64,000 nucleotides of DNA, from assembly GCA_003249955.1 (NCBI GenBank), contig QKHS01000012.1:1-64000 (forward strand), in the 5' to 3' direction. Position numbers and translations under genes: made by a program. Source of the DNA: Bacteroidales bacterium. GTDB taxonomy: Bacteria > Bacteroidota > Bacteroidia > Bacteroidales > ML635J-15. Positions 1-64,000 of this stretch are shown here, piece after piece (within the stretch, counting starts at the first letter, position 1; the number at the start of each line of letters is the position of its first letter). A model generated the notes under the pieces. That model searched no databases. It had not been told where the DNA came from and saw only the letters and a list, made by a program, of their open reading frames with translations.

Positions 1-1076
1 CTGTTATATCTATAATATGCAGCACATGACCCTTCATGAGAAACCATGCAGGCCCCGACCGGATCGCTTGGAGTGCAGGCTTTTGCAAATAATTTACAGT
101 CTTTGGGTTTTTTAAGTCCTTTTAAAATCTCGCCGCATATGCATCCTTTGTCTTCTCTTGTTTCTTCCACTTCAACATTAATGTTTGCTTCGGCATCAAA
201 AGATCTATATTTTTCTCTGACTTTTAGTCCGCTTTCAGGAATAACTCCCAGGCCGCGCCACCAATCAGGACCTAATTCAAATACTTCGTTCATACTTTTT
301 TGAGCAAGTAAATTACCTTCCGGCTTTACTGCCCGTGTGTATTGAATTTCAACCTTCGGATTATTTTCTTCAACCTGTTTTACCAGCATATAAATTGTAT
401 GCAGCAAATCAACAGGCTCGAACCCGGATATTACGCAAGCTAATCCGAATTTTGAAGGAATATCTTTGTAAATTGCAGAACCGGTTATTACGCTTACATG
501 GCCGGGAGCAATATATCCGTCAATTTTTACACCTTCGTCAATAAGGGCTTCCATTGCCGGTGGCATTATTTTATGCGAACTGAATAAAAAGAAATTGTTT
601 ATGTTTTGTTCATAAGCTTTAATTATTCCCAGAGCACTTGCAGGAGCAGTTGTTTCAAAGCCAATACCTAAAAATATAACTTTTTTAGCCGGATTTTCTT
701 TTGCAATTTTAAGAGCATCCAGAACAGAATAAACAATTTTAACATTTGCACCATTGGCTTTTTCTTTATCCAGACTTGACGTAGAACCCGGAACTCTGAT
801 TAAATCGCCATAAGTTGTTATAATAACATCATCGAGTCTTGAAAAGGCAATAGCTTTGTCTATATACTCCCGCGAAGATACACAAACAGGGCAGCCCGGG
901 CCTGATAATAATTCGATAGTAGGAGGTAAGAGGCTTGGAATTCCGAATTTTTGAATTGCCATTGTATGGCCTCCGCAAACTTCCATAAAAGAAACATTCT
1001 TTTTGGAGATTTTTTTTATTTCATTTACTATTTTCAGGACAAGTTCTTTGTCCCGGTATTCGTCTATGTACTTCAT
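1..1076 (-). CDS. hypD: Hydrogenase maturation protein HypD (partial, runs off left edge)
   Basis: Manual minus-strand translation from ATG at 1076: MKYIDEYRDKELVLKIVNEIKK..VSFMEVCGGHTMAIQKFGIPSLLPPTIELLSGPGCPVCVSSREYID; HypD motifs CGGHT and GPGCPVC. Not listed in the ORF track because it is open at the edge. Confidence 0.95.
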   Translation of the reverse strand, partial: MKYIDEYRDKELVLKIVNEIKKISKKNVSFMEVCGGHTMAIQKFGIPSLLPPTIELLSGPGCPVCVSSREYIDKAIAFSRLDDVIITTYGDLIRVPGSTSSLDKEKANGANVKIVYSVLDALKIAKENPAKKVIFLGIGFETTAPASALGIIKAYEQNINNFFLFSSHKIMPPAMEALIDEGVKIDGYIAPGHVSVITGSAIYKDIPSKFGLACVISGFEPVDLLHTIYMLVKQVEENNPKVEIQYTRAVKPEGNLLAQKSMNEVFELGPDWWRGLGVIPESGLKVREKYRSFDAEANINVEVEETREDKGCICGEILKGLKKPKDCKLFAKACTPSDPVGACMVSHEGSCAAYYRYN

Positions 1077-1888
1077 TTTAACCTTTTTAAATCGTGTTTT
1101 AGTAAAGACTGCATTTGAGTAATTGCAATTTTATTTAACTGAATTAATCGTTCCGGTAGCAGAAGTCCCTGATGTATCATTACAGCATTAATACTTTCCA
1201 TATTTGACAAAACGACTAATTGTTCAATACTAGCATAATCACGTAAATTTCCTGATTTTTCAGGATTTTCGGTTTTCCACTGTTGTGATGTTTTTCCAAA
1301 TAATGCTACATTTAGCATGTCTGCTTCGTTGGCGTAAACAAAATTTACCTGTTTTTTTGACAATTGAACAGGAATCAGATTTTCTTTTATGGCATCGGTA
1401 TGAATATGATAATTTATTTTTGAAAGAGTGCGTTGCAGATCCCAGTCTAATTGTAGTCTATCGTTTTCGTCAACCTTAAGTCGTTGGTATTCTTTTACCA
1501 AAAGTAACTGAAACTTAGGACTTATCCACATCCCGAATTGAAAGGCAATGTCCTTATGAGCATAAGTTCCGCCATATCTTCCGGCTTTGGCAGTAATGCC
1601 TGTTGCTTGAGTTCTTTCCATCCATTGTTTTACAGACAAAACAAAATTATTACTCCCTGCGGCATTTTTAATTGTACCGAATTCGGTATAATTAAAATCG
1701 GGATTATACAGAGCTTCCCATTCCCCAATATATTCAATGGTGCTTTTCAAACTGAGCCACTTTATGATTATAGCTTCCTGCATCTGGCTTTTGGCCATAT
1801 CTGTCAAAGAAATATAATCGTCGTGATTTTGAGAAATAATTGCAATCTCGTTACCATCAATTTTTATTTTTGTGTTTTTTGCCATCAT
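1073..1888 (-). CDS. KilA-N domain-containing protein
   Basis: 271 aa; ISLTDMAK...IIKWLS..STIEYIGEWEALYNPDFNYTEF...GTYAHKDIAFQFGMWISPKFQLLLVKEYQRLK is typical of KilA-N. Confidence 0.85.
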   Translation of the reverse strand: MMAKNTKIKIDGNEIAIISQNHDDYISLTDMAKSQMQEAIIIKWLSLKSTIEYIGEWEALYNPDFNYTEFGTIKNAAGSNNFVLSVKQWMERTQATGITAKAGRYGGTYAHKDIAFQFGMWISPKFQLLLVKEYQRLKVDENDRLQLDWDLQRTLSKINYHIHTDAIKENLIPVQLSKKQVNFVYANEADMLNVALFGKTSQQWKTENPEKSGNLRDYASIEQLVVLSNMESINAVMIHQGLLLPERLIQLNKIAITQMQSLLKHDLKRLK

Positions 1889-2081
1889 TTCGCTACTAGT
1901 TAAAAATTTTCATTGTATTCGTGTAAAAATACTTGCATGGTTTTCAAACCAATATTTAAATTATCTAAATACCTAGGTGCTCCAATCCATAAACAATGAA
2001 ATCTGTTGCCATTTAACATTTATGATTTTGCTTTTTGCCATATTGAAACCAAGTCTCGATCCGTCCCGTCCGGAGTTAATT

Positions 2082-2345
2082 TTACACAATTCTCTCTCCG
2101 GTCTCTTTTTCCTCTTCGTCGAGCTTAATGTTTAATTCTTCGAATTCTTCGAAAACTTTAAGGGATTCAAGGGCATCTTCTTCGCTGAGTTTTTCAATTG
2201 CCAATCCGGTGTGCAATAAAATATAATCTCCGACTTTTACGTCTTCGACCATTTCCAGATTTGCTTCATATTCAGCGCCACCAACTGAAACTATAGCGGT
2301 ATTATCGCTAATGCTGATTACTTTTGCAGGGATACTTAAACACAT
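2082..2345 (-). CDS. hypC: Hydrogenase assembly chaperone HypC/HupF
   Basis: N-terminal MCLSIPAKV and VGDYILLHTGLAIEKLSEEDA. Confidence 0.95.
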   Translation of the reverse strand: MCLSIPAKVISISDNTAIVSVGGAEYEANLEMVEDVKVGDYILLHTGLAIEKLSEEDALESLKVFEEFEELNIKLDEEEKETGERIV

Positions 2346-2357
2346 ATTATTCTTAGT

Positions 2358-4628
2358 TTATTTGTTGTTTAATTGTCTTCTTTTTGCTGCTATTGCCAAT
2401 TGCCCTAAAGCAATTCCGGCATCGTTTGCAGGCGTTTTTTTATGGCTGAAAACTTCAAAGCCGTTTTGCTCAAGTAAAATTTCCACTTTACCTAAAACGT
2501 AGGCATTCTGAAAGCTACCTCCCGATAATACCACTTTATTGATATTTTTTTGAGCTCTGATTCTTTCAGCCACAGCAAAAATACAATAAATAACGGTATT
2601 GTGAAATTTGGCAGATATTTCAGATACCGCGGTTCCGTTTTGCAAGTCAGCGACTATGCCACGGAACGTGTTGTCAAATGAAATTGTTTTATCAATTCCG
2701 ATATCATATTTTTCAGTAATATTTTCTGCTATTGCTGCTTCCAGCCTCATTGGAGCCTCGGCATGAAAATTTGAAACCGGACATATGTTTGTTATTGCTG
2801 ATACTGCATCGAACAGTCTGCCTGCACTTGAGCTTTCCGGGCAATTGATATTTTTGTCAATTGCAGTTATTATTATTTCAAGTTTGTTTTCGGGAATGCT
2901 TTTCAGAAAAGCCAGATCAAATTCCCGGAATTGATTGCCGAAAATTTTATAAAGATATGAAACTGCTGTTCTCCATGGTTCTTCTGTTACTTTGTCGCCA
3001 CCTGGCAACGGAATGTAATCAAAGTGCGAAAATCTTTCAAAATCGTTAAGGTCATTGACAAAGAATTCGCCTCCCCATATTTTGTTGTCTGTTCCCAAAC
3101 CGGTTCCGTCCATTGCAATACCGATTACTTTTTCGTCAAGTCCATGTTCTGCCATACACGATGCTATATGCGCATGGTGATGTTGAACGGCAACAGATTC
3201 TATTCCTGTTTCGAGAGCATATTTTGTGGAAAAATATTCGGGGTGCAAATCATGAACTATTAAATCTGTGTTTAAACGGAACAGCTTTTTAAATCTGTCA
3301 ATTGATTCGGTGTAAAATTCGTAGGTTTTGTAGTTTTTAATATCTCCGATATGCTGACTTAGAATTGCCTGATTTTTTTTGCCTATGCAGAAGCAATTAA
3401 CCAACTCTGCTCCGGCGGCAAAAATTCCCTCTACATTTATTTGTAATTCAACAGGGTTTGGAGTGTAGCCTCTGGATCTTCTTATCAGTCTTTCGGTTCC
3501 GTTTATATTTATTTCTACTGAATCGTCTGCCCGGTTGTAAATATCGCGGTTATAAGTCAGTAAGGCATCTGAGAGCGGCAAAAGTTTTTCTTCAGCTTCT
3601 TCGTTTGAAATTATTATCGGTTCATCTGAAACGTTTCCGCTTGTCAGTACTATTGCATCTGTTTTCAGATTTTCGAACAGCATATAATGTACCGGCATAT
3701 AGGGAAGCATAATTCCTGTTCTGTCGAAACCTGAACAGACTCCGGGCGCAAGATTAAGTTTTGTCTTGAGTAAAACAATCGGTCTTCTCCACGATTTTAA
3801 AGCAATTTCTTCGGATTCGTTTAAAAAGGCATATCTTTTTGCTGCTTCAATATCGGGAACCATTACTGCAAAAGGTTTCATTTCCCGGTCTTTGGCAATT
3901 CGCATGTTTTTTACCGCTTCATCATTTAAAGCATCGCAAGCCATGAAAAAACCACCCAGTCCTTTTATCGAAACAATTTTGCCATCGTCAATTAGTTGCC
4001 GTGTTATATTTATAATCTGAGAAAAATTATCAATTTTTCTGTCTTTTAAAATGAGCTGGTATTCCGGTCCGCAATCGGAACAGGCCACAGGTTGCGCATG
4101 AAATCGCCTGTCCATTATGTTGGTATATTCCTTTTCGCATTTGTCGCACATTTTAAAGGGTTCCATCGTGGTTTTTTGTCTATCGTAAGGCAGATCTTTT
4201 ATGATTGTAAACCGCGGGCCACAGTTAGTGCAGTTTGTAAAGGGGTAATCAATTCTGTTTTTCTGTGTTTTTATGTCATGTAAACAATCATCACAAACTG
4301 CAATATCAGGCGATATTTCTGTAACATCCTGTGATACACTTTCACTTTTTTTGATAAAAAAACTGCTGAAGTTTTCCGGCTCGGAATCTTCGGTATGAAT
4401 TGATGAAATTGATGATGCCAGTGGTGCAGAATCTCTCAGGGTATAAAGAAATTGGTTAATGTTTTCATCGGGACCTTCAATAACGATAAATACTCCGTCA
4501 TTTCTGTTTTCGACCCAGCCGTGCAAAGAATACTTAAGGGCGTGTTTGTAAATAAACGGACGAAAACCAACTCCCTGAACCAATCCTGTTATTTTAATTT
4601 TCTTTGCAATAATTGACATTTGTTGCAT
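2358..4628 (-). CDS. hypF: Carbamoyltransferase HypF
   Basis: Acylphosphatase-like N-terminus (GLVQGVGFRPFIYKHA), zinc-finger motifs CDDCL..CTNCGPRFTI and CDKCEKEY..CSDCGPEY, YrdC-like region, C-terminal VAVQHHHAHIASCMAEH. Confidence 0.97.
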   Translation of the reverse strand: MQQMSIIAKKIKITGLVQGVGFRPFIYKHALKYSLHGWVENRNDGVFIVIEGPDENINQFLYTLRDSAPLASSISSIHTEDSEPENFSSFFIKKSESVSQDVTEISPDIAVCDDCLHDIKTQKNRIDYPFTNCTNCGPRFTIIKDLPYDRQKTTMEPFKMCDKCEKEYTNIMDRRFHAQPVACSDCGPEYQLILKDRKIDNFSQIINITRQLIDDGKIVSIKGLGGFFMACDALNDEAVKNMRIAKDREMKPFAVMVPDIEAAKRYAFLNESEEIALKSWRRPIVLLKTKLNLAPGVCSGFDRTGIMLPYMPVHYMLFENLKTDAIVLTSGNVSDEPIIISNEEAEEKLLPLSDALLTYNRDIYNRADDSVEININGTERLIRRSRGYTPNPVELQINVEGIFAAGAELVNCFCIGKKNQAILSQHIGDIKNYKTYEFYTESIDRFKKLFRLNTDLIVHDLHPEYFSTKYALETGIESVAVQHHHAHIASCMAEHGLDEKVIGIAMDGTGLGTDNKIWGGEFFVNDLNDFERFSHFDYIPLPGGDKVTEEPWRTAVSYLYKIFGNQFREFDLAFLKSIPENKLEIIITAIDKNINCPESSSAGRLFDAVSAITNICPVSNFHAEAPMRLEAAIAENITEKYDIGIDKTISFDNTFRGIVADLQNGTAVSEISAKFHNTVIYCIFAVAERIRAQKNINKVVLSGGSFQNAYVLGKVEILLEQNGFEVFSHKKTPANDAGIALGQLAIAAKRRQLNNK

Positions 4629-4703
4629 TTAAAATTGAATGCAAATGTAGAAAAATTGTCTGATAAAAACCTGAAACAGCTTAATAGTTTGTTGTTTGCA
4701 GAT

Positions 4704-5744
4704 TTATTTTGTAAAAATCAGGGATTTTTCAGTCTTCTCTGTAACTCTGCCGATTATTGAAGAGTACACATAGCCTGCATCTTTAAGTTCGTGAAGAATA
4801 TTATCCACATCTTCCTTTTTGCAGCACATCAGTAATCCGCCTGAAGTTTGAGCGTCTGTCATAAGCATTTTAAGCTCTACATCGTCATAATTGCCGGTAT
4901 CTGCATACGGTTTGATGTATTCAAGATTCCTGAAGCATGCTCCGGGCAGGCAACCAAGTTTTGCCAGGTTGTAAGCTCCGTCAAAAAGCGGCACTTTGTC
5001 AGGATAAATTTTTATGCTCACATTGCTTGCCTGTGCTAATTTTAATGCATGGCCTGCCAATCCGAAACCGGTAATGTCAGTAGCACATTTTATATTGTAT
5101 TTCTGCATGATTTCGGAGCCTTTATTGTTTAGCTGTTTCATGCTTTCGAGAACTTCCTGATGTTTTTTGCCATCAATTTCCCCGATACGTTTTCCGGCCA
5201 TTATTATTCCGGCTCCTATTCTTTTTGTCAGAACCAGTATATCTCCGGGAACGGCGGCAGAGTTTGTTATTATTTTATCGGGATGAACGGTTCCGGTAAC
5301 TGCAAGTCCATACTTTGGGGTGTCATCAACAATTGTATGTCCACCCATCATGATGCCACCGGCTTCTTTTAATTTGTCTATTCCGCCATGCAATATTTCA
5401 CGTAACACTTCCAGTGGTATGTTTGCCGGAAATGCAACTATATTTAATGCTGTCAGGACTTTTCCTCCCATGGCAAAAACATCACTTAAAGCGTTGGCAG
5501 CCGCAATTTGTCCGAATTCGTACGGGTCAGAACATACTGGCGGGAAAAAATCTGTTGTCTGAATTAACGCGAGATCATCATTTATTTTAAAAACGCCGGC
5601 ATCATCATGTGTATTTATATCAACCAAAAGATTTGGATGCTGCGTTGACGGTAAACCTGCCAATGCTTCACTTAACTGCTGTGCCGGTAGTTTAGCCGAG
5701 CAGCCTCCATATTCTATCGTGCTTAATAAATCAAATTTACTCAT
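4704..5744 (-). CDS. selD: Selenide, water dikinase SelD (Cys form)
   Basis: 346 aa; YGGCSAKLP catalytic loop with Cys, GGHTIVDDTPKYGLAVTG, ATDITGFGLAGH. Confidence 0.96.
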   Translation of the reverse strand: MSKFDLLSTIEYGGCSAKLPAQQLSEALAGLPSTQHPNLLVDINTHDDAGVFKINDDLALIQTTDFFPPVCSDPYEFGQIAAANALSDVFAMGGKVLTALNIVAFPANIPLEVLREILHGGIDKLKEAGGIMMGGHTIVDDTPKYGLAVTGTVHPDKIITNSAAVPGDILVLTKRIGAGIIMAGKRIGEIDGKKHQEVLESMKQLNNKGSEIMQKYNIKCATDITGFGLAGHALKLAQASNVSIKIYPDKVPLFDGAYNLAKLGCLPGACFRNLEYIKPYADTGNYDDVELKMLMTDAQTSGGLLMCCKKEDVDNILHELKDAGYVYSSIIGRVTEKTEKSLIFTK

Positions 5745-5745
5745 T

Positions 5746-5970
5746 TCAAATTATTTCATTTATTGTAAAAACAAATTCATTCTCTTCCAGAATTTCTCTG
5801 ATTACTTTAATCTCCGCATCTTCGCAATTTGTCCTGATTGACATTCCGCAGTCGCTTGATATGTTTTTAGGGGTAGGGATTATATCTAATTTAAAGCCTG
5901 CCTTTAATAAGAGCTTTTCTGCTTTTAAAACATGGTGAATTGACTGGAATGTAAGAACTTTGGTTTGCAT
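5746..5970 (-). CDS. DUF3343 family protein (putative Se/S carrier)
   Basis: 74 aa; VLTFQSIHHVLKAEKLLLKAGFKLDIIPTPKNISSDCGMSIR, flanked by selenium genes. Confidence 0.85.
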   Translation of the reverse strand: MQTKVLTFQSIHHVLKAEKLLLKAGFKLDIIPTPKNISSDCGMSIRTNCEDAEIKVIREILEENEFVFTINEII

Positions 5971-6065
5971 TGTTTTTGTTTAATTTCTGTTTATTTTACT
6001 CTTTTTTGTTCAACGAAGAGCTCCGAAGTCGGACGTTGGAAACTTAGTATTGCTTATTTTTTTCT

Positions 6066-6674
6066 TTATGGGACAATAACCTTAGAGGCTTTGGTTAAAC
6101 TTTCTAGGATATCGTACATGTTTGAAATATGTCCGGCTCCCAGTTGATCTTTTTTGTTGTAATAATCAAGACAGGTTCCGCACACAAGAATTTCTATTCC
6201 GTAACTTTCGAGTTTTTTTAGCGATTCCAGAACTGAAGAATCTTTTAAACTCAGAAAAATACCGGAATTAAGAAAAATAATTTTATCCGGTTTGTTTTCT
6301 ATATCCGGCAAAGTATTTATAAAACCTCTGATAAGAATTTCACCAAGTTCTTCGGCTCCTTCGCCAAGGCGGTTACTTTTTATCATAATAACATAGCCGG
6401 AAATACTTTTATCAGGGATCGCGCAAAAATCTTCAGCTTTTGCATTATCAGGGATTATTCCTGTTTTGTTAACATGTATGGTCATGTCTTTACCTTGCTT
6501 TTCAACACTGAATTGCATTTTATATTCATTCAAAAAATGGCTTACATTACTTAACGAAGTTTCATTGTCAAGCAGAATGTCCATTGACTCGTTTTCCTGT
6601 AGTTCAGTAAGAGCCTTTTTGGTCATAATAAGCGGGACAGGGCAGAGCTTCCCTTTTGCATCAACAGTTTTCAT
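6066..6674 (-). CDS. yedF: YedF-like sulfurtransferase (selenium metabolism), TusA/SirA plus DsrE-like domains
   Basis: N-terminal DAKGKLCPVPLIMTKKAL TusA motif; C-terminal DsrE-like VLESLKKLESYGIEILVCGTCLDYY. Confidence 0.88.
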   Translation of the reverse strand: MKTVDAKGKLCPVPLIMTKKALTELQENESMDILLDNETSLSNVSHFLNEYKMQFSVEKQGKDMTIHVNKTGIIPDNAKAEDFCAIPDKSISGYVIMIKSNRLGEGAEELGEILIRGFINTLPDIENKPDKIIFLNSGIFLSLKDSSVLESLKKLESYGIEILVCGTCLDYYNKKDQLGAGHISNMYDILESLTKASKVIVP

Positions 6675-6687
6675 TTTGTTTTATTAT

Positions 6688-7836
6688 TTAATTCTTTATT
6701 AAAATTTTCTTTATCGCTTCTACAGTGTAGTCAATTTCTTCTTTGGTATTAAAGTATCCGGGGCTAAACCTTAATGTGCCTTGCGGGAATGTTCCGAGTG
6801 TTTTGTGTCCCAGCGGACTACACATTAACCCGGCACGTGTCATTATGCCAAACTCGCTGTCCAGCATCCCGGCAAACTTATCGGGGGGAAATACACTGCT
6901 TGTGACAGAAATAACCGGTAAAACATTTTTTTCTTTTCCCGGACCATGTACTGTAAGTTCTTCAATTTGTGATAAGCCATCAAAAAAATATCGTGTTATT
7001 TCCTGTGAATGTTTAACGAGATTTTCCTGCCCTTTGTTTAGAATAAACTCAACACCTGCTTTTAAACCTGTTATACCAACAGTATTGGGAGTTCCTGCCT
7101 CAAGTTTGTCGGGATAGAAATCGGGGTGGGTTTCTGATTCTGATTTGCTACCGGAGCCTCCATGAATAAGGCTGTCGATTTCTATATGTTTACCGATAAC
7201 CAAACCTCCCGTTCCCGACGGGCCATATAATTTTTTGTGCCCGGTAAAGCTCAGGATATCTATATTCTGAGCCTGAACATCTATAGGTAAAAAGCCTGCT
7301 GTTTGTGCGGCATCAACAAGGTAAATTACTCCGCGCGATTTACACAAAGCTCCTATTTCTGCAATTGGCATAACTGTTCCTATAATGTTCGATCCGTGTA
7401 TAGTTGAGACAATTCTGGTGTTAGGACGAAAACAGCTTTTTAGTAAGTCCATATCTATTTTACCGTTTTTGTCACACGGAATAATGCTTAGTTCAATAAT
7501 TCCCAGCGATTCAAGATATCTCAACGGACGTATTGTCGAATTATGCTCCATGTGAGAGATTATCACATGGTCTCCTTTTTTAAGAATTCCTTTAAATGCC
7601 GTATTTATAGCATTAGTGGCATTGGAGGAAAAAATTACTTTCTCCGAAGTTTCGGCATTAAATAACTGTGCGAGTAATTCGCGTGCCTCGAAAACAATCC
7701 TTGCAGCTTTAAGAGCCATTGCATGTCCTGATCTACCCGGACTCGCACCGTAATCGTTTAAATATTCACTGATTGATTCAACAACTGTTTTAGGTTTTGG
7801 CCAGCTTGTGGCGGTGTTATCAAGATAAACCTGCAT
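6688..7836 (-). CDS. Aminotransferase class V / cysteine desulfurase (selenocysteine lyase-like)
   Basis: MQVYLDNTATSWPKPKTV.., PLP lysine motif SFTGHKKLYGPSGTGGL, located in the selenium operon. Confidence 0.9.
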   Translation of the reverse strand: MQVYLDNTATSWPKPKTVVESISEYLNDYGASPGRSGHAMALKAARIVFEARELLAQLFNAETSEKVIFSSNATNAINTAFKGILKKGDHVIISHMEHNSTIRPLRYLESLGIIELSIIPCDKNGKIDMDLLKSCFRPNTRIVSTIHGSNIIGTVMPIAEIGALCKSRGVIYLVDAAQTAGFLPIDVQAQNIDILSFTGHKKLYGPSGTGGLVIGKHIEIDSLIHGGSGSKSESETHPDFYPDKLEAGTPNTVGITGLKAGVEFILNKGQENLVKHSQEITRYFFDGLSQIEELTVHGPGKEKNVLPVISVTSSVFPPDKFAGMLDSEFGIMTRAGLMCSPLGHKTLGTFPQGTLRFSPGYFNTKEEIDYTVEAIKKILIKN

Positions 7837-9802
7837 CTGTAAACTCCTTTCCTTTTTGTGTAATTATTAATCTGGATTCATTTTCAGAATCTTTTATGTA
7901 TTCTACCAGTTTTTCTGCTTCTGAAATATCTGTAAGTAATGCTCTGAATTTTTTTGTTCCCGGTATCAGTTCTTTAAACTCGGGGATGCTGATTCCATTG
8001 ACTTTATCTTTGAGATAATTAAGTAATATCTGCCTGTTCTTCTCGAGAATGTCAGAGTGGATAATGTCATTATTAAATATTTTGATTTTACCTTTACCGG
8101 CAAGATATGACAGGTATAATTTAAGTTTTTGAGACGGAATCCCGGTCTGAGATGCATTTTCTTCAATTTCCGGCCATACCGGCTTTTCATTTTCATAAGC
8201 AAGCACGGCATTTTCCAGCCATGATATCTCTGATTCTGTTTTGTGATCAACTTGTGCTTTATGCCCGTTTATTATCCAGGTTTTTTTATAATTGTCAATC
8301 AGTCCGGCATTCTTCATTTTATTCAGAAGCAATTCGAGATACACTTTCCCCGACTTTATTTTAGACAGACCCAGCTTGCCGGAAATCTCCCCGGATTCAA
8401 GGCCTTCGGCAAATATTATATTTTTTGAATGGTGTTCCTGAAGATTTTTTATGATTTTTGAAGCAAAAGCTTCATCAAATTTTTTTGATATAAATATACT
8501 ATCACCTGAATTTTCATAAACTTCAAACTGCGGATTTGTTTTACTTATTTCCGGTAGCAACTCTTCTTTTCGGATACTCAGTTTATTGCATATTTCATCT
8601 ATGTCAAAAGGCCGGAATTCCCGGTTAAGAATCAATTTTATATTTTCAGAACTGCTTTTGTCTGTTAAGATATTTACACATAATGCGGTAAGAGAATCGG
8701 TTAATTCCTGACTGCGCCTTCGGTGGTGCAGGGGAGAGGCATCAATAATGTATCCGCCGCCCAGAGTTATGTCATCAGACGAGTTGCGGATTATGAATTT
8801 ATCACGGTTTAACAAAATTGCAGGCTTGTTAAAATGTAACTGAACGATAGCATCTTCCCCGGCGGATACTTTATCTTTGTTTAGCAGGTGCATACGTGCT
8901 GTCGATTCGAAAGAGCCGGATAAAAACGTGACATTAGACCACAAATTTAGTCCCTGGCCTGAATCAAATAAATTAATGTATGCATCAGCCATAACGGTTG
9001 AATCGAGTTGCTTACTGCTGATAAGCATTCCTCTTTCAAAATCTTCATTTTTTAACCCGATAAGATTTATCGCGGCTCTGTCTCCTTTTACTACAGTTTC
9101 AACCGGTTTGCCATGTCTTTCGATTGAACGTATTCTGAGTTTCTGCTTAGTTCCCGGCAGAAGAAAAACCTCATTGCCGGTTGAAATGTTACCGTCCAGT
9201 ACCGAACCTGTAACAACACTTCCAAGACCTCTTACAGTGAATATGCGGTCTATATACATTCTGAATAAATTACCGGTTCCTCTTTCTTCAAAACCGGAAA
9301 TAGTCTTTTCAATTGCAGAAATGAGCTCCTCTTTACCTTGACCGGTTTGAGCAGAAACTCCTATAACAGGAGCGTTTTTGAGACTTGTCTTTTCCAGAAA
9401 TTCAGATATTTCGTACTTCGCGATTTCAATTAATTCATCGTCAACCAAATCGGTTTTTGTAAGAGCTACAACTCCTTTCTTAATTCCAAGAGCAGTAATT
9501 ATGTTGATGTGTTCATGCGTTTGAGGCATAATGCCGCTATCGGCAGCAATTACGAGCAGAACCATGTCAATTCCGCAGACTCCTCCAACCATAGTGTTGA
9601 TAAAATCCTTATGTCCCGGCACATCAATAATTCCCACAGATTCTCCCGAAGGTAATTCAAGATGTGAAAACCCCAGATTTATAGTAATCCCTCTTGCTTT
9701 TTCTTCTTTGTGGGTATCGCAGTCAATGCCTGTCAGCATTTTAATAAGTGATGTTTTTCCGTGGTCAATATGTCCGGCTGTGCCGATAATGAGATGTTTC
9801 AT
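7820..9802 (-). CDS. selB: Selenocysteine-specific elongation factor SelB
   Basis: GTPase motifs IIGTAGHIDHGKTSL, DVPGHKDF, TKTD; 660 aa with C-terminal winged-helix-like region. Confidence 0.96.
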   Translation of the reverse strand: MKHLIIGTAGHIDHGKTSLIKMLTGIDCDTHKEEKARGITINLGFSHLELPSGESVGIIDVPGHKDFINTMVGGVCGIDMVLLVIAADSGIMPQTHEHINIITALGIKKGVVALTKTDLVDDELIEIAKYEISEFLEKTSLKNAPVIGVSAQTGQGKEELISAIEKTISGFEERGTGNLFRMYIDRIFTVRGLGSVVTGSVLDGNISTGNEVFLLPGTKQKLRIRSIERHGKPVETVVKGDRAAINLIGLKNEDFERGMLISSKQLDSTVMADAYINLFDSGQGLNLWSNVTFLSGSFESTARMHLLNKDKVSAGEDAIVQLHFNKPAILLNRDKFIIRNSSDDITLGGGYIIDASPLHHRRRSQELTDSLTALCVNILTDKSSSENIKLILNREFRPFDIDEICNKLSIRKEELLPEISKTNPQFEVYENSGDSIFISKKFDEAFASKIIKNLQEHHSKNIIFAEGLESGEISGKLGLSKIKSGKVYLELLLNKMKNAGLIDNYKKTWIINGHKAQVDHKTESEISWLENAVLAYENEKPVWPEIEENASQTGIPSQKLKLYLSYLAGKGKIKIFNNDIIHSDILEKNRQILLNYLKDKVNGISIPEFKELIPGTKKFRALLTDISEAEKLVEYIKDSENESRLIITQKGKEFTDAGLS

Positions 9803-11241
9803 TTTTCTGTTTCCTGGTGTTTATCAGGAGTCGTAATTATTTCTTGTATGTCATTTATCGCGGCTGCGACAATTTCAATTTCATTGTTATTAATTGTCAG
9901 CATATCAAAAATGATATCCCCTTTTTTTAATATCCCGATTACAGGAGTATTATGTTGCATCAGTCCGTGATACATTTTTACTGCATAGCCGGAGCGTTGC
10001 CTGTTTGAGTTGTTTTTAGGCGTTAGCTGAACAGCATAGCTCGAAAATTCGCAGTCTGGAAGAGAGCCGCCACCTACAGGTACAGAATTCTCAATGATTT
10101 TACAATCTACCCCGTTGGCTTCAAGTAATTTAGCAAGATTGTCCGCTTTTTCCCTGATATCCTCTTTTTTTTGAGAGAATAATTTATGAGCCATGTTCTT
10201 ACTAAACAGGTCTTCCTCCCGTAGATAATAATTGCATGTGGTTTCAAGCAATGCCAGAGTAGTTTTACAAACTCTTAATGCCCGCAACATCGGGTTTTTC
10301 TTCAGCTTGTCAATATAAATCTTTTTCCCGGCAATAATTCCGGCCTGCGGGCCTCCGAGAAGTTTGTCCCCACTGAAACATATTATATCAACTCCGCTTT
10401 CTATAGATGATTTTATAGATGGCTCATTATCAAAAACCATGTTTTCTTTATCTCTTAAAAGACCCGAACCCTGATCGTAAAAAACCGGTATGTTGTGTTC
10501 TTTTCCAATTTTACAAAGTTCGCCGAGCCCAACCTCCTGAGTAAATCCTTTAATGACGTAGTTTGATTTGTGAGCCTTTAAAATAATTGCTGTTTTTGAA
10601 TTAATTGCGTCCTGATAATCGGATGGCTTTGTTTTGTTTGTAGTTCCTACTTCAACCATTTTACACCCCGATGCCGCCATAATATCAGGAACTCTGAAGG
10701 AACCTCCTATTTCCACCAATTCGCCACGGGAGACAATTACTTCTTTTCTTTTTGCAAACGTGTTGAGACAAAGCATAACAGCCGCAGCGGCATTGTTTAC
10801 GACAAGAATATCTTCTGCCCCGGTAAGAAATTTAAGGATATTTGCAGGATGAACATTTCTGCTTCCTCTTGTTCCTGTTTTAAGGTCAAACTCAAGGTTA
10901 TTGTAACCCGTAAGCTTGTCAAAAGATTCCTGTAGTAGTTCTTTACTAAACGGCGAACGGCCAAGGTTGGTGTTGATAATTATCCCGGTTGCATTATAAA
11001 CTTTACGTAATCCCGAATTGGAAATCTTGTTCACAATTTCTTTAATTTTTGACATAACATCATCAGGCAAAGGTGGATTGCCTCCGTTATTTATAATGTT
11101 TCTGTAAAAGTCGATTGATTGTCTTATAGCGTAAGTTATCGGTTCCCTTCCATAAGAAGAGATTAACTTTGCTACAACGGGGTTGCATAAAAGTTTATCA
11201 ACAGCGGGAAGGCTTTTATAGGCCTCCGGTGATGTATTCAT
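9799..11241 (-). CDS. selA: L-seryl-tRNA(Sec) selenium transferase SelA
   Basis: KVYNATGIIINTNLGRSPFSKE, FSGDKLLGGPQAGIIAGKK; overlaps selB start by 4 bp. Confidence 0.96.
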   Translation of the reverse strand: MNTSPEAYKSLPAVDKLLCNPVVAKLISSYGREPITYAIRQSIDFYRNIINNGGNPPLPDDVMSKIKEIVNKISNSGLRKVYNATGIIINTNLGRSPFSKELLQESFDKLTGYNNLEFDLKTGTRGSRNVHPANILKFLTGAEDILVVNNAAAAVMLCLNTFAKRKEVIVSRGELVEIGGSFRVPDIMAASGCKMVEVGTTNKTKPSDYQDAINSKTAIILKAHKSNYVIKGFTQEVGLGELCKIGKEHNIPVFYDQGSGLLRDKENMVFDNEPSIKSSIESGVDIICFSGDKLLGGPQAGIIAGKKIYIDKLKKNPMLRALRVCKTTLALLETTCNYYLREEDLFSKNMAHKLFSQKKEDIREKADNLAKLLEANGVDCKIIENSVPVGGGSLPDCEFSSYAVQLTPKNNSNRQRSGYAVKMYHGLMQHNTPVIGILKKGDIIFDMLTINNNEIEIVAAAINDIQEIITTPDKHQETEK

Positions 11242-11356
11242 AAACGATTAAAAAATTTCATAAAAATTAAATTCCAAATTCTAAAAATTAATCAATTATC
11301 AATGGTTTTTCTTTAAAACACAGTCCGTGAATATCAGGAAACCATTGTCATAGCCC

Positions 11357-11450
11357 TGCAGAGAGAGCAGGAATCGAACCTGCCACAGCCGGTGTTATCC
11401 GTCTGCTGCCGGTTTTGAAGACCGGTTGGAACACCAGTTCCGTTCTCTCT
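11357..11450 (-). tRNA. selC: tRNA-Sec (anticodon TCA)
   Basis: Minus strand AGAGAGAACGG..GGTCTTCAAAACC (TCA anticodon)..long variable arm..GCAGGTTCGATTCCTGC TCTCTCTGCA; lies directly upstream of selA. Confidence 0.93.
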
Positions 11451-11482
11451 TTATATTTTGTAAATTTATTAAAATATTCATT

Positions 11483-12133
11483 TTAAATTACTACAAGCTT
11501 GTTTTTTATCGCATAAGCCATAAGACTTATCGAGTTTTTGGAATTTGTTTTTGTCATAAGATTTGTCTTATGACCAAGAACAGTCCTCTCGCTTACAAAC
11601 AATGCATCTGCTATTTCTTTGTTGTTTAAGCCTTCGCACAAAAGTTGAAGAATTTCTTTTTCACGCCTGGTAAGAACCAATTCTTCCTTAGCCGAAGCTT
11701 TTTCTCTGGTTATTTGTTTTGTAAAGAATTCAAACAATTCTTCCGAGTAATAATTGCCCCCGTTGTGTACTGTCTGAATTGCCTTTTCCAGAGTTTCTTT
11801 ATTAATATTTTTTATAAGAAAACCTTTTGCCCCTACATCAATCATGCTTTGGATATATTCATCATCGCCAAACATTGTGAGTGCAATTATTCTGAGCCCC
11901 GGTTGTTTAGTGAGAGCAATTTTTGCTGCTTCAATGCCGTTTAACTCAGGCATTTCGATGTCGAGTAGTACAATGTCGGCAGTGTCTGAATCAAGATAGT
12001 TAATAAATTCCAACCCGTTGGTTGCTTCACCGCAAAGTTCCACGTATTTTAATTTGCCGAGAACCATTTTTAATCCGTTACGGAAAATTTCGTGGTCATC
12101 AACAATAAGTATTCTTATCTTCTTATCATTCAT
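11483..12133 (-). CDS. NarL/LuxR-family response regulator
   Basis: IRILIVDDHEIFRNGLKMVL, DIVLLDIEMP, C-terminal LTRREKEILQLLCEGLNNKEIADALFVSERTV HTH. Confidence 0.95.
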   Translation of the reverse strand: MNDKKIRILIVDDHEIFRNGLKMVLGKLKYVELCGEATNGLEFINYLDSDTADIVLLDIEMPELNGIEAAKIALTKQPGLRIIALTMFGDDEYIQSMIDVGAKGFLIKNINKETLEKAIQTVHNGGNYYSEELFEFFTKQITREKASAKEELVLTRREKEILQLLCEGLNNKEIADALFVSERTVLGHKTNLMTKTNSKNSISLMAYAIKNKLVVI

Positions 12134-12143
12134 AGATGCAAAT

Positions 12144-14231
12144 CTAAATAATTATTTCGATTTTAATATTAAATCCGTCATCAGGATTTTTCCCAAAATA
12201 ATATTTACCGTTTATGGACTTAATCCTGCTGATGATATTTTTTAATCCGGTTCCTCCGATATCTGACATAATAATCTTCTCGGCAGCAAAGCCTATTCCG
12301 TCATCTGAATAAGAAAGACTTAACACATTATGTTCTTTTTCTAAAAGTATATTTACGCTTTTTGCTTTGGCGTGTTTTATAGTATTGTTAATAAGTTCAC
12401 TTATAACCCTGAACAGGATAAGCTCGAGATTATTATCAAATTTATCTTCAATATTTCTGGTGTTAAAGTTAATAATAAGCTGATTTGTCTTGTTCACTTT
12501 GTCGCAAAATGTCTGAACAGCCTTATTAAGCCCGTATGATTGCAGAATTGTAGGCATAAGGTTGTTCGAGATTGTTCGGGTGGTGTTTACTGCTTCGTCA
12601 ATCAGTTCGTTGCTTTGAGCAATAAGCATTTTCCTCTCTTCTTCGGGCATAGAAATGGACTTTAGCTCGTTAACATAAAGCTTTAGTGCAGAAAGCAATG
12701 GCCCCAGCCCATCGTGCATTTCTCTGGCAAATCTTTGTCTTTCTCTTTCTTCACCTTTGATTACAGCACTCAGAATCTGCCGCTCAAATTCAACGCGGCT
12801 GCTTATATCTCTTACAACGCTTAAAATAAAATCTTCGCCGTTTATTTTAAAAACTCTGCTTGTAAATTCAACCTGAAAGAGTTCCCCGGATTTTTTTATG
12901 TGTTCGGATTCAAAAAAGTAAATTCCTTTTTCAAATATGTTTTTACGGTTTTCAGTAATCTGGGATTTGTATTTGTCAGATTTTATCTCGCTGATTTTCA
13001 TTTTCAGCAATTCTTCCCGGGTGTAGTTCAGAGACTCACATGCCGCGGTGTTTACTTCTACGATATTCTCGTTTATGTCTGTTACAAAAATATCATCGCC
13101 GGTACTGTCAAATAATTTGCGGAATCTTTCTTCGGATTCTTCCAGTGCAACGCTGATTGTGTCAATTTCTTTTCTGGATTTTTGTAACTCGTTAAAGGAA
13201 CGTGAAATTCTTTCGGAATTAAAAATGTAGATAAATGCAAGAATTAAAAGCAGGGCAGCAAAGCCTATTATAACAGCCCCTTTTATCAAATCGCTACGGA
13301 ATTCTTCTGTCTCTGTATCATACAGAACTGCTGTACCAACATAAAGTTCGTATTGCTTAAAGTAATCGAAGGCCATTATCTTTCTTTGTCCGTTAAAGGA
13401 ATATTTAATAATTCCCTGTTTTGATTCTTTGATTTGTTTAAACAAGGTGCTGTCTCCCCAGTTCTGGCCTTCTCTTTCGGGATGAATAAGTAAAACCCCG
13501 CTCTGATCAAAAACCAGTGGATAACCGCTTTTACCTATTTTAAGCTTATATAAAAATGTTTTTAAGTTTTCCAGATCTTTTTCTTTGCTGCCAACATAAA
13601 GAGCCCCGATTACCTCGTTGTTTTTTATTATAGGTTCATAAGCGGTGATATACCACTCATCGACAACAAAAGCACGTCCGTAATATGTATTGCCGCTCAG
13701 CAACTGACGGCTTACTTCTGAATCTTCGGGAATATAGGTTCTTAAAGCTCTCTGGTTGTTTTCATTCATTACATTTGTAGAAATTCTGACGAATCCGGAG
13801 TCTGCTTTCTGAAAAACGGTAACCGTGCCACCGAACATGGCCTGCAGGCTATCAACAAATTTATTGTCAGTGAAAAGATCTTCACCGTTTATTTTCCAGT
13901 TTTTTAAATAGCAAAAATGTTTTGTTTTGCTGATCTGATTGGTTATCTCGGTTTTAACGGAATCCCCGGTTATCTTAAAATCACTGCTTTTAAAAAACGA
14001 AGAGGCAACTTTAAGATCAGACTTTACCTGATCTGATTTTAATGCATATTCTCTTTCGAGCATATTTAAAATGGTTTTAACCTCCAGATGTAAATTGTTT
14101 TCCAACTGAGTGTTAAATTCTTTAATGGACTTATTTACAAAGTAAACCGTCAGAATAAGAATGATAGCAGTTACAAAGCCACCAACGGGAATGAAAAGTC
14201 TTAGTCTTAGCGGGATGTTAAGTTTCTTCAC
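12144..14231 (-). CDS. Sensor histidine kinase: Cache-type sensor + PAS + HisKA_3/HATPase
   Basis: EEERERQRFAREMHDGLGPLLSALKL type H-box (seen: GEERERQRFAREMHDGLGPLLSA), PAS DSTGDDIFVTDINENIVEVN, two TM segments around a Cache-like region. Confidence 0.93.
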   Translation of the reverse strand: MKKLNIPLRLRLFIPVGGFVTAIILILTVYFVNKSIKEFNTQLENNLHLEVKTILNMLEREYALKSDQVKSDLKVASSFFKSSDFKITGDSVKTEITNQISKTKHFCYLKNWKINGEDLFTDNKFVDSLQAMFGGTVTVFQKADSGFVRISTNVMNENNQRALRTYIPEDSEVSRQLLSGNTYYGRAFVVDEWYITAYEPIIKNNEVIGALYVGSKEKDLENLKTFLYKLKIGKSGYPLVFDQSGVLLIHPEREGQNWGDSTLFKQIKESKQGIIKYSFNGQRKIMAFDYFKQYELYVGTAVLYDTETEEFRSDLIKGAVIIGFAALLLILAFIYIFNSERISRSFNELQKSRKEIDTISVALEESEERFRKLFDSTGDDIFVTDINENIVEVNTAACESLNYTREELLKMKISEIKSDKYKSQITENRKNIFEKGIYFFESEHIKKSGELFQVEFTSRVFKINGEDFILSVVRDISSRVEFERQILSAVIKGEERERQRFAREMHDGLGPLLSALKLYVNELKSISMPEEERKMLIAQSNELIDEAVNTTRTISNNLMPTILQSYGLNKAVQTFCDKVNKTNQLIINFNTRNIEDKFDNNLELILFRVISELINNTIKHAKAKSVNILLEKEHNVLSLSYSDDGIGFAAEKIIMSDIGGTGLKNIISRIKSINGKYYFGKNPDDGFNIKIEIII

Positions 14232-14315
14232 AATATGTATTGATTACATTTTTTTATAATGGTCAATACAAAAATACAATTTTTTATGTAATATGAAATT
14301 TTCCCGGTAATCAAA

Positions 14316-15437
14316 TTATTTAACAGGGATAGAAACTGAGAATGTACTGCCTACGTCGGGTGTACTTTCAACATTGACAGTCCCGTTATATAACTCAACC
14401 ATTTTCTTTGCAATGGATAGCCCAAGTCCGCTTCCTGAAATAAATTTTGTTTTTTGATTTTTAATACGGACAAAATCCTGGAACAAAAGAGAAATGTCCT
14501 GCTGGCTGATTCCGATTCCTGTATCCCTGACCGAAATTTCGATTTTTTCGGTAGTTTTACAGATGTTTATAAATACTTTACCGTTTTCGACATTGTATTT
14601 AACGGCATTGGAAATAAAATTGTTTAATATTATTTCTATTTCGTTACTATCGGCTAACATGTACAGCATTTCGTCACCCTGTAAGGAAACAGTAATATTT
14701 TTTTGTATTGCCAATGGCTGTACAGTATTTATGACATGTTTTGCGATTTCAACAATATCTATTTTCTTCAGATCTCTGAGTTTTTTGCCCGACTCCATAC
14801 GGGTAAGGTCAAGTAAGTCCATTATAAGGTTTCGCATGCCGTTTATCCTGTCAATAGACCTGTCCACCATTATCATGTAGTCGTCAATATTATCGCCGAG
14901 CTGTTTTTGTTTCATCATGTTCATATATCCTTCAATAGCATTTATCGGGGATTTTAATTCATGCGATAAAACAGATAAAAACTGAAAACGTATTTGTTTG
15001 CCGTCCTCTTTCATTTTACGTGTCATTCTTTTAAGAAAGAGGTTCTTTGTTATGTTTTCAATTGACGTTTTAAGTTCCTGTGGAGTGAATGGTTTCGGGA
15101 CAAAATTGAAAGCTCCGTTACTGGTTGCTTTTATTGCAAGGTCAAGAGATGCAAAAGATGTAATCATCATTACGGCAATATCCATCTCTTTTTCTTTTAT
15201 GTATTCCAGAACCTCAACACCTTCTATGCCTGGCAATTTATTGTCGAGCAGAATAATATCTATTTGAGTTGAGTCGATAATTTCAATTGCTTTTTCGCCG
15301 GTTTCGGCTTCCAGAATTTCGAAATTAAAATCTTCATCCATAAACGGGTAGCCTACGGTGAAATCACGCAATATTCTGATGGCACCGGATCTTATATGCG
15401 GTTCGTCATCAACTATCAATAATTTTAGAGTGCTCAT
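14316..15437 (-). CDS. Hybrid response regulator/histidine kinase (receiver + HisKA + HATPase_c)
   Basis: LLIVDDEPHIRSG..IILLDNKLPG; FLSVLSHELKSPINAIEGYM; GSGLGLSIAKKMVELYNG. Confidence 0.95.
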   Translation of the reverse strand: MSTLKLLIVDDEPHIRSGAIRILRDFTVGYPFMDEDFNFEILEAETGEKAIEIIDSTQIDIILLDNKLPGIEGVEVLEYIKEKEMDIAVMMITSFASLDLAIKATSNGAFNFVPKPFTPQELKTSIENITKNLFLKRMTRKMKEDGKQIRFQFLSVLSHELKSPINAIEGYMNMMKQKQLGDNIDDYMIMVDRSIDRINGMRNLIMDLLDLTRMESGKKLRDLKKIDIVEIAKHVINTVQPLAIQKNITVSLQGDEMLYMLADSNEIEIILNNFISNAVKYNVENGKVFINICKTTEKIEISVRDTGIGISQQDISLLFQDFVRIKNQKTKFISGSGLGLSIAKKMVELYNGTVNVESTPDVGSTFSVSIPVK

Positions 15438-15449
15438 ATCTTAATATTT

Positions 15450-17222
15450 TTAATTTATTCTTGGTAAAGTAATTTTAAAAGTTGTTCCTGTCGGGGCCTT
15501 TTCTTTATCAGTATTTGACTCAACAGCAATTTTCCCTTTATGCATTTTGATTATTCCGTAAACCAGAGGCAAGCCAAGACCGGTACCTTTTCCTATCTCT
15601 TTTGTAGTGAAAAACGGGGTGAATAATTTATCCATGTTTTCGGCTTCAATTCCACAACCGCTGTCCTTTATTTTTATTTCAACTTCTTTTGCATTTCCTG
15701 TAACGAAAAACTCAAGAAGTCCGCCGTCCGGCATTGCCTCAACTGCATTTTTTTCGATGTTTGTAAATGCCTGCAGCATTTGTTCGGAGTCAATCATAAC
15801 ATAAGGGTCATGCAATTCCGATTTGATTGAGGTTTTTATATTATCGGGAATAACAACAGAGTTAAGGCTGCTTCGTACAAATTCCACTATATCAATTTCC
15901 ACTACTTTAAGCTTGTTTTTTCTGGCAAAATTTAACAAGCCACCGACTATGTTTTTACATCTTTCAGCCTGAGTTACAATTATCTGCATATCATCTCTCA
16001 GCGGATCGTCAGGTTTTAATTCGTCCATAACAATATTGCTGTACATTGTTATAACACCAAGCGGGTTGTTTAATTCGTGAGCAATTCCGGCAGATATTTG
16101 TCCCATATTGGCTAATTGTTCCGAGCGTTTAAGAGCCGACTCGGCAGATGCCAGTTTCTTATTCGAGATTTGAAGAGCATTAAAGTATTTATACAGCTTT
16201 TCTGTTGTAAACCTGTAAATGAAAATCAAAAGCAGGAAAATTGAGAGCGCCGCCACTAAAACTGCTCCTTTAATTGAATCGTGAACCATATCATGGTTTT
16301 CAACATCTTTATCTATTGTGGCAGCTATATAAACTTCGAATTTGTCAAAATAAAGAAATGCTACAGTCTTGTTCTTCCCTTTATGTTCATAATCAATTAC
16401 ACCTTCTTTCTTGCCTTTAACCTGATCGTAAAAAGAGCATTCCGGCCATGTCTGGCCTTCCAGATAAGGATGAATAAGAATAAGTCCGTTCTTGTCAAAA
16501 ACAAACGGAAATCCGCTGTTGCCTATATGCAGGCTGTTTAATATTTCTTTAAGTTCAGATAAATCTTTTTCTTTATCTCCGACATAAAGCATTCCGGCAG
16601 TTTCTCCGTTAATGATTATAGGCTCATAAGCAGTAGTGTACCATTTATCTACAACTATTGCCCTGCCGTAATATGTTTTACCTGCCAGAATTGACTGAAT
16701 AACCGGGGATTCATTTGGAATAAATGTTCCTATAGCTCTTGTACTGTCAGGTTTTCGCACATTGGTACTTATCCGTACAAATCCGCTGTCAGATTTCTGA
16801 AAAACAGTTATTGTCCCTCCTATAATGGTTTCAAGTTTATCAACAAAATCATTGCTGTCGTTTAGTATTTCGTTACCTCTTATCCATTTTTTCAGATATA
16901 CATCAGATTTTTCTCCGGTTTCCTGATTTTCCACACTCATACGAACGGAATCATCAAGAACGGTAAGCTTTTCCTGATAAAAAAGTTCGTGGGCTACTTT
17001 TAGATTAGACTGAACTTTATCAAGTTTGAGTATGCTTTCGCGCTCAAACATCTTCGAAATGGTTTTAACCTCAAGTTGCAATGTGCTTTTTATCTGATCA
17101 TTGAAACCTGAAATTGATTTGTTAATAATTATTGTTGTGGACAAAACGACCACAATAATAATTATTAATGATACCGGCAGAAACAGTTTAAGCTTAAGCG
17201 GTATTTTTATTTTTGGTTTCAT
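15450..17222 (-). CDS. Sensor histidine kinase: Cache-type sensor + HisKA/HATPase_c
   Basis: NMGQISAGIAHELNNPLGVITMYSNI H-box; GKGTGLGLPLVYGIIKMHKG; N-terminal sensor paralogous to the 12144-14231 protein. Confidence 0.94.
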   Translation of the reverse strand: MKPKIKIPLKLKLFLPVSLIIIIVVVLSTTIIINKSISGFNDQIKSTLQLEVKTISKMFERESILKLDKVQSNLKVAHELFYQEKLTVLDDSVRMSVENQETGEKSDVYLKKWIRGNEILNDSNDFVDKLETIIGGTITVFQKSDSGFVRISTNVRKPDSTRAIGTFIPNESPVIQSILAGKTYYGRAIVVDKWYTTAYEPIIINGETAGMLYVGDKEKDLSELKEILNSLHIGNSGFPFVFDKNGLILIHPYLEGQTWPECSFYDQVKGKKEGVIDYEHKGKNKTVAFLYFDKFEVYIAATIDKDVENHDMVHDSIKGAVLVAALSIFLLLIFIYRFTTEKLYKYFNALQISNKKLASAESALKRSEQLANMGQISAGIAHELNNPLGVITMYSNIVMDELKPDDPLRDDMQIIVTQAERCKNIVGGLLNFARKNKLKVVEIDIVEFVRSSLNSVVIPDNIKTSIKSELHDPYVMIDSEQMLQAFTNIEKNAVEAMPDGGLLEFFVTGNAKEVEIKIKDSGCGIEAENMDKLFTPFFTTKEIGKGTGLGLPLVYGIIKMHKGKIAVESNTDKEKAPTGTTFKITLPRIN

Positions 17223-17278
17223 TTTAAATTAATTTTAAAGAACAATTTGCCGTCAGAGACTGAAAACTCTTGAAAAAC

Positions 17279-17313
17279 AAACAGAGTAAGGAATTTATCC
17301 TTACTCTGTTTCG
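17279..17313. terminator. Strong stem-loop terminator downstream of response regulator
   Basis: aaacagagtaagg aatttat ccttactctgttt perfect inverted repeat, immediately after the stop of the 17323-17826 minus-strand gene. Confidence 0.75.
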
Positions 17314-17322
17314 GAGTTGAAA

Positions 17323-17826
17323 TTATTTAATGTGTTTTTTTACTTCTTCAATAATTTTGGCACCTTCAACCGGTTTTCTGATGAAACCTGCTACCGGGAA
17401 CCAGTGTGTTTTGCCGTCTTCGCCTTTGTAATCAATACCTGCTGATCCGTCGTTGATGTTTTTTACAAGCAATACCTGTAAATCTTTGAAGTTAGGATCT
17501 TTGCGGAACTCTCTGGCCATTTCCAAAACACTGAGTTTTGATGTTACCAGGATGTCAATTGAAGACTGGATAAGGAAAGGAATTTCTTTAAATTCCGGGT
17601 TGTTCAGCATTTCCTGAGCTAATTCAAATCCTTCATAAGGAGTGGTCATCATTACATCGAGGATAGCGAGATCCGGTTTAATACTGCGAAGCTTTTCAAG
17701 GCCTTCTTCTTTATTTAACGCTGAAGTTACATCGTAACCTTCTTTTGTTAATACTGCCGTTACTACGGTGATTACATCAATGTCGTCGTCAACGATCAGG
17801 ATTCTTTTTTTAGCTGTTGTTTCCAT
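17323..17826 (-). CDS. Stand-alone receiver-domain response regulator with C-terminal-half insertion
   Basis: ILIVDDDIDVITVV..PDLAILDVMM..GFIRKPVEGAKI; no output domain. Confidence 0.9.
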   Translation of the reverse strand: METTAKKRILIVDDDIDVITVVTAVLTKEGYDVTSALNKEEGLEKLRSIKPDLAILDVMMTTPYEGFELAQEMLNNPEFKEIPFLIQSSIDILVTSKLSVLEMAREFRKDPNFKDLQVLLVKNINDGSAGIDYKGEDGKTHWFPVAGFIRKPVEGAKIIEEVKKHIK

Positions 17827-18248
17827 TTTGAGTGTTTTTTAAAGTTAATAATTTATGTTAATTATGTTTTGTTTTCTGATGTAAAGATAATATGAATTCA
17901 AATACAGGTACAGAGATTTAGCTACGTATTTTTCTGTAATAAACAATTGATTATTTCGGATAAAAACCGATACTTTTCTGCAATTCAGGTACATATAAAG
18001 CTGAAATTAAGAATTTATCGTTTTGCTAACATGTTGATTGTTAGTGTTTTATGCTTTTGGGGGATTTTGGGTGTGTTTCGTAAAACTGCAATCTTATGCA
18101 AAATTTTATATGCCATATTTTTACATATTTAAAATTTTTTGAGATTTTTCTTTTGCATAATCCGGGTGTTTCATACCTTAATAATCGCTCAGACTTGCAT
18201 AATTTTTCAAATCGCTGAAATCTTTTTATTATTTTTGCAGAAAAAAAG

Positions 18249-19424
18249 ATGATTTCTCATAGCGAAGCTTATAATATTGCCCTTAATTCAGCTTTTTCCA
18301 AACTGGTTGTAAAGGTTAATGTAACAGAGTGCGTAAGCAGAATTCTGGCTGAAGATATTTTTTCTTCATTCAATATGCCGCCTTTTGATAAAAGCATGGT
18401 TGACGGATATGCCATTCTTAAGTCTGATATTTCGGGAGAATTATCGGTTGACGGAATTGTAGGAGCCGGTGATGGTTCTGATAATATTGTAAAACCCGGG
18501 CATTGCATTAAAGTTATGACAGGAGCACCTGTGCCGGAAGGAACCGAAATGGTTGTAATGGTTGAAGATGTTGAAAGTTGTGGTGACGGCAAAATAAGAA
18601 TTACAAACCAGAAATCATCAGTTAATATATCGCCGAAAGGAGAGGATATTTTAACCGGAGATAAAGTGCTGACAAAAGGAACTCTTTTAAAACCTTTTCA
18701 TTGCGGTATTCTTGCAACTCTCGGTTATGCAGAAGTTCCGGTTTTTGAAAAAGTAAGAGCTGGCATTATAGTTACAGGTGATGAGATAATAGAACCGGGA
18801 AATGAATTGTTGTCAGGACAGATTTATAATTCAAATGCCTACCAGTTAATTAATAATTGCAAGACACTGGGAATTATTCCGGAGTATTTTGGTATTGCAG
18901 GAGATACATACGAAGAAATTGAAACAGCTTTTAATTCAATGTTGCTTAATAACGATGTCCTTATAATTACCGGTGGCGTTTCTATGGGCGACTATGACTA
19001 TGTTGCTCCTGTAATGAAAGCTTCAGGATTGGATGTTAAATTTGACAGCATTGCAGCTCAACCGGGGCGGCCTCTGGTTTTTGCTACAGACGGGAATAAA
19101 TTCTGTTTCGGAATGCCGGGAAATCCTGTTTCCGGGCTTGTGCTTTTTGAAACAATAGTAAAACCCTTTTTGTATAAAATGATGGGGCACGACTTTAAAC
19201 CGTGTAATTTTCCGTTTAAACTAAATGGTAAAATTTCAAGAAAAAAAGCACAGCGTAAGTCTTATTACCCTGTTAAATTAAATGATGACAACACTGTAAG
19301 TGCAATTGCATATCACGGTTCGGCACATATAAACGCTTATTCTCAGGCTTTCGGTATAATCGCCCTGGAGATAGGAGTTACAGAAATTGAAGAAGGAGAA
19401 ATGGTTTATGTTAGACAGATTTAA
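18249..19424 (+). CDS. moeA: Molybdopterin molybdenumtransferase MoeA
   Basis: MPPFDKSMVDGYAI, MTGAPVPEGTEMVVMVEDV, ITGGVSMGDYDYV, GMPGNPVSGLV. Confidence 0.96.
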   Translation: MISHSEAYNIALNSAFSKLVVKVNVTECVSRILAEDIFSSFNMPPFDKSMVDGYAILKSDISGELSVDGIVGAGDGSDNIVKPGHCIKVMTGAPVPEGTEMVVMVEDVESCGDGKIRITNQKSSVNISPKGEDILTGDKVLTKGTLLKPFHCGILATLGYAEVPVFEKVRAGIIVTGDEIIEPGNELLSGQIYNSNAYQLINNCKTLGIIPEYFGIAGDTYEEIETAFNSMLLNNDVLIITGGVSMGDYDYVAPVMKASGLDVKFDSIAAQPGRPLVFATDGNKFCFGMPGNPVSGLVLFETIVKPFLYKMMGHDFKPCNFPFKLNGKISRKKAQRKSYYPVKLNDDNTVSAIAYHGSAHINAYSQAFGIIALEIGVTEIEEGEMVYVRQI

Positions 19425-20208
19425 CAGGGAAATTACATATTTAAGGGTGTCGGTTACAGACCGTTGCAACCTGCGATGTGTGTATTGTATGCCGGAGGAG
19501 GGCATCCCCCTTAAGAACCATAAAGATATTTTAAGTTTTGACGAGATTGTTGAAGTTTGCAAAGCCGGAATAGATTCAGGAATAAATAAAATCAGAATTA
19601 CCGGTGGAGAGCCGTTGGTGCGTAAAGGAATTGTAAGTTTAACAGAATCCATTGCAAAACTTCCGGGGCTTAAAGATTTAAGTATGACCACAAACGGAAT
19701 CCTGCTGGACCAGTTTGCTCAGAGACTTAAAGATGCAGGACTGATGAGAGTAAATATCAGTCTTGATACGTTAGATCCTGACGAATACCGGCAAATAACC
19801 AGAGGTGGCGAAATTACAGATGTGATAAAAGGAATTGTGGCTGCACAAAAAGCCGGTTTGGAACCGGTGAAAATTAATTCTGTAATTTTTGATAAAGACA
19901 GTGATTCCATGAAAGAAGGACTCAAAGATTTTGCAAATAAGATGGGCTTGCAGGTTCGTTTTATTTCAAGAATGAATCTGGAAACGGGAGATTTCTCTGT
20001 TGTTGAAGGTGGTACCGGAGGCGATTGCAAAATATGTAACAGGTTGAGATTAACAGCTAACGGTTATATTAAGCCGTGTCTGTTTTCGGACAGAGAATTC
20101 AGTGTGCGCGAGCTTGGTGCAATAGAAGCAATTATGAAAGCAGTTGAATTTAAACCTGAAAAAGGAGTTTCATGCATGCATGGAAATTTTTATAATATTG
20201 GAGGCTGA
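19408..20208 (+). CDS. moaA: GTP 3',8-cyclase MoaA (short form)
   Basis: YLRVSVTDRCNLRCVYCMPEEG radical SAM motif; C-terminal CKICNRLRLTANGYIKPC cluster and terminal NIGG. ATG 19408 preferred over upstream alternative start. Confidence 0.93.
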   Translation: MLDRFNREITYLRVSVTDRCNLRCVYCMPEEGIPLKNHKDILSFDEIVEVCKAGIDSGINKIRITGGEPLVRKGIVSLTESIAKLPGLKDLSMTTNGILLDQFAQRLKDAGLMRVNISLDTLDPDEYRQITRGGEITDVIKGIVAAQKAGLEPVKINSVIFDKDSDSMKEGLKDFANKMGLQVRFISRMNLETGDFSVVEGGTGGDCKICNRLRLTANGYIKPCLFSDREFSVRELGAIEAIMKAVEFKPEKGVSCMHGNFYNIGG

Positions 20209-20222
20209 AAATAATTAAATAT

Positions 20223-20385
20223 GCCACTAAGGCACAAAGAAGAAAATTCCTTTAGTGTTTTGGTGTTTTAGTGGCAATGATAAAAATATAATATTTTAGT
20301 AACATAGAAAAAACTTAATTAGCCACGAAAGCACAAAACCACAAAAAAAAGAAAAATCTCTTTAGTGTTTTAGTGTCTTAGTGGC
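20223..20385. repeat. Two tandem imperfect palindromic intergenic elements (20223-20275 and 20322-20385)
   Basis: gccactaaggcacaaag...ctttagtgttttggtgttttagtggc and gccacgaaagcacaaaacc...ctctttagtgttttagtgtcttagtggc; each folds on itself. Confidence 0.8.
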
Positions 20386-20399
20386 AAAAAAAATATAGT

Positions 20400-20855
20400 A
20401 TGACAGAATTCTCACATATCGACAACAAAACCGGCAAAGCTAACATGGTGGACGTAGGTAACAAACCTGAAAGTATCAGGATAGCAATTGCTGAAGGTTT
20501 TATTAAACTGTCAGCCGAAACTGTAAAAATGATTGAAGATAACACAATCAAAAAAGGAGAGGTGCTTTCAATTGCAGAGTTTGCCGGAATTATGGCTGCA
20601 AAAAAAACACCTGAGTTAATACCGCTTTGTCACCAGTTGAATCTTACCAAAGTAGATGTTGCTGCTCAAACCGAAAATGACGGAGTAAGAATAACTGCAA
20701 CAACAAAATGTATAGGGCAGACCGGTGTGGAAATGGAAGCTCTGACTGCTGTAAGCATTGGCTTGCTGACAATTTATGATATGTGTAAAGCCGTAGATAA
20801 AAATATGGTGATAGGAGAGGTTAAGTTGGTAAATAAGACAAAAACTAATTGCTAA
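20400..20855 (+). CDS. moaC: Cyclic pyranopterin monophosphate synthase MoaC
   Basis: MTEFSHIDNKTGKANMVDVGNK..GIMAAKKTPELIPLCHQL..TGVEMEALTAVSIGLLTIYDMCKAVDK. Confidence 0.97.
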   Translation: MTEFSHIDNKTGKANMVDVGNKPESIRIAIAEGFIKLSAETVKMIEDNTIKKGEVLSIAEFAGIMAAKKTPELIPLCHQLNLTKVDVAAQTENDGVRITATTKCIGQTGVEMEALTAVSIGLLTIYDMCKAVDKNMVIGEVKLVNKTKTNC

Positions 20856-20884
20856 ATTAGGAGAATCATATAATTAAACATACT

Positions 20885-20985
20885 AAAAATAAAAACTCCC
20901 ACCGAAGCAGGAGTACAGGATTTTTATCCTTCGGCATATAGCCTTATTGTGATAAGATGTAATTTTGGATATTATTCCAACACAA
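20885..20985 (-). ncRNA. tracrRNA of the type II-C system
   Basis: Antirepeat complementary to crRNA repeat 5' half: + strand TTGTG-ATAA-GATGTAATTTTGGA (20947-20969) vs repeat TTGTG-GTTT-GATGTAATTTTGGA; minus strand continues AATAAGGCTATATGCCGAAGGATAAAAATCCTGTACTCCTGCTTCGGTGGGAGTTTTTATTTTT (nexus-like GGC..GCC, AGGAT..ATCC hairpin, 8-bp UUCG terminator + T-run). Confidence 0.88.
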
Positions 20986-21068
20986 AAATATTTAAATATT
21001 TTGATTATTCAAAGTATTTTTTTTATTTTTAAAAAATATTTTTGAATTATATAAAATCACAAATAATT

Positions 21069-24000
21069 ATGACAAGGATATTAGGTCTGGATTTAGGGAC
21101 AAATAGTATAGGATGGGCTGTTGTTGATAAAGAAAAAAATCAGTTTTCATTGATTGATAAGGGAGTAAGAATATTTCAGGAAGGAGTTAAAATAGAAAAA
21201 GGGATAGAGAGTTCCAAAGCAGCAGATAGAACGAAGTATAGAAGTTCAAGGAGGATTAAATTTAGGAGGAAACTACGGAAAATACAAACTTTAAAGACAC
21301 TTGTAGAATTCGGATATTGCCCGGGTATTGACATTGAAGAATTGAATATATGGAGATATAAAAAAGTATATCCACAAAACGAACAATTTCGGGATTGGTG
21401 GAAAACAGACGATGAGCATAATATAAATCCATATTTTTTTAGGAATCTTGTTGTTACAGAAAAACTTGATTTGACTAAAACCGAAAACAGATTCAAAATA
21501 GGTAGAGCGTTTTACCATATTTCACAACGGCGCGGCTTTTTAAGTAATAGACTTGAGAATACAAAAGAAAGTGATGGATTAGTTAAAAGTAGCATTGAAG
21601 AAATAAGTCTTGCAAAAGGAGACTTAACACTTGGTCAATATTTTTATAAGAAATATATCAGTTCAGAAAAAATACGTGATACTTATACTCATAGGGAGGA
21701 ACACTACCTCGAAGAATTTGAGAGAATTTGTAATTTTCAGGGGTTACCGATAGAGTTTGTTGATAAATTGAGAAAATCGATTTTTTACCAAAGACCATTG
21801 AAATCGCAAAAGGGAGCGATTGGGAAATGTGTTTTTGAGAAAAAGAAAGCCCGTTGTGCCGTTTCGCACCCATTGTTTGAGGAGTATAGAATGCTATGTT
21901 TTGTTAATAATATTAAAATAAAAACACCGAATGATGAAAAACTAAGATTTTTAAATAAGGTAGAACGAGCTAAAGCAATCGAAAGATTTTTTCTTAAAAG
22001 GGAGCATTTTGATTTTGAAGATATTGTGAAATATCTCGCGCCTAAAAAACAATACAAATTTTACAAAGACAGGAACATAAATCAAGAAGATTATCTGTTT
22101 AATTATTCAATGAACACTACTGTAAGTGGATGTCCGGTATTAGCAAGATTTAAAGATTTATTTGGCGAAACTTTTATTGATGAAAGATATAATATAATTG
22201 TTTCCGATCATGGAGATGTTGCAAAAAATGTACAGGATGCATGGCATGTCTTATTGACATTTAACTCTGAAATAAAACTAAAAGAGTTTGCAATAAATAA
22301 ACTTGGGTTAAATGATGAGCAAGTATCTGAATTTGTAAAAATAAAACTTAAACAAGATTATGCTTCTCTAAGTCTTAAAGCGATTAAAAACATTTTACCT
22401 TTCCTTCGTGAAGGAATAATTTATTCACATGCCGTTTTTATTGCAAATATGAAAAGTGCTTTGCCAAAAACATTGTGGATTCAACCGGAGAATCAAAAAG
22501 AAATATCAGATCAGATAAAAATAATTATTAATACCCAAAAAGACGAAAAAGATTTAGTTGAAATCGTTAATGGGATTATAAAGACATGCCGTGAAAACGG
22601 AGAATGCTGGAGCAATGAAGCAGAGATTTATTTTAAACAGGATTTGATAAAACGACTTGAAGGATTTTATGGAAAAAATAAGTTCAATTCTTTCAGTGAA
22701 AAATTTAAAACTGATGTCGAAGATAAATCTTTTAGATTGCTGAAGAAACAAATGTTGTTGAATAATAGCAGAGGGGAATTTGCAAAAGTTGAAACAATTG
22801 ATGAAAGACTTAAACATTATATAATTGATACTTTTAAGGTGGGGGCGGAAAATTTGAGTAAAATATATCATCCTTCAGCAATTGAAATTTATAAACAACC
22901 AATAAGAAGCGAAGACGGGAATATATATCTTGGCTCTCCAATGGTTTCTGCTGTTCGAAATCCAATGGCTATGAGAGCACTTCATCAATTAAGAAAAGTT
23001 ATTAATGAACTGATAAAAAATGAGGTCGTTGACCAGAATACTAAGATTAATATAGAAATGGCCAGAGATCTCATGAATTCAAATGAAAGAAAAGCATACC
23101 AAAACTGGCAGAGGGATAGAGAAAATCTGAGAAAAACTTATTCTGATCGGATAAAGGAATACTATAGATCTCAAAACATAAATTTAGAACCAAGTGAGGA
23201 TGATATTTTAAAATATCAATTATGGGAAGAACAAAAACATAAATGTTTATATACTGGGAAAGAAATTTTATTAAGTGGTTTTTTAGGTGCAAATCCGAAA
23301 TTTGATATTGAACATACAATTCCAAGAAGTCTGTCATTAGATAATTCGCAGGCTAATAAAACATTGTGCGATAATGTATTTAATAGAAGTGTGAAGAAAA
23401 ATAGAATTCCATCAGAGCTTGAAAACCATAAGGAAATTTTATCAAAAATCGTTGATTGGCGTAAAAAAGTTGAAGATTTGGAGGAAGACATTTCAAAAGC
23501 AGTCAGACAATCAAAAAATGCAGCAGACAAGGATGGGAAAGATCGTGCAATTCAAAAAAGACACAAACTAAGCTACGAAAGGGATTATTGGCGTAATAAG
23601 TATAAAAGGTTTGAAATGGAAGATGTCCCCGATGGATTTAAGAATAGTCAAATTGTTGATACCGGAATTATTACCAGGTATGCAAGAATGTATCTAAACA
23701 CTATTTTTGATAAAGTATATACTGTCAAAGGTAATACGGTAGCAGATTTTAGAAAAATCTGGGGATTACAAGAGGAATACGTAAAGAAAGAGAGAATTAA
23801 TCATATTCATCATTGTGTTGATGCAATTACAATTGCTTGTATTACAAAAGAAAATTACGAAAATCTTGCAAAATTCTATCATGAGTGGGAAGAATTAGAA
23901 CATGCTGGCGTAAAGACTAAACCCGTATTTGAAAAACCTTGGAGAACTTTTACTGAAGATTTAAAGACCATTGAAAATGAAGTATTAATTTCACATAATA

Positions 24001-24998
24001 CTTCAGACGTGTTATTAAAACAAACGAAAAAAATCAAACGTAAACGTGGTATTATTCAAAGAAATGCAGATGGGAAAGTTGAGTTTGAAAAAGGTAATAC
24101 AGCTAGAGGTAGTCTGCATTTAGAAACATTTTATGGTGCAATAGAACGACCGATTATTGACGAAAATGGTAAGGAAGAAAGGCAAATAAAATATGTGTTA
24201 AGAAAATCTATTCTGAAATTGAAATTAAATGAAGTAGATAAAATTGTTGATGAGATTGTGAAAGAAAAAGTTAAAAATTCTATTGCAGATAATACACTAA
24301 TAATAACTTCAGGAGAGAATCAGCAAAATATACTTTCTAATACCATTTGGATGAATGAAGAAAAACGCATTCAAATTAAAAAAGTCAGAATTTATCAGGC
24401 AGCTGTGACGAATCCAATTAAATTAAAAAAAAATAGAGATAAAACAGTTAAACAAAGGAAGGAGTATAAAGAATATGTAAATGTTTTAAACGAAGAAAAT
24501 TATGCATTAGGTGTGTATGAAGCCATAGTTAAAGATAAAGTTAAAAAAAGGTTTGAGGCATTAAGTAATTTTAAGGCAAGTTCTGCATTAGAATTTAAAA
24601 TTGATAAAGGTCTGTTTAAAAGTAAAATTCTCTTTGAACAGAGTAAAATAATAAATGGCAGAGAATACAAGCTCAAGAACATTATTAAAGTTGGTAATTT
24701 AGTAATTCTTTATGAAAATTTTCCTGAGGAAATATGGGATTTAGATCTTGACACATTGAGCAAAAGATTGTATAAAGTTTATGGATTTAGAGGAGATGAT
24801 GGTAGGGTTAAATTGAGACATCATCAAGAAGCTCGTCCAGATAAGGATCAAGACAAAGCAGTAAGTCAAATTGATTTCAATAAGTCAAATTCAAAACTTA
24901 TAATATCACTTGGGAATTTAAAATGTTTAGTAGAAGGGATTGACTTTGTCATGTCTGTTACTGGAAAGATTGAACAGAAAAATATAAATATATGTTAA
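21069..24998 (+). CDS. cas9: CRISPR-associated endonuclease Cas9 (type II-C)
   Basis: RuvC-I ILGLDLGTNSIGWAVVD; Arg-rich bridge helix RRIKFRRKLRKIQTL; RuvC-II INIEMARDLMN; HNH KFDIEHTIPRSLSLDNSQANKTLCDNVFNRSVKKNRIP; RuvC-III HHCVDAITIA. ATG at 21069 preferred to upstream TTG at 21042. Confidence 0.98.
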   Translation: MTRILGLDLGTNSIGWAVVDKEKNQFSLIDKGVRIFQEGVKIEKGIESSKAADRTKYRSSRRIKFRRKLRKIQTLKTLVEFGYCPGIDIEELNIWRYKKVYPQNEQFRDWWKTDDEHNINPYFFRNLVVTEKLDLTKTENRFKIGRAFYHISQRRGFLSNRLENTKESDGLVKSSIEEISLAKGDLTLGQYFYKKYISSEKIRDTYTHREEHYLEEFERICNFQGLPIEFVDKLRKSIFYQRPLKSQKGAIGKCVFEKKKARCAVSHPLFEEYRMLCFVNNIKIKTPNDEKLRFLNKVERAKAIERFFLKREHFDFEDIVKYLAPKKQYKFYKDRNINQEDYLFNYSMNTTVSGCPVLARFKDLFGETFIDERYNIIVSDHGDVAKNVQDAWHVLLTFNSEIKLKEFAINKLGLNDEQVSEFVKIKLKQDYASLSLKAIKNILPFLREGIIYSHAVFIANMKSALPKTLWIQPENQKEISDQIKIIINTQKDEKDLVEIVNGIIKTCRENGECWSNEAEIYFKQDLIKRLEGFYGKNKFNSFSEKFKTDVEDKSFRLLKKQMLLNNSRGEFAKVETIDERLKHYIIDTFKVGAENLSKIYHPSAIEIYKQPIRSEDGNIYLGSPMVSAVRNPMAMRALHQLRKVINELIKNEVVDQNTKINIEMARDLMNSNERKAYQNWQRDRENLRKTYSDRIKEYYRSQNINLEPSEDDILKYQLWEEQKHKCLYTGKEILLSGFLGANPKFDIEHTIPRSLSLDNSQANKTLCDNVFNRSVKKNRIPSELENHKEILSKIVDWRKKVEDLEEDISKAVRQSKNAADKDGKDRAIQKRHKLSYERDYWRNKYKRFEMEDVPDGFKNSQIVDTGIITRYARMYLNTIFDKVYTVKGNTVADFRKIWGLQEEYVKKERINHIHHCVDAITIACITKENYENLAKFYHEWEELEHAGVKTKPVFEKPWRTFTEDLKTIENEVLISHNTSDVLLKQTKKIKRKRGIIQRNADGKVEFEKGNTARGSLHLETFYGAIERPIIDENGKEERQIKYVLRKSILKLKLNEVDKIVDEIVKEKVKNSIADNTLIITSGENQQNILSNTIWMNEEKRIQIKKVRIYQAAVTNPIKLKKNRDKTVKQRKEYKEYVNVLNEENYALGVYEAIVKDKVKKRFEALSNFKASSALEFKIDKGLFKSKILFEQSKIINGREYKLKNIIKVGNLVILYENFPEEIWDLDLDTLSKRLYKVYGFRGDDGRVKLRHHQEARPDKDQDKAVSQIDFNKSNSKLIISLGNLKCLVEGIDFVMSVTGKIEQKNINIC

Positions 24999-25882
24999 AA
25001 CGCACTCTTTTCTTTTCAACCCCTTACCGGCTTAGTCTAAAAAACATGCAGTTGGTTGCTGAATCTAAAGATAACGGAGAGGTTCGCACTGTCCCGGTTG
25101 AAGATATTGGTTTTGTAGTTTTGGACAATATGCAGATTTCTGTTAGTTTACCTTTAATTGAAACATTGGTTGCAAATAATGTTGCTGTTGTTTTCTCAGA
25201 TTCTAAACACATGCCTCAATCTATGCTGTTAAATCTTGATTCGCACAGCATTCAAACAGAAATTTTCCGGAATCAGATTGATGCAAGTCTTCCACTAAAG
25301 AAAAATCTATGGAAGCAAACAATAGAATGCAAAATTGCCAATCAGGCAAAATTATTGAAAATATTGGATAGGCAAAGTGCGGATATTCTCAATCTGGCAA
25401 AAGATGTAAAATCCGGTGACCCCGATAATCGCGAAGGAACTGCTGCCAGATTATATTGGCCCAGACTTTTAGGCGATAGTTTTACCAGAGACAGGTTCGG
25501 CGACTTTCCTAACGAGCTTTTGAATTACGGTTATATTATTTTAAGGGCTGCCGTAGCAAGGTCACTTGTCGGGTCAGGATTATTGCCAACATTGGGGATA
25601 CATCATAGAAATAAGTATAATTCGTATTGCCTTGCAGATGATATTATGGAACCATATCGTCCTTATGTTGACAGACGGGTTTTTTCGTTAGTTAAAAATA
25701 ATCCGGAAATGTTTTTTCTGGAAAAAGAACACAAAGCTGAACTTTTACAGGTTTTAACAGATGATGTAATGATTGATAAGATGCGCAGACCTCTAATGGT
25801 TGCTTTATCAATGACAACATCATCTCTGTCAAAGTGTTATTCGGGAGAATTAAAGAATATTAAATATCCGGAATTTAAGTAG
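24992..25882 (+). CDS. cas1: CRISPR-associated endonuclease Cas1 (type II)
   Basis: MLKRTLFFSTPYRLSLKNMQLV..VVLDNMQISVSLPLIETLVANNVAVVFSD..GLLPTLGIHHRNKYNSYCLADDIMEPYRPYVD. Confidence 0.97.
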   Translation: MLKRTLFFSTPYRLSLKNMQLVAESKDNGEVRTVPVEDIGFVVLDNMQISVSLPLIETLVANNVAVVFSDSKHMPQSMLLNLDSHSIQTEIFRNQIDASLPLKKNLWKQTIECKIANQAKLLKILDRQSADILNLAKDVKSGDPDNREGTAARLYWPRLLGDSFTRDRFGDFPNELLNYGYIILRAAVARSLVGSGLLPTLGIHHRNKYNSYCLADDIMEPYRPYVDRRVFSLVKNNPEMFFLEKEHKAELLQVLTDDVMIDKMRRPLMVALSMTTSSLSKCYSGELKNIKYPEFK

Positions 25883-26220
25883 TGGAACAGTTACGACTTA
25901 ATGCATATCATATTATGTGGCTATTTGTTTATTTTGATTTGCCTACAAATACAAAAAAAGAACGGAAAGCGGCTTCTTTATTCAGAAAAAATCTGATGAA
26001 AGATGGTTTTTCGATGATGCAATATTCGGTATATAATCGTCATTGCGCATCAAAAGAGAGCCTTGAAGTTCATGTTAAGCGGGTTCAATCTTTTTTGCCG
26101 GAATTTGGTCAGGTAAGTTTGTTGAAGATAACCGATAAACAATACGGTGATATGATAAATTTTTGGGGAAAGAAACAAACTATCCCAAAAAATCAACCTG
26201 TGCAATTAGAATTATTTTAA
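25882..26220 (+). CDS. cas2: CRISPR-associated endoribonuclease Cas2
   Basis: YHIMWLFVYFDLPTNTKKERKAASLFRKNLMKDGFSMMQYSVYNRHCAS; GTG start overlapping the cas1 stop. Confidence 0.96.
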   Translation: MEQLRLNAYHIMWLFVYFDLPTNTKKERKAASLFRKNLMKDGFSMMQYSVYNRHCASKESLEVHVKRVQSFLPEFGQVSLLKITDKQYGDMINFWGKKQTIPKNQPVQLELF

Positions 26221-26356
26221 TTTTGCTTGTTCTTTGACATATTGGAGTAGAATTCAAAATTTAATGCATTACTTCACTTCATAGTTGCAATTAGAATGTT
26301 TTTTTGTGATAGAAACCTTCTAAAAGCCTTGGTGAACAAGGCTTAAGGGGCGCTAT

Positions 26357-29300
26357 GTTGTGGTTTGATGTAATTTTGGAACACACAACAACTCAAGCTT
26401 ATAATCATTGTATGATAGAATAGTTGTGGTTTGATGTAATTTTGGAACACACAACAACATACCCAAATTTATATAAGACTGTTTTTTAGTTGTGGTTTGA
26501 TGTAATTTTGGAACACACAACAACGATAGATCGTTTGCAGGAAACGCATCAATAGTTGTGGTTTGATGTAATTTTGGAACACACAACAACGCAATCAAAT
26601 TGAATTTGCAAAGCTTGTAAGTTGTGGTTTGATGTAATTTTGGAACACACAACAACTATCAAACTTAGAATATACATTTTAGGATAGTTGTGGTTTGATG
26701 TAATTTTGGAACACACAACAACATATATTCGATCATATAATACCGGTACGCGTTGTGGTTTGATGTAATTTTGGAACACACAACAACTGACAAAAAAATT
26801 AAGCTATACAGCTACCAGTTGTGGTTTGATGTAATTTTGGAACACACAACAACAATCATTTAAACGGCGTTAAACTTGCGCAGTTGTGGTTTGATGTAAT
26901 TTTGGAACACACAACAACTCACCCCAAGTTGCAATATCTGGAATGCCAGTTGTGGTTTGATGTAATTTTGGAACACACAACAACCAATAAGACAGTTTCC
27001 GCAGCCAGTAATTGTTGTGGTTTGATGTAATTTTGGAACACACAACAACTTCAATATCGGAGATTATCTATTCACAATTGTTGTGGTTTGATGTAATTTT
27101 GGAACACACAACAACAGGTTATTATATAGTTTGTTCATGTAGAGAGTTGTGGTTTGATGTAATTTTGGAACACACAACAACTTTCAGGTTGCGAAGTCAT
27201 TAGTGGCAAGGGTTGTGGTTTGATGTAATTTTGGAACACACAACAACGAATAGAAGCAGGATTAATAGGACGGCTAGTTGTGGTTTGATGTAATTTTGGA
27301 ACACACAACAACAACAGATCCGTCACACGTTACATGGCATGGTTGTGGTTTGATGTAATTTTGGAACACACAACAACACAAATCTCTGTAATAGTCGTCA
27401 GATATTAGTTGTGGTTTGATGTAATTTTGGAACACACAACAACCATTAAAGCAAAAGATACACTCATCGGGAGTTGTGGTTTGATGTAATTTTGGAACAC
27501 ACAACAACTGAATTTGTTCTCGTTGACATGAATGATGGTTGTGGTTTGATGTAATTTTGGAACACACAACAACTATAATTATTAGCATCGTCATTGATCA
27601 TAAGTTGTGGTTTGATGTAATTTTGGAACACACAACAACAGACTGATTCGTCTTGATGAGCCCTGCCGGGTTGTGGTTTGATGTAATTTTGGAACACACA
27701 ACAACGAAACCGGCAAATGCCGATGTTGTAACGAGGTTGTGGTTTGATGTAATTTTGGAACACACAACAACTGATTTTATTATAAATCAATATAGCGGTG
27801 GTTGTGGTTTGATGTAATTTTGGAACACACAACAACATGCCTGAAATTATTGCAGCAAACCCAAAAGTTGTGGTTTGATGTAATTTTGGAACACACAACA
27901 ACGAAAATTGCATTACTATGTATGATTAATGAGTTGTGGTTTGATGTAATTTTGGAACACACAACAACTGTTTTTTTTGCTCATCATCAGAAAGAAGGTT
28001 GTGGTTTGATGTAATTTTGGAACACACAACAACATCACAGTCTTTAACTTCGATCTGATCAAAGTTGTGGTTTGATGTAATTTTGGAACACACAACAACA
28101 AACGTTTAAGCTATTGAAATTCGACGCTGGTTGTGGTTTGATGTAATTTTGGAACACACAACAACGCTTTAGTTTTTTGTTTTCGAGAACTTTTAGTTGT
28201 GGTTTGATGTAATTTTGGAACACACAACAACATCGTCAAGTTTTAAAACTTCGCGATTATAGTTGTGGTTTGATGTAATTTTGGAACACACAACAACGCT
28301 TTAGTTTTTTGTTTTCGAGAACTTTTAGTTGTGGTTTGATGTAATTTTGGAACACACAACAACGGCTCCGTCAAGTGCTATTTATGAGGGAAGGTTGTGG
28401 TTTGATGTAATTTTGGAACACACAACAACTTTGCGAAATTGACAAAGATTATTTTGATGTTGTGGTTTGATGTAATTTTGGAACACACAACAACAGATTT
28501 TTCTGAAATAATAGCAGAATCCGGTTGTGGTTTGATGTAATTTTGGAACACACAACAACGCAAAAGCAAATTTGATAAATGCAAAAGCTGTTGTGGTTTG
28601 ATGTAATTTTGGAACACACAACAACGTAGGCTGTCCAATGTCTCCAGCTTCTATGGTTGTGGTTTGATGTAATTTTGGAACACACAACAACACTTTTATT
28701 TGAAGTTCCGTAAACTTTCTTGTTGTGGTTTGATGTAATTTTGGAACACACAACAACTTACATTTAATAAATTATTATTAAAAACAAGTTGTGGTTTGAT
28801 GTAATTTTGGAACACACAACAACAAAGACGATAAATTAATTTTCATTTGTACTGTTGTGGTTTGATGTAATTTTGGAACACACAACAACTATTTGATATG
28901 TACACACCTGATATCATAAGTTGTGGTTTGATGTAATTTTGGAACACACAACAACTTTTGCCATCACCGCAATAATGATTGTAGAGTTGTGGTTTGATGT
29001 AATTTTGGAACACACAACAACCCAATGTGTTTTTTTGTATAGGTTTTTGTAGGTTGTGGTTTGATGTAATTTTGGAACACACAACAACAAGATGCTTCTT
29101 TATAATAAAATTTAAACGGTTGTGGTTTGATGTAATTTTGGAACACACAACAACTATCGGGGCTGTAACTCCGTAGAAGTTTGAGTTGTGGTTTGATGTA
29201 ATTTTGGAACACACAACAACCTTTTAGTTGAACTTATTTGGTGGAGGAAAGTTGTGGTTTGATGTAATTTTGGAACACACAACAACCTTTTAGTTGAACT

Positions 29301-29942
29301 TATTTGGTGGAGGAAAGTTGTGGTTTGATGTAATTTTGGAACACACAACAACTGAGGTCTATTAGCATCCCTATGTGTGAGTGTTGTGGTTTGATGTAAT
29401 TTTGGAACACACAACAACACGGCTTATGAATCTGTCAGAGGACGAAGAGTTGTGGTTTGATGTAATTTTGGAACACACAACAACTGGTAGTAATTATGCT
29501 TATAAAGTATTTCAGTTGTGGTTTGATGTAATTTTGGAACACACAACAACTTTTGGTGTTTTTATAAGGAATGACGTATGGTTGTGGTTTGATGTAATTT
29601 TGGAACACACAACAACCTTTTAGTTGAACTTATTTGGTGGAGGAAAGTTGTGGTTTGATGTAATTTTGGAACACACAACAACCAAATTCAATCGTTAAAT
29701 TATCTATTGCAGTTGTGGTTTGATGTAATTTTGGAACACACAACAACTGATCTTGTGCAACTTATGGACATGTCAGGTTGTGGTTTGATGTAATTTTGGA
29801 ACACACAACAACGCAATTTTAGAATTATTATAAGCCATACAGTTGTGGTTTGATGTAATTTTGGAACACACAACAACTAGAATTCAAACACAGAGACCCA
29901 AACTGGGTTGTGGTTTGATGTAATTTTGGAACACACAAGAAT
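26357..29942 (+). CRISPR. CRISPR array, 55 repeats of 36 bp (GTTGTGGTTTGATGTAATTTTGGAACACACAACAAC), 54 spacers mostly 29-30 bp
   Basis: Repeat starts counted by eye at 26357, 26423, ... 29907; last repeat degenerate (..AACACACAAGAAT). Orientation + assigned from tracrRNA antirepeat pairing and degenerate distal repeat. Confidence 0.99.
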
Positions 29943-30003
29943 TTTGGTGAGATACGCATTACAGAAATAGCTATTCATAATTTATAAGAGTGTAAATTTT
30001 TAC

Positions 30004-30011
30004 TAATTTTG
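30004..30011 (+). promoter_or_regulatory. Candidate Bacteroidota -7 element (TAnnTTTG) upstream of MOSC-mogA
   Basis: TAATTTTG, 17 nt upstream of ATG at 30028; no clear -33 element. Confidence 0.4.
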
Positions 30012-30027
30012 CAAAAAAATAATCATT

Positions 30028-30954
30028 ATGCAATTCACAATAAAATCCCTCAATATTTCTGAGAAAAAAGGAACTTTAAAAGTTCCTGTAAACGAAGTGG
30101 AAATAGATTTTACCGGCCTTAAAACCGATGCACATAGCGGAAACTGGCATCGTCAGGTTAGTTTGCTGGCAAAGGAAAATATAGATGAATTTTCGGTTCA
30201 GTATAAACAGAATTTTAAATTTGGCGACTTTGCCGAAAATATTACAACTGAAGGAATAGACTTTCGTAAAGTTAAAATTCTGGATATTCTTGAAAATGAG
30301 AATGTCGAAATGATGATTACCCAAAAAGGTAAGAAATGTCATGGCGGTGGTTGTGCAGTATTTAATGCAGTAGGACATTGTGTTATGCCCAAAGAAGGAA
30401 TATTTGCCCAGGTAATTCGTCCGGGAAAACTTAAAACCGGGGATAACATGAATTACAGGCCAAAGGTTTTTAAAGTTGCGGTTATTACTTTGAGCGATCG
30501 TGCCAGCCGTGGCGAATATCAGGATTTGAGCGGACCTGCAATTGCAGAAATGGCCGGTGATTTTTATAAAGGTATTGGAAGACTTTGCGAAATCAGTTCT
30601 TATGTTATTCCTGATAATGCTGAAGAATTAACAAAACTTATCAGCAAATTATCAAAAGAATGTGATGCTATTTTTACTACAGGCGGAACAGGCATGAGCG
30701 AAAAAGATATTACCGTAGAAACAGTTTCGCCTATGTTATCAAAAGAATTGCCCGGAATTATGGAAATGGTAAGAATGAAATACGGACAGCAAAATCCCAA
30801 TGCTTTGTTAAGCCGAAGCATTGCAGGATCGATAGGTAAAACTTTGGTTTTCTGTATGCCGGGTAGTCCTAAGGCAGTCCGTGAATATATGACAGAAATA
30901 TTTACAATTCTGGAACACCTTACTTATATGGTGTACGGGTTTGATAATCACTAA
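30028..30954 (+). CDS. MOSC domain - MogA/MoaB molybdopterin adenylyltransferase fusion
   Basis: N-term MOSC-like (DFTGLKTDAHSGNWHRQVSLLAKENI..GDFAENITTEGID..CHGGGCAVF), C-term MogA (VAVITLSDRASRGEYQDLSGPAIAEM..TTGGTGMSEKDITVET..MPGSPKAV). Confidence 0.93.
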   Translation: MQFTIKSLNISEKKGTLKVPVNEVEIDFTGLKTDAHSGNWHRQVSLLAKENIDEFSVQYKQNFKFGDFAENITTEGIDFRKVKILDILENENVEMMITQKGKKCHGGGCAVFNAVGHCVMPKEGIFAQVIRPGKLKTGDNMNYRPKVFKVAVITLSDRASRGEYQDLSGPAIAEMAGDFYKGIGRLCEISSYVIPDNAEELTKLISKLSKECDAIFTTGGTGMSEKDITVETVSPMLSKELPGIMEMVRMKYGQQNPNALLSRSIAGSIGKTLVFCMPGSPKAVREYMTEIFTILEHLTYMVYGFDNH

Positions 30955-31011
30955 TACCGGAGCTAACGTTCCTGGTTTTTAGTGTATGTGTTCTTTGTCC
31001 CCGGATAAGAT

Positions 31012-31911
31012 TTAATAAACAGCGATCTTTTTTACCTCCGGATTATTCCCGAACTTTATGTAATAAATTCCGGGAGAGTAATCTGATATGTCAATACTAA
31101 GATTGTTTTCAATCAAAAACATGTCAACTTTAGTCCCGATAGAATTATATATCCAGACTTCAGTTTTAGTATTATCTGCATCAGTTGAAATATTAATATA
31201 CCCGGAAGCCGGATTCGGATAAACAGAGAATGAATCATATACCTGTCTTTCAACTGAAGCAAACACGTTTATGTTACAGGCAAAGTCTTTAAGTGTTACT
31301 GTACATGATCCGTTTGCAAGAATAACATTAAGCCTGATCCAACCATATAAAGTGTCTTCATTAGGTTTAATCATAAATCCTATATAATGATCTTCCGAAC
31401 TGTTCCATGTATGTACGTAAGCACCACTTGAAAAACCACCATTAGTTGACCAAAGATAACCAGCAGTTTGATTGAAAACAGAATTATTGTTAATAGTTTG
31501 CCCGGGATTGAGAGTGTCTGCAACGTTAACCGTGTAAAAAACATCGCCGGGATATCCCTCAGATGTCTCTTCATGAGTTATTATTTTAGACCCTTGGTTT
31601 AATGAGTAAACTCCTGCGCTGCCACTACAGCCACCTAAACTGCCGGTACCATATCCGGAAATCAGGAAATCCATAATTCCGTTTTGATCAACATCGATTG
31701 AAAAAGAACCTTCGCTATGCATGTTTGTCAAATATGCTGCTACACTAAACATTGAATCCGGTTCAGGGTTTGTGTAAATATCACTTCCCCCGACTTCACC
31801 TGTTATTGAGAATTGTGAAAATACGAGGTTGTTTATTCCCGTAAGTAAAAACAATGCAGATATTACAATAAAATATCTGATTAACGATCTGCTTAAATCT
31901 CTGTAATACAT
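31012..31911 (-). CDS. Secreted protein with T9SS type A C-terminal sorting domain
   Basis: Signal-like N-terminus; C-term SVYPNPASGYINIST..TEVWIYNSIGTKV..DISDYSPGIYYIKFGNNPEVKKIAVY. Confidence 0.85.
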   Translation of the reverse strand: MYYRDLSRSLIRYFIVISALFLLTGINNLVFSQFSITGEVGGSDIYTNPEPDSMFSVAAYLTNMHSEGSFSIDVDQNGIMDFLISGYGTGSLGGCSGSAGVYSLNQGSKIITHEETSEGYPGDVFYTVNVADTLNPGQTINNNSVFNQTAGYLWSTNGGFSSGAYVHTWNSSEDHYIGFMIKPNEDTLYGWIRLNVILANGSCTVTLKDFACNINVFASVERQVYDSFSVYPNPASGYINISTDADNTKTEVWIYNSIGTKVDMFLIENNLSIDISDYSPGIYYIKFGNNPEVKKIAVY

Positions 31912-32053
31912 AATCTTATTTATTTTAAGTATATATTTTATGTGTAAAGATAACCTGTTTTTATGTATAAATAAATTTTAATGATTAATTTTTTATGAAA
32001 TTCCTGATTTATTATAAAATTTGTTACTAAATTTGATAAGCAAAAAAAATCTT

Positions 32054-32554
32054 ATGTCATCAAAAGTTCCTGTGTTTAAACAAACTGCGTTAATATCGTC
32101 AATCCCTCAACTTTCGGTATTGGCGGGACTAATCCTTTTGTTTTATTTTTTAAAAACTGAAAATTATTTTATTTACGGAGCAGTAAGTTACATTTTTATT
32201 TCGTTTTGTTTGCGAAATATACTTGCCCGGCACCACAGAACAGGTATAAGGCTGGTAAAGCAGAAGAATTTTAAAGCAGCAATTCAGGCTTTTCAGAATA
32301 GTGTCGATTTCTTTACCAGAAATAGCTGGATAGATAAATTCAGATACCTTACAATTTTAAGTTCTTCGGCAATGTGTTACAGGGAAATGGGACTCTGTAA
32401 TATTGCATACTGTTATAGCCAGATAGGAGAAGGAGAAAAAGCAAGAGAATATTATGAGAAGACCCTGGCAGATTATCCAAAAAACGGACTCGCAATTTCA
32501 GCAATAAATATGATGAATTCTGTCGAAAAACAAAACGTAAAAAATATAGAATAG
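32054..32554 (+). CDS. Hypothetical membrane protein with TPR-like C-terminus
   Basis: Hydrophobic N-terminus (LSVLAGLILLFYFLKTENYFIYGAVSYIFISF) then TPR-like ..CNIAYCYSQIGEGEKAREYYEKTLADYPKNGLAI. ATG 32054 preferred. Confidence 0.6.
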   Translation: MSSKVPVFKQTALISSIPQLSVLAGLILLFYFLKTENYFIYGAVSYIFISFCLRNILARHHRTGIRLVKQKNFKAAIQAFQNSVDFFTRNSWIDKFRYLTILSSSAMCYREMGLCNIAYCYSQIGEGEKAREYYEKTLADYPKNGLAISAINMMNSVEKQNVKNIE

Positions 32555-32780
32555 TTGCGATGGTTATTTATAGTTGTTTTTAAAATAAAGTAAAGAAAGT
32601 TTGGTTTGTTATAGTAAATGTCAAAGCTGCGAACCTTGTCTTGCTCAAGACTTTTAAAGTCAACAAAATATTTATAATAACAATAAATTAATTATTATTT
32701 AAATATAATTTTGTATTGCTGATATCATATAAATATAATTTTACGACCTGTTATTGTAAAACTTTCTTAATAAAAAAATT

Positions 32781-35147
32781 ATGAAACAAAGATTATTCGG
32801 GTTATGCTTATTGTTTTTGTTATTGTTGCCGGCTTCGGTTGTGTTTTCACAAGTAGTTTCGGGCACTGTTCTTGACGCAAAATCATCCCAACCTCTTTCG
32901 GGGGCTAATGTTTATGAAGAAAACTCTAAAAAAGGAACTGTTACAGATGCAAAAGGTCATTTTAATATAAATGTATCTTCTGATCAAAAAGAAGTGGAAT
33001 TAAAAATTAGTTATATAGGTTATAAAACAATTGAAAAATCTGTTAAGATTAAAAATGAAAATGAGTTAATAATTTACCTGAGTCCTGAAGCTTTTTCTAT
33101 TGGAGAAGTCGTTATCTCAGAAGAAAATGAAGGCCGTGAAGGTAGCGGGTACCGTGTGGAAAACGGAGATGTCGGTATTATGGGTAAAAGAAAAATCTCA
33201 GAAATTCCTTATTCTGTACAGGTTGTTTCACAGGATCTTATTGACAGCCGTCAGGCAAAAGATATAATTACAGCTTTAAATACAAATCCGGAAGTTGTTG
33301 CTTCGAAAACACCGAACAACGATGAAAGAGGTCTGGCAGACATAAAAATGCGTGGATTTGCAGCAGCGGTTCTTTTAAATGGTTTGCCGGTAAACAGTTA
33401 TCATATGCCTTTTGTGGAAATGGCCGACAGGATAGAAGTGTTATCAGGATTTTCAAGCTTTTTTTACGGTTTCTCCGGGTCTAACGGAGTGGTAAATTAT
33501 GTGTCTAAGAAAGCTCCGGAACAATTTAAAACGAGTTTTTCAACAGGTATTTATAACGGAGGGGTAAAATATCTTCATACAGATGTCGGAAGTCCTGTTG
33601 ATAAAAATAAAAAAGTCGGTTTCCGTTGCAATGCTTATCTTGAAGATGGAAATACTTTTGTTGACGGACAAACTCAGAAAAGATTAATGTTTTCGGGACT
33701 GGTGAGTTATAAAATAGCAAAAAACACCTCGTTAACAGTTGAGGCGTTTCATCAGACTCAGGATATGACAGGTCAGCAAGCTATTTTTGAAGTTAAAACA
33801 GCCAACGATATTTTGGTGCCTGATGCCGGTTTGTTTGATTTAAGGAAGCTTTACGGGCAAAAATGGACCAGCACGGAAAATGAATATTCTCAGATTGCGG
33901 CACACTTTAAATCAGATGTTAACGAACATGTAAGTTTCCGTGCAGGTTACAGCTACGCTGTCGGTTTTTGGGATTATAATTACCTTGTAGCTTCTTTTAC
34001 TGATAATAACGGCAATTATTCGCTCAAACACATAGAATCTGCTCCGCAGGACAGGGATTATCAGGCCGGATATGCCTTTGCGGATTTTCATGCAAAAACC
34101 GGATTCATAAAACATGATCTGAGCATAGGATACAACGGGAATTTTACAGGGATACATTTTGGCAATAATCTTACAACCAATATGGGGAGTTTTAATATTT
34201 CGCAGACAGAATTTGTTGCAATGCCTGATACCGCGGAAGTCGCAGCACTTTTATGGGATTATACAAATTATAACACATATCTTTACAATAATTTTCTTGC
34301 CGGCGATTATCTTAAGTTTGCAAATTGGCTTTCCGTTTTTGCCGGGGTTAATTATGCTGTGTATGAAACTCACCGTACAACCGGGAATTTAACACAAAGC
34401 GGAGCTGCAGATTATACCCAGTCGAAATTTTCGCCTACCTTCTCCCTTATAATAAATCCTGTAGAGAAAATGACATTGTATGCTTCATATATCGAGGGGC
34501 TTAAAGTTGGCGGAACGGCTCCTGCCGGCTCTGCCAACGAAACAGAGTCTCTTAAACCATCTTCGTCAGCACAGTATGAAGCAGGTTTGAAATACAATCT
34601 CAGAAAAATAGACCTGTACGCTTCAGTCTTTAATATCAATGTTATAAACGAGTATGTCGATCCTGCCGACAATGTGTTTAAGCAGGACGGAAGACAGGTT
34701 CATAAAGGAATTGACTTGTCGGCAAGCGGAAAAATAGTTGATGATCTTACAGTTGCAGGCGGATTTACGTTGATGAACATCGAAATAGTCAAAGCTGACA
34801 ATAATCCTGAATTGGTTGGTAAAACTCCGCAGGATGTTCCCGAATCACAGGCAAAATTATTCGCCGAATACCATCTGCCCTGGGTAAAAAAGTTGGCATT
34901 GTACGGAACCGGATCATATTGCGGACAAAGACCAGTTGATGCTTTAAATAAATCATACATCGAAGGTGTTGCTCTTTTTGATTTTGGGGTAAGATATTCT
35001 GCAGATTTGAAAGATAACAGAAAAATATCTTTAAATTTGTTGGTGAATAACGTTGCTGATAAAAAATATTTTACCGCATATTACACAAACGGTTTGCGTT
35101 TGGGGAGTCCGAGAGTTTTGTCGGTATCAGTGAAATTTGAATTGTAA
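32781..35147 (+). CDS. TonB-dependent receptor (carboxypeptidase-like domain + plug + barrel)
   Basis: VVSGTVLDAKSSQPLSGANVYEENSKKGTVTDAKGHF; plug ISEIPYSVQVVSQDLIDSRQAKDIITALNTNPEVV; C-terminal NVADKKYFTAYYTNGLRLGSPRVLSVSVKFEL. Confidence 0.93.
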   Translation: MKQRLFGLCLLFLLLLPASVVFSQVVSGTVLDAKSSQPLSGANVYEENSKKGTVTDAKGHFNINVSSDQKEVELKISYIGYKTIEKSVKIKNENELIIYLSPEAFSIGEVVISEENEGREGSGYRVENGDVGIMGKRKISEIPYSVQVVSQDLIDSRQAKDIITALNTNPEVVASKTPNNDERGLADIKMRGFAAAVLLNGLPVNSYHMPFVEMADRIEVLSGFSSFFYGFSGSNGVVNYVSKKAPEQFKTSFSTGIYNGGVKYLHTDVGSPVDKNKKVGFRCNAYLEDGNTFVDGQTQKRLMFSGLVSYKIAKNTSLTVEAFHQTQDMTGQQAIFEVKTANDILVPDAGLFDLRKLYGQKWTSTENEYSQIAAHFKSDVNEHVSFRAGYSYAVGFWDYNYLVASFTDNNGNYSLKHIESAPQDRDYQAGYAFADFHAKTGFIKHDLSIGYNGNFTGIHFGNNLTTNMGSFNISQTEFVAMPDTAEVAALLWDYTNYNTYLYNNFLAGDYLKFANWLSVFAGVNYAVYETHRTTGNLTQSGAADYTQSKFSPTFSLIINPVEKMTLYASYIEGLKVGGTAPAGSANETESLKPSSSAQYEAGLKYNLRKIDLYASVFNINVINEYVDPADNVFKQDGRQVHKGIDLSASGKIVDDLTVAGGFTLMNIEIVKADNNPELVGKTPQDVPESQAKLFAEYHLPWVKKLALYGTGSYCGQRPVDALNKSYIEGVALFDFGVRYSADLKDNRKISLNLLVNNVADKKYFTAYYTNGLRLGSPRVLSVSVKFEL

Positions 35148-35150
35148 AAG

Positions 35151-36182
35151 ATGAAAAATATAACAGCACTTTTAACTTCTTTTGTTGCATGGATAGTCTC
35201 GGCAATTCCGTTTCTCGGAGCCTGTCCCGGAATTGGTTGTGTTGGCTGTGGCGCAGCTTGTTATACTCCGGCAATGTCATTCTTCGGGTTGGCAACTTCA
35301 GGAATATTTGCTTCAGGAGTCTTTTTAAAATTACAGCCGCTTTTTATAGCGCTTTCGGCTGTGTTACTTACAATAGGATTTTTTTCAATTTACCGGAACA
35401 AGAAATTTAGCAACCCGGAGTTCAGAAAAATGTTCCCTAAACTGGCCCGCAGGAATAAATTAACTAAGATATTTTATTGGATATGTGTAGCCATGAGTTT
35501 GTCGTTTATTGTTTATCCGTTGATTTATTCAGATCCACAAAACGATAAAGAGCTTGTTTCAAAACTTACAAAACTTGAAAAAACCGGATCTGATCTAGCT
35601 TTTTTTAATGTTGATTGTCTTGAATATGACGCCGGTAAAAAATCACTCACAGCATACAGGCCACGTGTGGAATATCTGGCTCCTCAGCTTGATTCTGTTA
35701 AAAATTATGCGCTAAAACACGAAATCCCGATGCTTATTACTACATGTTGCTCGGGGCGTATGCCGAAAAAAACAGAACTTAAACGTGACGAAGCCGTTTT
35801 TGTGTCACTTAAAAAAAACGACGACTGGCTTACAGATTTTAATCCTGTAGCTAATTATTATATCGAAAAAAAAGCTTACGGTGACCCTAAAATGAATTAT
35901 GATAAAAATGCAACAGAAATGTTTCTGAATAATGAAAATATAGATTGTCTTCTGGATACCTTAAATGTTCAGAACTGGATTGTCTTTGGAAATGGTTTTG
36001 AGGCTTGTGTGGTTACTGCCGTGAACAATTTACTAGAACGTGGTTATGATGTTGCAATTGTGGAAGATCTTCTGATATCAGGAGCAGGGGGGAGTCCGGA
36101 AACAAAACAGAAAATAATTGAACATTACAGAAACAACAACGTGAAAATTATACAGCTCAGTGATTTGTTGAAAGATTACTGA
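35151..36182 (+). CDS. Membrane protein with Cys-rich N-terminus fused to isochorismatase/cysteine hydrolase-like domain
   Basis: N-term GACPGIGCVGCGAACYTPAMSFFGLATSG with TM helices; C-term WIVFGNGFEACVVTAVNNLLERGYDVAIVEDLLISG resembles cysteine hydrolase fold. Confidence 0.6.
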   Translation: MKNITALLTSFVAWIVSAIPFLGACPGIGCVGCGAACYTPAMSFFGLATSGIFASGVFLKLQPLFIALSAVLLTIGFFSIYRNKKFSNPEFRKMFPKLARRNKLTKIFYWICVAMSLSFIVYPLIYSDPQNDKELVSKLTKLEKTGSDLAFFNVDCLEYDAGKKSLTAYRPRVEYLAPQLDSVKNYALKHEIPMLITTCCSGRMPKKTELKRDEAVFVSLKKNDDWLTDFNPVANYYIEKKAYGDPKMNYDKNATEMFLNNENIDCLLDTLNVQNWIVFGNGFEACVVTAVNNLLERGYDVAIVEDLLISGAGGSPETKQKIIEHYRNNNVKIIQLSDLLKDY

Positions 36183-36205
36183 TTATAAATATTTTTATCT
36201 GCACT

Positions 36206-36838
36206 ATGAGTAGCTTTTTTAAAATAATATTTTTGTTATGTATGTCTGTCACATTTGTTCAATGCGGCAGTAACAATGTTAATTCAGAACAAAATAAGAT
36301 TGAGAAATCCAAATTTGTTGATGAACGTGACGGCGAACTTTACCACACAGTAAAAATCGGGGAGCAGGTGTGGATGTCGGAAAATCTCAGATATAAAAGC
36401 ACTAACAGCATGTCGTATAAGAACGATTCAGCGGATGATGAAGTTGGCAGGCTTTATCTTGTTGAAGAAGCTGTGACTGCTTGCCCGTCAGGCTGGCATT
36501 TGCCTTCTGAAAGTGACTGGGATGAATTACTGAAGTTTTCCGGTAACGATACAACTACGGCAGGAGGTAAGCTTAAAAGCACGGGTATCTGGCAAAGTCC
36601 TAATGCCGGAGCAACAGACGAATATGGCTTTAATGCTTTGCCCGCCGGTTATTACGATGTTCAGATGAATGAATTCCGGCTGAGAGGTAAAAATGCAACA
36701 TTCTGGACATTACCCGTTGATGACAGTACGAAATCATATTACAGGAGCATTTACTTTGATGATGCTGAAATTATAAGAATACAGCCGTACAAGGAATTTG
36801 CATTTAGTGTAAGATGTGTTAAGGACAGCGATAAGTGA
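36206..36838 (+). CDS. Lipoprotein with FISUMP (Fib_succ_major) domain
   Basis: Lipobox FVQCGS; GELYHTVKIGEQVWMSENLRYKS..ACPSGWHLPSESDWDELLKFSG..GFNALPAGYYD..FSVRCVKD. Confidence 0.9.
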   Translation: MSSFFKIIFLLCMSVTFVQCGSNNVNSEQNKIEKSKFVDERDGELYHTVKIGEQVWMSENLRYKSTNSMSYKNDSADDEVGRLYLVEEAVTACPSGWHLPSESDWDELLKFSGNDTTTAGGKLKSTGIWQSPNAGATDEYGFNALPAGYYDVQMNEFRLRGKNATFWTLPVDDSTKSYYRSIYFDDAEIIRIQPYKEFAFSVRCVKDSDK

Positions 36839-36856
36839 AACCGGTAATAAAAAGTT

Positions 36857-37861
36857 ATGAGTATTGATTTTAATAAAATTCCGAAAATTGAAAATCACCT
36901 GCATCTTGAAGGAGCAATTCCTGTAGAAACTGTATGGTCTTTAATCCAAAAATACGGAGGCGACAATTCCGTTGCTGATATCGGTCAGTTGAAGAACAGG
37001 TTTGTTTTTCGTGATTTTAACCACTTTATAGAAACATGGTCATGGAAAAATCAATACTTGCGTGAATACGAAGATTTCGTACTTATTACAGATGCTGTTT
37101 TACAGGATCTTATTTCGCAGAATGTAAAGTATGCTGAAATATTTATCTCGCCTTCGTTATTTAAAGACAGGTTACAAATACCGCGGATTGTGGAATCTGT
37201 CGCTGCCGGAATTACAAAAAATCCGGGGATAAAAGTAAGTCTTATCGTTGATTTGGTAAGAAACTATGGTGCCGAAGAAGAAATGAAAACTTTGTATGAG
37301 ATTAACGAAGTAAAATATCTCGGTATTAAGGGAATAGGAATTGGCGGATCGGAAAAAGAATATCCGCCTGAATTGTTTGCAGATATTTATAACAAAGCCA
37401 GGGACTTTGGTTTCAGGACAACTTGTCATGCAGGTGAAGCTGCCGGCCCGGAAAGCATCAGGACTGCAATAAGTGAGCTTAAAACCGAAAGAATCGGTCA
37501 CGGAACTGCTGCTGCTCAGGATATCAAACTTATGGAATACATGAGTGATTCAAAAATTCCGGTAGAATTATGTCCTTTGTCAAACCTGAGAACAAAGGTT
37601 ATTGATAAAATTGAGAATCATCCGGTTGCAAAATTTATAGAATACGGCATTCCTGTTTCAATTAATACCGATGACCCGAAAATGTTCGGTAATTCCCTGG
37701 CAGAGGAATATCAGGTTCTGAGAGATGTCTTTGGCTTTTCAGACAACCGTATTTGTAAAATTATTACAGATTCTGTTTATACCACATGGTTGCCTTTAAA
37801 CGAAATGAAGGAACTGGAAATGTCGTTAAAGAAGGAAATGTCAGATGTGATTACCATGTAA
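36857..37861 (+). CDS. Adenosine deaminase family protein
   Basis: IPKIENHLHLEGAIPVETVW; TCHAGEAAGPESIRTAI; RIGHGTAA; PVSINTDDPKMFG. Confidence 0.93.
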   Translation: MSIDFNKIPKIENHLHLEGAIPVETVWSLIQKYGGDNSVADIGQLKNRFVFRDFNHFIETWSWKNQYLREYEDFVLITDAVLQDLISQNVKYAEIFISPSLFKDRLQIPRIVESVAAGITKNPGIKVSLIVDLVRNYGAEEEMKTLYEINEVKYLGIKGIGIGGSEKEYPPELFADIYNKARDFGFRTTCHAGEAAGPESIRTAISELKTERIGHGTAAAQDIKLMEYMSDSKIPVELCPLSNLRTKVIDKIENHPVAKFIEYGIPVSINTDDPKMFGNSLAEEYQVLRDVFGFSDNRICKIITDSVYTTWLPLNEMKELEMSLKKEMSDVITM

Positions 37862-38162
37862 ACGGTATGGAATTATAAAAACTTAACTTTAGATAAAATA
37901 AAACAACGGTACATTCAACAAAATCCATCGTATTTAATCCTGAATTTTGTATTGTTAACAACGCTTATGATTGCTGGTTGTAAACTCCTCCGGATATTCC
38001 ATCTTTAATATTATTAATAATTCCATTAAGTGGTATTTTTAAGAGATTAATATCTAAATAATTTATTGAGTTTAATATTTGGTGCAACCTTTTGTTTTAT
38101 GTTATTATCTAATTGAAAATATTAAATTAATATTTTCAATACTAACATAAACTCTATGCCTT

Positions 38163-40862
38163 ATGAAAACTAAAAAAGTGATTCCATTAATCATTGCAAT
38201 GATTGTTTCCTCAATTTGTTATTCTCAGAACATGCCGGTTTATATAGGAGATAGTATTTTAGGCACGGACAATTCTTATCTTCATAGGGATATTTGTCTT
38301 GACGACAATGAAAACTTGTGGGTAGGATACAGTATGCAGGGAATTGCAAAATACGACGGAGAGAATTTTTATCATTATACGTCTGAAAACTCAGCTTTAG
38401 GATCGAATACTATAAATGATCTTTATTTCAACAACGGCTATTTATATGCAAGCACAGGTGTGGGACTTTTTAAAACAAATACATACGGAGCTGTTCAGAT
38501 ATGGGAGCAGATAGAGAGCATATCAGACCAACAAACATATGCCTCATGTGTAAACAATAACAATCTTTATGTAATAGCGGGGAATCAGGATACTGCAAGC
38601 AAATTAATCATTGTAAACCTGAATACAAATACCAGTCAGGAAATTCCGTTTGATTCATATTATTTAAATTCAACAACAAACAGATTGGGAATTGATGCTG
38701 ATTCCGAAGGTAATATTTATTGGAGCAGTAAATATTCTTATGGCATTTTTAAATATGATGGAAATCAGGTCTCAAAAATTATTGAGCCGGTAATAAATGA
38801 TATTTTATGCAGGGTTACATCTTTTACAATAAATGATAATAAAATTTGGTATTCCGTAGAGAGTAAAACTGTTTATATCTATGATGTTTTAACCGGGACA
38901 ACAACACCAATATGCGAAACACCTTTTTATGATAGCAAATTTTACTATAACAGAGCTTATATTGCAAATGATGAAAGCGGGAGAATTTTAATGACAAGTT
39001 ATTCAGGACATTTTACTGAAATTTGTGTCATCGAAAATAACACTCCTGCTATTTATAAATTTTTAGAGCTTCCATTTATAAATACGTTTAACTCCATTGT
39101 CTCTGCAGGAGACAATAACATTTATTTCTCATCCGGTAGCTTAACTCAATTATATTATTACAATCTGGATAATTACCAGAATTTTATGGCTGGTTACACA
39201 GACGATAATTTTAAATATTTGGACAGAAACCAGGTAAAGGCAGGTGTGAAAAGTTTCGGTACACTTTTCTGGGATGGTCAGGGAAAAGCCCAATATGAAG
39301 TTCCGGCCGGGAATGGGACACATTCTCTTTTTGCAACTTCAGTTTGGGTTGGTGGTTACAACACAAATACTGACCAATTACATCTGTCTGCAGAAAGATT
39401 CAATCAATCAGACATAAATTCGTCATTGCCATACACTTATGACTTTTTACCAGGGCCGCTGACTGACGGATCAACAGGAGTTCAAGGGTTGTGTGATACC
39501 GCAACATCAATAGATTTTAATAAAATATGGAAGATAGATAAAAGCGATATCCTTGCACACATTTCAAATATTGAATATGGAACAAACTATTATGTAAGTC
39601 CGGATTTATATAGTTGGCCCGGAAACGGTACTGATGGCTATTCCTCAATACTTGCTCCGTTTCACGATTCTGATTCAGATGGGATTTACGAACCTTATGA
39701 CGGAGATTATCCTGAATTAACCGGAGATCAGATGTTATGGTGGGTTACAAATGACATTATTGCTCCTCATACTTCCACCAATGGAATCCCAATGGGGGTA
39801 GAAATGCAATATACACTATATGCTTATAATTATGAAAATCCTGCAACCGATTTAGAAGATTTGATAAATTACCAAAGTTTTCTTAATGTAAAAATCTCAA
39901 ACAGATCTGCAAATAATTATGATTCTGTTTTTGTAGGAGTATATACAGATATTGATCTTGGATTTGCAAGTGATGACTACATTGGTTGTGATGTTGAAAG
40001 AAGTACTTTTTATGCCTACAATGGAGATGATTTTGACGAAACTGATGCCACGACTGTTGGCTATGGAGAAAATCCTCCCATACAAACTGTAACTGTTTTG
40101 GACGGACCTTACTCGCATCCGGAAAATAATGCTGTTAAATTAAGTAAATTTATTTATTTCAATAATCCTCCTTATGGTAATGCTGCTACTCAGGATCCTC
40201 ATTCTGCAATTGAATATTATAATTATTTGACAGGTTTCTGGAAAGATAACTCTCCTTTATGTTATGGGGGAACAGGGCATGTTTCCGGTGGTGGAAATAC
40301 TGACATGCCGACAAGTTATATGTTTCCAGGTAGCCCGACTTCAGATCCTATGGGCCTGGGACAGGGGGGTATCCCTCAAGCAGACTGGTCTGAAGAAACA
40401 GAAGATAACGCTCCCGGAGACAGGCGTGGGGTAGGTAGTATAGGGCCTATAAATCTTGGTTCAGGTCAGACTATTGAAATTGACATTCTTTTCGGGCACA
40501 TTACAAACCCGGATTCAACCAAGTCAACAGGGTTGTTTAATTATGGTCCTCAGCTTGATTCATTAATTAACTGGTATAACAATGGAACAATTCCTTCAAA
40601 TTATAATCCTGAATTAGTACAGGGATTTAATAATTCAATAATAAAATCAAATATTAATCTTTATCCTAACCCTACAACAGGGGTCATACATGTCGAGGCA
40701 TCAGATATTGTTAATATTGATGTTTATAGTATTGATGGAAAGATAATTAATTCTTTTGGAAAGACTTCTGAAATAGATTTGAGCGAATTCCCGAACGGAA
40801 TATATTTAATTAGTGTTGAAACCGAAAATGAAAGAATTGTTGAGAAAGTTATAAAAAAATAA
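38163..40862 (+). CDS. Large secreted protein with N-terminal propeller-like repeats and T9SS type A sorting domain
   Basis: Signal peptide; DICLDDNENLWVGYSMQGIAKYDGENFYHYTSENSAL repeat style; C-term NLYPNPTTGVIHVEASDIVNIDVYSIDGKIINSFGKTSEIDLSEFPNGIYLISVETENERIVEKVIKK. Confidence 0.88.
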   Translation: MKTKKVIPLIIAMIVSSICYSQNMPVYIGDSILGTDNSYLHRDICLDDNENLWVGYSMQGIAKYDGENFYHYTSENSALGSNTINDLYFNNGYLYASTGVGLFKTNTYGAVQIWEQIESISDQQTYASCVNNNNLYVIAGNQDTASKLIIVNLNTNTSQEIPFDSYYLNSTTNRLGIDADSEGNIYWSSKYSYGIFKYDGNQVSKIIEPVINDILCRVTSFTINDNKIWYSVESKTVYIYDVLTGTTTPICETPFYDSKFYYNRAYIANDESGRILMTSYSGHFTEICVIENNTPAIYKFLELPFINTFNSIVSAGDNNIYFSSGSLTQLYYYNLDNYQNFMAGYTDDNFKYLDRNQVKAGVKSFGTLFWDGQGKAQYEVPAGNGTHSLFATSVWVGGYNTNTDQLHLSAERFNQSDINSSLPYTYDFLPGPLTDGSTGVQGLCDTATSIDFNKIWKIDKSDILAHISNIEYGTNYYVSPDLYSWPGNGTDGYSSILAPFHDSDSDGIYEPYDGDYPELTGDQMLWWVTNDIIAPHTSTNGIPMGVEMQYTLYAYNYENPATDLEDLINYQSFLNVKISNRSANNYDSVFVGVYTDIDLGFASDDYIGCDVERSTFYAYNGDDFDETDATTVGYGENPPIQTVTVLDGPYSHPENNAVKLSKFIYFNNPPYGNAATQDPHSAIEYYNYLTGFWKDNSPLCYGGTGHVSGGGNTDMPTSYMFPGSPTSDPMGLGQGGIPQADWSEETEDNAPGDRRGVGSIGPINLGSGQTIEIDILFGHITNPDSTKSTGLFNYGPQLDSLINWYNNGTIPSNYNPELVQGFNNSIIKSNINLYPNPTTGVIHVEASDIVNIDVYSIDGKIINSFGKTSEIDLSEFPNGIYLISVETENERIVEKVIKK

Positions 40863-40885
40863 ACAAAAGCACTTTTACATACAAG

Positions 40886-40937
40886 TCCCCGGACAGATAT
40901 GGCGTTTTATTTCAGGAATTTCATAATTGTCCGGGGA
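40886..40937. terminator. Stem-loop (10-bp stem TCCCCGGACA/TGTCCGGGGA) after T9SS gene
   Basis: Perfect inverted repeat 40886-40895 / 40928-40937 just downstream of stop at 40862; loop 32 nt. Confidence 0.5.
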
Positions 40938-41161
40938 TTTGCATGCTAATAGTTGTTAAATATTACTTAATATCTTCAATTGCCGGGGTACTTTTTAAGT
41001 ATTCATTTATGTAAGGAATGGTTTTGTGTTGAAATACTTTATTAATAATTTTTACCATCTTTAAGTTGATTTAAAATATTTTTTATATTTGTAAATAATA
41101 AAATGTTTTAATCCGTCAATTGTTTAATATTCAGTATTGTTTAAACTTATAAGGTTTTGTT

Positions 41162-42502
41162 ATGAAAAAGAAAATTATTTTGCCCGTTTTGTTTTTATTG
41201 TTCGTAAGCATTTTAAATGCGCAGGATGCATATCTGGACGGTTTGACCATCGGCAAATACCTGGCAACCGGTGTAAACTATTCAATAAAAGTGAATCTTA
41301 AAAATCATGAGGGATATCCGATAACAAGTTGTTCTGTAAAATGGCAAATAGATAATGGTACAGTCCATTCAACACCGGTTAATATCGGAGGAGGAGGGGT
41401 AACTTCTTCAAATTATTTGCCGGTAACACTTACCCCTTCATTAAATTTGTCATCGGAAGGGGCATATGATTTAAAAGTCTGGGTTTATTTTTCAGGGGAC
41501 ACAAATCATGATAACGACACACTGTATAAATCGGTTACAGCACTTTCGTCATATGCTACAGGAAGGGTTTTAATTGAAGACTATACTGCTACATGGTGTC
41601 AGTATTGTCCGGCAGCAAATACTGTTATTAATACTTTGTCTTCAAATTCCAGAGTTGTCGTTGCATCTTTTCATAACAGCGATATGTATTCTTTCACAAA
41701 CGGAGAGAATTATGTTGAATCATATTATTCAGGATCAATATTTACTCCGGGAGCAATTGTAAACAGAGGCGAAATGGGAACTTATACAATAAATTCAAAT
41801 CATCCCACCTGGTCTTCAGATGTTACAGGACGTATAGGAATTTCTCCTGTTGACTTTCAGTTAAATTTTGATATTGACAGGGATTCCAGAGTACTGGATT
41901 ATACCGTTACTACAAATTTTAAATACGCTATGTCAGGAGACTATTATCTTAATGTTTACGTACTCGAAAATAATATTCAGGGAAGCCAGACAAATGCAAC
42001 CAACCCATATACCCATCAGCACGTTGTAAGAACAATGCTTGGCGGAATTGACGGGATTAGCGGAGTTATTCCGGAAACCCCGGTTTTAAATACCGACTAT
42101 ATTTATCAGAACACTTATACAATCCCTTCTACGTGGGATATAGATCAGATAGAAGTTATTGCCTATGTGTATGAAAAAAACGACCTTAACCAGACCGGAG
42201 TTCTTAACGCTGCTTCAAAGAAATCTCAAACCGGGGTAGAAAATGAATACGCTCTGCAGGATAAAATCCAGATTTATCCGAATCCTGTTGCGGATAATTT
42301 TATTTTGCAGTATGATTTATCAGGAAATGAAAGCTTTTATTTAAATATTTACAATGCTGCCGGAGAATTGGTTTTATCTGAAATTCTTGAAAATGTCCAA
42401 AGTCAGGAGGTGAATATTGTAGAAATTAAACCCGGTTTTTATTTCGGAAGCATACTTAAAGGAACCGAAAAAATACAACAGTTTAAAATTGTTAAGGAAT
42501 AA
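41162..42502 (+). CDS. Omp28-related/thioredoxin-like secreted protein with T9SS sorting domain
   Basis: LIEDYTATWCQYCPAANTVINTLSS CxxC; C-term IYPNPVADNFILQYDLSGNESFYLNIYNAAGELV. Confidence 0.85.
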   Translation: MKKKIILPVLFLLFVSILNAQDAYLDGLTIGKYLATGVNYSIKVNLKNHEGYPITSCSVKWQIDNGTVHSTPVNIGGGGVTSSNYLPVTLTPSLNLSSEGAYDLKVWVYFSGDTNHDNDTLYKSVTALSSYATGRVLIEDYTATWCQYCPAANTVINTLSSNSRVVVASFHNSDMYSFTNGENYVESYYSGSIFTPGAIVNRGEMGTYTINSNHPTWSSDVTGRIGISPVDFQLNFDIDRDSRVLDYTVTTNFKYAMSGDYYLNVYVLENNIQGSQTNATNPYTHQHVVRTMLGGIDGISGVIPETPVLNTDYIYQNTYTIPSTWDIDQIEVIAYVYEKNDLNQTGVLNAASKKSQTGVENEYALQDKIQIYPNPVADNFILQYDLSGNESFYLNIYNAAGELVLSEILENVQSQEVNIVEIKPGFYFGSILKGTEKIQQFKIVKE

Positions 42503-42518
42503 AATCAGGCATCTTGTG

Positions 42519-42577
42519 AGTATTCCTGAATAGCTTATTCACTTAAAACAGTGAATGTGAAGATTTTCAGGAATACT
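42519..42577. terminator. Long stem-loop between T9SS gene and wtpA
   Basis: agtattcctgaa (42519-42530) pairs with ttcaggaatact (42566-42577); inner ttcac..gtgaa stem. Confidence 0.65.
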
Positions 42578-42657
42578 TTATGTTATATTAATAAATATAT
42601 TTGCAGGTATTGATATATCACAAACAAAATTTCTTAATTCAAAATGTTAGTTTGTTT

Positions 42658-42688
42658 TTTGCAATTCAATTCGTTTTGCATATATTTG
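42658..42688 (+). promoter_or_regulatory. Bacteroidota-type promoter TTTG-N19-TATATTTG upstream of wtpA
   Basis: TTTG at 42658-42661, TATATTTG at 42681-42688 (fits TAnnTTTG), ATG at 42708. Confidence 0.65.
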
Positions 42689-42707
42689 CAACTCGAATAT
42701 TCTAAAG

Positions 42708-43658
42708 ATGAAGCATTTAACTAAAATTCTTATAGTTTTACTTGCAGTGGCTACGGCATTTTCTTGTGGGAGCAGGAAAAACGGTGAAAATAAGCTGATT
42801 ATATTTCATGCAGGAAGCTTGTCTGTGCCTTTTAAATCGGTAATAGAAGAATTTAAAAAGGAAAATCCCGGAGTGGAAATATTTGCAGAATCTTCGGGCA
42901 GTTTAGATGCTGCACGTAAAGTTACCGATCTTAAAAAAGATTGTGATATTCTGGCAGTTGCCGATTTTATGGTAATTGACAAATTACTTATTCCTGAATT
43001 TGCTTCATGGAATTTTGTATTTGCATCGAACGAAATGGTAATTGCTTACAGCGATAAGTCACGTTTTTCTTCAGAAATAAATTCAGGTAACTGGCAGGAA
43101 ATACTTCTAAAAGAAGATGCTTTTATCGGAAGATCCGATCCAAATGCAGATCCGTGTGGGTACAGAGCAGTATTTGTTTTTAAACTGGCAGAGAAATATC
43201 TCGAATCTGACGGGCTGGCAGATAAACTTACCGCAAAGAAAAATACTGTTATCCGCCCCAAAGAAGTTGATCTGCTTGCACTACTCGAAACCGGGAATAT
43301 TGATTATCTGATGATTTATAAATCTGTGGCATTGCAACATAACTTAAAATTTGTTGAGTTACCCGACGATATAAATCTTAGCAATCCCGACTTTGAAGAA
43401 AACTACAATACTGTAAATATTCTTGTTAACGGGAATGAGCCCGGAAAAACAACAGAAATAAAAGGCTCGTCAATACTTTACAGCCTGACAATTCCCAAAA
43501 ATGCAGTAAACAGTGAACTTGCACTTAAGTTTGCATTATTTCTTTGTTCGCCTGAAAAAGGAGGCAGAATTCTGCAGAAAGAAGGAATGGGTGTCTTAAA
43601 TTATTGTGAGGCAGACTATCTCGAAAATTTACCAAAAGAACTTAAAGAAATTTTATAA
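42708..43658 (+). CDS. wtpA: Tungstate/molybdate ABC transporter substrate-binding lipoprotein, WtpA family
   Basis: LIIFHAGSLSVPFKSVIEEFKKENPGVEIFAESSGSLDAARKVTDLKKDCDILAVADF..PNADPCGYRAVFVFKLAEKY strongly resembles WtpA; lipobox FSCGS. Confidence 0.9.
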   Translation: MKHLTKILIVLLAVATAFSCGSRKNGENKLIIFHAGSLSVPFKSVIEEFKKENPGVEIFAESSGSLDAARKVTDLKKDCDILAVADFMVIDKLLIPEFASWNFVFASNEMVIAYSDKSRFSSEINSGNWQEILLKEDAFIGRSDPNADPCGYRAVFVFKLAEKYLESDGLADKLTAKKNTVIRPKEVDLLALLETGNIDYLMIYKSVALQHNLKFVELPDDINLSNPDFEENYNTVNILVNGNEPGKTTEIKGSSILYSLTIPKNAVNSELALKFALFLCSPEKGGRILQKEGMGVLNYCEADYLENLPKELKEIL

Positions 43659-43660
43659 AA

Positions 43661-44641
43661 TTGATTATGGAAATTAATCGTAATATTCTAGTATCCGGCG
43701 AGTTGCAGAACAAAGCATTTCGTGCCGCCGCGATTTTATTGTGCCTGTTTTTAATAACTATGTTTGCATTTAATTCATGCAAGCCCGATCCTGAACCATT
43801 AAAACCGACAATAAGTCTGGTTTTTGATTCTGGAATGACTCAGGATGGTGATACTGTTGCTATCGGGTCTCCGCTGAATTTTAAAATTGTTGTTAGCGGA
43901 CCGGAATCAAACATAACCAATTTTACAGTAAAAAAAGTATATGGCGATGTTACAAAAACCGTAATGGATTCCGGTCTTAATTCGTCAGGCTTTGTCTTAA
44001 ACAAAACTTTTTACCAGAGTGTGGAAGATGACGTTACCTGGACTTTTGCAGTTCAGGACAGAAACAGAAATACTGCTGAGGTAACCATGAAAATATATAA
44101 AGACCCCGATTCACAGTTCGGGGGAATTCTGGAATACCCCTCGGTTACGCTGGGTTATCAGCAAAATACAACTACAGGACATTTCTTTTTCCCTTCCACA
44201 GGCGAAATCCATTTTCAGGATACTGCAACATTGTTTCAGGAATTGACAGATATTCTGGTTTATTTCAATTATCGTGAGGATAACGGTGTTGAATTACCGT
44301 CCCCGACATTTTCTTCTCCGGGTGAAGAGGTTAGTGCAAATACCGAACTATACACCGAATATTACCCGTTTCTTGTTGACTGGACAACCAGAAATTACAC
44401 CAAATATGATATTCGTGCAGATAACGGGATAAGTGCCGAAGATTTTGCAAATGCTCATAATGACAGCCTTTTAATAGTCTCGTATGATGATGTGTGGGGA
44501 AAGAAAAAATATAAATGGGCAAATGCCGGGTTGATAATTCCTTTCCAGACAGCAGCCGGTAAAAAGGGAATAATCAAAGTGTTGAATGCAGATGCCGCAG
44601 AGACCGGAACCATAACATTCTCAGTAAAAATACAAATGTAA
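43661..44641 (+). CDS. Hypothetical lipoprotein
   Basis: Lipobox-like MFAFNSCKPDPEP; no recognised domain. Confidence 0.6.
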   Translation: MIMEINRNILVSGELQNKAFRAAAILLCLFLITMFAFNSCKPDPEPLKPTISLVFDSGMTQDGDTVAIGSPLNFKIVVSGPESNITNFTVKKVYGDVTKTVMDSGLNSSGFVLNKTFYQSVEDDVTWTFAVQDRNRNTAEVTMKIYKDPDSQFGGILEYPSVTLGYQQNTTTGHFFFPSTGEIHFQDTATLFQELTDILVYFNYREDNGVELPSPTFSSPGEEVSANTELYTEYYPFLVDWTTRNYTKYDIRADNGISAEDFANAHNDSLLIVSYDDVWGKKKYKWANAGLIIPFQTAAGKKGIIKVLNADAAETGTITFSVKIQM

Positions 44642-44713
44642 CGGGCAGAAATCAACTGTCCTATAAAAATACAGGGAAACTAAAATAAGATTATAAACAA
44701 AAATTAAAAAATT

Positions 44714-46120
44714 ATGAAAAAACAATTACTAATGATTATTTCGGCAATGATATTAATGATTGCCGGGGCCACAGCCCAGGAAGAAGTTATTATCGGTTTC
44801 AGTTTTGCAACAGATGCTGATTATACTGCCGATTCAGGCCTTACCGGGAACCTTGGTTATGACGTACGTGCCGAAAACGGAACTGCCGCTACAACAAGAA
44901 CACTTACTTCAACTACAGGAGCAACAGATCTGGCTGCAACTGCCGATGGTTGGGATGCAGGTGCCGATGATAAATTCTGGTCATGTAAATTTAAGGCAGA
45001 TGGTTATCATAGCTTTAAAGTTTCATCAAAACAATATTCAGATGCAACAGGACCAAAAGAATTTAAAATTCAGTGGAAAATTGGTGGTAGCGGAACATGG
45101 GCAGATGTCGAAAACAGCACTATTACTGTTGCTTCGGACTGGACTACCGGAGTTGTAACAGAACTGGCTTTACCTGTTGAATGTAACGATCCGGGAACAT
45201 ATTCCATATTTTTAAGATGGATTATGACATCAGATGTTTCTGTTGAAAACGGAACTGTTGATGCTGCCGGTATTTCAAAAATTGATGATATTGTTGTTGT
45301 TGCTACACCATATCCAACTCCGGTAACCATTATCGGATTCGATTTCCTGGATAATACAGATACAGAATTCAATGCCGATTCAGGAATAGAAGCAAACCTT
45401 GGTTATGATTTGAGAGCAGAAAACGGAACTGCCGGAACAACCAGAACACTTTCCTATACCGAAGGTGCTGCCGATTATGCTGCAACAGCAACAGAATGGG
45501 ACAACGGCGCAGATGATAAATTCTGGTCAATAAAATTCAAAGCAGACGGATTTAGCGCAATGACTGTTTCATCAAAACAATATTCAGATGCTACAGGCCC
45601 CAAAAATTTTAAATTACAGTGGAAAATCAGCGGTGGCGAATGGGCAGATGTTACAAACGGTGCTATAAATGTTGCCTCGGACTGGACTACCGGCGTTGTT
45701 GATGAACTGGCTTTACCGGCAGAAATGGAAGGTAACGGAACTACTTCACTTTATTTGCGTTGGATTATGACTGATAATGTAAGCGTTTCTGATGCAACTG
45801 TTGATGCCGCAGGAATTTCAAAAATGGACGATATCGTTGTATCCGGCATTCAGGCAAGCGGTTTTGTGACTGAAATCTACAACTCTGAGATTATGCTTTA
45901 TCCTAACCCTTGTGAAGATTACTTTACAATCGAGACTTCCAACGATGTTAACAATGTTGAAATATATAATTTGCAGGGAGCTCTGGTTTACAGCCACAAT
46001 GCTTATTTTACAGGGACACTTAACGTAAATACACGTGATTTAAGTTCAGGTATGTATTTCGTTAAATTATATTCTGAAGATAATGTAACTCCTGTTGCAA
46101 AAAGAATTATTGTAAAATAA
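44714..46120 (+). CDS. Secreted protein with two tandem homologous domains and T9SS sorting domain
   Basis: Two repeats sharing LGYD[VL]RAENGTA.TTRTL, FKADG, VSSKQYSDATGPK.FK.QWKI, VASDWTTGVV.ELALP; C-term LYPNPCEDYFTIETSNDVNNVEIYNLQG. Confidence 0.85.
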   Translation: MKKQLLMIISAMILMIAGATAQEEVIIGFSFATDADYTADSGLTGNLGYDVRAENGTAATTRTLTSTTGATDLAATADGWDAGADDKFWSCKFKADGYHSFKVSSKQYSDATGPKEFKIQWKIGGSGTWADVENSTITVASDWTTGVVTELALPVECNDPGTYSIFLRWIMTSDVSVENGTVDAAGISKIDDIVVVATPYPTPVTIIGFDFLDNTDTEFNADSGIEANLGYDLRAENGTAGTTRTLSYTEGAADYAATATEWDNGADDKFWSIKFKADGFSAMTVSSKQYSDATGPKNFKLQWKISGGEWADVTNGAINVASDWTTGVVDELALPAEMEGNGTTSLYLRWIMTDNVSVSDATVDAAGISKMDDIVVSGIQASGFVTEIYNSEIMLYPNPCEDYFTIETSNDVNNVEIYNLQGALVYSHNAYFTGTLNVNTRDLSSGMYFVKLYSEDNVTPVAKRIIVK

Positions 46121-46143
46121 AGAATTTGTTTTTCTGTTTTAAT

Positions 46144-46200
46144 TCCCGGAAACGAAAGGAAACTGTTTTCTGTTATGGTGCCTGAGTTTCCGGGATTTAT
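46144..46200. terminator. Stem-loop TCCCGGAAAC/GTTTCCGGGA with T-rich tail
   Basis: tcccggaaac 46144-46153 and gtttccggga 46186-46195 followed by tttatttg. Confidence 0.6.
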
Positions 46201-48588
46201 TTGTTTTTTATGAGATATTTATTTCTGATAATATGTTTTTTATATATAGCTGCTTTTGCAGAGTCTCAGGTTATCACCGGCTATATTACAGACGAGGAAA
46301 ATAATCTGTTGTCAAATGTTAATGTATATGTTCCGGCTTCGGGAGCAGGTACAGTATCTGATGCTGCAGGATATTACAGTTTGTCGGTTAACTTACAGGG
46401 CAAAATAACTGTGGAATTTTCGTGTCTTGGGTATAAAACAGAGAAAAAGGAAGTTAACTTCCACAAAACCGGGCCGGTAAAAGTAAATGTGATTTTGAAA
46501 CCGGAAGTTTTTATTACTGATGAAATTATAGTAGGGGCAGAAAAGAATTTTGAAGAAGAGACTCTTGATATTCCTGTCCGGACAAAGACTGTCGGGATTC
46601 AGGAGATTAACAGTACTCCTGCAATATCTCCTGAGAAAATATTACAGGGAATATCAGGTGTAAATGTAAGCAGTGAATCAGGAATATTTTCATCTACAGA
46701 TATAAGCATGCGCGGATTGGGTGGTAACACAAAAGGAGGGACCCTGGTTGTTGTGGACGGATCTCCGGTTAATAAGTCGGATGCCGGTTCTGTCAACTGG
46801 AGTATGATTGACAAAGACAATATTGCGTCTATGAGCATAATAAAAGGCCCGGGTTCTGTTATTTTTGGTTCAAATGCCATGGGCGGAATAATAAATATTA
46901 CAACACGAAGGCCTGCCGAAAGATTTTCTGCCGATATAAGTTCTTCTTACGGAACTTATAATACTTTCGATACAAAACTAAGGCTGTCAGGTATATCAAA
47001 GGAATCTAAATTTTACTGGAAGAGTTTTACCAGCTACAGAAAAAGCGACGGATATATTAATACTCCCGATGAAATTATCAAAGAAAATGATTCCATAGTT
47101 GTTCCTGTTTATCTCGAAGAGTTTGCATTGAGCGGTCTGGCAGGTTACAGCTTTGACGATAAAAATTCGGTAGAATTATCGGTTAACTATTTTGATGATA
47201 CAAAAGGCCGGGGCGTTAAAATATATGAGTTTGCAGGAGCTAATACCCAGCGAAATACAATTCACGGTTTTGCAAAATATCGTGGAAACCTTGGCAGTTT
47301 GAAGCTGTTTGCCAATATATTTGTTTTGTACGAAGACTATTTTCGTTTAAACGAGTACTACAGTGACGGCGAATATGCACTTTATGAAATAAACTCGGCA
47401 AGACTTGAAAACGGGGCAAAATTTATGACACAATATAACCTGTCCGAATCAGTTGAACTTACAGCCGGAGCAGAGTATAAATCAGGCTCGGTCAACGGGG
47501 CAGATATTTATTACACATCCACAGACATTATCAGAAACAAAGGAAAACTTGATATTATGTCGGGATTTATACAGGCAAAAATAAAACCCTCGGGTACACA
47601 TTTTACAATAGTTCCCGGAATAAGATACGATTTTGCAGTTTTTAGCAATGCATTGTTCAGCATAGAAAACCCGTCATATTCAATCGAATATCTCAGCGAA
47701 TATCAGTTCAGTAATACTTCTCCTGTAAGCTGGTCTTCATTCAGTCCCAAATTATCGGCAGAGTATGCGTTTACAGATAATACAAAATTGTTTGCAACTA
47801 TAGCAAAAGGATTTCGTGCTCCGGTACTTGATGATTTGTGTCGTTCCGACCAGATTAAGGGAGGATTCAGAATTGCAAATCCTGAAATTTCACCCGAGTA
47901 CCTGTACAGTTTCGAAACAGGAGCAGATGTTAAATTTACAGAACGCCTTTATGCAGAAATCTCAGTTTACTACAATATCGGTAAAGACTTTATGTATTTG
48001 CTGAGTACCGGGGATTCTGTTAATATGGGCTATACAATTGCACCTGTTTATAAAACGGATAACATCGGGGAAGTTAAAATATATGGTGTCGAGACAGACC
48101 TGAATTATTCTTTGAATAAAAAATTTAATGTCTTTGTAAATCATACATGGAATCAGTCGGTAATCAGCAGGTTTGTGGTGAATCCCGAAGGTGCCGGAAC
48201 AGATCTTACCGGTAAATTCCTTACGGATATTCCTGATCATAAATTTTCCGGCGGATTCTCAATGTTTACCAGAATTGTTAATTTCTCAGCATCTGCAAAT
48301 TACACGGGCAAAAGATGGATAAAAGATGACAATACCGTGGACGTTATTTACCTGTTAAGCGATAAATATCCTTCATATATTACTTTTGATGCAAAACTCC
48401 GGCGCACATACAAAAACTTTGACTTTGCTTTGACTGTAGATAATGTCCTGAATAAAATTTACACTAACAGTAAAGGATATAAATGTCCGGGGAGAATGAT
48501 TATTTTTGAGGTTAAGTATAGTTTAAGCCGGAAGTTGGAAGACCGGAGACGGGAAGCGGGAGAATATGGAAACGTTAGAGGAGAGTAA
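46201..48588 (+). CDS. TonB-dependent receptor
   Basis: VITGYITDEENNLLSNVNVYVPASGAGTVSDAAGYYSL; plug ISMRGLGGNTKGGTLVVVDGSPVNKSDAGSVNWSMIDKDNIASMSIIKGPGSVIFGSNAMGGIINITTRRP; DNVLNKIYTNSKGYKCPGRMIIFEVKYSL. Confidence 0.93.
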   Translation: MFFMRYLFLIICFLYIAAFAESQVITGYITDEENNLLSNVNVYVPASGAGTVSDAAGYYSLSVNLQGKITVEFSCLGYKTEKKEVNFHKTGPVKVNVILKPEVFITDEIIVGAEKNFEEETLDIPVRTKTVGIQEINSTPAISPEKILQGISGVNVSSESGIFSSTDISMRGLGGNTKGGTLVVVDGSPVNKSDAGSVNWSMIDKDNIASMSIIKGPGSVIFGSNAMGGIINITTRRPAERFSADISSSYGTYNTFDTKLRLSGISKESKFYWKSFTSYRKSDGYINTPDEIIKENDSIVVPVYLEEFALSGLAGYSFDDKNSVELSVNYFDDTKGRGVKIYEFAGANTQRNTIHGFAKYRGNLGSLKLFANIFVLYEDYFRLNEYYSDGEYALYEINSARLENGAKFMTQYNLSESVELTAGAEYKSGSVNGADIYYTSTDIIRNKGKLDIMSGFIQAKIKPSGTHFTIVPGIRYDFAVFSNALFSIENPSYSIEYLSEYQFSNTSPVSWSSFSPKLSAEYAFTDNTKLFATIAKGFRAPVLDDLCRSDQIKGGFRIANPEISPEYLYSFETGADVKFTERLYAEISVYYNIGKDFMYLLSTGDSVNMGYTIAPVYKTDNIGEVKIYGVETDLNYSLNKKFNVFVNHTWNQSVISRFVVNPEGAGTDLTGKFLTDIPDHKFSGGFSMFTRIVNFSASANYTGKRWIKDDNTVDVIYLLSDKYPSYITFDAKLRRTYKNFDFALTVDNVLNKIYTNSKGYKCPGRMIIFEVKYSLSRKLEDRRREAGEYGNVRGE

Positions 48589-48666
48589 CCTGACTTTCCA
48601 TCGTCTTTAGACATGGAAACGTCATGGAATGGTGAAGATATATAGTAATGATAAAATATAAACGAA

Positions 48667-49716
48667 ATGATGAAATGTAATTTAATCTTGTTTTGTGTGG
48701 CGTTGTTTTTTACAATGTCGTTTTGTGTTGCTCAGAACAGTAATATTAATGTCGATACGGAAAACAAAACCAACAGTTTTTTTGACGACACGGAGATTGT
48801 AAATCTTCCATATTCAAAACTGACGGTATGTGGTGAAGTTTCCAATCCGGGGGATGTTGATTTTAATAAATTGCAAATCAGAGAGCTGGTTGTTAAGGAA
48901 ACAGTTCTTGAAAACGGAGAAGATAAATTTGTTGGAGCATTCCGTTATGTGGGATATTCGCTTAGTGACATTCTGAACCCGTTCATAATAAATAAAGCTA
49001 ATGCAGAAGCATTTCCTCCGTTGATTGACCTTTATGTTGAAATAGAAAATGATAATGGAGAGAAGGTCGTTTTAAGCTGGGGCGAGATTTATTATGCCAA
49101 CCGTCTGAACGAAATTATTTTTGCAACAGGCGTGGCCAGAATAATTCCCGATAAATCTAAAGAAATGTGGGACTTGCCTCAGACTTCAAAACTAATTGTC
49201 GGTAACGATCTTATTACAGCAAGAAATATCAGTAACCCTGTTAAAATAACAGTAAAGTCATGGGCTAATGATGATATTGCAATTATTAAAGGAAAGAAAC
49301 CATTATACTCGCCTGAGGCAGATGTTTACAATGCCGGACAATTGGTTAAAACCATTAATCAGGAATCTGATTTTTCAAAATCAAAAACATTACATACAAT
49401 TTTTTACGGAAAGGGCAGAGGACTGCACAGCACAAAACCCTTTACCGGTTTAAGCATGGCCGGTGTCTTGTCAGATGCAGCGGATTTTAATTCCGTTAAT
49501 TTGCAAAAATGCCTGGTTACAGTTGTTGCAGACGATGGTTACAGAACAGTGTACAGCTATAGTGAGTTGTGCAACAGAAATGATCAGTCAGAAGTCCTTT
49601 TGATTTGCAATCCGGAGCTGACAGATAACGGCATATTCAGATTGTTCCCGAGTTGCGACTTTTTCTCAGACAGGGCAATTAAGGGAATAAGCAGAATATA
49701 TCTGGCCAACATATAA
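48667..49716 (+). CDS. Secreted protein, possibly sulfite-oxidase-like molybdopterin-binding-fold
   Basis: LTVCGEVSNPGDVDFNKLQIRELVVKET..FVGAFRYVGYSLSDILNPF resembles oxidoreductase molybdopterin-binding fold; weak. Confidence 0.4.
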   Translation: MMKCNLILFCVALFFTMSFCVAQNSNINVDTENKTNSFFDDTEIVNLPYSKLTVCGEVSNPGDVDFNKLQIRELVVKETVLENGEDKFVGAFRYVGYSLSDILNPFIINKANAEAFPPLIDLYVEIENDNGEKVVLSWGEIYYANRLNEIIFATGVARIIPDKSKEMWDLPQTSKLIVGNDLITARNISNPVKITVKSWANDDIAIIKGKKPLYSPEADVYNAGQLVKTINQESDFSKSKTLHTIFYGKGRGLHSTKPFTGLSMAGVLSDAADFNSVNLQKCLVTVVADDGYRTVYSYSELCNRNDQSEVLLICNPELTDNGIFRLFPSCDFFSDRAIKGISRIYLANI

Positions 49717-49727
49717 ATTTTAGTACT

Positions 49728-50465
49728 ATGAATGAGAAAATTATGATACCCCTGTATTTTAGTACACTATTTTTAATTGCAGCCAATATTTTATTGGCAG
49801 TGTTAAAGAAACAGAAAATAGCAGGTCTTTTCGGAATTCCGGCTTTAATAAGTGCTGCGGCAAGTGTTGTTCTGGTTTATGTTAATTCAGGACATTTGCC
49901 AATGTCAGGTACGTTTGAGAAAATGCAAAATATTGTCTTAATAATTATGGCATTGGGAGTTTTTTACAATTTAAGAAACAGAAAGGAAGGCTTTTATTCA
50001 TTTGAATTTTTGTTTATAGCGTTTTTCTTTCAGGCTTTTGTACTGTTTGATGAACTGAAAGTTGATGATTTCTTTTACATGTACGACAACGCTTTTGTTG
50101 CAATGTTTTTCCAGTTAAGATTAAGTTCGGTTGCTTTGATTGCATTCGCCTTATCACAATATATTGCAGCTTTAAGATATGGTGATGATGCAAAAACCAG
50201 AGAAAAAATAAGGCATAGGGCACGTAATTTTACATTATTGGGAGCAATAATATTTCTGAGCGGGGAGTTTTCCGGTTCTGTGTGGGCTCAGACAGCTTAT
50301 GGCGATGCCTGGCGGTGGAGCAAAAACTTTTTTATGTCAGGCGGAATGTTCCTGCTTGCACTTTTGGGAAGCCACCTGAATCCCGAATGGCTTAAATCGT
50401 GGAAAAAACAAATTTACCTGTCCGCGTTGCCATTGTTAATAATCATTGCATTGTTTATTTCTTAA
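49728..50465 (+). CDS. CcsA-like cytochrome c assembly/biogenesis membrane protein
   Basis: Multi-TM; LSGEFSGSVWAQTAYGDAWRWSKNFFMSGGMFLLALLGSHL resembles a degenerate CcsA WWD region; paired with ResB-like gene. Confidence 0.55.
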   Translation: MNEKIMIPLYFSTLFLIAANILLAVLKKQKIAGLFGIPALISAAASVVLVYVNSGHLPMSGTFEKMQNIVLIIMALGVFYNLRNRKEGFYSFEFLFIAFFFQAFVLFDELKVDDFFYMYDNAFVAMFFQLRLSSVALIAFALSQYIAALRYGDDAKTREKIRHRARNFTLLGAIIFLSGEFSGSVWAQTAYGDAWRWSKNFFMSGGMFLLALLGSHLNPEWLKSWKKQIYLSALPLLIIIALFIS

Positions 50466-50476
50466 AATTATTGATT

Positions 50477-51259
50477 ATGATAAAGTTTTTATCTTCAATG
50501 AAACTTACCGCCATTCTTATTATAAGTCTGGTGTTATTGTTTTTCGCGGGCATATTAATGACAAATGCCGACAGTATTTATAATGCATTTAAGCAAATGA
50601 ACGATCTCATAATACTTGACTGGTTTCAAAAAACAGAAACTCATAATACCGCTATTTTGATCTGGTTCATAGTCTTTTGCTGTGTTGCCGTTTTATTCGG
50701 GATAAATCTTGTTCTGTGTACATGGTACAATCTATTGAGGCCGGCAGTTAAAAGAAGAGGTTCCAGAGCGGTTATGCTTTTTTCAGTACATCTTATTTTT
50801 GTCATTATTCTTGTTTTGCATGCATTGTCACTGGTTACAGGATTTAAATACGGCAATATAATGCTAACCGAAGGGGAAGAGTATAAGTTTGAAAATAATT
50901 ATACATTGAAACTTGAAAAAATAAATTTTACAGATGACTATAAAATGCTGAAATCGAATAAAAAATCATCGAGACTGGAAATGACCATTGACAAGTTTCA
51001 TTATAAAGAAAACTATGCTGCTATTGTTGTTGACAGGGACGGACAAAATATTATAAACGGAAATGCTTACGTGTTTTCACCTTTGTTCGGAGATGGATTG
51101 CAGGTTACAGTTGACAAATTTGTGATGGATAAAAAGTCGGACAGGCTGGGAGTTAAGATTTGCATTACAAAAAATCCATTTGAATTTTTATTTTTTATTT
51201 TTTATGGATTAGGAATTTTAAGCATGTTAATTTATTTGATTATTACCTGGAAAAAATAA
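50477..51259 (+). CDS. ResB-like cytochrome c biogenesis membrane protein
   Basis: FLSSMKLTAILIISLVLLFFAGILMTN..DWFQKTETHNTAILIWFIVFCCVAVLFGINLVLCTW; ATG at 50477 preferred. Confidence 0.55.
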   Translation: MIKFLSSMKLTAILIISLVLLFFAGILMTNADSIYNAFKQMNDLIILDWFQKTETHNTAILIWFIVFCCVAVLFGINLVLCTWYNLLRPAVKRRGSRAVMLFSVHLIFVIILVLHALSLVTGFKYGNIMLTEGEEYKFENNYTLKLEKINFTDDYKMLKSNKKSSRLEMTIDKFHYKENYAAIVVDRDGQNIINGNAYVFSPLFGDGLQVTVDKFVMDKKSDRLGVKICITKNPFEFLFFIFYGLGILSMLIYLIITWKK

Positions 51260-51320
51260 AAAACAGCTTGTAATCATAAGATATTTGCCGGCATTTCTTA
51301 TTTTCGCATTTTAATCACTA

Positions 51321-52100
51321 ATGTTCAAAACAGAGAAAAAATATATAATCATGTACTTCTTCGGAGGAGTAGCTTTATTGTTTATTGTTGCTCCGGTACT
51401 TAATATGTTTTTCTCAACAGAGTTAAAAGGGATATTTGATGCAGCCAGGGACACTCAGGTAAAAAGCAGTATTTCATTAACACTGGGAGTTTCTCTGGTG
51501 GCGACAATTATTTGTGCAGTCTTTGCCGTTCCGCTGGCATACATTATAGCACGAAAAACATTCAGGTTTAAAAATATTTTATTGGGAATAGTAAATATCC
51601 CGATAATTATCCCGCATTCGGCGGCAGGAATAGCATTGTTAGGATTGGTTTCGCGCGATACAATGGTCGGGCAGCTTGCCGGAAAAATAGGACTCAGTTT
51701 TGTTGACAGTCCGTTGGGAATAGGCGTAGCAATGGCCTATGTCAGTTTGCCATTTCTCATATTGTCGGCAATAAGCGGATTTTCCGAAGTGCCTGAGCGT
51801 CTCGAACAGGCTGCGCAAAACCTTGGAGCATCAAAAACAAAAGTATTTTTCAGAATTTCGCTGCCATTGGCAAAAAAATCTGTTTTTACCGGGATGGTTC
51901 TCATGTTTTCGCGGGGAATAAGCGAATTCGGGGCAGTAATTATGCTCGCATATTATCCTACAATAACCCCGATATTAATTTATGACAGGTTTACATCGTT
52001 TGGGCTGGCTTATGCAAAACCGGTTGCTGCAATCTTTATAGTTATCTGCCTGGTGGTATTTTTATTCTTTTACCTGCTAACCAACAGAAAATCAAAATAG
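51321..52100 (+). CDS. wtpB: Molybdate/tungstate ABC transporter permease (ModB/WtpB)
   Basis: SLGVSLVATIICAVFAVPLAYIIARK..IPHSAAGIALLGLVSR..RLEQAAQNLGASKTKVFFRISLPLAKKSVFTGMVLMFSRGISEFGAVIMLAYYP. Confidence 0.9.
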   Translation: MFKTEKKYIIMYFFGGVALLFIVAPVLNMFFSTELKGIFDAARDTQVKSSISLTLGVSLVATIICAVFAVPLAYIIARKTFRFKNILLGIVNIPIIIPHSAAGIALLGLVSRDTMVGQLAGKIGLSFVDSPLGIGVAMAYVSLPFLILSAISGFSEVPERLEQAAQNLGASKTKVFFRISLPLAKKSVFTGMVLMFSRGISEFGAVIMLAYYPTITPILIYDRFTSFGLAYAKPVAAIFIVICLVVFLFFYLLTNRKSK

Positions 52101-52103
52101 CCG

Positions 52104-53162
52104 ATGTTAAAACTACAGAACATATCAGTCAGACTAAAAGATTTTAATCTTGAAGACATCAATCTCGAGATTAAAAAAGGACAATATCATGTTCTGCTGG
52201 GGCCTTCGGGATCGGGAAAGACAGTTTTGCTAAATACCGTGGCAGGTTTTCATAAGCCAGAATCCGGCAAAATACTTTTGAATAATACAGATATTTCTGC
52301 ATTCCCGCCCGAAAAACGTAATTTATCATTATTGTTTCAGGATCTGGCTTTGTTCCCACATTTAAATGTTTATGAGAACCTGGCTTTCCCGCTTAAAATG
52401 AAGAACCTTGGTAAGCCGGAAACAGAACAGCGTGTAGATAAATATCTCGGGTTAACAGAAATCAGTCATCTTAAATTCCGGGATATCAGCAAACTGTCGG
52501 GAGGAGAGAGGCAAAGAGTAGCATTGGCAAGGATTCTGGTAGCGGAAAGTGGTCTGCTTTTGTTGGATGAACCCTTTTCAGCCATAGATACCCAACTTAA
52601 ATTGTCTTTTAAGAAACTTCTCAGGAAAATATCAGCATCGGGAGTTACAATTATTCATGTTACCCACGATCTTGAAGAATCAATAAATCTTGCCGACAGC
52701 ATTTCAGTAATAGAAAATGGTAAAATTATTCAGTCCGGCCCTATACACGATGTCCTTAATAATCCGGTTAACAGTTTTATTGCATCATTCACAGGACAAA
52801 GGAATTATTATAACTGTAGTGGTATAGTTACAGAAGGAGATTCCCATTTTGCGGTTATTGATGCAGAAGGAGCTAAAATCAAAATTGAAATAAGTCCTCC
52901 TGATAACTCAGAACATGAAGGGATTATTATTGACAGTAACAATATTATTATTTCGGATTCGGAAATAAAATCCAGTGCCAGGAATAATTTTAAAGCAAAA
53001 GTCGAAAGCATTTTCAGGACAAGGCAACACTATGAAATAGAAGTCGATATAGGTATAAAGCTATGGATAAATATTACGGCACAGTCTTTTGTAAGTTTAA
53101 ACCTTGTTGAAGGGGCAGAAGTTTATATTTGTTTTAAAGCTTCGGAAGTAAAAATAGTCTGA
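52104..53162 (+). CDS. wtpC: Molybdate/tungstate ABC transporter ATP-binding protein (ModC/WtpC)
   Basis: Walker A GPSGSGKTVLL; signature KLSGGERQRVALARILV; Walker B LLLLDEPFSA; C-terminal extension resembling TOBE. Confidence 0.92.
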   Translation: MLKLQNISVRLKDFNLEDINLEIKKGQYHVLLGPSGSGKTVLLNTVAGFHKPESGKILLNNTDISAFPPEKRNLSLLFQDLALFPHLNVYENLAFPLKMKNLGKPETEQRVDKYLGLTEISHLKFRDISKLSGGERQRVALARILVAESGLLLLDEPFSAIDTQLKLSFKKLLRKISASGVTIIHVTHDLEESINLADSISVIENGKIIQSGPIHDVLNNPVNSFIASFTGQRNYYNCSGIVTEGDSHFAVIDAEGAKIKIEISPPDNSEHEGIIIDSNNIIISDSEIKSSARNNFKAKVESIFRTRQHYEIEVDIGIKLWINITAQSFVSLNLVEGAEVYICFKASEVKIV

Positions 53163-53184
53163 TTTTTATCTGATATTAAGGGTT

Positions 53185-53736
53185 TTATTCCTTTTTCTTT
53201 ATTTTCAAAACCTTCTTAACTACCGGTTTTTTTATGATCGGTTTCATAACTTGTTTTTCTTCAGCTTTTGGTTCAAAATCACCTTTATAAGCTTTCTGTA
53301 GTCCGTTCAGAAAATTTCTCATAATCTGGTCATGGCAAACGCGGTATTTTTCATTATCCGGCTTGCGGAAAAATGCACTAAGCTCGTGTTTGCTTATTGG
53401 ATATTCCACAGATTCCAGCATTGTTAATATATCCTCGTCGAGCATGTTAAGGGCTATTTTGAGCTTGCGCAATATAATGTTGTTTGTGAGTTTCTTTTCC
53501 GGTAAAGGCTGTTCTCCTTCTTTCTGCCCGCGTTTTAAATTTATAAAGCCGTTTAAAAATGATGCGAACTGAAAGTCAGTAATTTTAAGATAACCTTCGG
53601 TTTCTTCTTTTTTCAGCCAGGCACTTATTTCTGTTCTGCTTACTGTTAATCCGCCCAGTCCGAAAGTCTTAATCATTGTGTCGTCATTCAGTTCAAAAGT
53701 AAACCGGAGCCGGCGGAGAATATCATTATTGGTCAT
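53185..53736 (-). CDS. DUF1456 (YehS-like) family protein
   Basis: Two repeats: MTNNDILRRLRFTFELNDDTMIKTFGLGGLTVSRTEISAWLKKEE and NNIILRKLKIALNMLDEDILTMLESVEYPISKHELSAFFRKP. Confidence 0.9.
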   Translation of the reverse strand: MTNNDILRRLRFTFELNDDTMIKTFGLGGLTVSRTEISAWLKKEETEGYLKITDFQFASFLNGFINLKRGQKEGEQPLPEKKLTNNIILRKLKIALNMLDEDILTMLESVEYPISKHELSAFFRKPDNEKYRVCHDQIMRNFLNGLQKAYKGDFEPKAEEKQVMKPIIKKPVVKKVLKIKKKE

Positions 53737-53860
53737 AAGGATTTAAGTTATTAGTGTGTTTTATTATGATCTGTCAGTTTTTATTTATGTATTTTATCAG
53801 GATATTTTTCATCATCAAATGTGCTTAATTATATTATAAAAATCTTCCGGTTCGCTCATA

Positions 53861-54499
53861 TTAGTTTTGAAGGTAAGCATTCACTACTGTTGTAAGGTTT
53901 AATTCAAATGCCCTAAATGCTTCCAGTTGCCTTAACGTGTTAAATTCTTTGATGTTTTCAGCCACAAGATGCACGGCTTTGTGAGCATTAAATTTTTGAA
54001 GATTCCGGCCTTTTAAACCACTTGCCTGTTCGAGTAAACCGTGTAATTTTTTTTTCGGTTGAGATTCTTTTTCTAATTTATTTACAGGCGGCAATACAAT
54101 TGGTCCTGAATAATTACGATTTCCGGATGCTTTTTTTATGGCTTCTGTATCAATCATCAGCCATGTTTCCATCATCTTTACAGGAATAATACATACAACT
54201 TTTGCAAACTCATCTTCCCCGATTTCTTCTTTAATTTGTTGTTGCCTTTCCTGTATTGTTTTTACATTTATTGTTTCCGCATCGCGGTGAATAAACAGTA
54301 TGTTATACGGGAAATAATACTTAGCCTGTACCAGTTTGCTTTTCAGAGTTTTTGGAGGATCAGGCAAATATCTGAAATCGGCAAACTCTCCATCATTTGA
54401 TATTTCTGGATATAAATCGTCCAAAAGCCATTTTATAATTCTCAATAAGGTTTTATCTGAACTTCCATCTGCTATTAATGTGAATTTAATTTTCTGCAT
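53861..54499 (-). CDS. DUF4276/RloB-like TOPRIM-fold protein
   Basis: FTLIADGSSDKTLLRIIKWLLDDLYP..ILFIHRDAE..CIIPVKMMETWLMIDTEAIKKASG; adjacent to AAA ATPase. Confidence 0.65.
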   Translation of the reverse strand: MQKIKFTLIADGSSDKTLLRIIKWLLDDLYPEISNDGEFADFRYLPDPPKTLKSKLVQAKYYFPYNILFIHRDAETINVKTIQERQQQIKEEIGEDEFAKVVCIIPVKMMETWLMIDTEAIKKASGNRNYSGPIVLPPVNKLEKESQPKKKLHGLLEQASGLKGRNLQKFNAHKAVHLVAENIKEFNTLRQLEAFRAFELNLTTVVNAYLQN

Positions 54500-54504
54500 A
54501 TGTT

Positions 54505-55983
54505 TTATTCAAAATTCATTCTCGATTGACGTAAATTTTCAATTACAGTTCTTTTTTTTGTTCTCTTTTGCGGAATACTTGTATAAACAGATCCCGGCTC
54601 TGCAGCAATCATTTCTTTAATGGATTGAATCTCAATTTTTTTATCGAGATAAGCAAGTATTTCTCCGATTGAGGAACTTTCGGCCAGATTGTTTGAGGTC
54701 TTCCATGTGTCCGGCATAGCTGAAAAACCTGTAAATTGTATTTTTCGTTTAAAAATTTCGTTGTACATTTCTTCCGATTTGGCAAGATACAGGCTTTCAT
54801 CCGGTACACTGCCAATTACAATCGGAGAGTGTGTATTGATTATTACCTGTCGTAACGAATTGTCTTCGTCAACGGCATAGTCAGTATCTGTTGCCATATC
54901 TTGCAACAGATCTACCATTTCATATATTTTTTTAGGGTTTATACCATTTTCCGGTTCTTCAAGGCATATTACACGGCTTCCGGCATTATCCTGTTCTATT
55001 ACGGCAAGTCCGAGAAACCGCAGAGTGCCGTCGGACAACGATTGTGCCGGAAGTGTAAGCCCATCTTTAAATACTACCTGCAATGTCAGCAAATCACGTT
55101 TTTCGTCTTTATCAATAGTTATCCCGTCAACATTGTGAACAAGATCTGCGAGCTTATTGGTAAGATTCTGATAAATGTCTCTGTCTTTACGCTCCTGTTG
55201 AAGTCTGTATAGAGTGGCCGGCAGATTTAGCCCGTTTGCCTGAATCTCAGCATTTTTTACTTCATAAATCCGGTTAGGTTCCCGCAATGCTCTGGGTTCA
55301 AACTGCAACATAATCCAGCTTCGCATTTCCTGACGTGCAATAAATGCTGTCGGAGATTCGGCAGTAACTGTAGAAAGTAAAGTCCGGGGCATTCTTTGAG
55401 CAATAAAATCGGTAGTGCGACCTTTATTCCCATCCTGATGAAGTTTTATTTTTCCGTTTTCTGTAGAGATAAAAGGGGTGCTTGTTGAACGTCTGCCTGC
55501 TAATATTGAATCAATCCAGTCTTTTTTGAATTCAAATTTCAGGTTTTTTTTAGTGTCTGATAATGTAATAGGATTCAGTGATTCATGGACAATCTCAATC
55601 GGTTCATTTTCATCTGTTTCGCTGTTGAGTTTAAGTTTAAGATTGTACCGTAAACTTGTAATTGTGGCTTCTGCTGTTTGTCCCAAATCGTCAATCCCTG
55701 TTCCGGGGATTAACATATCCGCTTCGAATTCCATATAACTCATATAACCGGAACCACTCCGGAAAAATATATCACGGATGTTGGAATGCTTCTGATTTTC
55801 GCCCCTTACCGATTTACTGGCCTCAACAATAGTTTTATCTGCCAGATTTGAAAGGAAAGATAATGCATCAAAAAAGTTTGATTTTCCTATGTCATTGGCA
55901 CCTGCTATACATGTAAAAGGACCAAAATAAAGATTGGTGTTTACCAAACTTTTAAACCCATCTATTTTAATTCTTGTTATCAT
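54505..55983 (-). CDS. AAA family ATPase (AAA_21/SMC-like)
   Basis: ITRIKIDGFKSLVNTNLYFGPFTCIAGANDIGKSNFFDALSFL; SLSDGTLRFLGLAVIEQDNAGSRVICLEEPENGINPKKI; IINTHSPIVI. Confidence 0.93.
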   Translation of the reverse strand: MITRIKIDGFKSLVNTNLYFGPFTCIAGANDIGKSNFFDALSFLSNLADKTIVEASKSVRGENQKHSNIRDIFFRSGSGYMSYMEFEADMLIPGTGIDDLGQTAEATITSLRYNLKLKLNSETDENEPIEIVHESLNPITLSDTKKNLKFEFKKDWIDSILAGRRSTSTPFISTENGKIKLHQDGNKGRTTDFIAQRMPRTLLSTVTAESPTAFIARQEMRSWIMLQFEPRALREPNRIYEVKNAEIQANGLNLPATLYRLQQERKDRDIYQNLTNKLADLVHNVDGITIDKDEKRDLLTLQVVFKDGLTLPAQSLSDGTLRFLGLAVIEQDNAGSRVICLEEPENGINPKKIYEMVDLLQDMATDTDYAVDEDNSLRQVIINTHSPIVIGSVPDESLYLAKSEEMYNEIFKRKIQFTGFSAMPDTWKTSNNLAESSSIGEILAYLDKKIEIQSIKEMIAAEPGSVYTSIPQKRTKKRTVIENLRQSRMNFE

Positions 55984-56383
55984 AACTTCCCTTTAAAATT
56001 TTTTTACTTCTCCGGATATTTTCTTAAAAACAATATGACACTTCATTCGTGAATTATTTTGTTTCCACTTTGTGTTCCGGCTCCTGTGTGCTGTCCGTTT
56101 TTTATCCGGAAGTCTTAATCAGACATCAGGAGGATGACAGAATACTTTTTCTCATATCCTGTGTAAAGTTGGCATATGTAATTCAAAAAAAATGCAGAAA
56201 AAACAAAGATACAATTATCTGTTGGCCGAATTTAATTCCTTTATATTTTTTATTAAATATTTATTAAGAATGTTGTTAAAACTTTTTTGTTTTCAGATAA
56301 TTCCGGTTATAAATATCTGAAATACGGTGTGCAGACCAGGGTTTGCTGCTCAATGAAAACTACACATAGGTAGATCTTTATCT

Positions 56384-56578
56384 TCAGTCTTTGTTATCTT
56401 TATTTTCCTTAATAACTTCTTTTGAACCTTTGAGAAAATAAAACAAAATCCCGGCATTAATTCCGGCAAAAAACTTGAATATTATTGTTTTGTAATTTAT
56501 ATCAAAATCCGATAATACAAAATCAATTATAAAAAGCATTAAAAAAACAAAGTTGCCGAAATAGACCGATCTTTTCAT
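56384..56578 (-). CDS. Small two-TM hypothetical membrane protein
   Basis: 64 aa; VYFGNFVFLMLFIIDFVLSDFDINYKTIIFKFFAGINAGILFYFLKG. Confidence 0.4.
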   Translation of the reverse strand: MKRSVYFGNFVFLMLFIIDFVLSDFDINYKTIIFKFFAGINAGILFYFLKGSKEVIKENKDNKD

Positions 56579-56588
56579 TCTTAACTGT

Positions 56589-57938
56589 TTATAGGGTTCC
56601 TCTTTTCTTTAGAATCATTTGCTTCCCGTAATTTGCTTTTTTGCCCGAATCAGATGGTTTTGATACAGGATTGTTTTGTCTGGAATTTGCAGGTTTTTGT
56701 TTTGTCTTGTTTACATTTGCAGTATTGCTTTTTTGTTTCTCCTGTTCCTGTTTATTCCTGCGTGGAGGACGTTGCTGTTTCGGTGCTTTTACCGGATTGT
56801 GATCCATTAACGGGTAAGCATGATTATCAATAACCTTAATCTTTTTGGCAATAAGCTTTTCCACGTCGCGCAGATATGCCTTTTCTTCAGCATCACAAAA
56901 TGAAATTGCAGTTCCTTTGGCTCCGGCTCTGCCTGTTCTGCCAATGCGGTGAACATAAGTTTCTGCAATATTCGACATTTCGAAGTTTATAACGTATTCC
57001 AGATCATCGACGTCAATTCCGCGGGCAGCAATATCGGTTGCAACCAAAACACGTGTAGTCTGAGCTTTAAAGTTTGCCAGAGCTCTTTGTCTTGCATTCT
57101 GGGCTTTGTTGCCGTGAATAGCTTCGGCTTTTATATTGTTTTTAAGCAGAACTTTTACAACCTTATCCGCGCCGTGTTTTGTACGGGTAAATACCAAAGC
57201 AGTCTTAATTTTTTCGTCTTTAAGAATGTCAAGCAGCAGAGCATTTTTATTTCCTTTATCAACAAAATAAACCATCTGATTTACAATGTCAACAGTTGAT
57301 GAAACCGGATTTACAGCAACCTTTTCGGGTTTGTAGAGTATTGTGTCAGCCAGCTTTACAATTTCTCCCGGCATGGTTGCCGAAAAGAAAAGAGTTTGCC
57401 GTTTACGCGGAAGCAAAGCTATTATTTTTTTCACATCGTGAATAAATCCCATATCCAGCATTCTGTCTGCTTCGTCAAGTACAAAAATTTCTATATTGCC
57501 AAGGCTTATAAATTTCTGATTTATCAGATCGAGCAAGCGGCCGGGTGTAGCAATAAGCACATCGATATTTCCTCTTAAAGCTGCCGTTTGTGGATTTTGA
57601 CTTACTCCGCCGAAAACTACTGTATTGGTAATACCCGTATGACGCCCGTAAGCTTTAAAACTGTCACCGATCTGTATTGCCAGTTCGCGGGTAGGAGTGA
57701 GTATAAGACTTCTTATTTTACGTTTTCTTTCGTTTGATTGCGTTTCGCGCAAAAGCTGAAGAACAGGGATTGCAAAAGCAGCCGTTTTTCCGGTTCCGGT
57801 TTGTGCACACCCAAGTAAGTCTGTACCATGTAAAATTACCGGAATTGATTGTTCCTGAATCGGTGTGGGAGTGGTGTAACCTTCTTCTTCTACTGCTTTT
57901 AAAATTGGTTCAATTATATTGAGAGAACTGAATAACAT
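56589..57938 (-). CDS. rhlE: DEAD-box RNA helicase, RhlE type
   Basis: [67 protein letters not shown]; basic C-terminal tail. Confidence 0.95.
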
Positions 57939-58198
57939 AGTAATTTAATAAATTCTTTATCCGGGAGACAAATCGGCCACACGGGAAATTTTTTGCAAAG
58001 ATAGGGTATTTTGGCAGTTTTACAGATTTTAAATTTGATGCATTAACGTAAATCACTAAAACGGGGCCAAAAACATTGTTTTGTATCACCATTAAAATCT
58101 CAAAAAGTTACAGTCTTAACAGTTTGCGTTTACAAATAAAATTTTGTTGACAGTGCGTGTACTGATGTGAAAATGTTAATGCCGGTAACAGCTCTTGG

Positions 58199-58978
58199 TC
58201 AGTGCAGCGGTTGTTTAAACATTATTCTCATTGCATTGAACAATTCCGGATGTTCATGCCGGAAATCATCAGGCCTTTCAAAAAAATATTCGGAAATAAC
58301 AGCCAGAAATTCTCCTGCATTTTTTGCAGCATACGGATGAATGTCTGAATACCCGTCTTTAATTCGTCTGATCTCTCTGTTCATAAGAAACATCCATGGA
58401 ATAGTGTATTTTTGAGGGAGTAATATTTCAGGAATGCCGTCAATTTTCCCGTCTTCCTTGTCAATAAGATGGATAAACTCGTGAATACAGGTATTTCTTT
58501 TATCTGAAAAATTATCGTAGCCTTCAAACAATGCTTTTCTCGAAATCAGTAGTTTCCTGTCGAGATAGCCAAACCCGACCAATCCCAGGTATAAACTGTC
58601 AGTCTGTCCGGTTTTATAGTTCTCGTTAAAATTATCAGGATACAGGATTATTTCATCAAGCATTCTGTACTTCCAGTCGGGAAAAGCAAAAATGGGAATT
58701 ATTGCAGAAGAGGCGATTAAAATAATGTCTTCGTCGGTCACAGAAGTTTCCACACCCCTTATTTTGCAGTATCTCAGAAATTGTTCAACTTTATATTCGA
58801 ATAAGGTCTTTTCAGAAGGGTCAAGCCTTTTATAAAATTCAATTTTTTCGGAAAGAATTTTTCTCCATATATCAGGAAACCTGCGTGACGGTATTTTTGC
58901 CCAATCGCGGATATTAGCTATAAAAACGATAGAAGCAATTGCTGCAACAACGAAAAGGAAAATAAAAGGAGATCCCAT
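58199..58978 (-). CDS. MtfA-like (M90) zinc-dependent peptidase, copy 1
   Basis: HEFIHLIDKEDGKIDGIP (HExxH), FLMNREIRRIKDGYSDIHPYAAKNAGEFLAVISEYFFERPDDF. Confidence 0.88.
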   Translation of the reverse strand: MGSPFIFLFVVAAIASIVFIANIRDWAKIPSRRFPDIWRKILSEKIEFYKRLDPSEKTLFEYKVEQFLRYCKIRGVETSVTDEDIILIASSAIIPIFAFPDWKYRMLDEIILYPDNFNENYKTGQTDSLYLGLVGFGYLDRKLLISRKALFEGYDNFSDKRNTCIHEFIHLIDKEDGKIDGIPEILLPQKYTIPWMFLMNREIRRIKDGYSDIHPYAAKNAGEFLAVISEYFFERPDDFRHEHPELFNAMRIMFKQPLH

Positions 58979-58990
58979 AATTTAATAATT

Positions 58991-59788
58991 TTACTGCTTG
59001 ATGGTTCTTCTTGGCAATGGCTGGCGGAACATAATTCTTAATGCATTGAACAGCTCAGGATGCTCATACTGAAAATCATCGGGTCTTTCGAAAAAATATT
59101 CGGAAACGACAGCCAGAAATTCGCCGGCGTTTTTAGTTGCATATGGATGAATATCAGATTCGCCGGCATTAATCCGTTTCATTTCCCTGTTCATAAGAAA
59201 CATCCATGGAATTGCATATTTATGTTCAAGAAGTCTGGACGGAATTCCGTCAATTTTGCTGTCTTCTTTGTCAATCAAATGAATAAATTCGTGAAGGCAG
59301 GTATTACGCTTATCCGAAAAGTCATCAAAGCCTTCGTATAAGGCTGTTCTGGAAATAAGTAATTTTCCGTCCAGATGCCCGAAGCCTACAAGTCCGCGAT
59401 AATATCTGTCGGGACCTGTGGTTAAAAAGTTTTCGTTAAAATTGTCAGGATAAACCAGAACTTCTTCCAGCACGGAATATTCCCAGTCAGGATAAGCAAA
59501 TACCGGTATTATAGCTGATGCTGCAATCAGAATTTTGTCGGTATCATTAACAACAGTGTCAACGCCGGTTATTTTATACCTGGCTAAAAATTCCTGTACT
59601 TTTCTCTCAAAAAGTTCTTTGCCTTTATCGTTAAGGCGGGAATAGTATTTTACATTATAATTAAGTAGCCCCTTTCTTTCTTCGGACATTTTAGCAACCC
59701 GGCTTTGGCTGAGTAAACCTTTTTTCCAGGAAAATAACAAAACAGCAATGATTAATACAGCAACAACAACCAGAAAAGAATCTTCCAT
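58991..59788 (-). CDS. MtfA-like (M90) zinc-dependent peptidase, copy 2
   Basis: HEFIHLIDKEDSKIDGIP, FLMNREMKRINAGESDIHPYATKNAGEFLAVVSEYFFERPDDF; closely similar to copy 1. Confidence 0.88.
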   Translation of the reverse strand: MEDSFLVVVAVLIIAVLLFSWKKGLLSQSRVAKMSEERKGLLNYNVKYYSRLNDKGKELFERKVQEFLARYKITGVDTVVNDTDKILIAASAIIPVFAYPDWEYSVLEEVLVYPDNFNENFLTTGPDRYYRGLVGFGHLDGKLLISRTALYEGFDDFSDKRNTCLHEFIHLIDKEDSKIDGIPSRLLEHKYAIPWMFLMNREMKRINAGESDIHPYATKNAGEFLAVVSEYFFERPDDFQYEHPELFNALRIMFRQPLPRRTIKQ

Positions 59789-59792
59789 ATAT

Positions 59793-60404
59793 TTACATTA
59801 AGTGGTTTTTTATGTCTTTGACTATACGGAAAATATTTTCAATTTTCTCAGGATCAACAATCCAGTCATTTAAAAGGTAAATGCCAAAATGAGACTTGTC
59901 TTTAAGCTCCGGGACAAAATCAATTTTCAGTTCATTTATGCCGGCTCTTAATAAATTATCAAGATCAAATGCAGCCTGAACAGAATCGAGAATTTTCTGA
60001 CTTTTTATAAAATCTACAGAGCTTTCAGAGGAAGTCTCTTCAATAATTGAGATTCTGTCAAATTCTGAATTGCCGGTTTTTAACCCTGTTTTTTTGAAAA
60101 CAGAACTTATTTTATCCAGAATATCGTTTTTGCGAACAACAAGCTGTTCCGTTAATGGTTTGTCAATTGCAAAAAACACTCCGCTGAAATTTGCATAATT
60201 TCCAAACTCTCTGGAGTCTCCGAAACAAACAAAAAAGCAGTCGTTATTGTCGTCGGCAGGAATGTAAAGTGTTCGTCTGTGGTAAGTTACGGCATGCAAT
60301 GAAGTATGCGGGTAAGCATCTTCGGTAAAGTGCACTTTGCGGGAAGTGTTGTTTGCAAACTTTTCCAGTTTTTCAATTGAGCTAAGGTTTTCTTCCATAA
60401 TCAA
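59793..60404 (-). CDS. Hypothetical protein
   Basis: 203-aa ORF, 4 bp upstream of the MtfA-like pair; no recognised motif. Confidence 0.65.
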   Translation of the reverse strand: MIMEENLSSIEKLEKFANNTSRKVHFTEDAYPHTSLHAVTYHRRTLYIPADDNNDCFFVCFGDSREFGNYANFSGVFFAIDKPLTEQLVVRKNDILDKISSVFKKTGLKTGNSEFDRISIIEETSSESSVDFIKSQKILDSVQAAFDLDNLLRAGINELKIDFVPELKDKSHFGIYLLNDWIVDPEKIENIFRIVKDIKNHLM

Positions 60405-60486
60405 TCATTATTTAGTGGTAAACAAAAATAATATTTTTTTATAATTATTGGCACAGTTTGTTTTTTTATAACCGGATACTATATTA

Positions 60487-60714
60487 TTAATCGTCTTCCA
60501 GAATGTTTTTAACCCGTCCGACCTCGCCGGTTTCGAGCATAACTTTTATCCCGTGAGGATGGTTTTGCGCGTTTGTCAGAATTCGTTTTACCCAGCCTTC
60601 GGTTAATTCGCCGCTTCGCTGGTCCTGCTTCTGAACTATTTCTACATGTAAGCCTGTTTTGATATTGCTTCTTTTGCAGGGATTTTTCCCGTATGTTTCA
60701 TTGCTGTTTTCCAT
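60487..60714 (-). CDS. YwbE family protein (DUF2196)
   Basis: RSNIKTGLHVEIVQKQDQRSGELTEGWVKRILTNAQNHPHGIKVMLETGEVGRVKNIL. Confidence 0.9.
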   Translation of the reverse strand: MENSNETYGKNPCKRSNIKTGLHVEIVQKQDQRSGELTEGWVKRILTNAQNHPHGIKVMLETGEVGRVKNILEDD

Positions 60715-61176
60715 TTTAATAGTTTTTACAAAACTAACTTTTTATCTGAAAAGACTAACTGAAAAACATCTGGCCTTTTTCAAAATTTGCAGCCTTCGAA
60801 TATGCTTAGGTAAAACTTATCCAATATTAAGCAGCCAGTTCTTCCGGGTAAGTAATATTTGCAGACAGGCGGAAGGACACAGCTTTTTATAATGAAATTA
60901 AAATCAAAACGGGTATTTTGATTTGCTCAATTCTGCTTTCAGTACACTAAGAATAAGCACATGCTTTAAAAATACTAACAAAACCTGAGCAGTATTAAAC
61001 ATGAATTAATAAAGGCACAATTCACTTTCACTTCAAACGAAAATATAACAGCTTTGTAGAAAAAAATGTATATTTACAGTTGGAAATCAGAATAACAGGA
61101 AGCCTACGTTATCCACAATTTTTATTTATTTATAAAAAAAAATATTTAGCTTTGTAACTGACAAGAAAATAAGACC

Positions 61177-61878
61177 ATGGGTATAAAAGTTACAGGCAAA
61201 GACCTTATAAAAATTGCAAACTCAGACGATGTTTTCGGGATAATGCAAAGAGTGCTGTTCCGTGAGAATAAATTAGACAGAGAAAAAGAACATTTCTGGT
61301 TAGTTGGTTTAAACAGTGTCAATAAAATGCTTTTTGTTGAATTAATAAGCATAGGCGGAGTAAAAAGCACAACCGTGGAACCAATGAATGTTTTCAGAAT
61401 GTCGATTTTAAAAGGAGCTGTTAAAGTAATTTTGGTTCATAACCACCCATCCGGAGAAGTAATTCCCTCAGATGCAGATCTTGATCTAACCGACCGCCTT
61501 ATACAAGCCGGAAAAATAATAGATATAGATGTTGTTGACCACCTTGTAATATCAGAAAATACCTACCTGAGTTTTAGCAAAACCGGGCGCATGAAACAAC
61601 TCGAAGAAAGCACCAAATGGGTTCCGGCTTACGAACTTATCAAGCGCATAAAAAAACAGGAAGCAGAACTTAGAAAAGAAGCCGTAAAAATTGCCAAGGA
61701 AAAAGGAGAAAAAGACGGAATAAAAAAGGGTAAAATTGAAGGGATTGCAGAGGGTGAAAAGCTGGGAATAGAAAAAAATAAACTGGAAATGGCAAAACAA
61801 ATGAGAGCCAATAATGAACCAATTGAAAAAATAGTATTATATACCGGTCTTACTAAAGCTGAGATAGAGAAGCTGTAG
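61177..61878 (+). CDS. RadC-like JAB/MPN domain protein with Rpn-like C-terminal tail
   Basis: JAMM motif VILVHNHPSGEVIPSDADLDLTDRLIQAGKIIDIDVVDHLVIS; C-term KEKGEKDGIKKGKIEGIAEGEKLGIEKNK..MRANNEPIEKIVLYTGLTKAEIEKL. Confidence 0.85.
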   Translation: MGIKVTGKDLIKIANSDDVFGIMQRVLFRENKLDREKEHFWLVGLNSVNKMLFVELISIGGVKSTTVEPMNVFRMSILKGAVKVILVHNHPSGEVIPSDADLDLTDRLIQAGKIIDIDVVDHLVISENTYLSFSKTGRMKQLEESTKWVPAYELIKRIKKQEAELRKEAVKIAKEKGEKDGIKKGKIEGIAEGEKLGIEKNKLEMAKQMRANNEPIEKIVLYTGLTKAEIEKL

Positions 61879-62448
61879 AATAAAACAGTCCATAGTATAA
61901 TTTTAACACCAACTTTTCCATAATTTATTTCAGGTGTTTTGCCGGGATTATTCGTATTTCTATAAGAAGAATCATAAAACTTTTGCTACTCATTTATTAG
62001 AAAATATAGTAGCTATTTGGGATGTTTAAAAGTGCATTAGGCTATGCTAACAGTAACATGTCAGCTTAACGGCAAATGAAAATTGTAAAATAAAAAACTT
62101 TGAATAGTTTGTGTTTATAGAAATTATTGAGTGCTTTCACTAAAAAAATATATGATAAGTGTTGTGTGATAAAAACATTATATATATTTGAAAAATATTA
62201 ATGATGGGAATTGAAATAAGATAATTAATATGAAAAATTGATAAAAGTGTTGAAAAAACTATTAACTATGAATTTTGTAATTAATATTCGGTTATTAATA
62301 AATAATGGAGGGCTAATTTGAAATATATTACACCCAAAGGTGTGGTTATACACCCAAAACAGCAGTATAAAAACACTTTTAGTGTGGTGACAAGGGAGTT
62401 GTGCAACATAGCAAAAAAGACACACTGCAATAAATTAGAATAATTGAT

Positions 62449-64000
62449 ATGAATTCAGAGATACAAATAATACTTGAAGAACAAAATCCCTACACACAGG
62501 GTAATTGCTTTGAAAAATTAGTTCGTGATATCATCGAACTTCATAGATATGAGGTGAGTTCAAATGTCAACTATACTGGAATGGAACTTGACCTAACAGC
62601 GAAACATAAAGACAAATCTAATGAATCTTTATACGTTGAATGTAAAGCTAAGAATAAGGTGAGCTCCTCTGAAATATTGACTTTTGAAGCAAAGGTTCGG
62701 TTTAAAAAAGTCGATTTCGGATATTTCATAAGGACAAAAGAATTAGACCATCAGGCTAAAGGACTTGTTGATGAATTTAAGGCAGATGAAAGATATAAAA
62801 ACCTCACATTTTTTGAACCTCAAAAAGTGATTAGCCTATTACAAGAATCTGGAAAAATAAAAACAATAGAAAATCTACACGAAGATTTTACCAAGCAAAT
62901 ATTGGTAATTACATACTTTGGAGATTATTATGTATTTATTAAAAAGGATACTTTAGCTGCTATTCCGAACTCTTTTTATTTGTTTAATGCCAAAAATTCA
63001 AAACCAGTCAAAGATTCCGAAACTATTGAAAGACTGAAAAATAATCTGAATGAAATTAAAGATTTAAATATTGAACATCCCACAAAAGAAGAATTACCTA
63101 TTACAAAAAAAGATTTAGTCGAGATTGAATCTATTTCGGAAGTTCAAGAAAGTGAAAATTGGTTTGATTATCTTCCTGCATCTACAAATCATATTGTTGG
63201 TAGGGACCTTATAAGAAGTGATGTTTTTGGTTTTTTTGGTAAAGTATTAAATAAAGAAACAAAAAGGAGAGTTTTTTATTTGACTGGAAAATCGGGATGG
63301 GGAAAAAGTTCGTTGATTGCAGATGTTAGAGGGCGTTGTCGCAATAAATTTTATAAGAATAAATTTTTTACTTTAGCTATTGACTCAAGGAGTGCCTTAT
63401 CTTCTAATTTTGTTGCCCTTGCGTTTGAACGACTATTGAAAAATGCTATAAATTCTGGTTTTATTAAAAAAACAATTTTCAACAAAGAAATTAGTTTTAC
63501 ATCTTCATATGATTTATTAAACTCAGAATCAGTAAAAGAGGTATTGGAATATTTAAAAGCTCATAACAAAATCTTAATTTTAATATTTGACCAGTTTGAA
63601 GATATTTTCAGAAAAGAAGACCTATTTAAAACGTTTTACAAATTTTTACTTGATGTTACTGATTTACAAGAAAACTTAATTATAGGTTTTTCTTGGAAAA
63701 CTGAAATTCTTATACCTAGTGAAAACGAAGCGTATCATTTGTGGCAGCAAGCAAAAGAGCAAGCGCAACCTTTTTTTATTTCTGAATTTGGCTCAAAAGA
63801 AATTAATGGTATTATATCTCAACTTGAAGGTAGTATTGGGAAAATAGATATTGAATTAAAAAGAAGATTAGTTGAAAGTTCTCAAAACTTCCCTTGGTTA
63901 ACAAAAAAACTTTGCATCCATATTTATGACCAGATAATATCAGGAAAAGAAAAGTATGATTTAATTGATGAGAATTTAAATATTGAGCAATTATTTAAAA
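62449..64000 (+). CDS. Restriction-endonuclease-like (PD-(D/E)XK) - STAND/AAA NTPase fusion (partial, runs off right edge)
   Basis: Manual translation from ATG 62449: MNSEIQIILEEQNPYTQGNCFEKLVRDIIELHRYEVSSNVNYTGMELDLTAKHKDKSNESLYVECKAKNKV (ExD...ECKAK nuclease core); later FYLTGKSGWGKSSLIADVRGRC (Walker A) and NKILILIFDQFEDIF (Walker B/STAND). No stop codon seen in this frame through 64000; absent from the ORF track. Confidence 0.75.
   Translation, partial: MNSEIQIILEEQNPYTQGNCFEKLVRDIIELHRYEVSSNVNYTGMELDLTAKHKDKSNESLYVECKAKNKVSSSEILTFEAKVRFKKVDFGYFIRTKELDHQAKGLVDEFKADERYKNLTFFEPQKVISLLQESGKIKTIENLHEDFTKQILVITYFGDYYVFIKKDTLAAIPNSFYLFNAKNSKPVKDSETIERLKNNLNEIKDLNIEHPTKEELPITKKDLVEIESISEVQESENWFDYLPASTNHIVGRDLIRSDVFGFFGKVLNKETKRRVFYLTGKSGWGKSSLIADVRGRCRNKFYKNKFFTLAIDSRSALSSNFVALAFERLLKNAINSGFIKKTIFNKEISFTSSYDLLNSESVKEVLEYLKAHNKILILIFDQFEDIFRKEDLFKTFYKFLLDVTDLQENLIIGFSWKTEILIPSENEAYHLWQQAKEQAQPFFISEFGSKEINGIISQLEGSIGKIDIELKRRLVESSQNFPWLTKKLCIHIYDQIISGKEKYDLIDENLNIEQLFK

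What the first reader, a model, noticed from the sequence alone, without database searches (positions are those of the whole stretch)
62449..64000. Truncated nuclease-STAND NTPase: candidate antiviral (Avs-like) gene, missing from the ORF track
Seen: N-terminal Mrr/PD-(D/E)XK-like core (MELDLTAKHKD...LYVECKAKNK), then Walker A GKSGWGKSS and an LILIFDQFEDIF Walker B/STAND signature. Family knowledge: nuclease-STAND-sensor architecture is that of Avs proteins and related nSTAND effectors. Inference: the unseen C-terminus would be the phage sensor. It lies in a defence-rich right arm (AAA+TOPRIM pair, RadC-like gene), after a ~570-bp AT-rich gap.
Basis: partly seen in the sequence, partly recalled or inferred. 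Interest (0 to 1): 0.72.

Follow-up and report, generated by a model that had tools for sequence, protein, structure and literature searches.

The report
Nuclease-STAND protein with winged-helix repeats

Summary
The ORF at 62449 is cut only by the window edge; in the assembly it is an intact 902-aa gene, 62449-65157. Its Mrr-type nuclease (E22/D48/E64/K66) and STAND NTPase (GxGKSS, DQFE) are conserved across a full-length family (21-51% identical to this protein) in Bacteroidota, Campylobacterota, Bacillota, Proteobacteria, Cyanobacteria and Actinomycetota.

The unseen C-terminus is no Avs-type TPR sensor. It is a fast-evolving array of a ~130-165-aa winged-helix unit: two copies here, three in a congener, apparently one in Nostoc. 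No PADLOC model matches. Avs membership is rejected; "works like a nuclease-STAND immune switch" is kept.

A defence role is supported by rarity (about 1% of genomes or less), low GC (28% vs 36%), plasmid and Rac-prophage homes, and one striking context: in two Campylobacterota genomes the gene sits between the R and M genes of an NgoPII-type restriction-modification operon. That junction is empty in 9 of 13 callable loci; three others hold a PtuA-like ATPase, ThsB-like TIR proteins, or an unknown 613-aa protein. E. coli copies (35 of 5,426 genomes) make it directly testable. Trigger and DNA cutting remain inferred.

The parts
62449..64000 (+). Mrr nuclease - STAND NTPase - winged-helix repeat gene; visible part only, the gene continues to 65157 of the contig (902 aa)
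62449..62853 (+). Mrr-type PD-(D/E)XK nuclease domain, residues 1-135; invariant E22 (62512-62514), D48 (62590-62592), E64 (62638-62640), K66 (62644-62646)
   Evidence: Mrr_cat PF04471 E 4.7e-9; invariant columns; alpha-beta-beta-beta-alpha-beta core in the model
62854..63168 (+). Linker, residues 136-240, small mixed alpha/beta region, fast-evolving
   Evidence: model; median pairwise identity 22%
63169..63693 (+). STAND NTPase core, residues 241-415
   Evidence: nSTAND1 PF20703 matched by all 16 family members, best E 1e-11
63286..63312 (+). Walker A GKSGWGKSS, residues 280-288
   Evidence: sequence; GxGKSS invariant
63574..63609 (+). Walker B / STAND signature LILIFDQFEDIF, residues 376-387
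   Evidence: sequence; DQFE invariant
63694..64000 (+). Start of the helical and winged-helix part of the STAND module (residues 416-600, continues past the window), with the GxP-region motif NFPWLTK; the C-terminal repeat array (residues 600-895) lies wholly outside the window
   Evidence: PWLxK invariant; repeat array
61879..62448 (.). AT-rich intergenic gap upstream, probably part of the acquired low-GC segment
   Evidence: 24-30% GC; no Rfam hit
61177..61878 (+). RadC-like JAB domain gene, neighbour, also absent from the syntenic congener
   Evidence: PF04002 E 1.7e-34
53861..55983 (-). AAA ATPase (54505-55983) plus DUF4276 partner (53861-54499), HEC-01-like candidate defence pair, a separate acquisition nearby
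   Evidence: PADLOC; Pfam; absent from syntenic L038

Best explanation
A single-gene, horizontally moving antiviral switch. At rest the STAND NTPase holds the protein inactive. The fast-evolving C-terminal winged-helix repeat array recognises an invader cue; I favour foreign or modified DNA, or a DNA-bound phage complex, over a free phage protein. Recognition lets ATP drive opening and self-assembly, which brings the N-terminal Mrr nuclease domains together so that they cut DNA and stop the infection, probably at the cost of the cell. Shown here by sequence: intact catalytic and NTPase motifs, the repeat array, mobility, and placement among defence genes. Inferred from other STAND proteins: autoinhibition, oligomerisation, DNA cutting, cell death. 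Inferred from fold only: DNA as the cue.
For: Nuclease residues E22/D48/E64/K66, Walker A GxGKSS, Walker B DQFE and PWLxK invariant across members from several phyla. C-terminal tandem repeat, hhalign probability 97.4, E 1.4e-11; third copy in L036; wHTH by sequence profile (2d1h E 2e-4; Csa3/CasR wHTH models on the L010 protein). Sensor-like fast evolution of the C-terminus: 18% median identity against 31-38% for nuclease, NTPase and WHD. Mobility: 27.9% GC against 35.7%, absent from the syntenic congener L038, absent from 24 of 25 other genomes of the genus, about 1% or less per phylum, plasmids and integrase neighbours, E. coli Rac prophage. Defence company: same R|M slot as PtuA-like, ThsB-like and PDC-M50 genes; PifA-like and Fic-like candidates downstream of L011.
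Against: No phage assay was possible. No PDB fold match at E <= 0.001 for the C-terminal part. Most homologs were seen as single genes whose neighbours are not all defence genes. In the window itself only one other PADLOC-like pair lies nearby. Winged helices can also bind proteins.
Confidence: 0.66

Rival explanations
1. Avs-like: the C-terminal array recognises a conserved phage protein (terminase, portal or similar), as in Avs1-4, and the winged helices serve only as a protein-binding scaffold; nuclease firing then works as in Avs.
For: Same nuclease-STAND order as Avs1-4, and Avs4 is among the best fold matches. Avs sensors are also fast-evolving C-terminal repeat arrays (PMC12931631).
Against: No TPR-like array; no PADLOC match; the C-terminal units look like winged helices, a fold most often used on DNA.
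Confidence: 0.2
2. Guard of restriction-modification: like PrrC, the protein is held silent by a linked R-M enzyme and fires when a phage inhibitor disables that enzyme.
For: In L010 and L011 it sits inside an NgoPII R-M operon; a protein sharing only the N-terminal module sits between hsdS and hsdR in L062; PrrC precedent (PMC2610378).
Against: Most full-length members, including this one, are not next to R-M genes. The same slot holds unrelated defence genes, which reads as a cargo site rather than a specific partnership.
Confidence: 0.07
3. Modification-dependent (type IV-like) restriction enzyme: the winged-helix array binds modified DNA and the NTPase drives local cutting, without STAND-type assembly or cell death.
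For: Mrr-type nuclease; winged-helix repeats; RefSeq names several members 'restriction endonuclease'.
Against: The NTPase carries STAND motifs (DQFE, GxP region) typical of switches rather than translocases. Coexistence with an m5C methyltransferase in L010 and L011 excludes simple targeting of that modification.
Confidence: 0.05
4. Not defence: a plasmid or chromosome maintenance or regulatory ATPase related to ORC/Cdc6-type initiators.
For: ORC/Cdc6 and a Pyrococcus Walker ATPase are among the best fold matches; several homologs are on plasmids.
Against: The invariant nuclease, the very sparse distribution, and the defence-slot and prophage locations.
Confidence: 0.02

Closest known systems
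Avs1-Avs4 (AVAST) nuclease-STAND immune receptors
   Same: N-terminal nuclease, central STAND NTPase, C-terminal repeat array that diverges fast; Avs4 among the best fold matches
   Different: Sensor is winged-helix repeats instead of TPR-like repeats; 902 aa against about 1,540; no PADLOC model matches
nSTAND1 family (Pfam PF20703) and RefSeq 'nSTAND1 domain-containing NTPase'
   Same: NTPase domain matched by all 16 members; this RefSeq name is used for E. coli members
   Different: The name covers only the NTPase; it says nothing about the Mrr domain, the repeat array or the function
PADLOC candidate PDC-S60 (nSTAND4 protein, seen in L062)
   Same: The L062 protein shares the N-terminal Mrr and linker module and also sits in an R-M operon
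   Different: Different NTPase (nSTAND4) and different C-terminus; only profile positions 4-217 align
Mrr-type (type IV) restriction enzymes
   Same: Mrr_cat catalytic domain with conserved E/D/ExK
   Different: Mrr itself has no NTPase and no C-terminal repeat array (own knowledge)
BrxC / DUF499-type ORC/Cdc6 ATPases of BREX and related systems
   Same: STAND/ORC-type ATPase followed by wHTH modules that vary in copy number (PMC12839542)
   Different: BrxC-type ATPases start with the ATPase and carry an alpha+beta domain between wHTHs; here a nuclease is N-terminal and no such domain was seen
PrrC / RloC restriction-linked nucleases
   Same: NTPase-nuclease genes found as inserts in R-M loci (PMC2610378), as here in L010, L011 and L062
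   Different: ABC-type ATPase and tRNA anticodon nuclease; known for type I loci, whereas L010 and L011 are an NgoPII-type operon; most members of this family are not R-M linked

Membership tests
STAND superfamily (nSTAND1/AAA_16 type) | P-loop NTPase with Walker A and DQFE-type Walker B | tested here: met
   Invariant GxGKSS and DQFE; nSTAND1 matched by all 16 members, best E 1e-11; this protein alone is 1.5 bits under the cut-off, the E. coli member is above it
STAND superfamily (nSTAND1/AAA_16 type) | GxP motif region and winged helix after the NTPase | tested here: met
   PWLxK invariant, preceded by QG in most members (QN here); helical then winged-helix region in the model
Mrr-type PD-(D/E)XK nucleases | Mrr_cat domain with D...ExK active site and helix glutamate | tested here: met
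   PF04471 E 4.7e-9 above cut-off; E22, D48, E64, K66 invariant; core topology in the model
Avs1-4 | N-terminal nuclease plus STAND NTPase | tested here: met
Avs1-4 | Large C-terminal TPR-like sensor array, chain about 1,500 aa (Avs4) | tested here: not met
   902 aa; C-terminus is winged-helix repeats; Avs4 chains 1,534-1,541 aa
Avs1-4 | Match to a PADLOC Avs model | tested here: not met
   No PADLOC family up to E 10; no Avs sequence was run as a positive control
Avs1-4 | Activation by phage terminase or portal, non-specific DNA cutting | not testable with these tools
   needs a wet assay
PrrC/RloC-type restriction-linked guards | Genetic linkage to a restriction-modification locus | tested here: inconclusive
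   True in L010 and L011; not seen in the window locus, L036, L017, L018 or L021
BrxC/DUF499-type ATPases | N-terminal ATPase, then wHTH, alpha+beta domain, wHTH | tested here: not met
   A nuclease precedes the ATPase and the C-terminus is alternating helical/wHTH units in the models; definition from PMC12839542
Any named defence system in PADLOC 2.0.0 | Whole-protein model match | tested here: not met
   This protein none; the L010 and L040 proteins match only wHTH, REase or ATPase fragments

The most novel reading that the evidence does not exclude
A nuclease-STAND immune receptor whose sensor is a copy-number-variable winged-helix repeat that reads DNA, rather than a TPR-like array that reads a phage protein. 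It is also one of several interchangeable defence cargos that insert between the R and M genes of a type II restriction-modification operon, the cargo's stop codon overlapping the methyltransferase's ATGA start.
Probability: 0.3. Interest if true: 0.74.

Novelty: new variant of a known kind. Interest (0 to 1): 0.55.

Why it matters
The Avs-type bacterial STAND receptors sense phage proteins with TPR-like repeats. A widespread branch that keeps the nuclease and NTPase but ends in a repeatable, fast-evolving winged-helix unit would show that the same switch can be wired to a different kind of cue, and its copy-number variation suggests how specificity might be tuned. The family has no model in the defence library used here, yet occurs in E. 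coli prophages and islands, so it can be tested at once. The R|M junction of NgoPII-type operons as a cargo site gives a simple rule for finding unknown defence genes, such as the 613-aa protein in L083.

Tried and rejected
Scans of viral contigs with five queries got no answer from the search machine, so phage-borne relatives beyond the annotated phage records (none) are unknown. The profile of the closest nine members found no PDB relative; the broader profile found wHTH, Mrr-like and AfsR matches. Foldseek of the C-terminal model gave no match at E <= 0.001, so I name no fold family beyond winged-helix-like. A viral structure library gave only generic AAA/RFC matches and one phage NLR-like protein. 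An RNA element in the upstream gap was rejected (no Rfam hit), and promoter-like sites there are not above chance. The RadC neighbour as a partner was set aside: a JAB gene lies near the Chryseobacterium plasmid copy too, but in the opposite orientation and on an element that also carries a zincin-like metallopeptidase gene, so I take it as coincidence. A general R-M guard role was rejected for the family because most members are not R-M linked. The Acinetobacter 'plasmid' hits lie in records of 0.66-4 Mb, which look like mislabelled chromosomes or very large replicons, so they were not used as evidence of plasmid carriage.

Full report
CHECK OF THE OBSERVATION. The ORF beginning at 62449 exists as described, with the quoted motifs. 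It is cut by the window edge only. The window is bases 1-64000 of a 327,133-bp contig, and there the gene is complete: ATG at 62449, stop ending at 65157, 902 aa, no internal stop. Pfam finds Mrr_cat at residues 19-109 (E 4.7e-9, above cut-off), nSTAND1 at 265-456 (E 1.2e-5, just below cut-off) and AAA_16. PADLOC finds nothing at E <= 10 and NCBIfam gives only sub-threshold hits.

FAMILY. Ten loci in genome contigs encode confirmed relatives at 39-51% identity; most are full length, L013 is a fragment and L012 is split into two frames. They come from Bacteroidota, a Clostridium and two Campylobacterota. Searching plasmid records by protein extends the family to Chryseobacterium, Acinetobacter, Burkholderia, Nostoc, Fuscovulum, Streptomyces, Rhodococcus and Enterobacteriaceae. 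In E. coli, 35 of 5,426 complete genomes carry it, annotated as "restriction endonuclease" or "nSTAND1 domain-containing NTPase". An E. coli protein aligns to the family profile over positions 12-801 (E 1.5e-117) and passes the Pfam cut-offs for both Mrr_cat and nSTAND1. Across the family E22, D48, E64 and K66 of the nuclease, GxGKSS of Walker A, DQFE of Walker B and PWLxK of the GxP region are invariant, except that two sequences lack an N-terminal stretch as annotated or assembled, so E22 (and in one D48) cannot be scored there.

C-TERMINUS. Residues 600-765 and 765-895 are two copies of the same two-part unit: a wHTH-like half plus a helical half ending in TWxxYAxxLIxW. Profile-profile comparison gives probability 97.4 and E 1.4e-11. 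A same-genus homolog of 1,036 aa (L036) has a third copy (E 3e-07 against its own earlier copy), and the 816-aa Nostoc protein appears, from length and alignment, to have one. By sequence profile residues 610-669 match a winged-helix regulator (2d1h, E 2e-4) and, weakly, Csa3. The AF2 model of the C-terminal part has pLDDT 85 with wHTH-like secondary structure. Foldseek finds no PDB entry at E <= 0.001 for this part, so the fold assignment is good but not proven. This region and the linker evolve fastest: median pairwise identity 18% and 22%, against 31% for the nuclease and 35-38% for the NTPase and WHD. That is what a sensor would do.

STRUCTURE. The full-length model of the L004 relative (51% identical; pLDDT 78.3, pTM 0.54, 12 sequences) shows the alpha-beta-beta-beta-alpha-beta nuclease core with the catalytic residues on adjacent strands, then an AAA+/STAND domain. 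Best PDB matches are a Pyrococcus Walker ATPase (2qen), Avs4 (8dgf, E 6e-8) and ORC/Cdc6 proteins; TM-scores are low because the match is to single domains. My reading is that nuclease and switch resemble Avs4 while the sensor does not.

MOBILITY AND CONTEXT. The gene is 27.9% GC, against 35.7% for the window. It is absent from 24 of the 25 other sampled genomes of its genus, some of them incomplete; the one congener copy (G421) is only 39% identical and sits elsewhere. A congener that is syntenic on both sides (L038) has the flanking helicase, peptidase, ABC-transporter and downstream genes but neither this gene, nor the RadC gene, nor the AAA-partner pair. Family prevalence is about 1% or less: 2 of 398 in its phylum, own genome included, 4 of 348 in that of L010 and 5 of 349 in that of L009, centres included; two of the second set and one of the third match only the N-terminal part, and one of the third is broken by stops. 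The tree mixes phyla: a Bacillota sequence pairs with a Burkholderia plasmid, and a Campylobacterota sequence sits with that group, away from L010 and L011. Homologs lie beside integrases or recombinases, in the E. coli Rac prophage, and in E. coli islands with antirestriction genes and, in one, a contact-dependent inhibition locus.

THE R|M SLOT. In L010 and L011 the gene lies between an NgoPII restriction enzyme (PF09521, nearly the full model) and a cytosine methyltransferase (PF00145), with a 4-nt overlap onto the methyltransferase start. To see whether this is an insertion I searched 250 genomes of that phylum for NgoPII. R and M are directly adjacent in nine loci, for example L087 and L088, whose R and M are 87-96% identical to those of L010. 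Four loci are occupied: L010 by this family, L084 by a PtuA-like ATPase, L086 by three genes including two ThsB-type TIR proteins and PDC-M50A, and L083 by a 613-aa protein with no Pfam or PADLOC match. In L010, L011, L083 and L084 the cargo ends on the ATGA that starts M; in L086 the last cargo gene runs into the start of M. The remaining three hits were degenerate or partial. A further relative that shares only the N-terminal nuclease and linker, with an nSTAND4 NTPase, lies between hsdS and hsdR of a type I system in L062 and matches PADLOC's PDC-S60. Inserts in type I loci are known: RloC-type genes were named as restriction-linked ORFs in C. jejuni, and PrrC is silenced by its linked type I enzyme and fires when a phage factor disables it (PMC2610378). 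I did not find a report of the same for NgoPII-type operons, but the literature search was limited to open papers.

MECHANISM. I propose that the winged-helix array senses the invader, the STAND domain switches and assembles, and the Mrr domains cut DNA, ending the infection. Shown: conserved catalytic parts, repeat sensor architecture, mobility, defence company. Inferred from other STAND proteins: autoinhibition, assembly, nuclease activation, cell sacrifice. Inferred from fold only: that the cue is DNA. The Avs-like alternative (phage-protein cue) remains possible.

MEMBERSHIP AND NOVELTY. It is a member of the STAND superfamily and carries a true Mrr-type nuclease domain. It is not an Avs by the tested sensor and model criteria, although it probably works in an Avs-like way. 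RefSeq already annotates its two domains in some members, but I found no named defence system or tested function, so I rate it a new variant of a known kind.

Noticed in passing
L083, L084, L086, L010, L011 (occupied R|M junctions); L087, L088 (empty): The junction between the R and M genes of NgoPII-type restriction-modification operons in Campylobacterota is an insertion slot for defence-like genes; each cargo overlaps the start of M.
   Followed up: partly
L083:5562-7403: A 613-aa protein of unknown family in the R|M slot, no Pfam or PADLOC match; a candidate new defence gene.
   Followed up: no
L062:3889-6753; L063:5245-8643: The N-terminal Mrr-plus-linker module is reused on other NTPases (nSTAND4), once between hsdS and hsdR of a type I system, and once, with a weaker Mrr match, behind a trypsin-like domain next to two cytosine methyltransferase genes.
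   Followed up: partly
window 53861-55983: A HEC-01-like AAA plus DUF4276 pair inserted between a DUF1456-like gene and a DEAD-box helicase; in the congener L038 these two genes are about 80 bp apart.
   Followed up: partly
window 58199-59788: Two tandem paralogous putative peptidase genes where the congener L038 has one.
   Followed up: no
L019, L039, L045, L047 (Enterobacteriaceae plasmids): Plasmid copies of the family disrupted near the N-terminus by or beside an IS3-family transposase, next to the psiE-GI/kefB-GI heat-resistance island in three of them; uninterrupted copies exist on E. coli chromosomes.
   Followed up: partly
L089:10717-12234, L090:10713-12230, L091:10715-12230: A ~505-aa protein of unknown family lies upstream of the E. 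coli copy in all three contexts examined (Rac prophage and two islands), with an IS30 remnant between, so the two genes may travel as one cassette.
   Followed up: no
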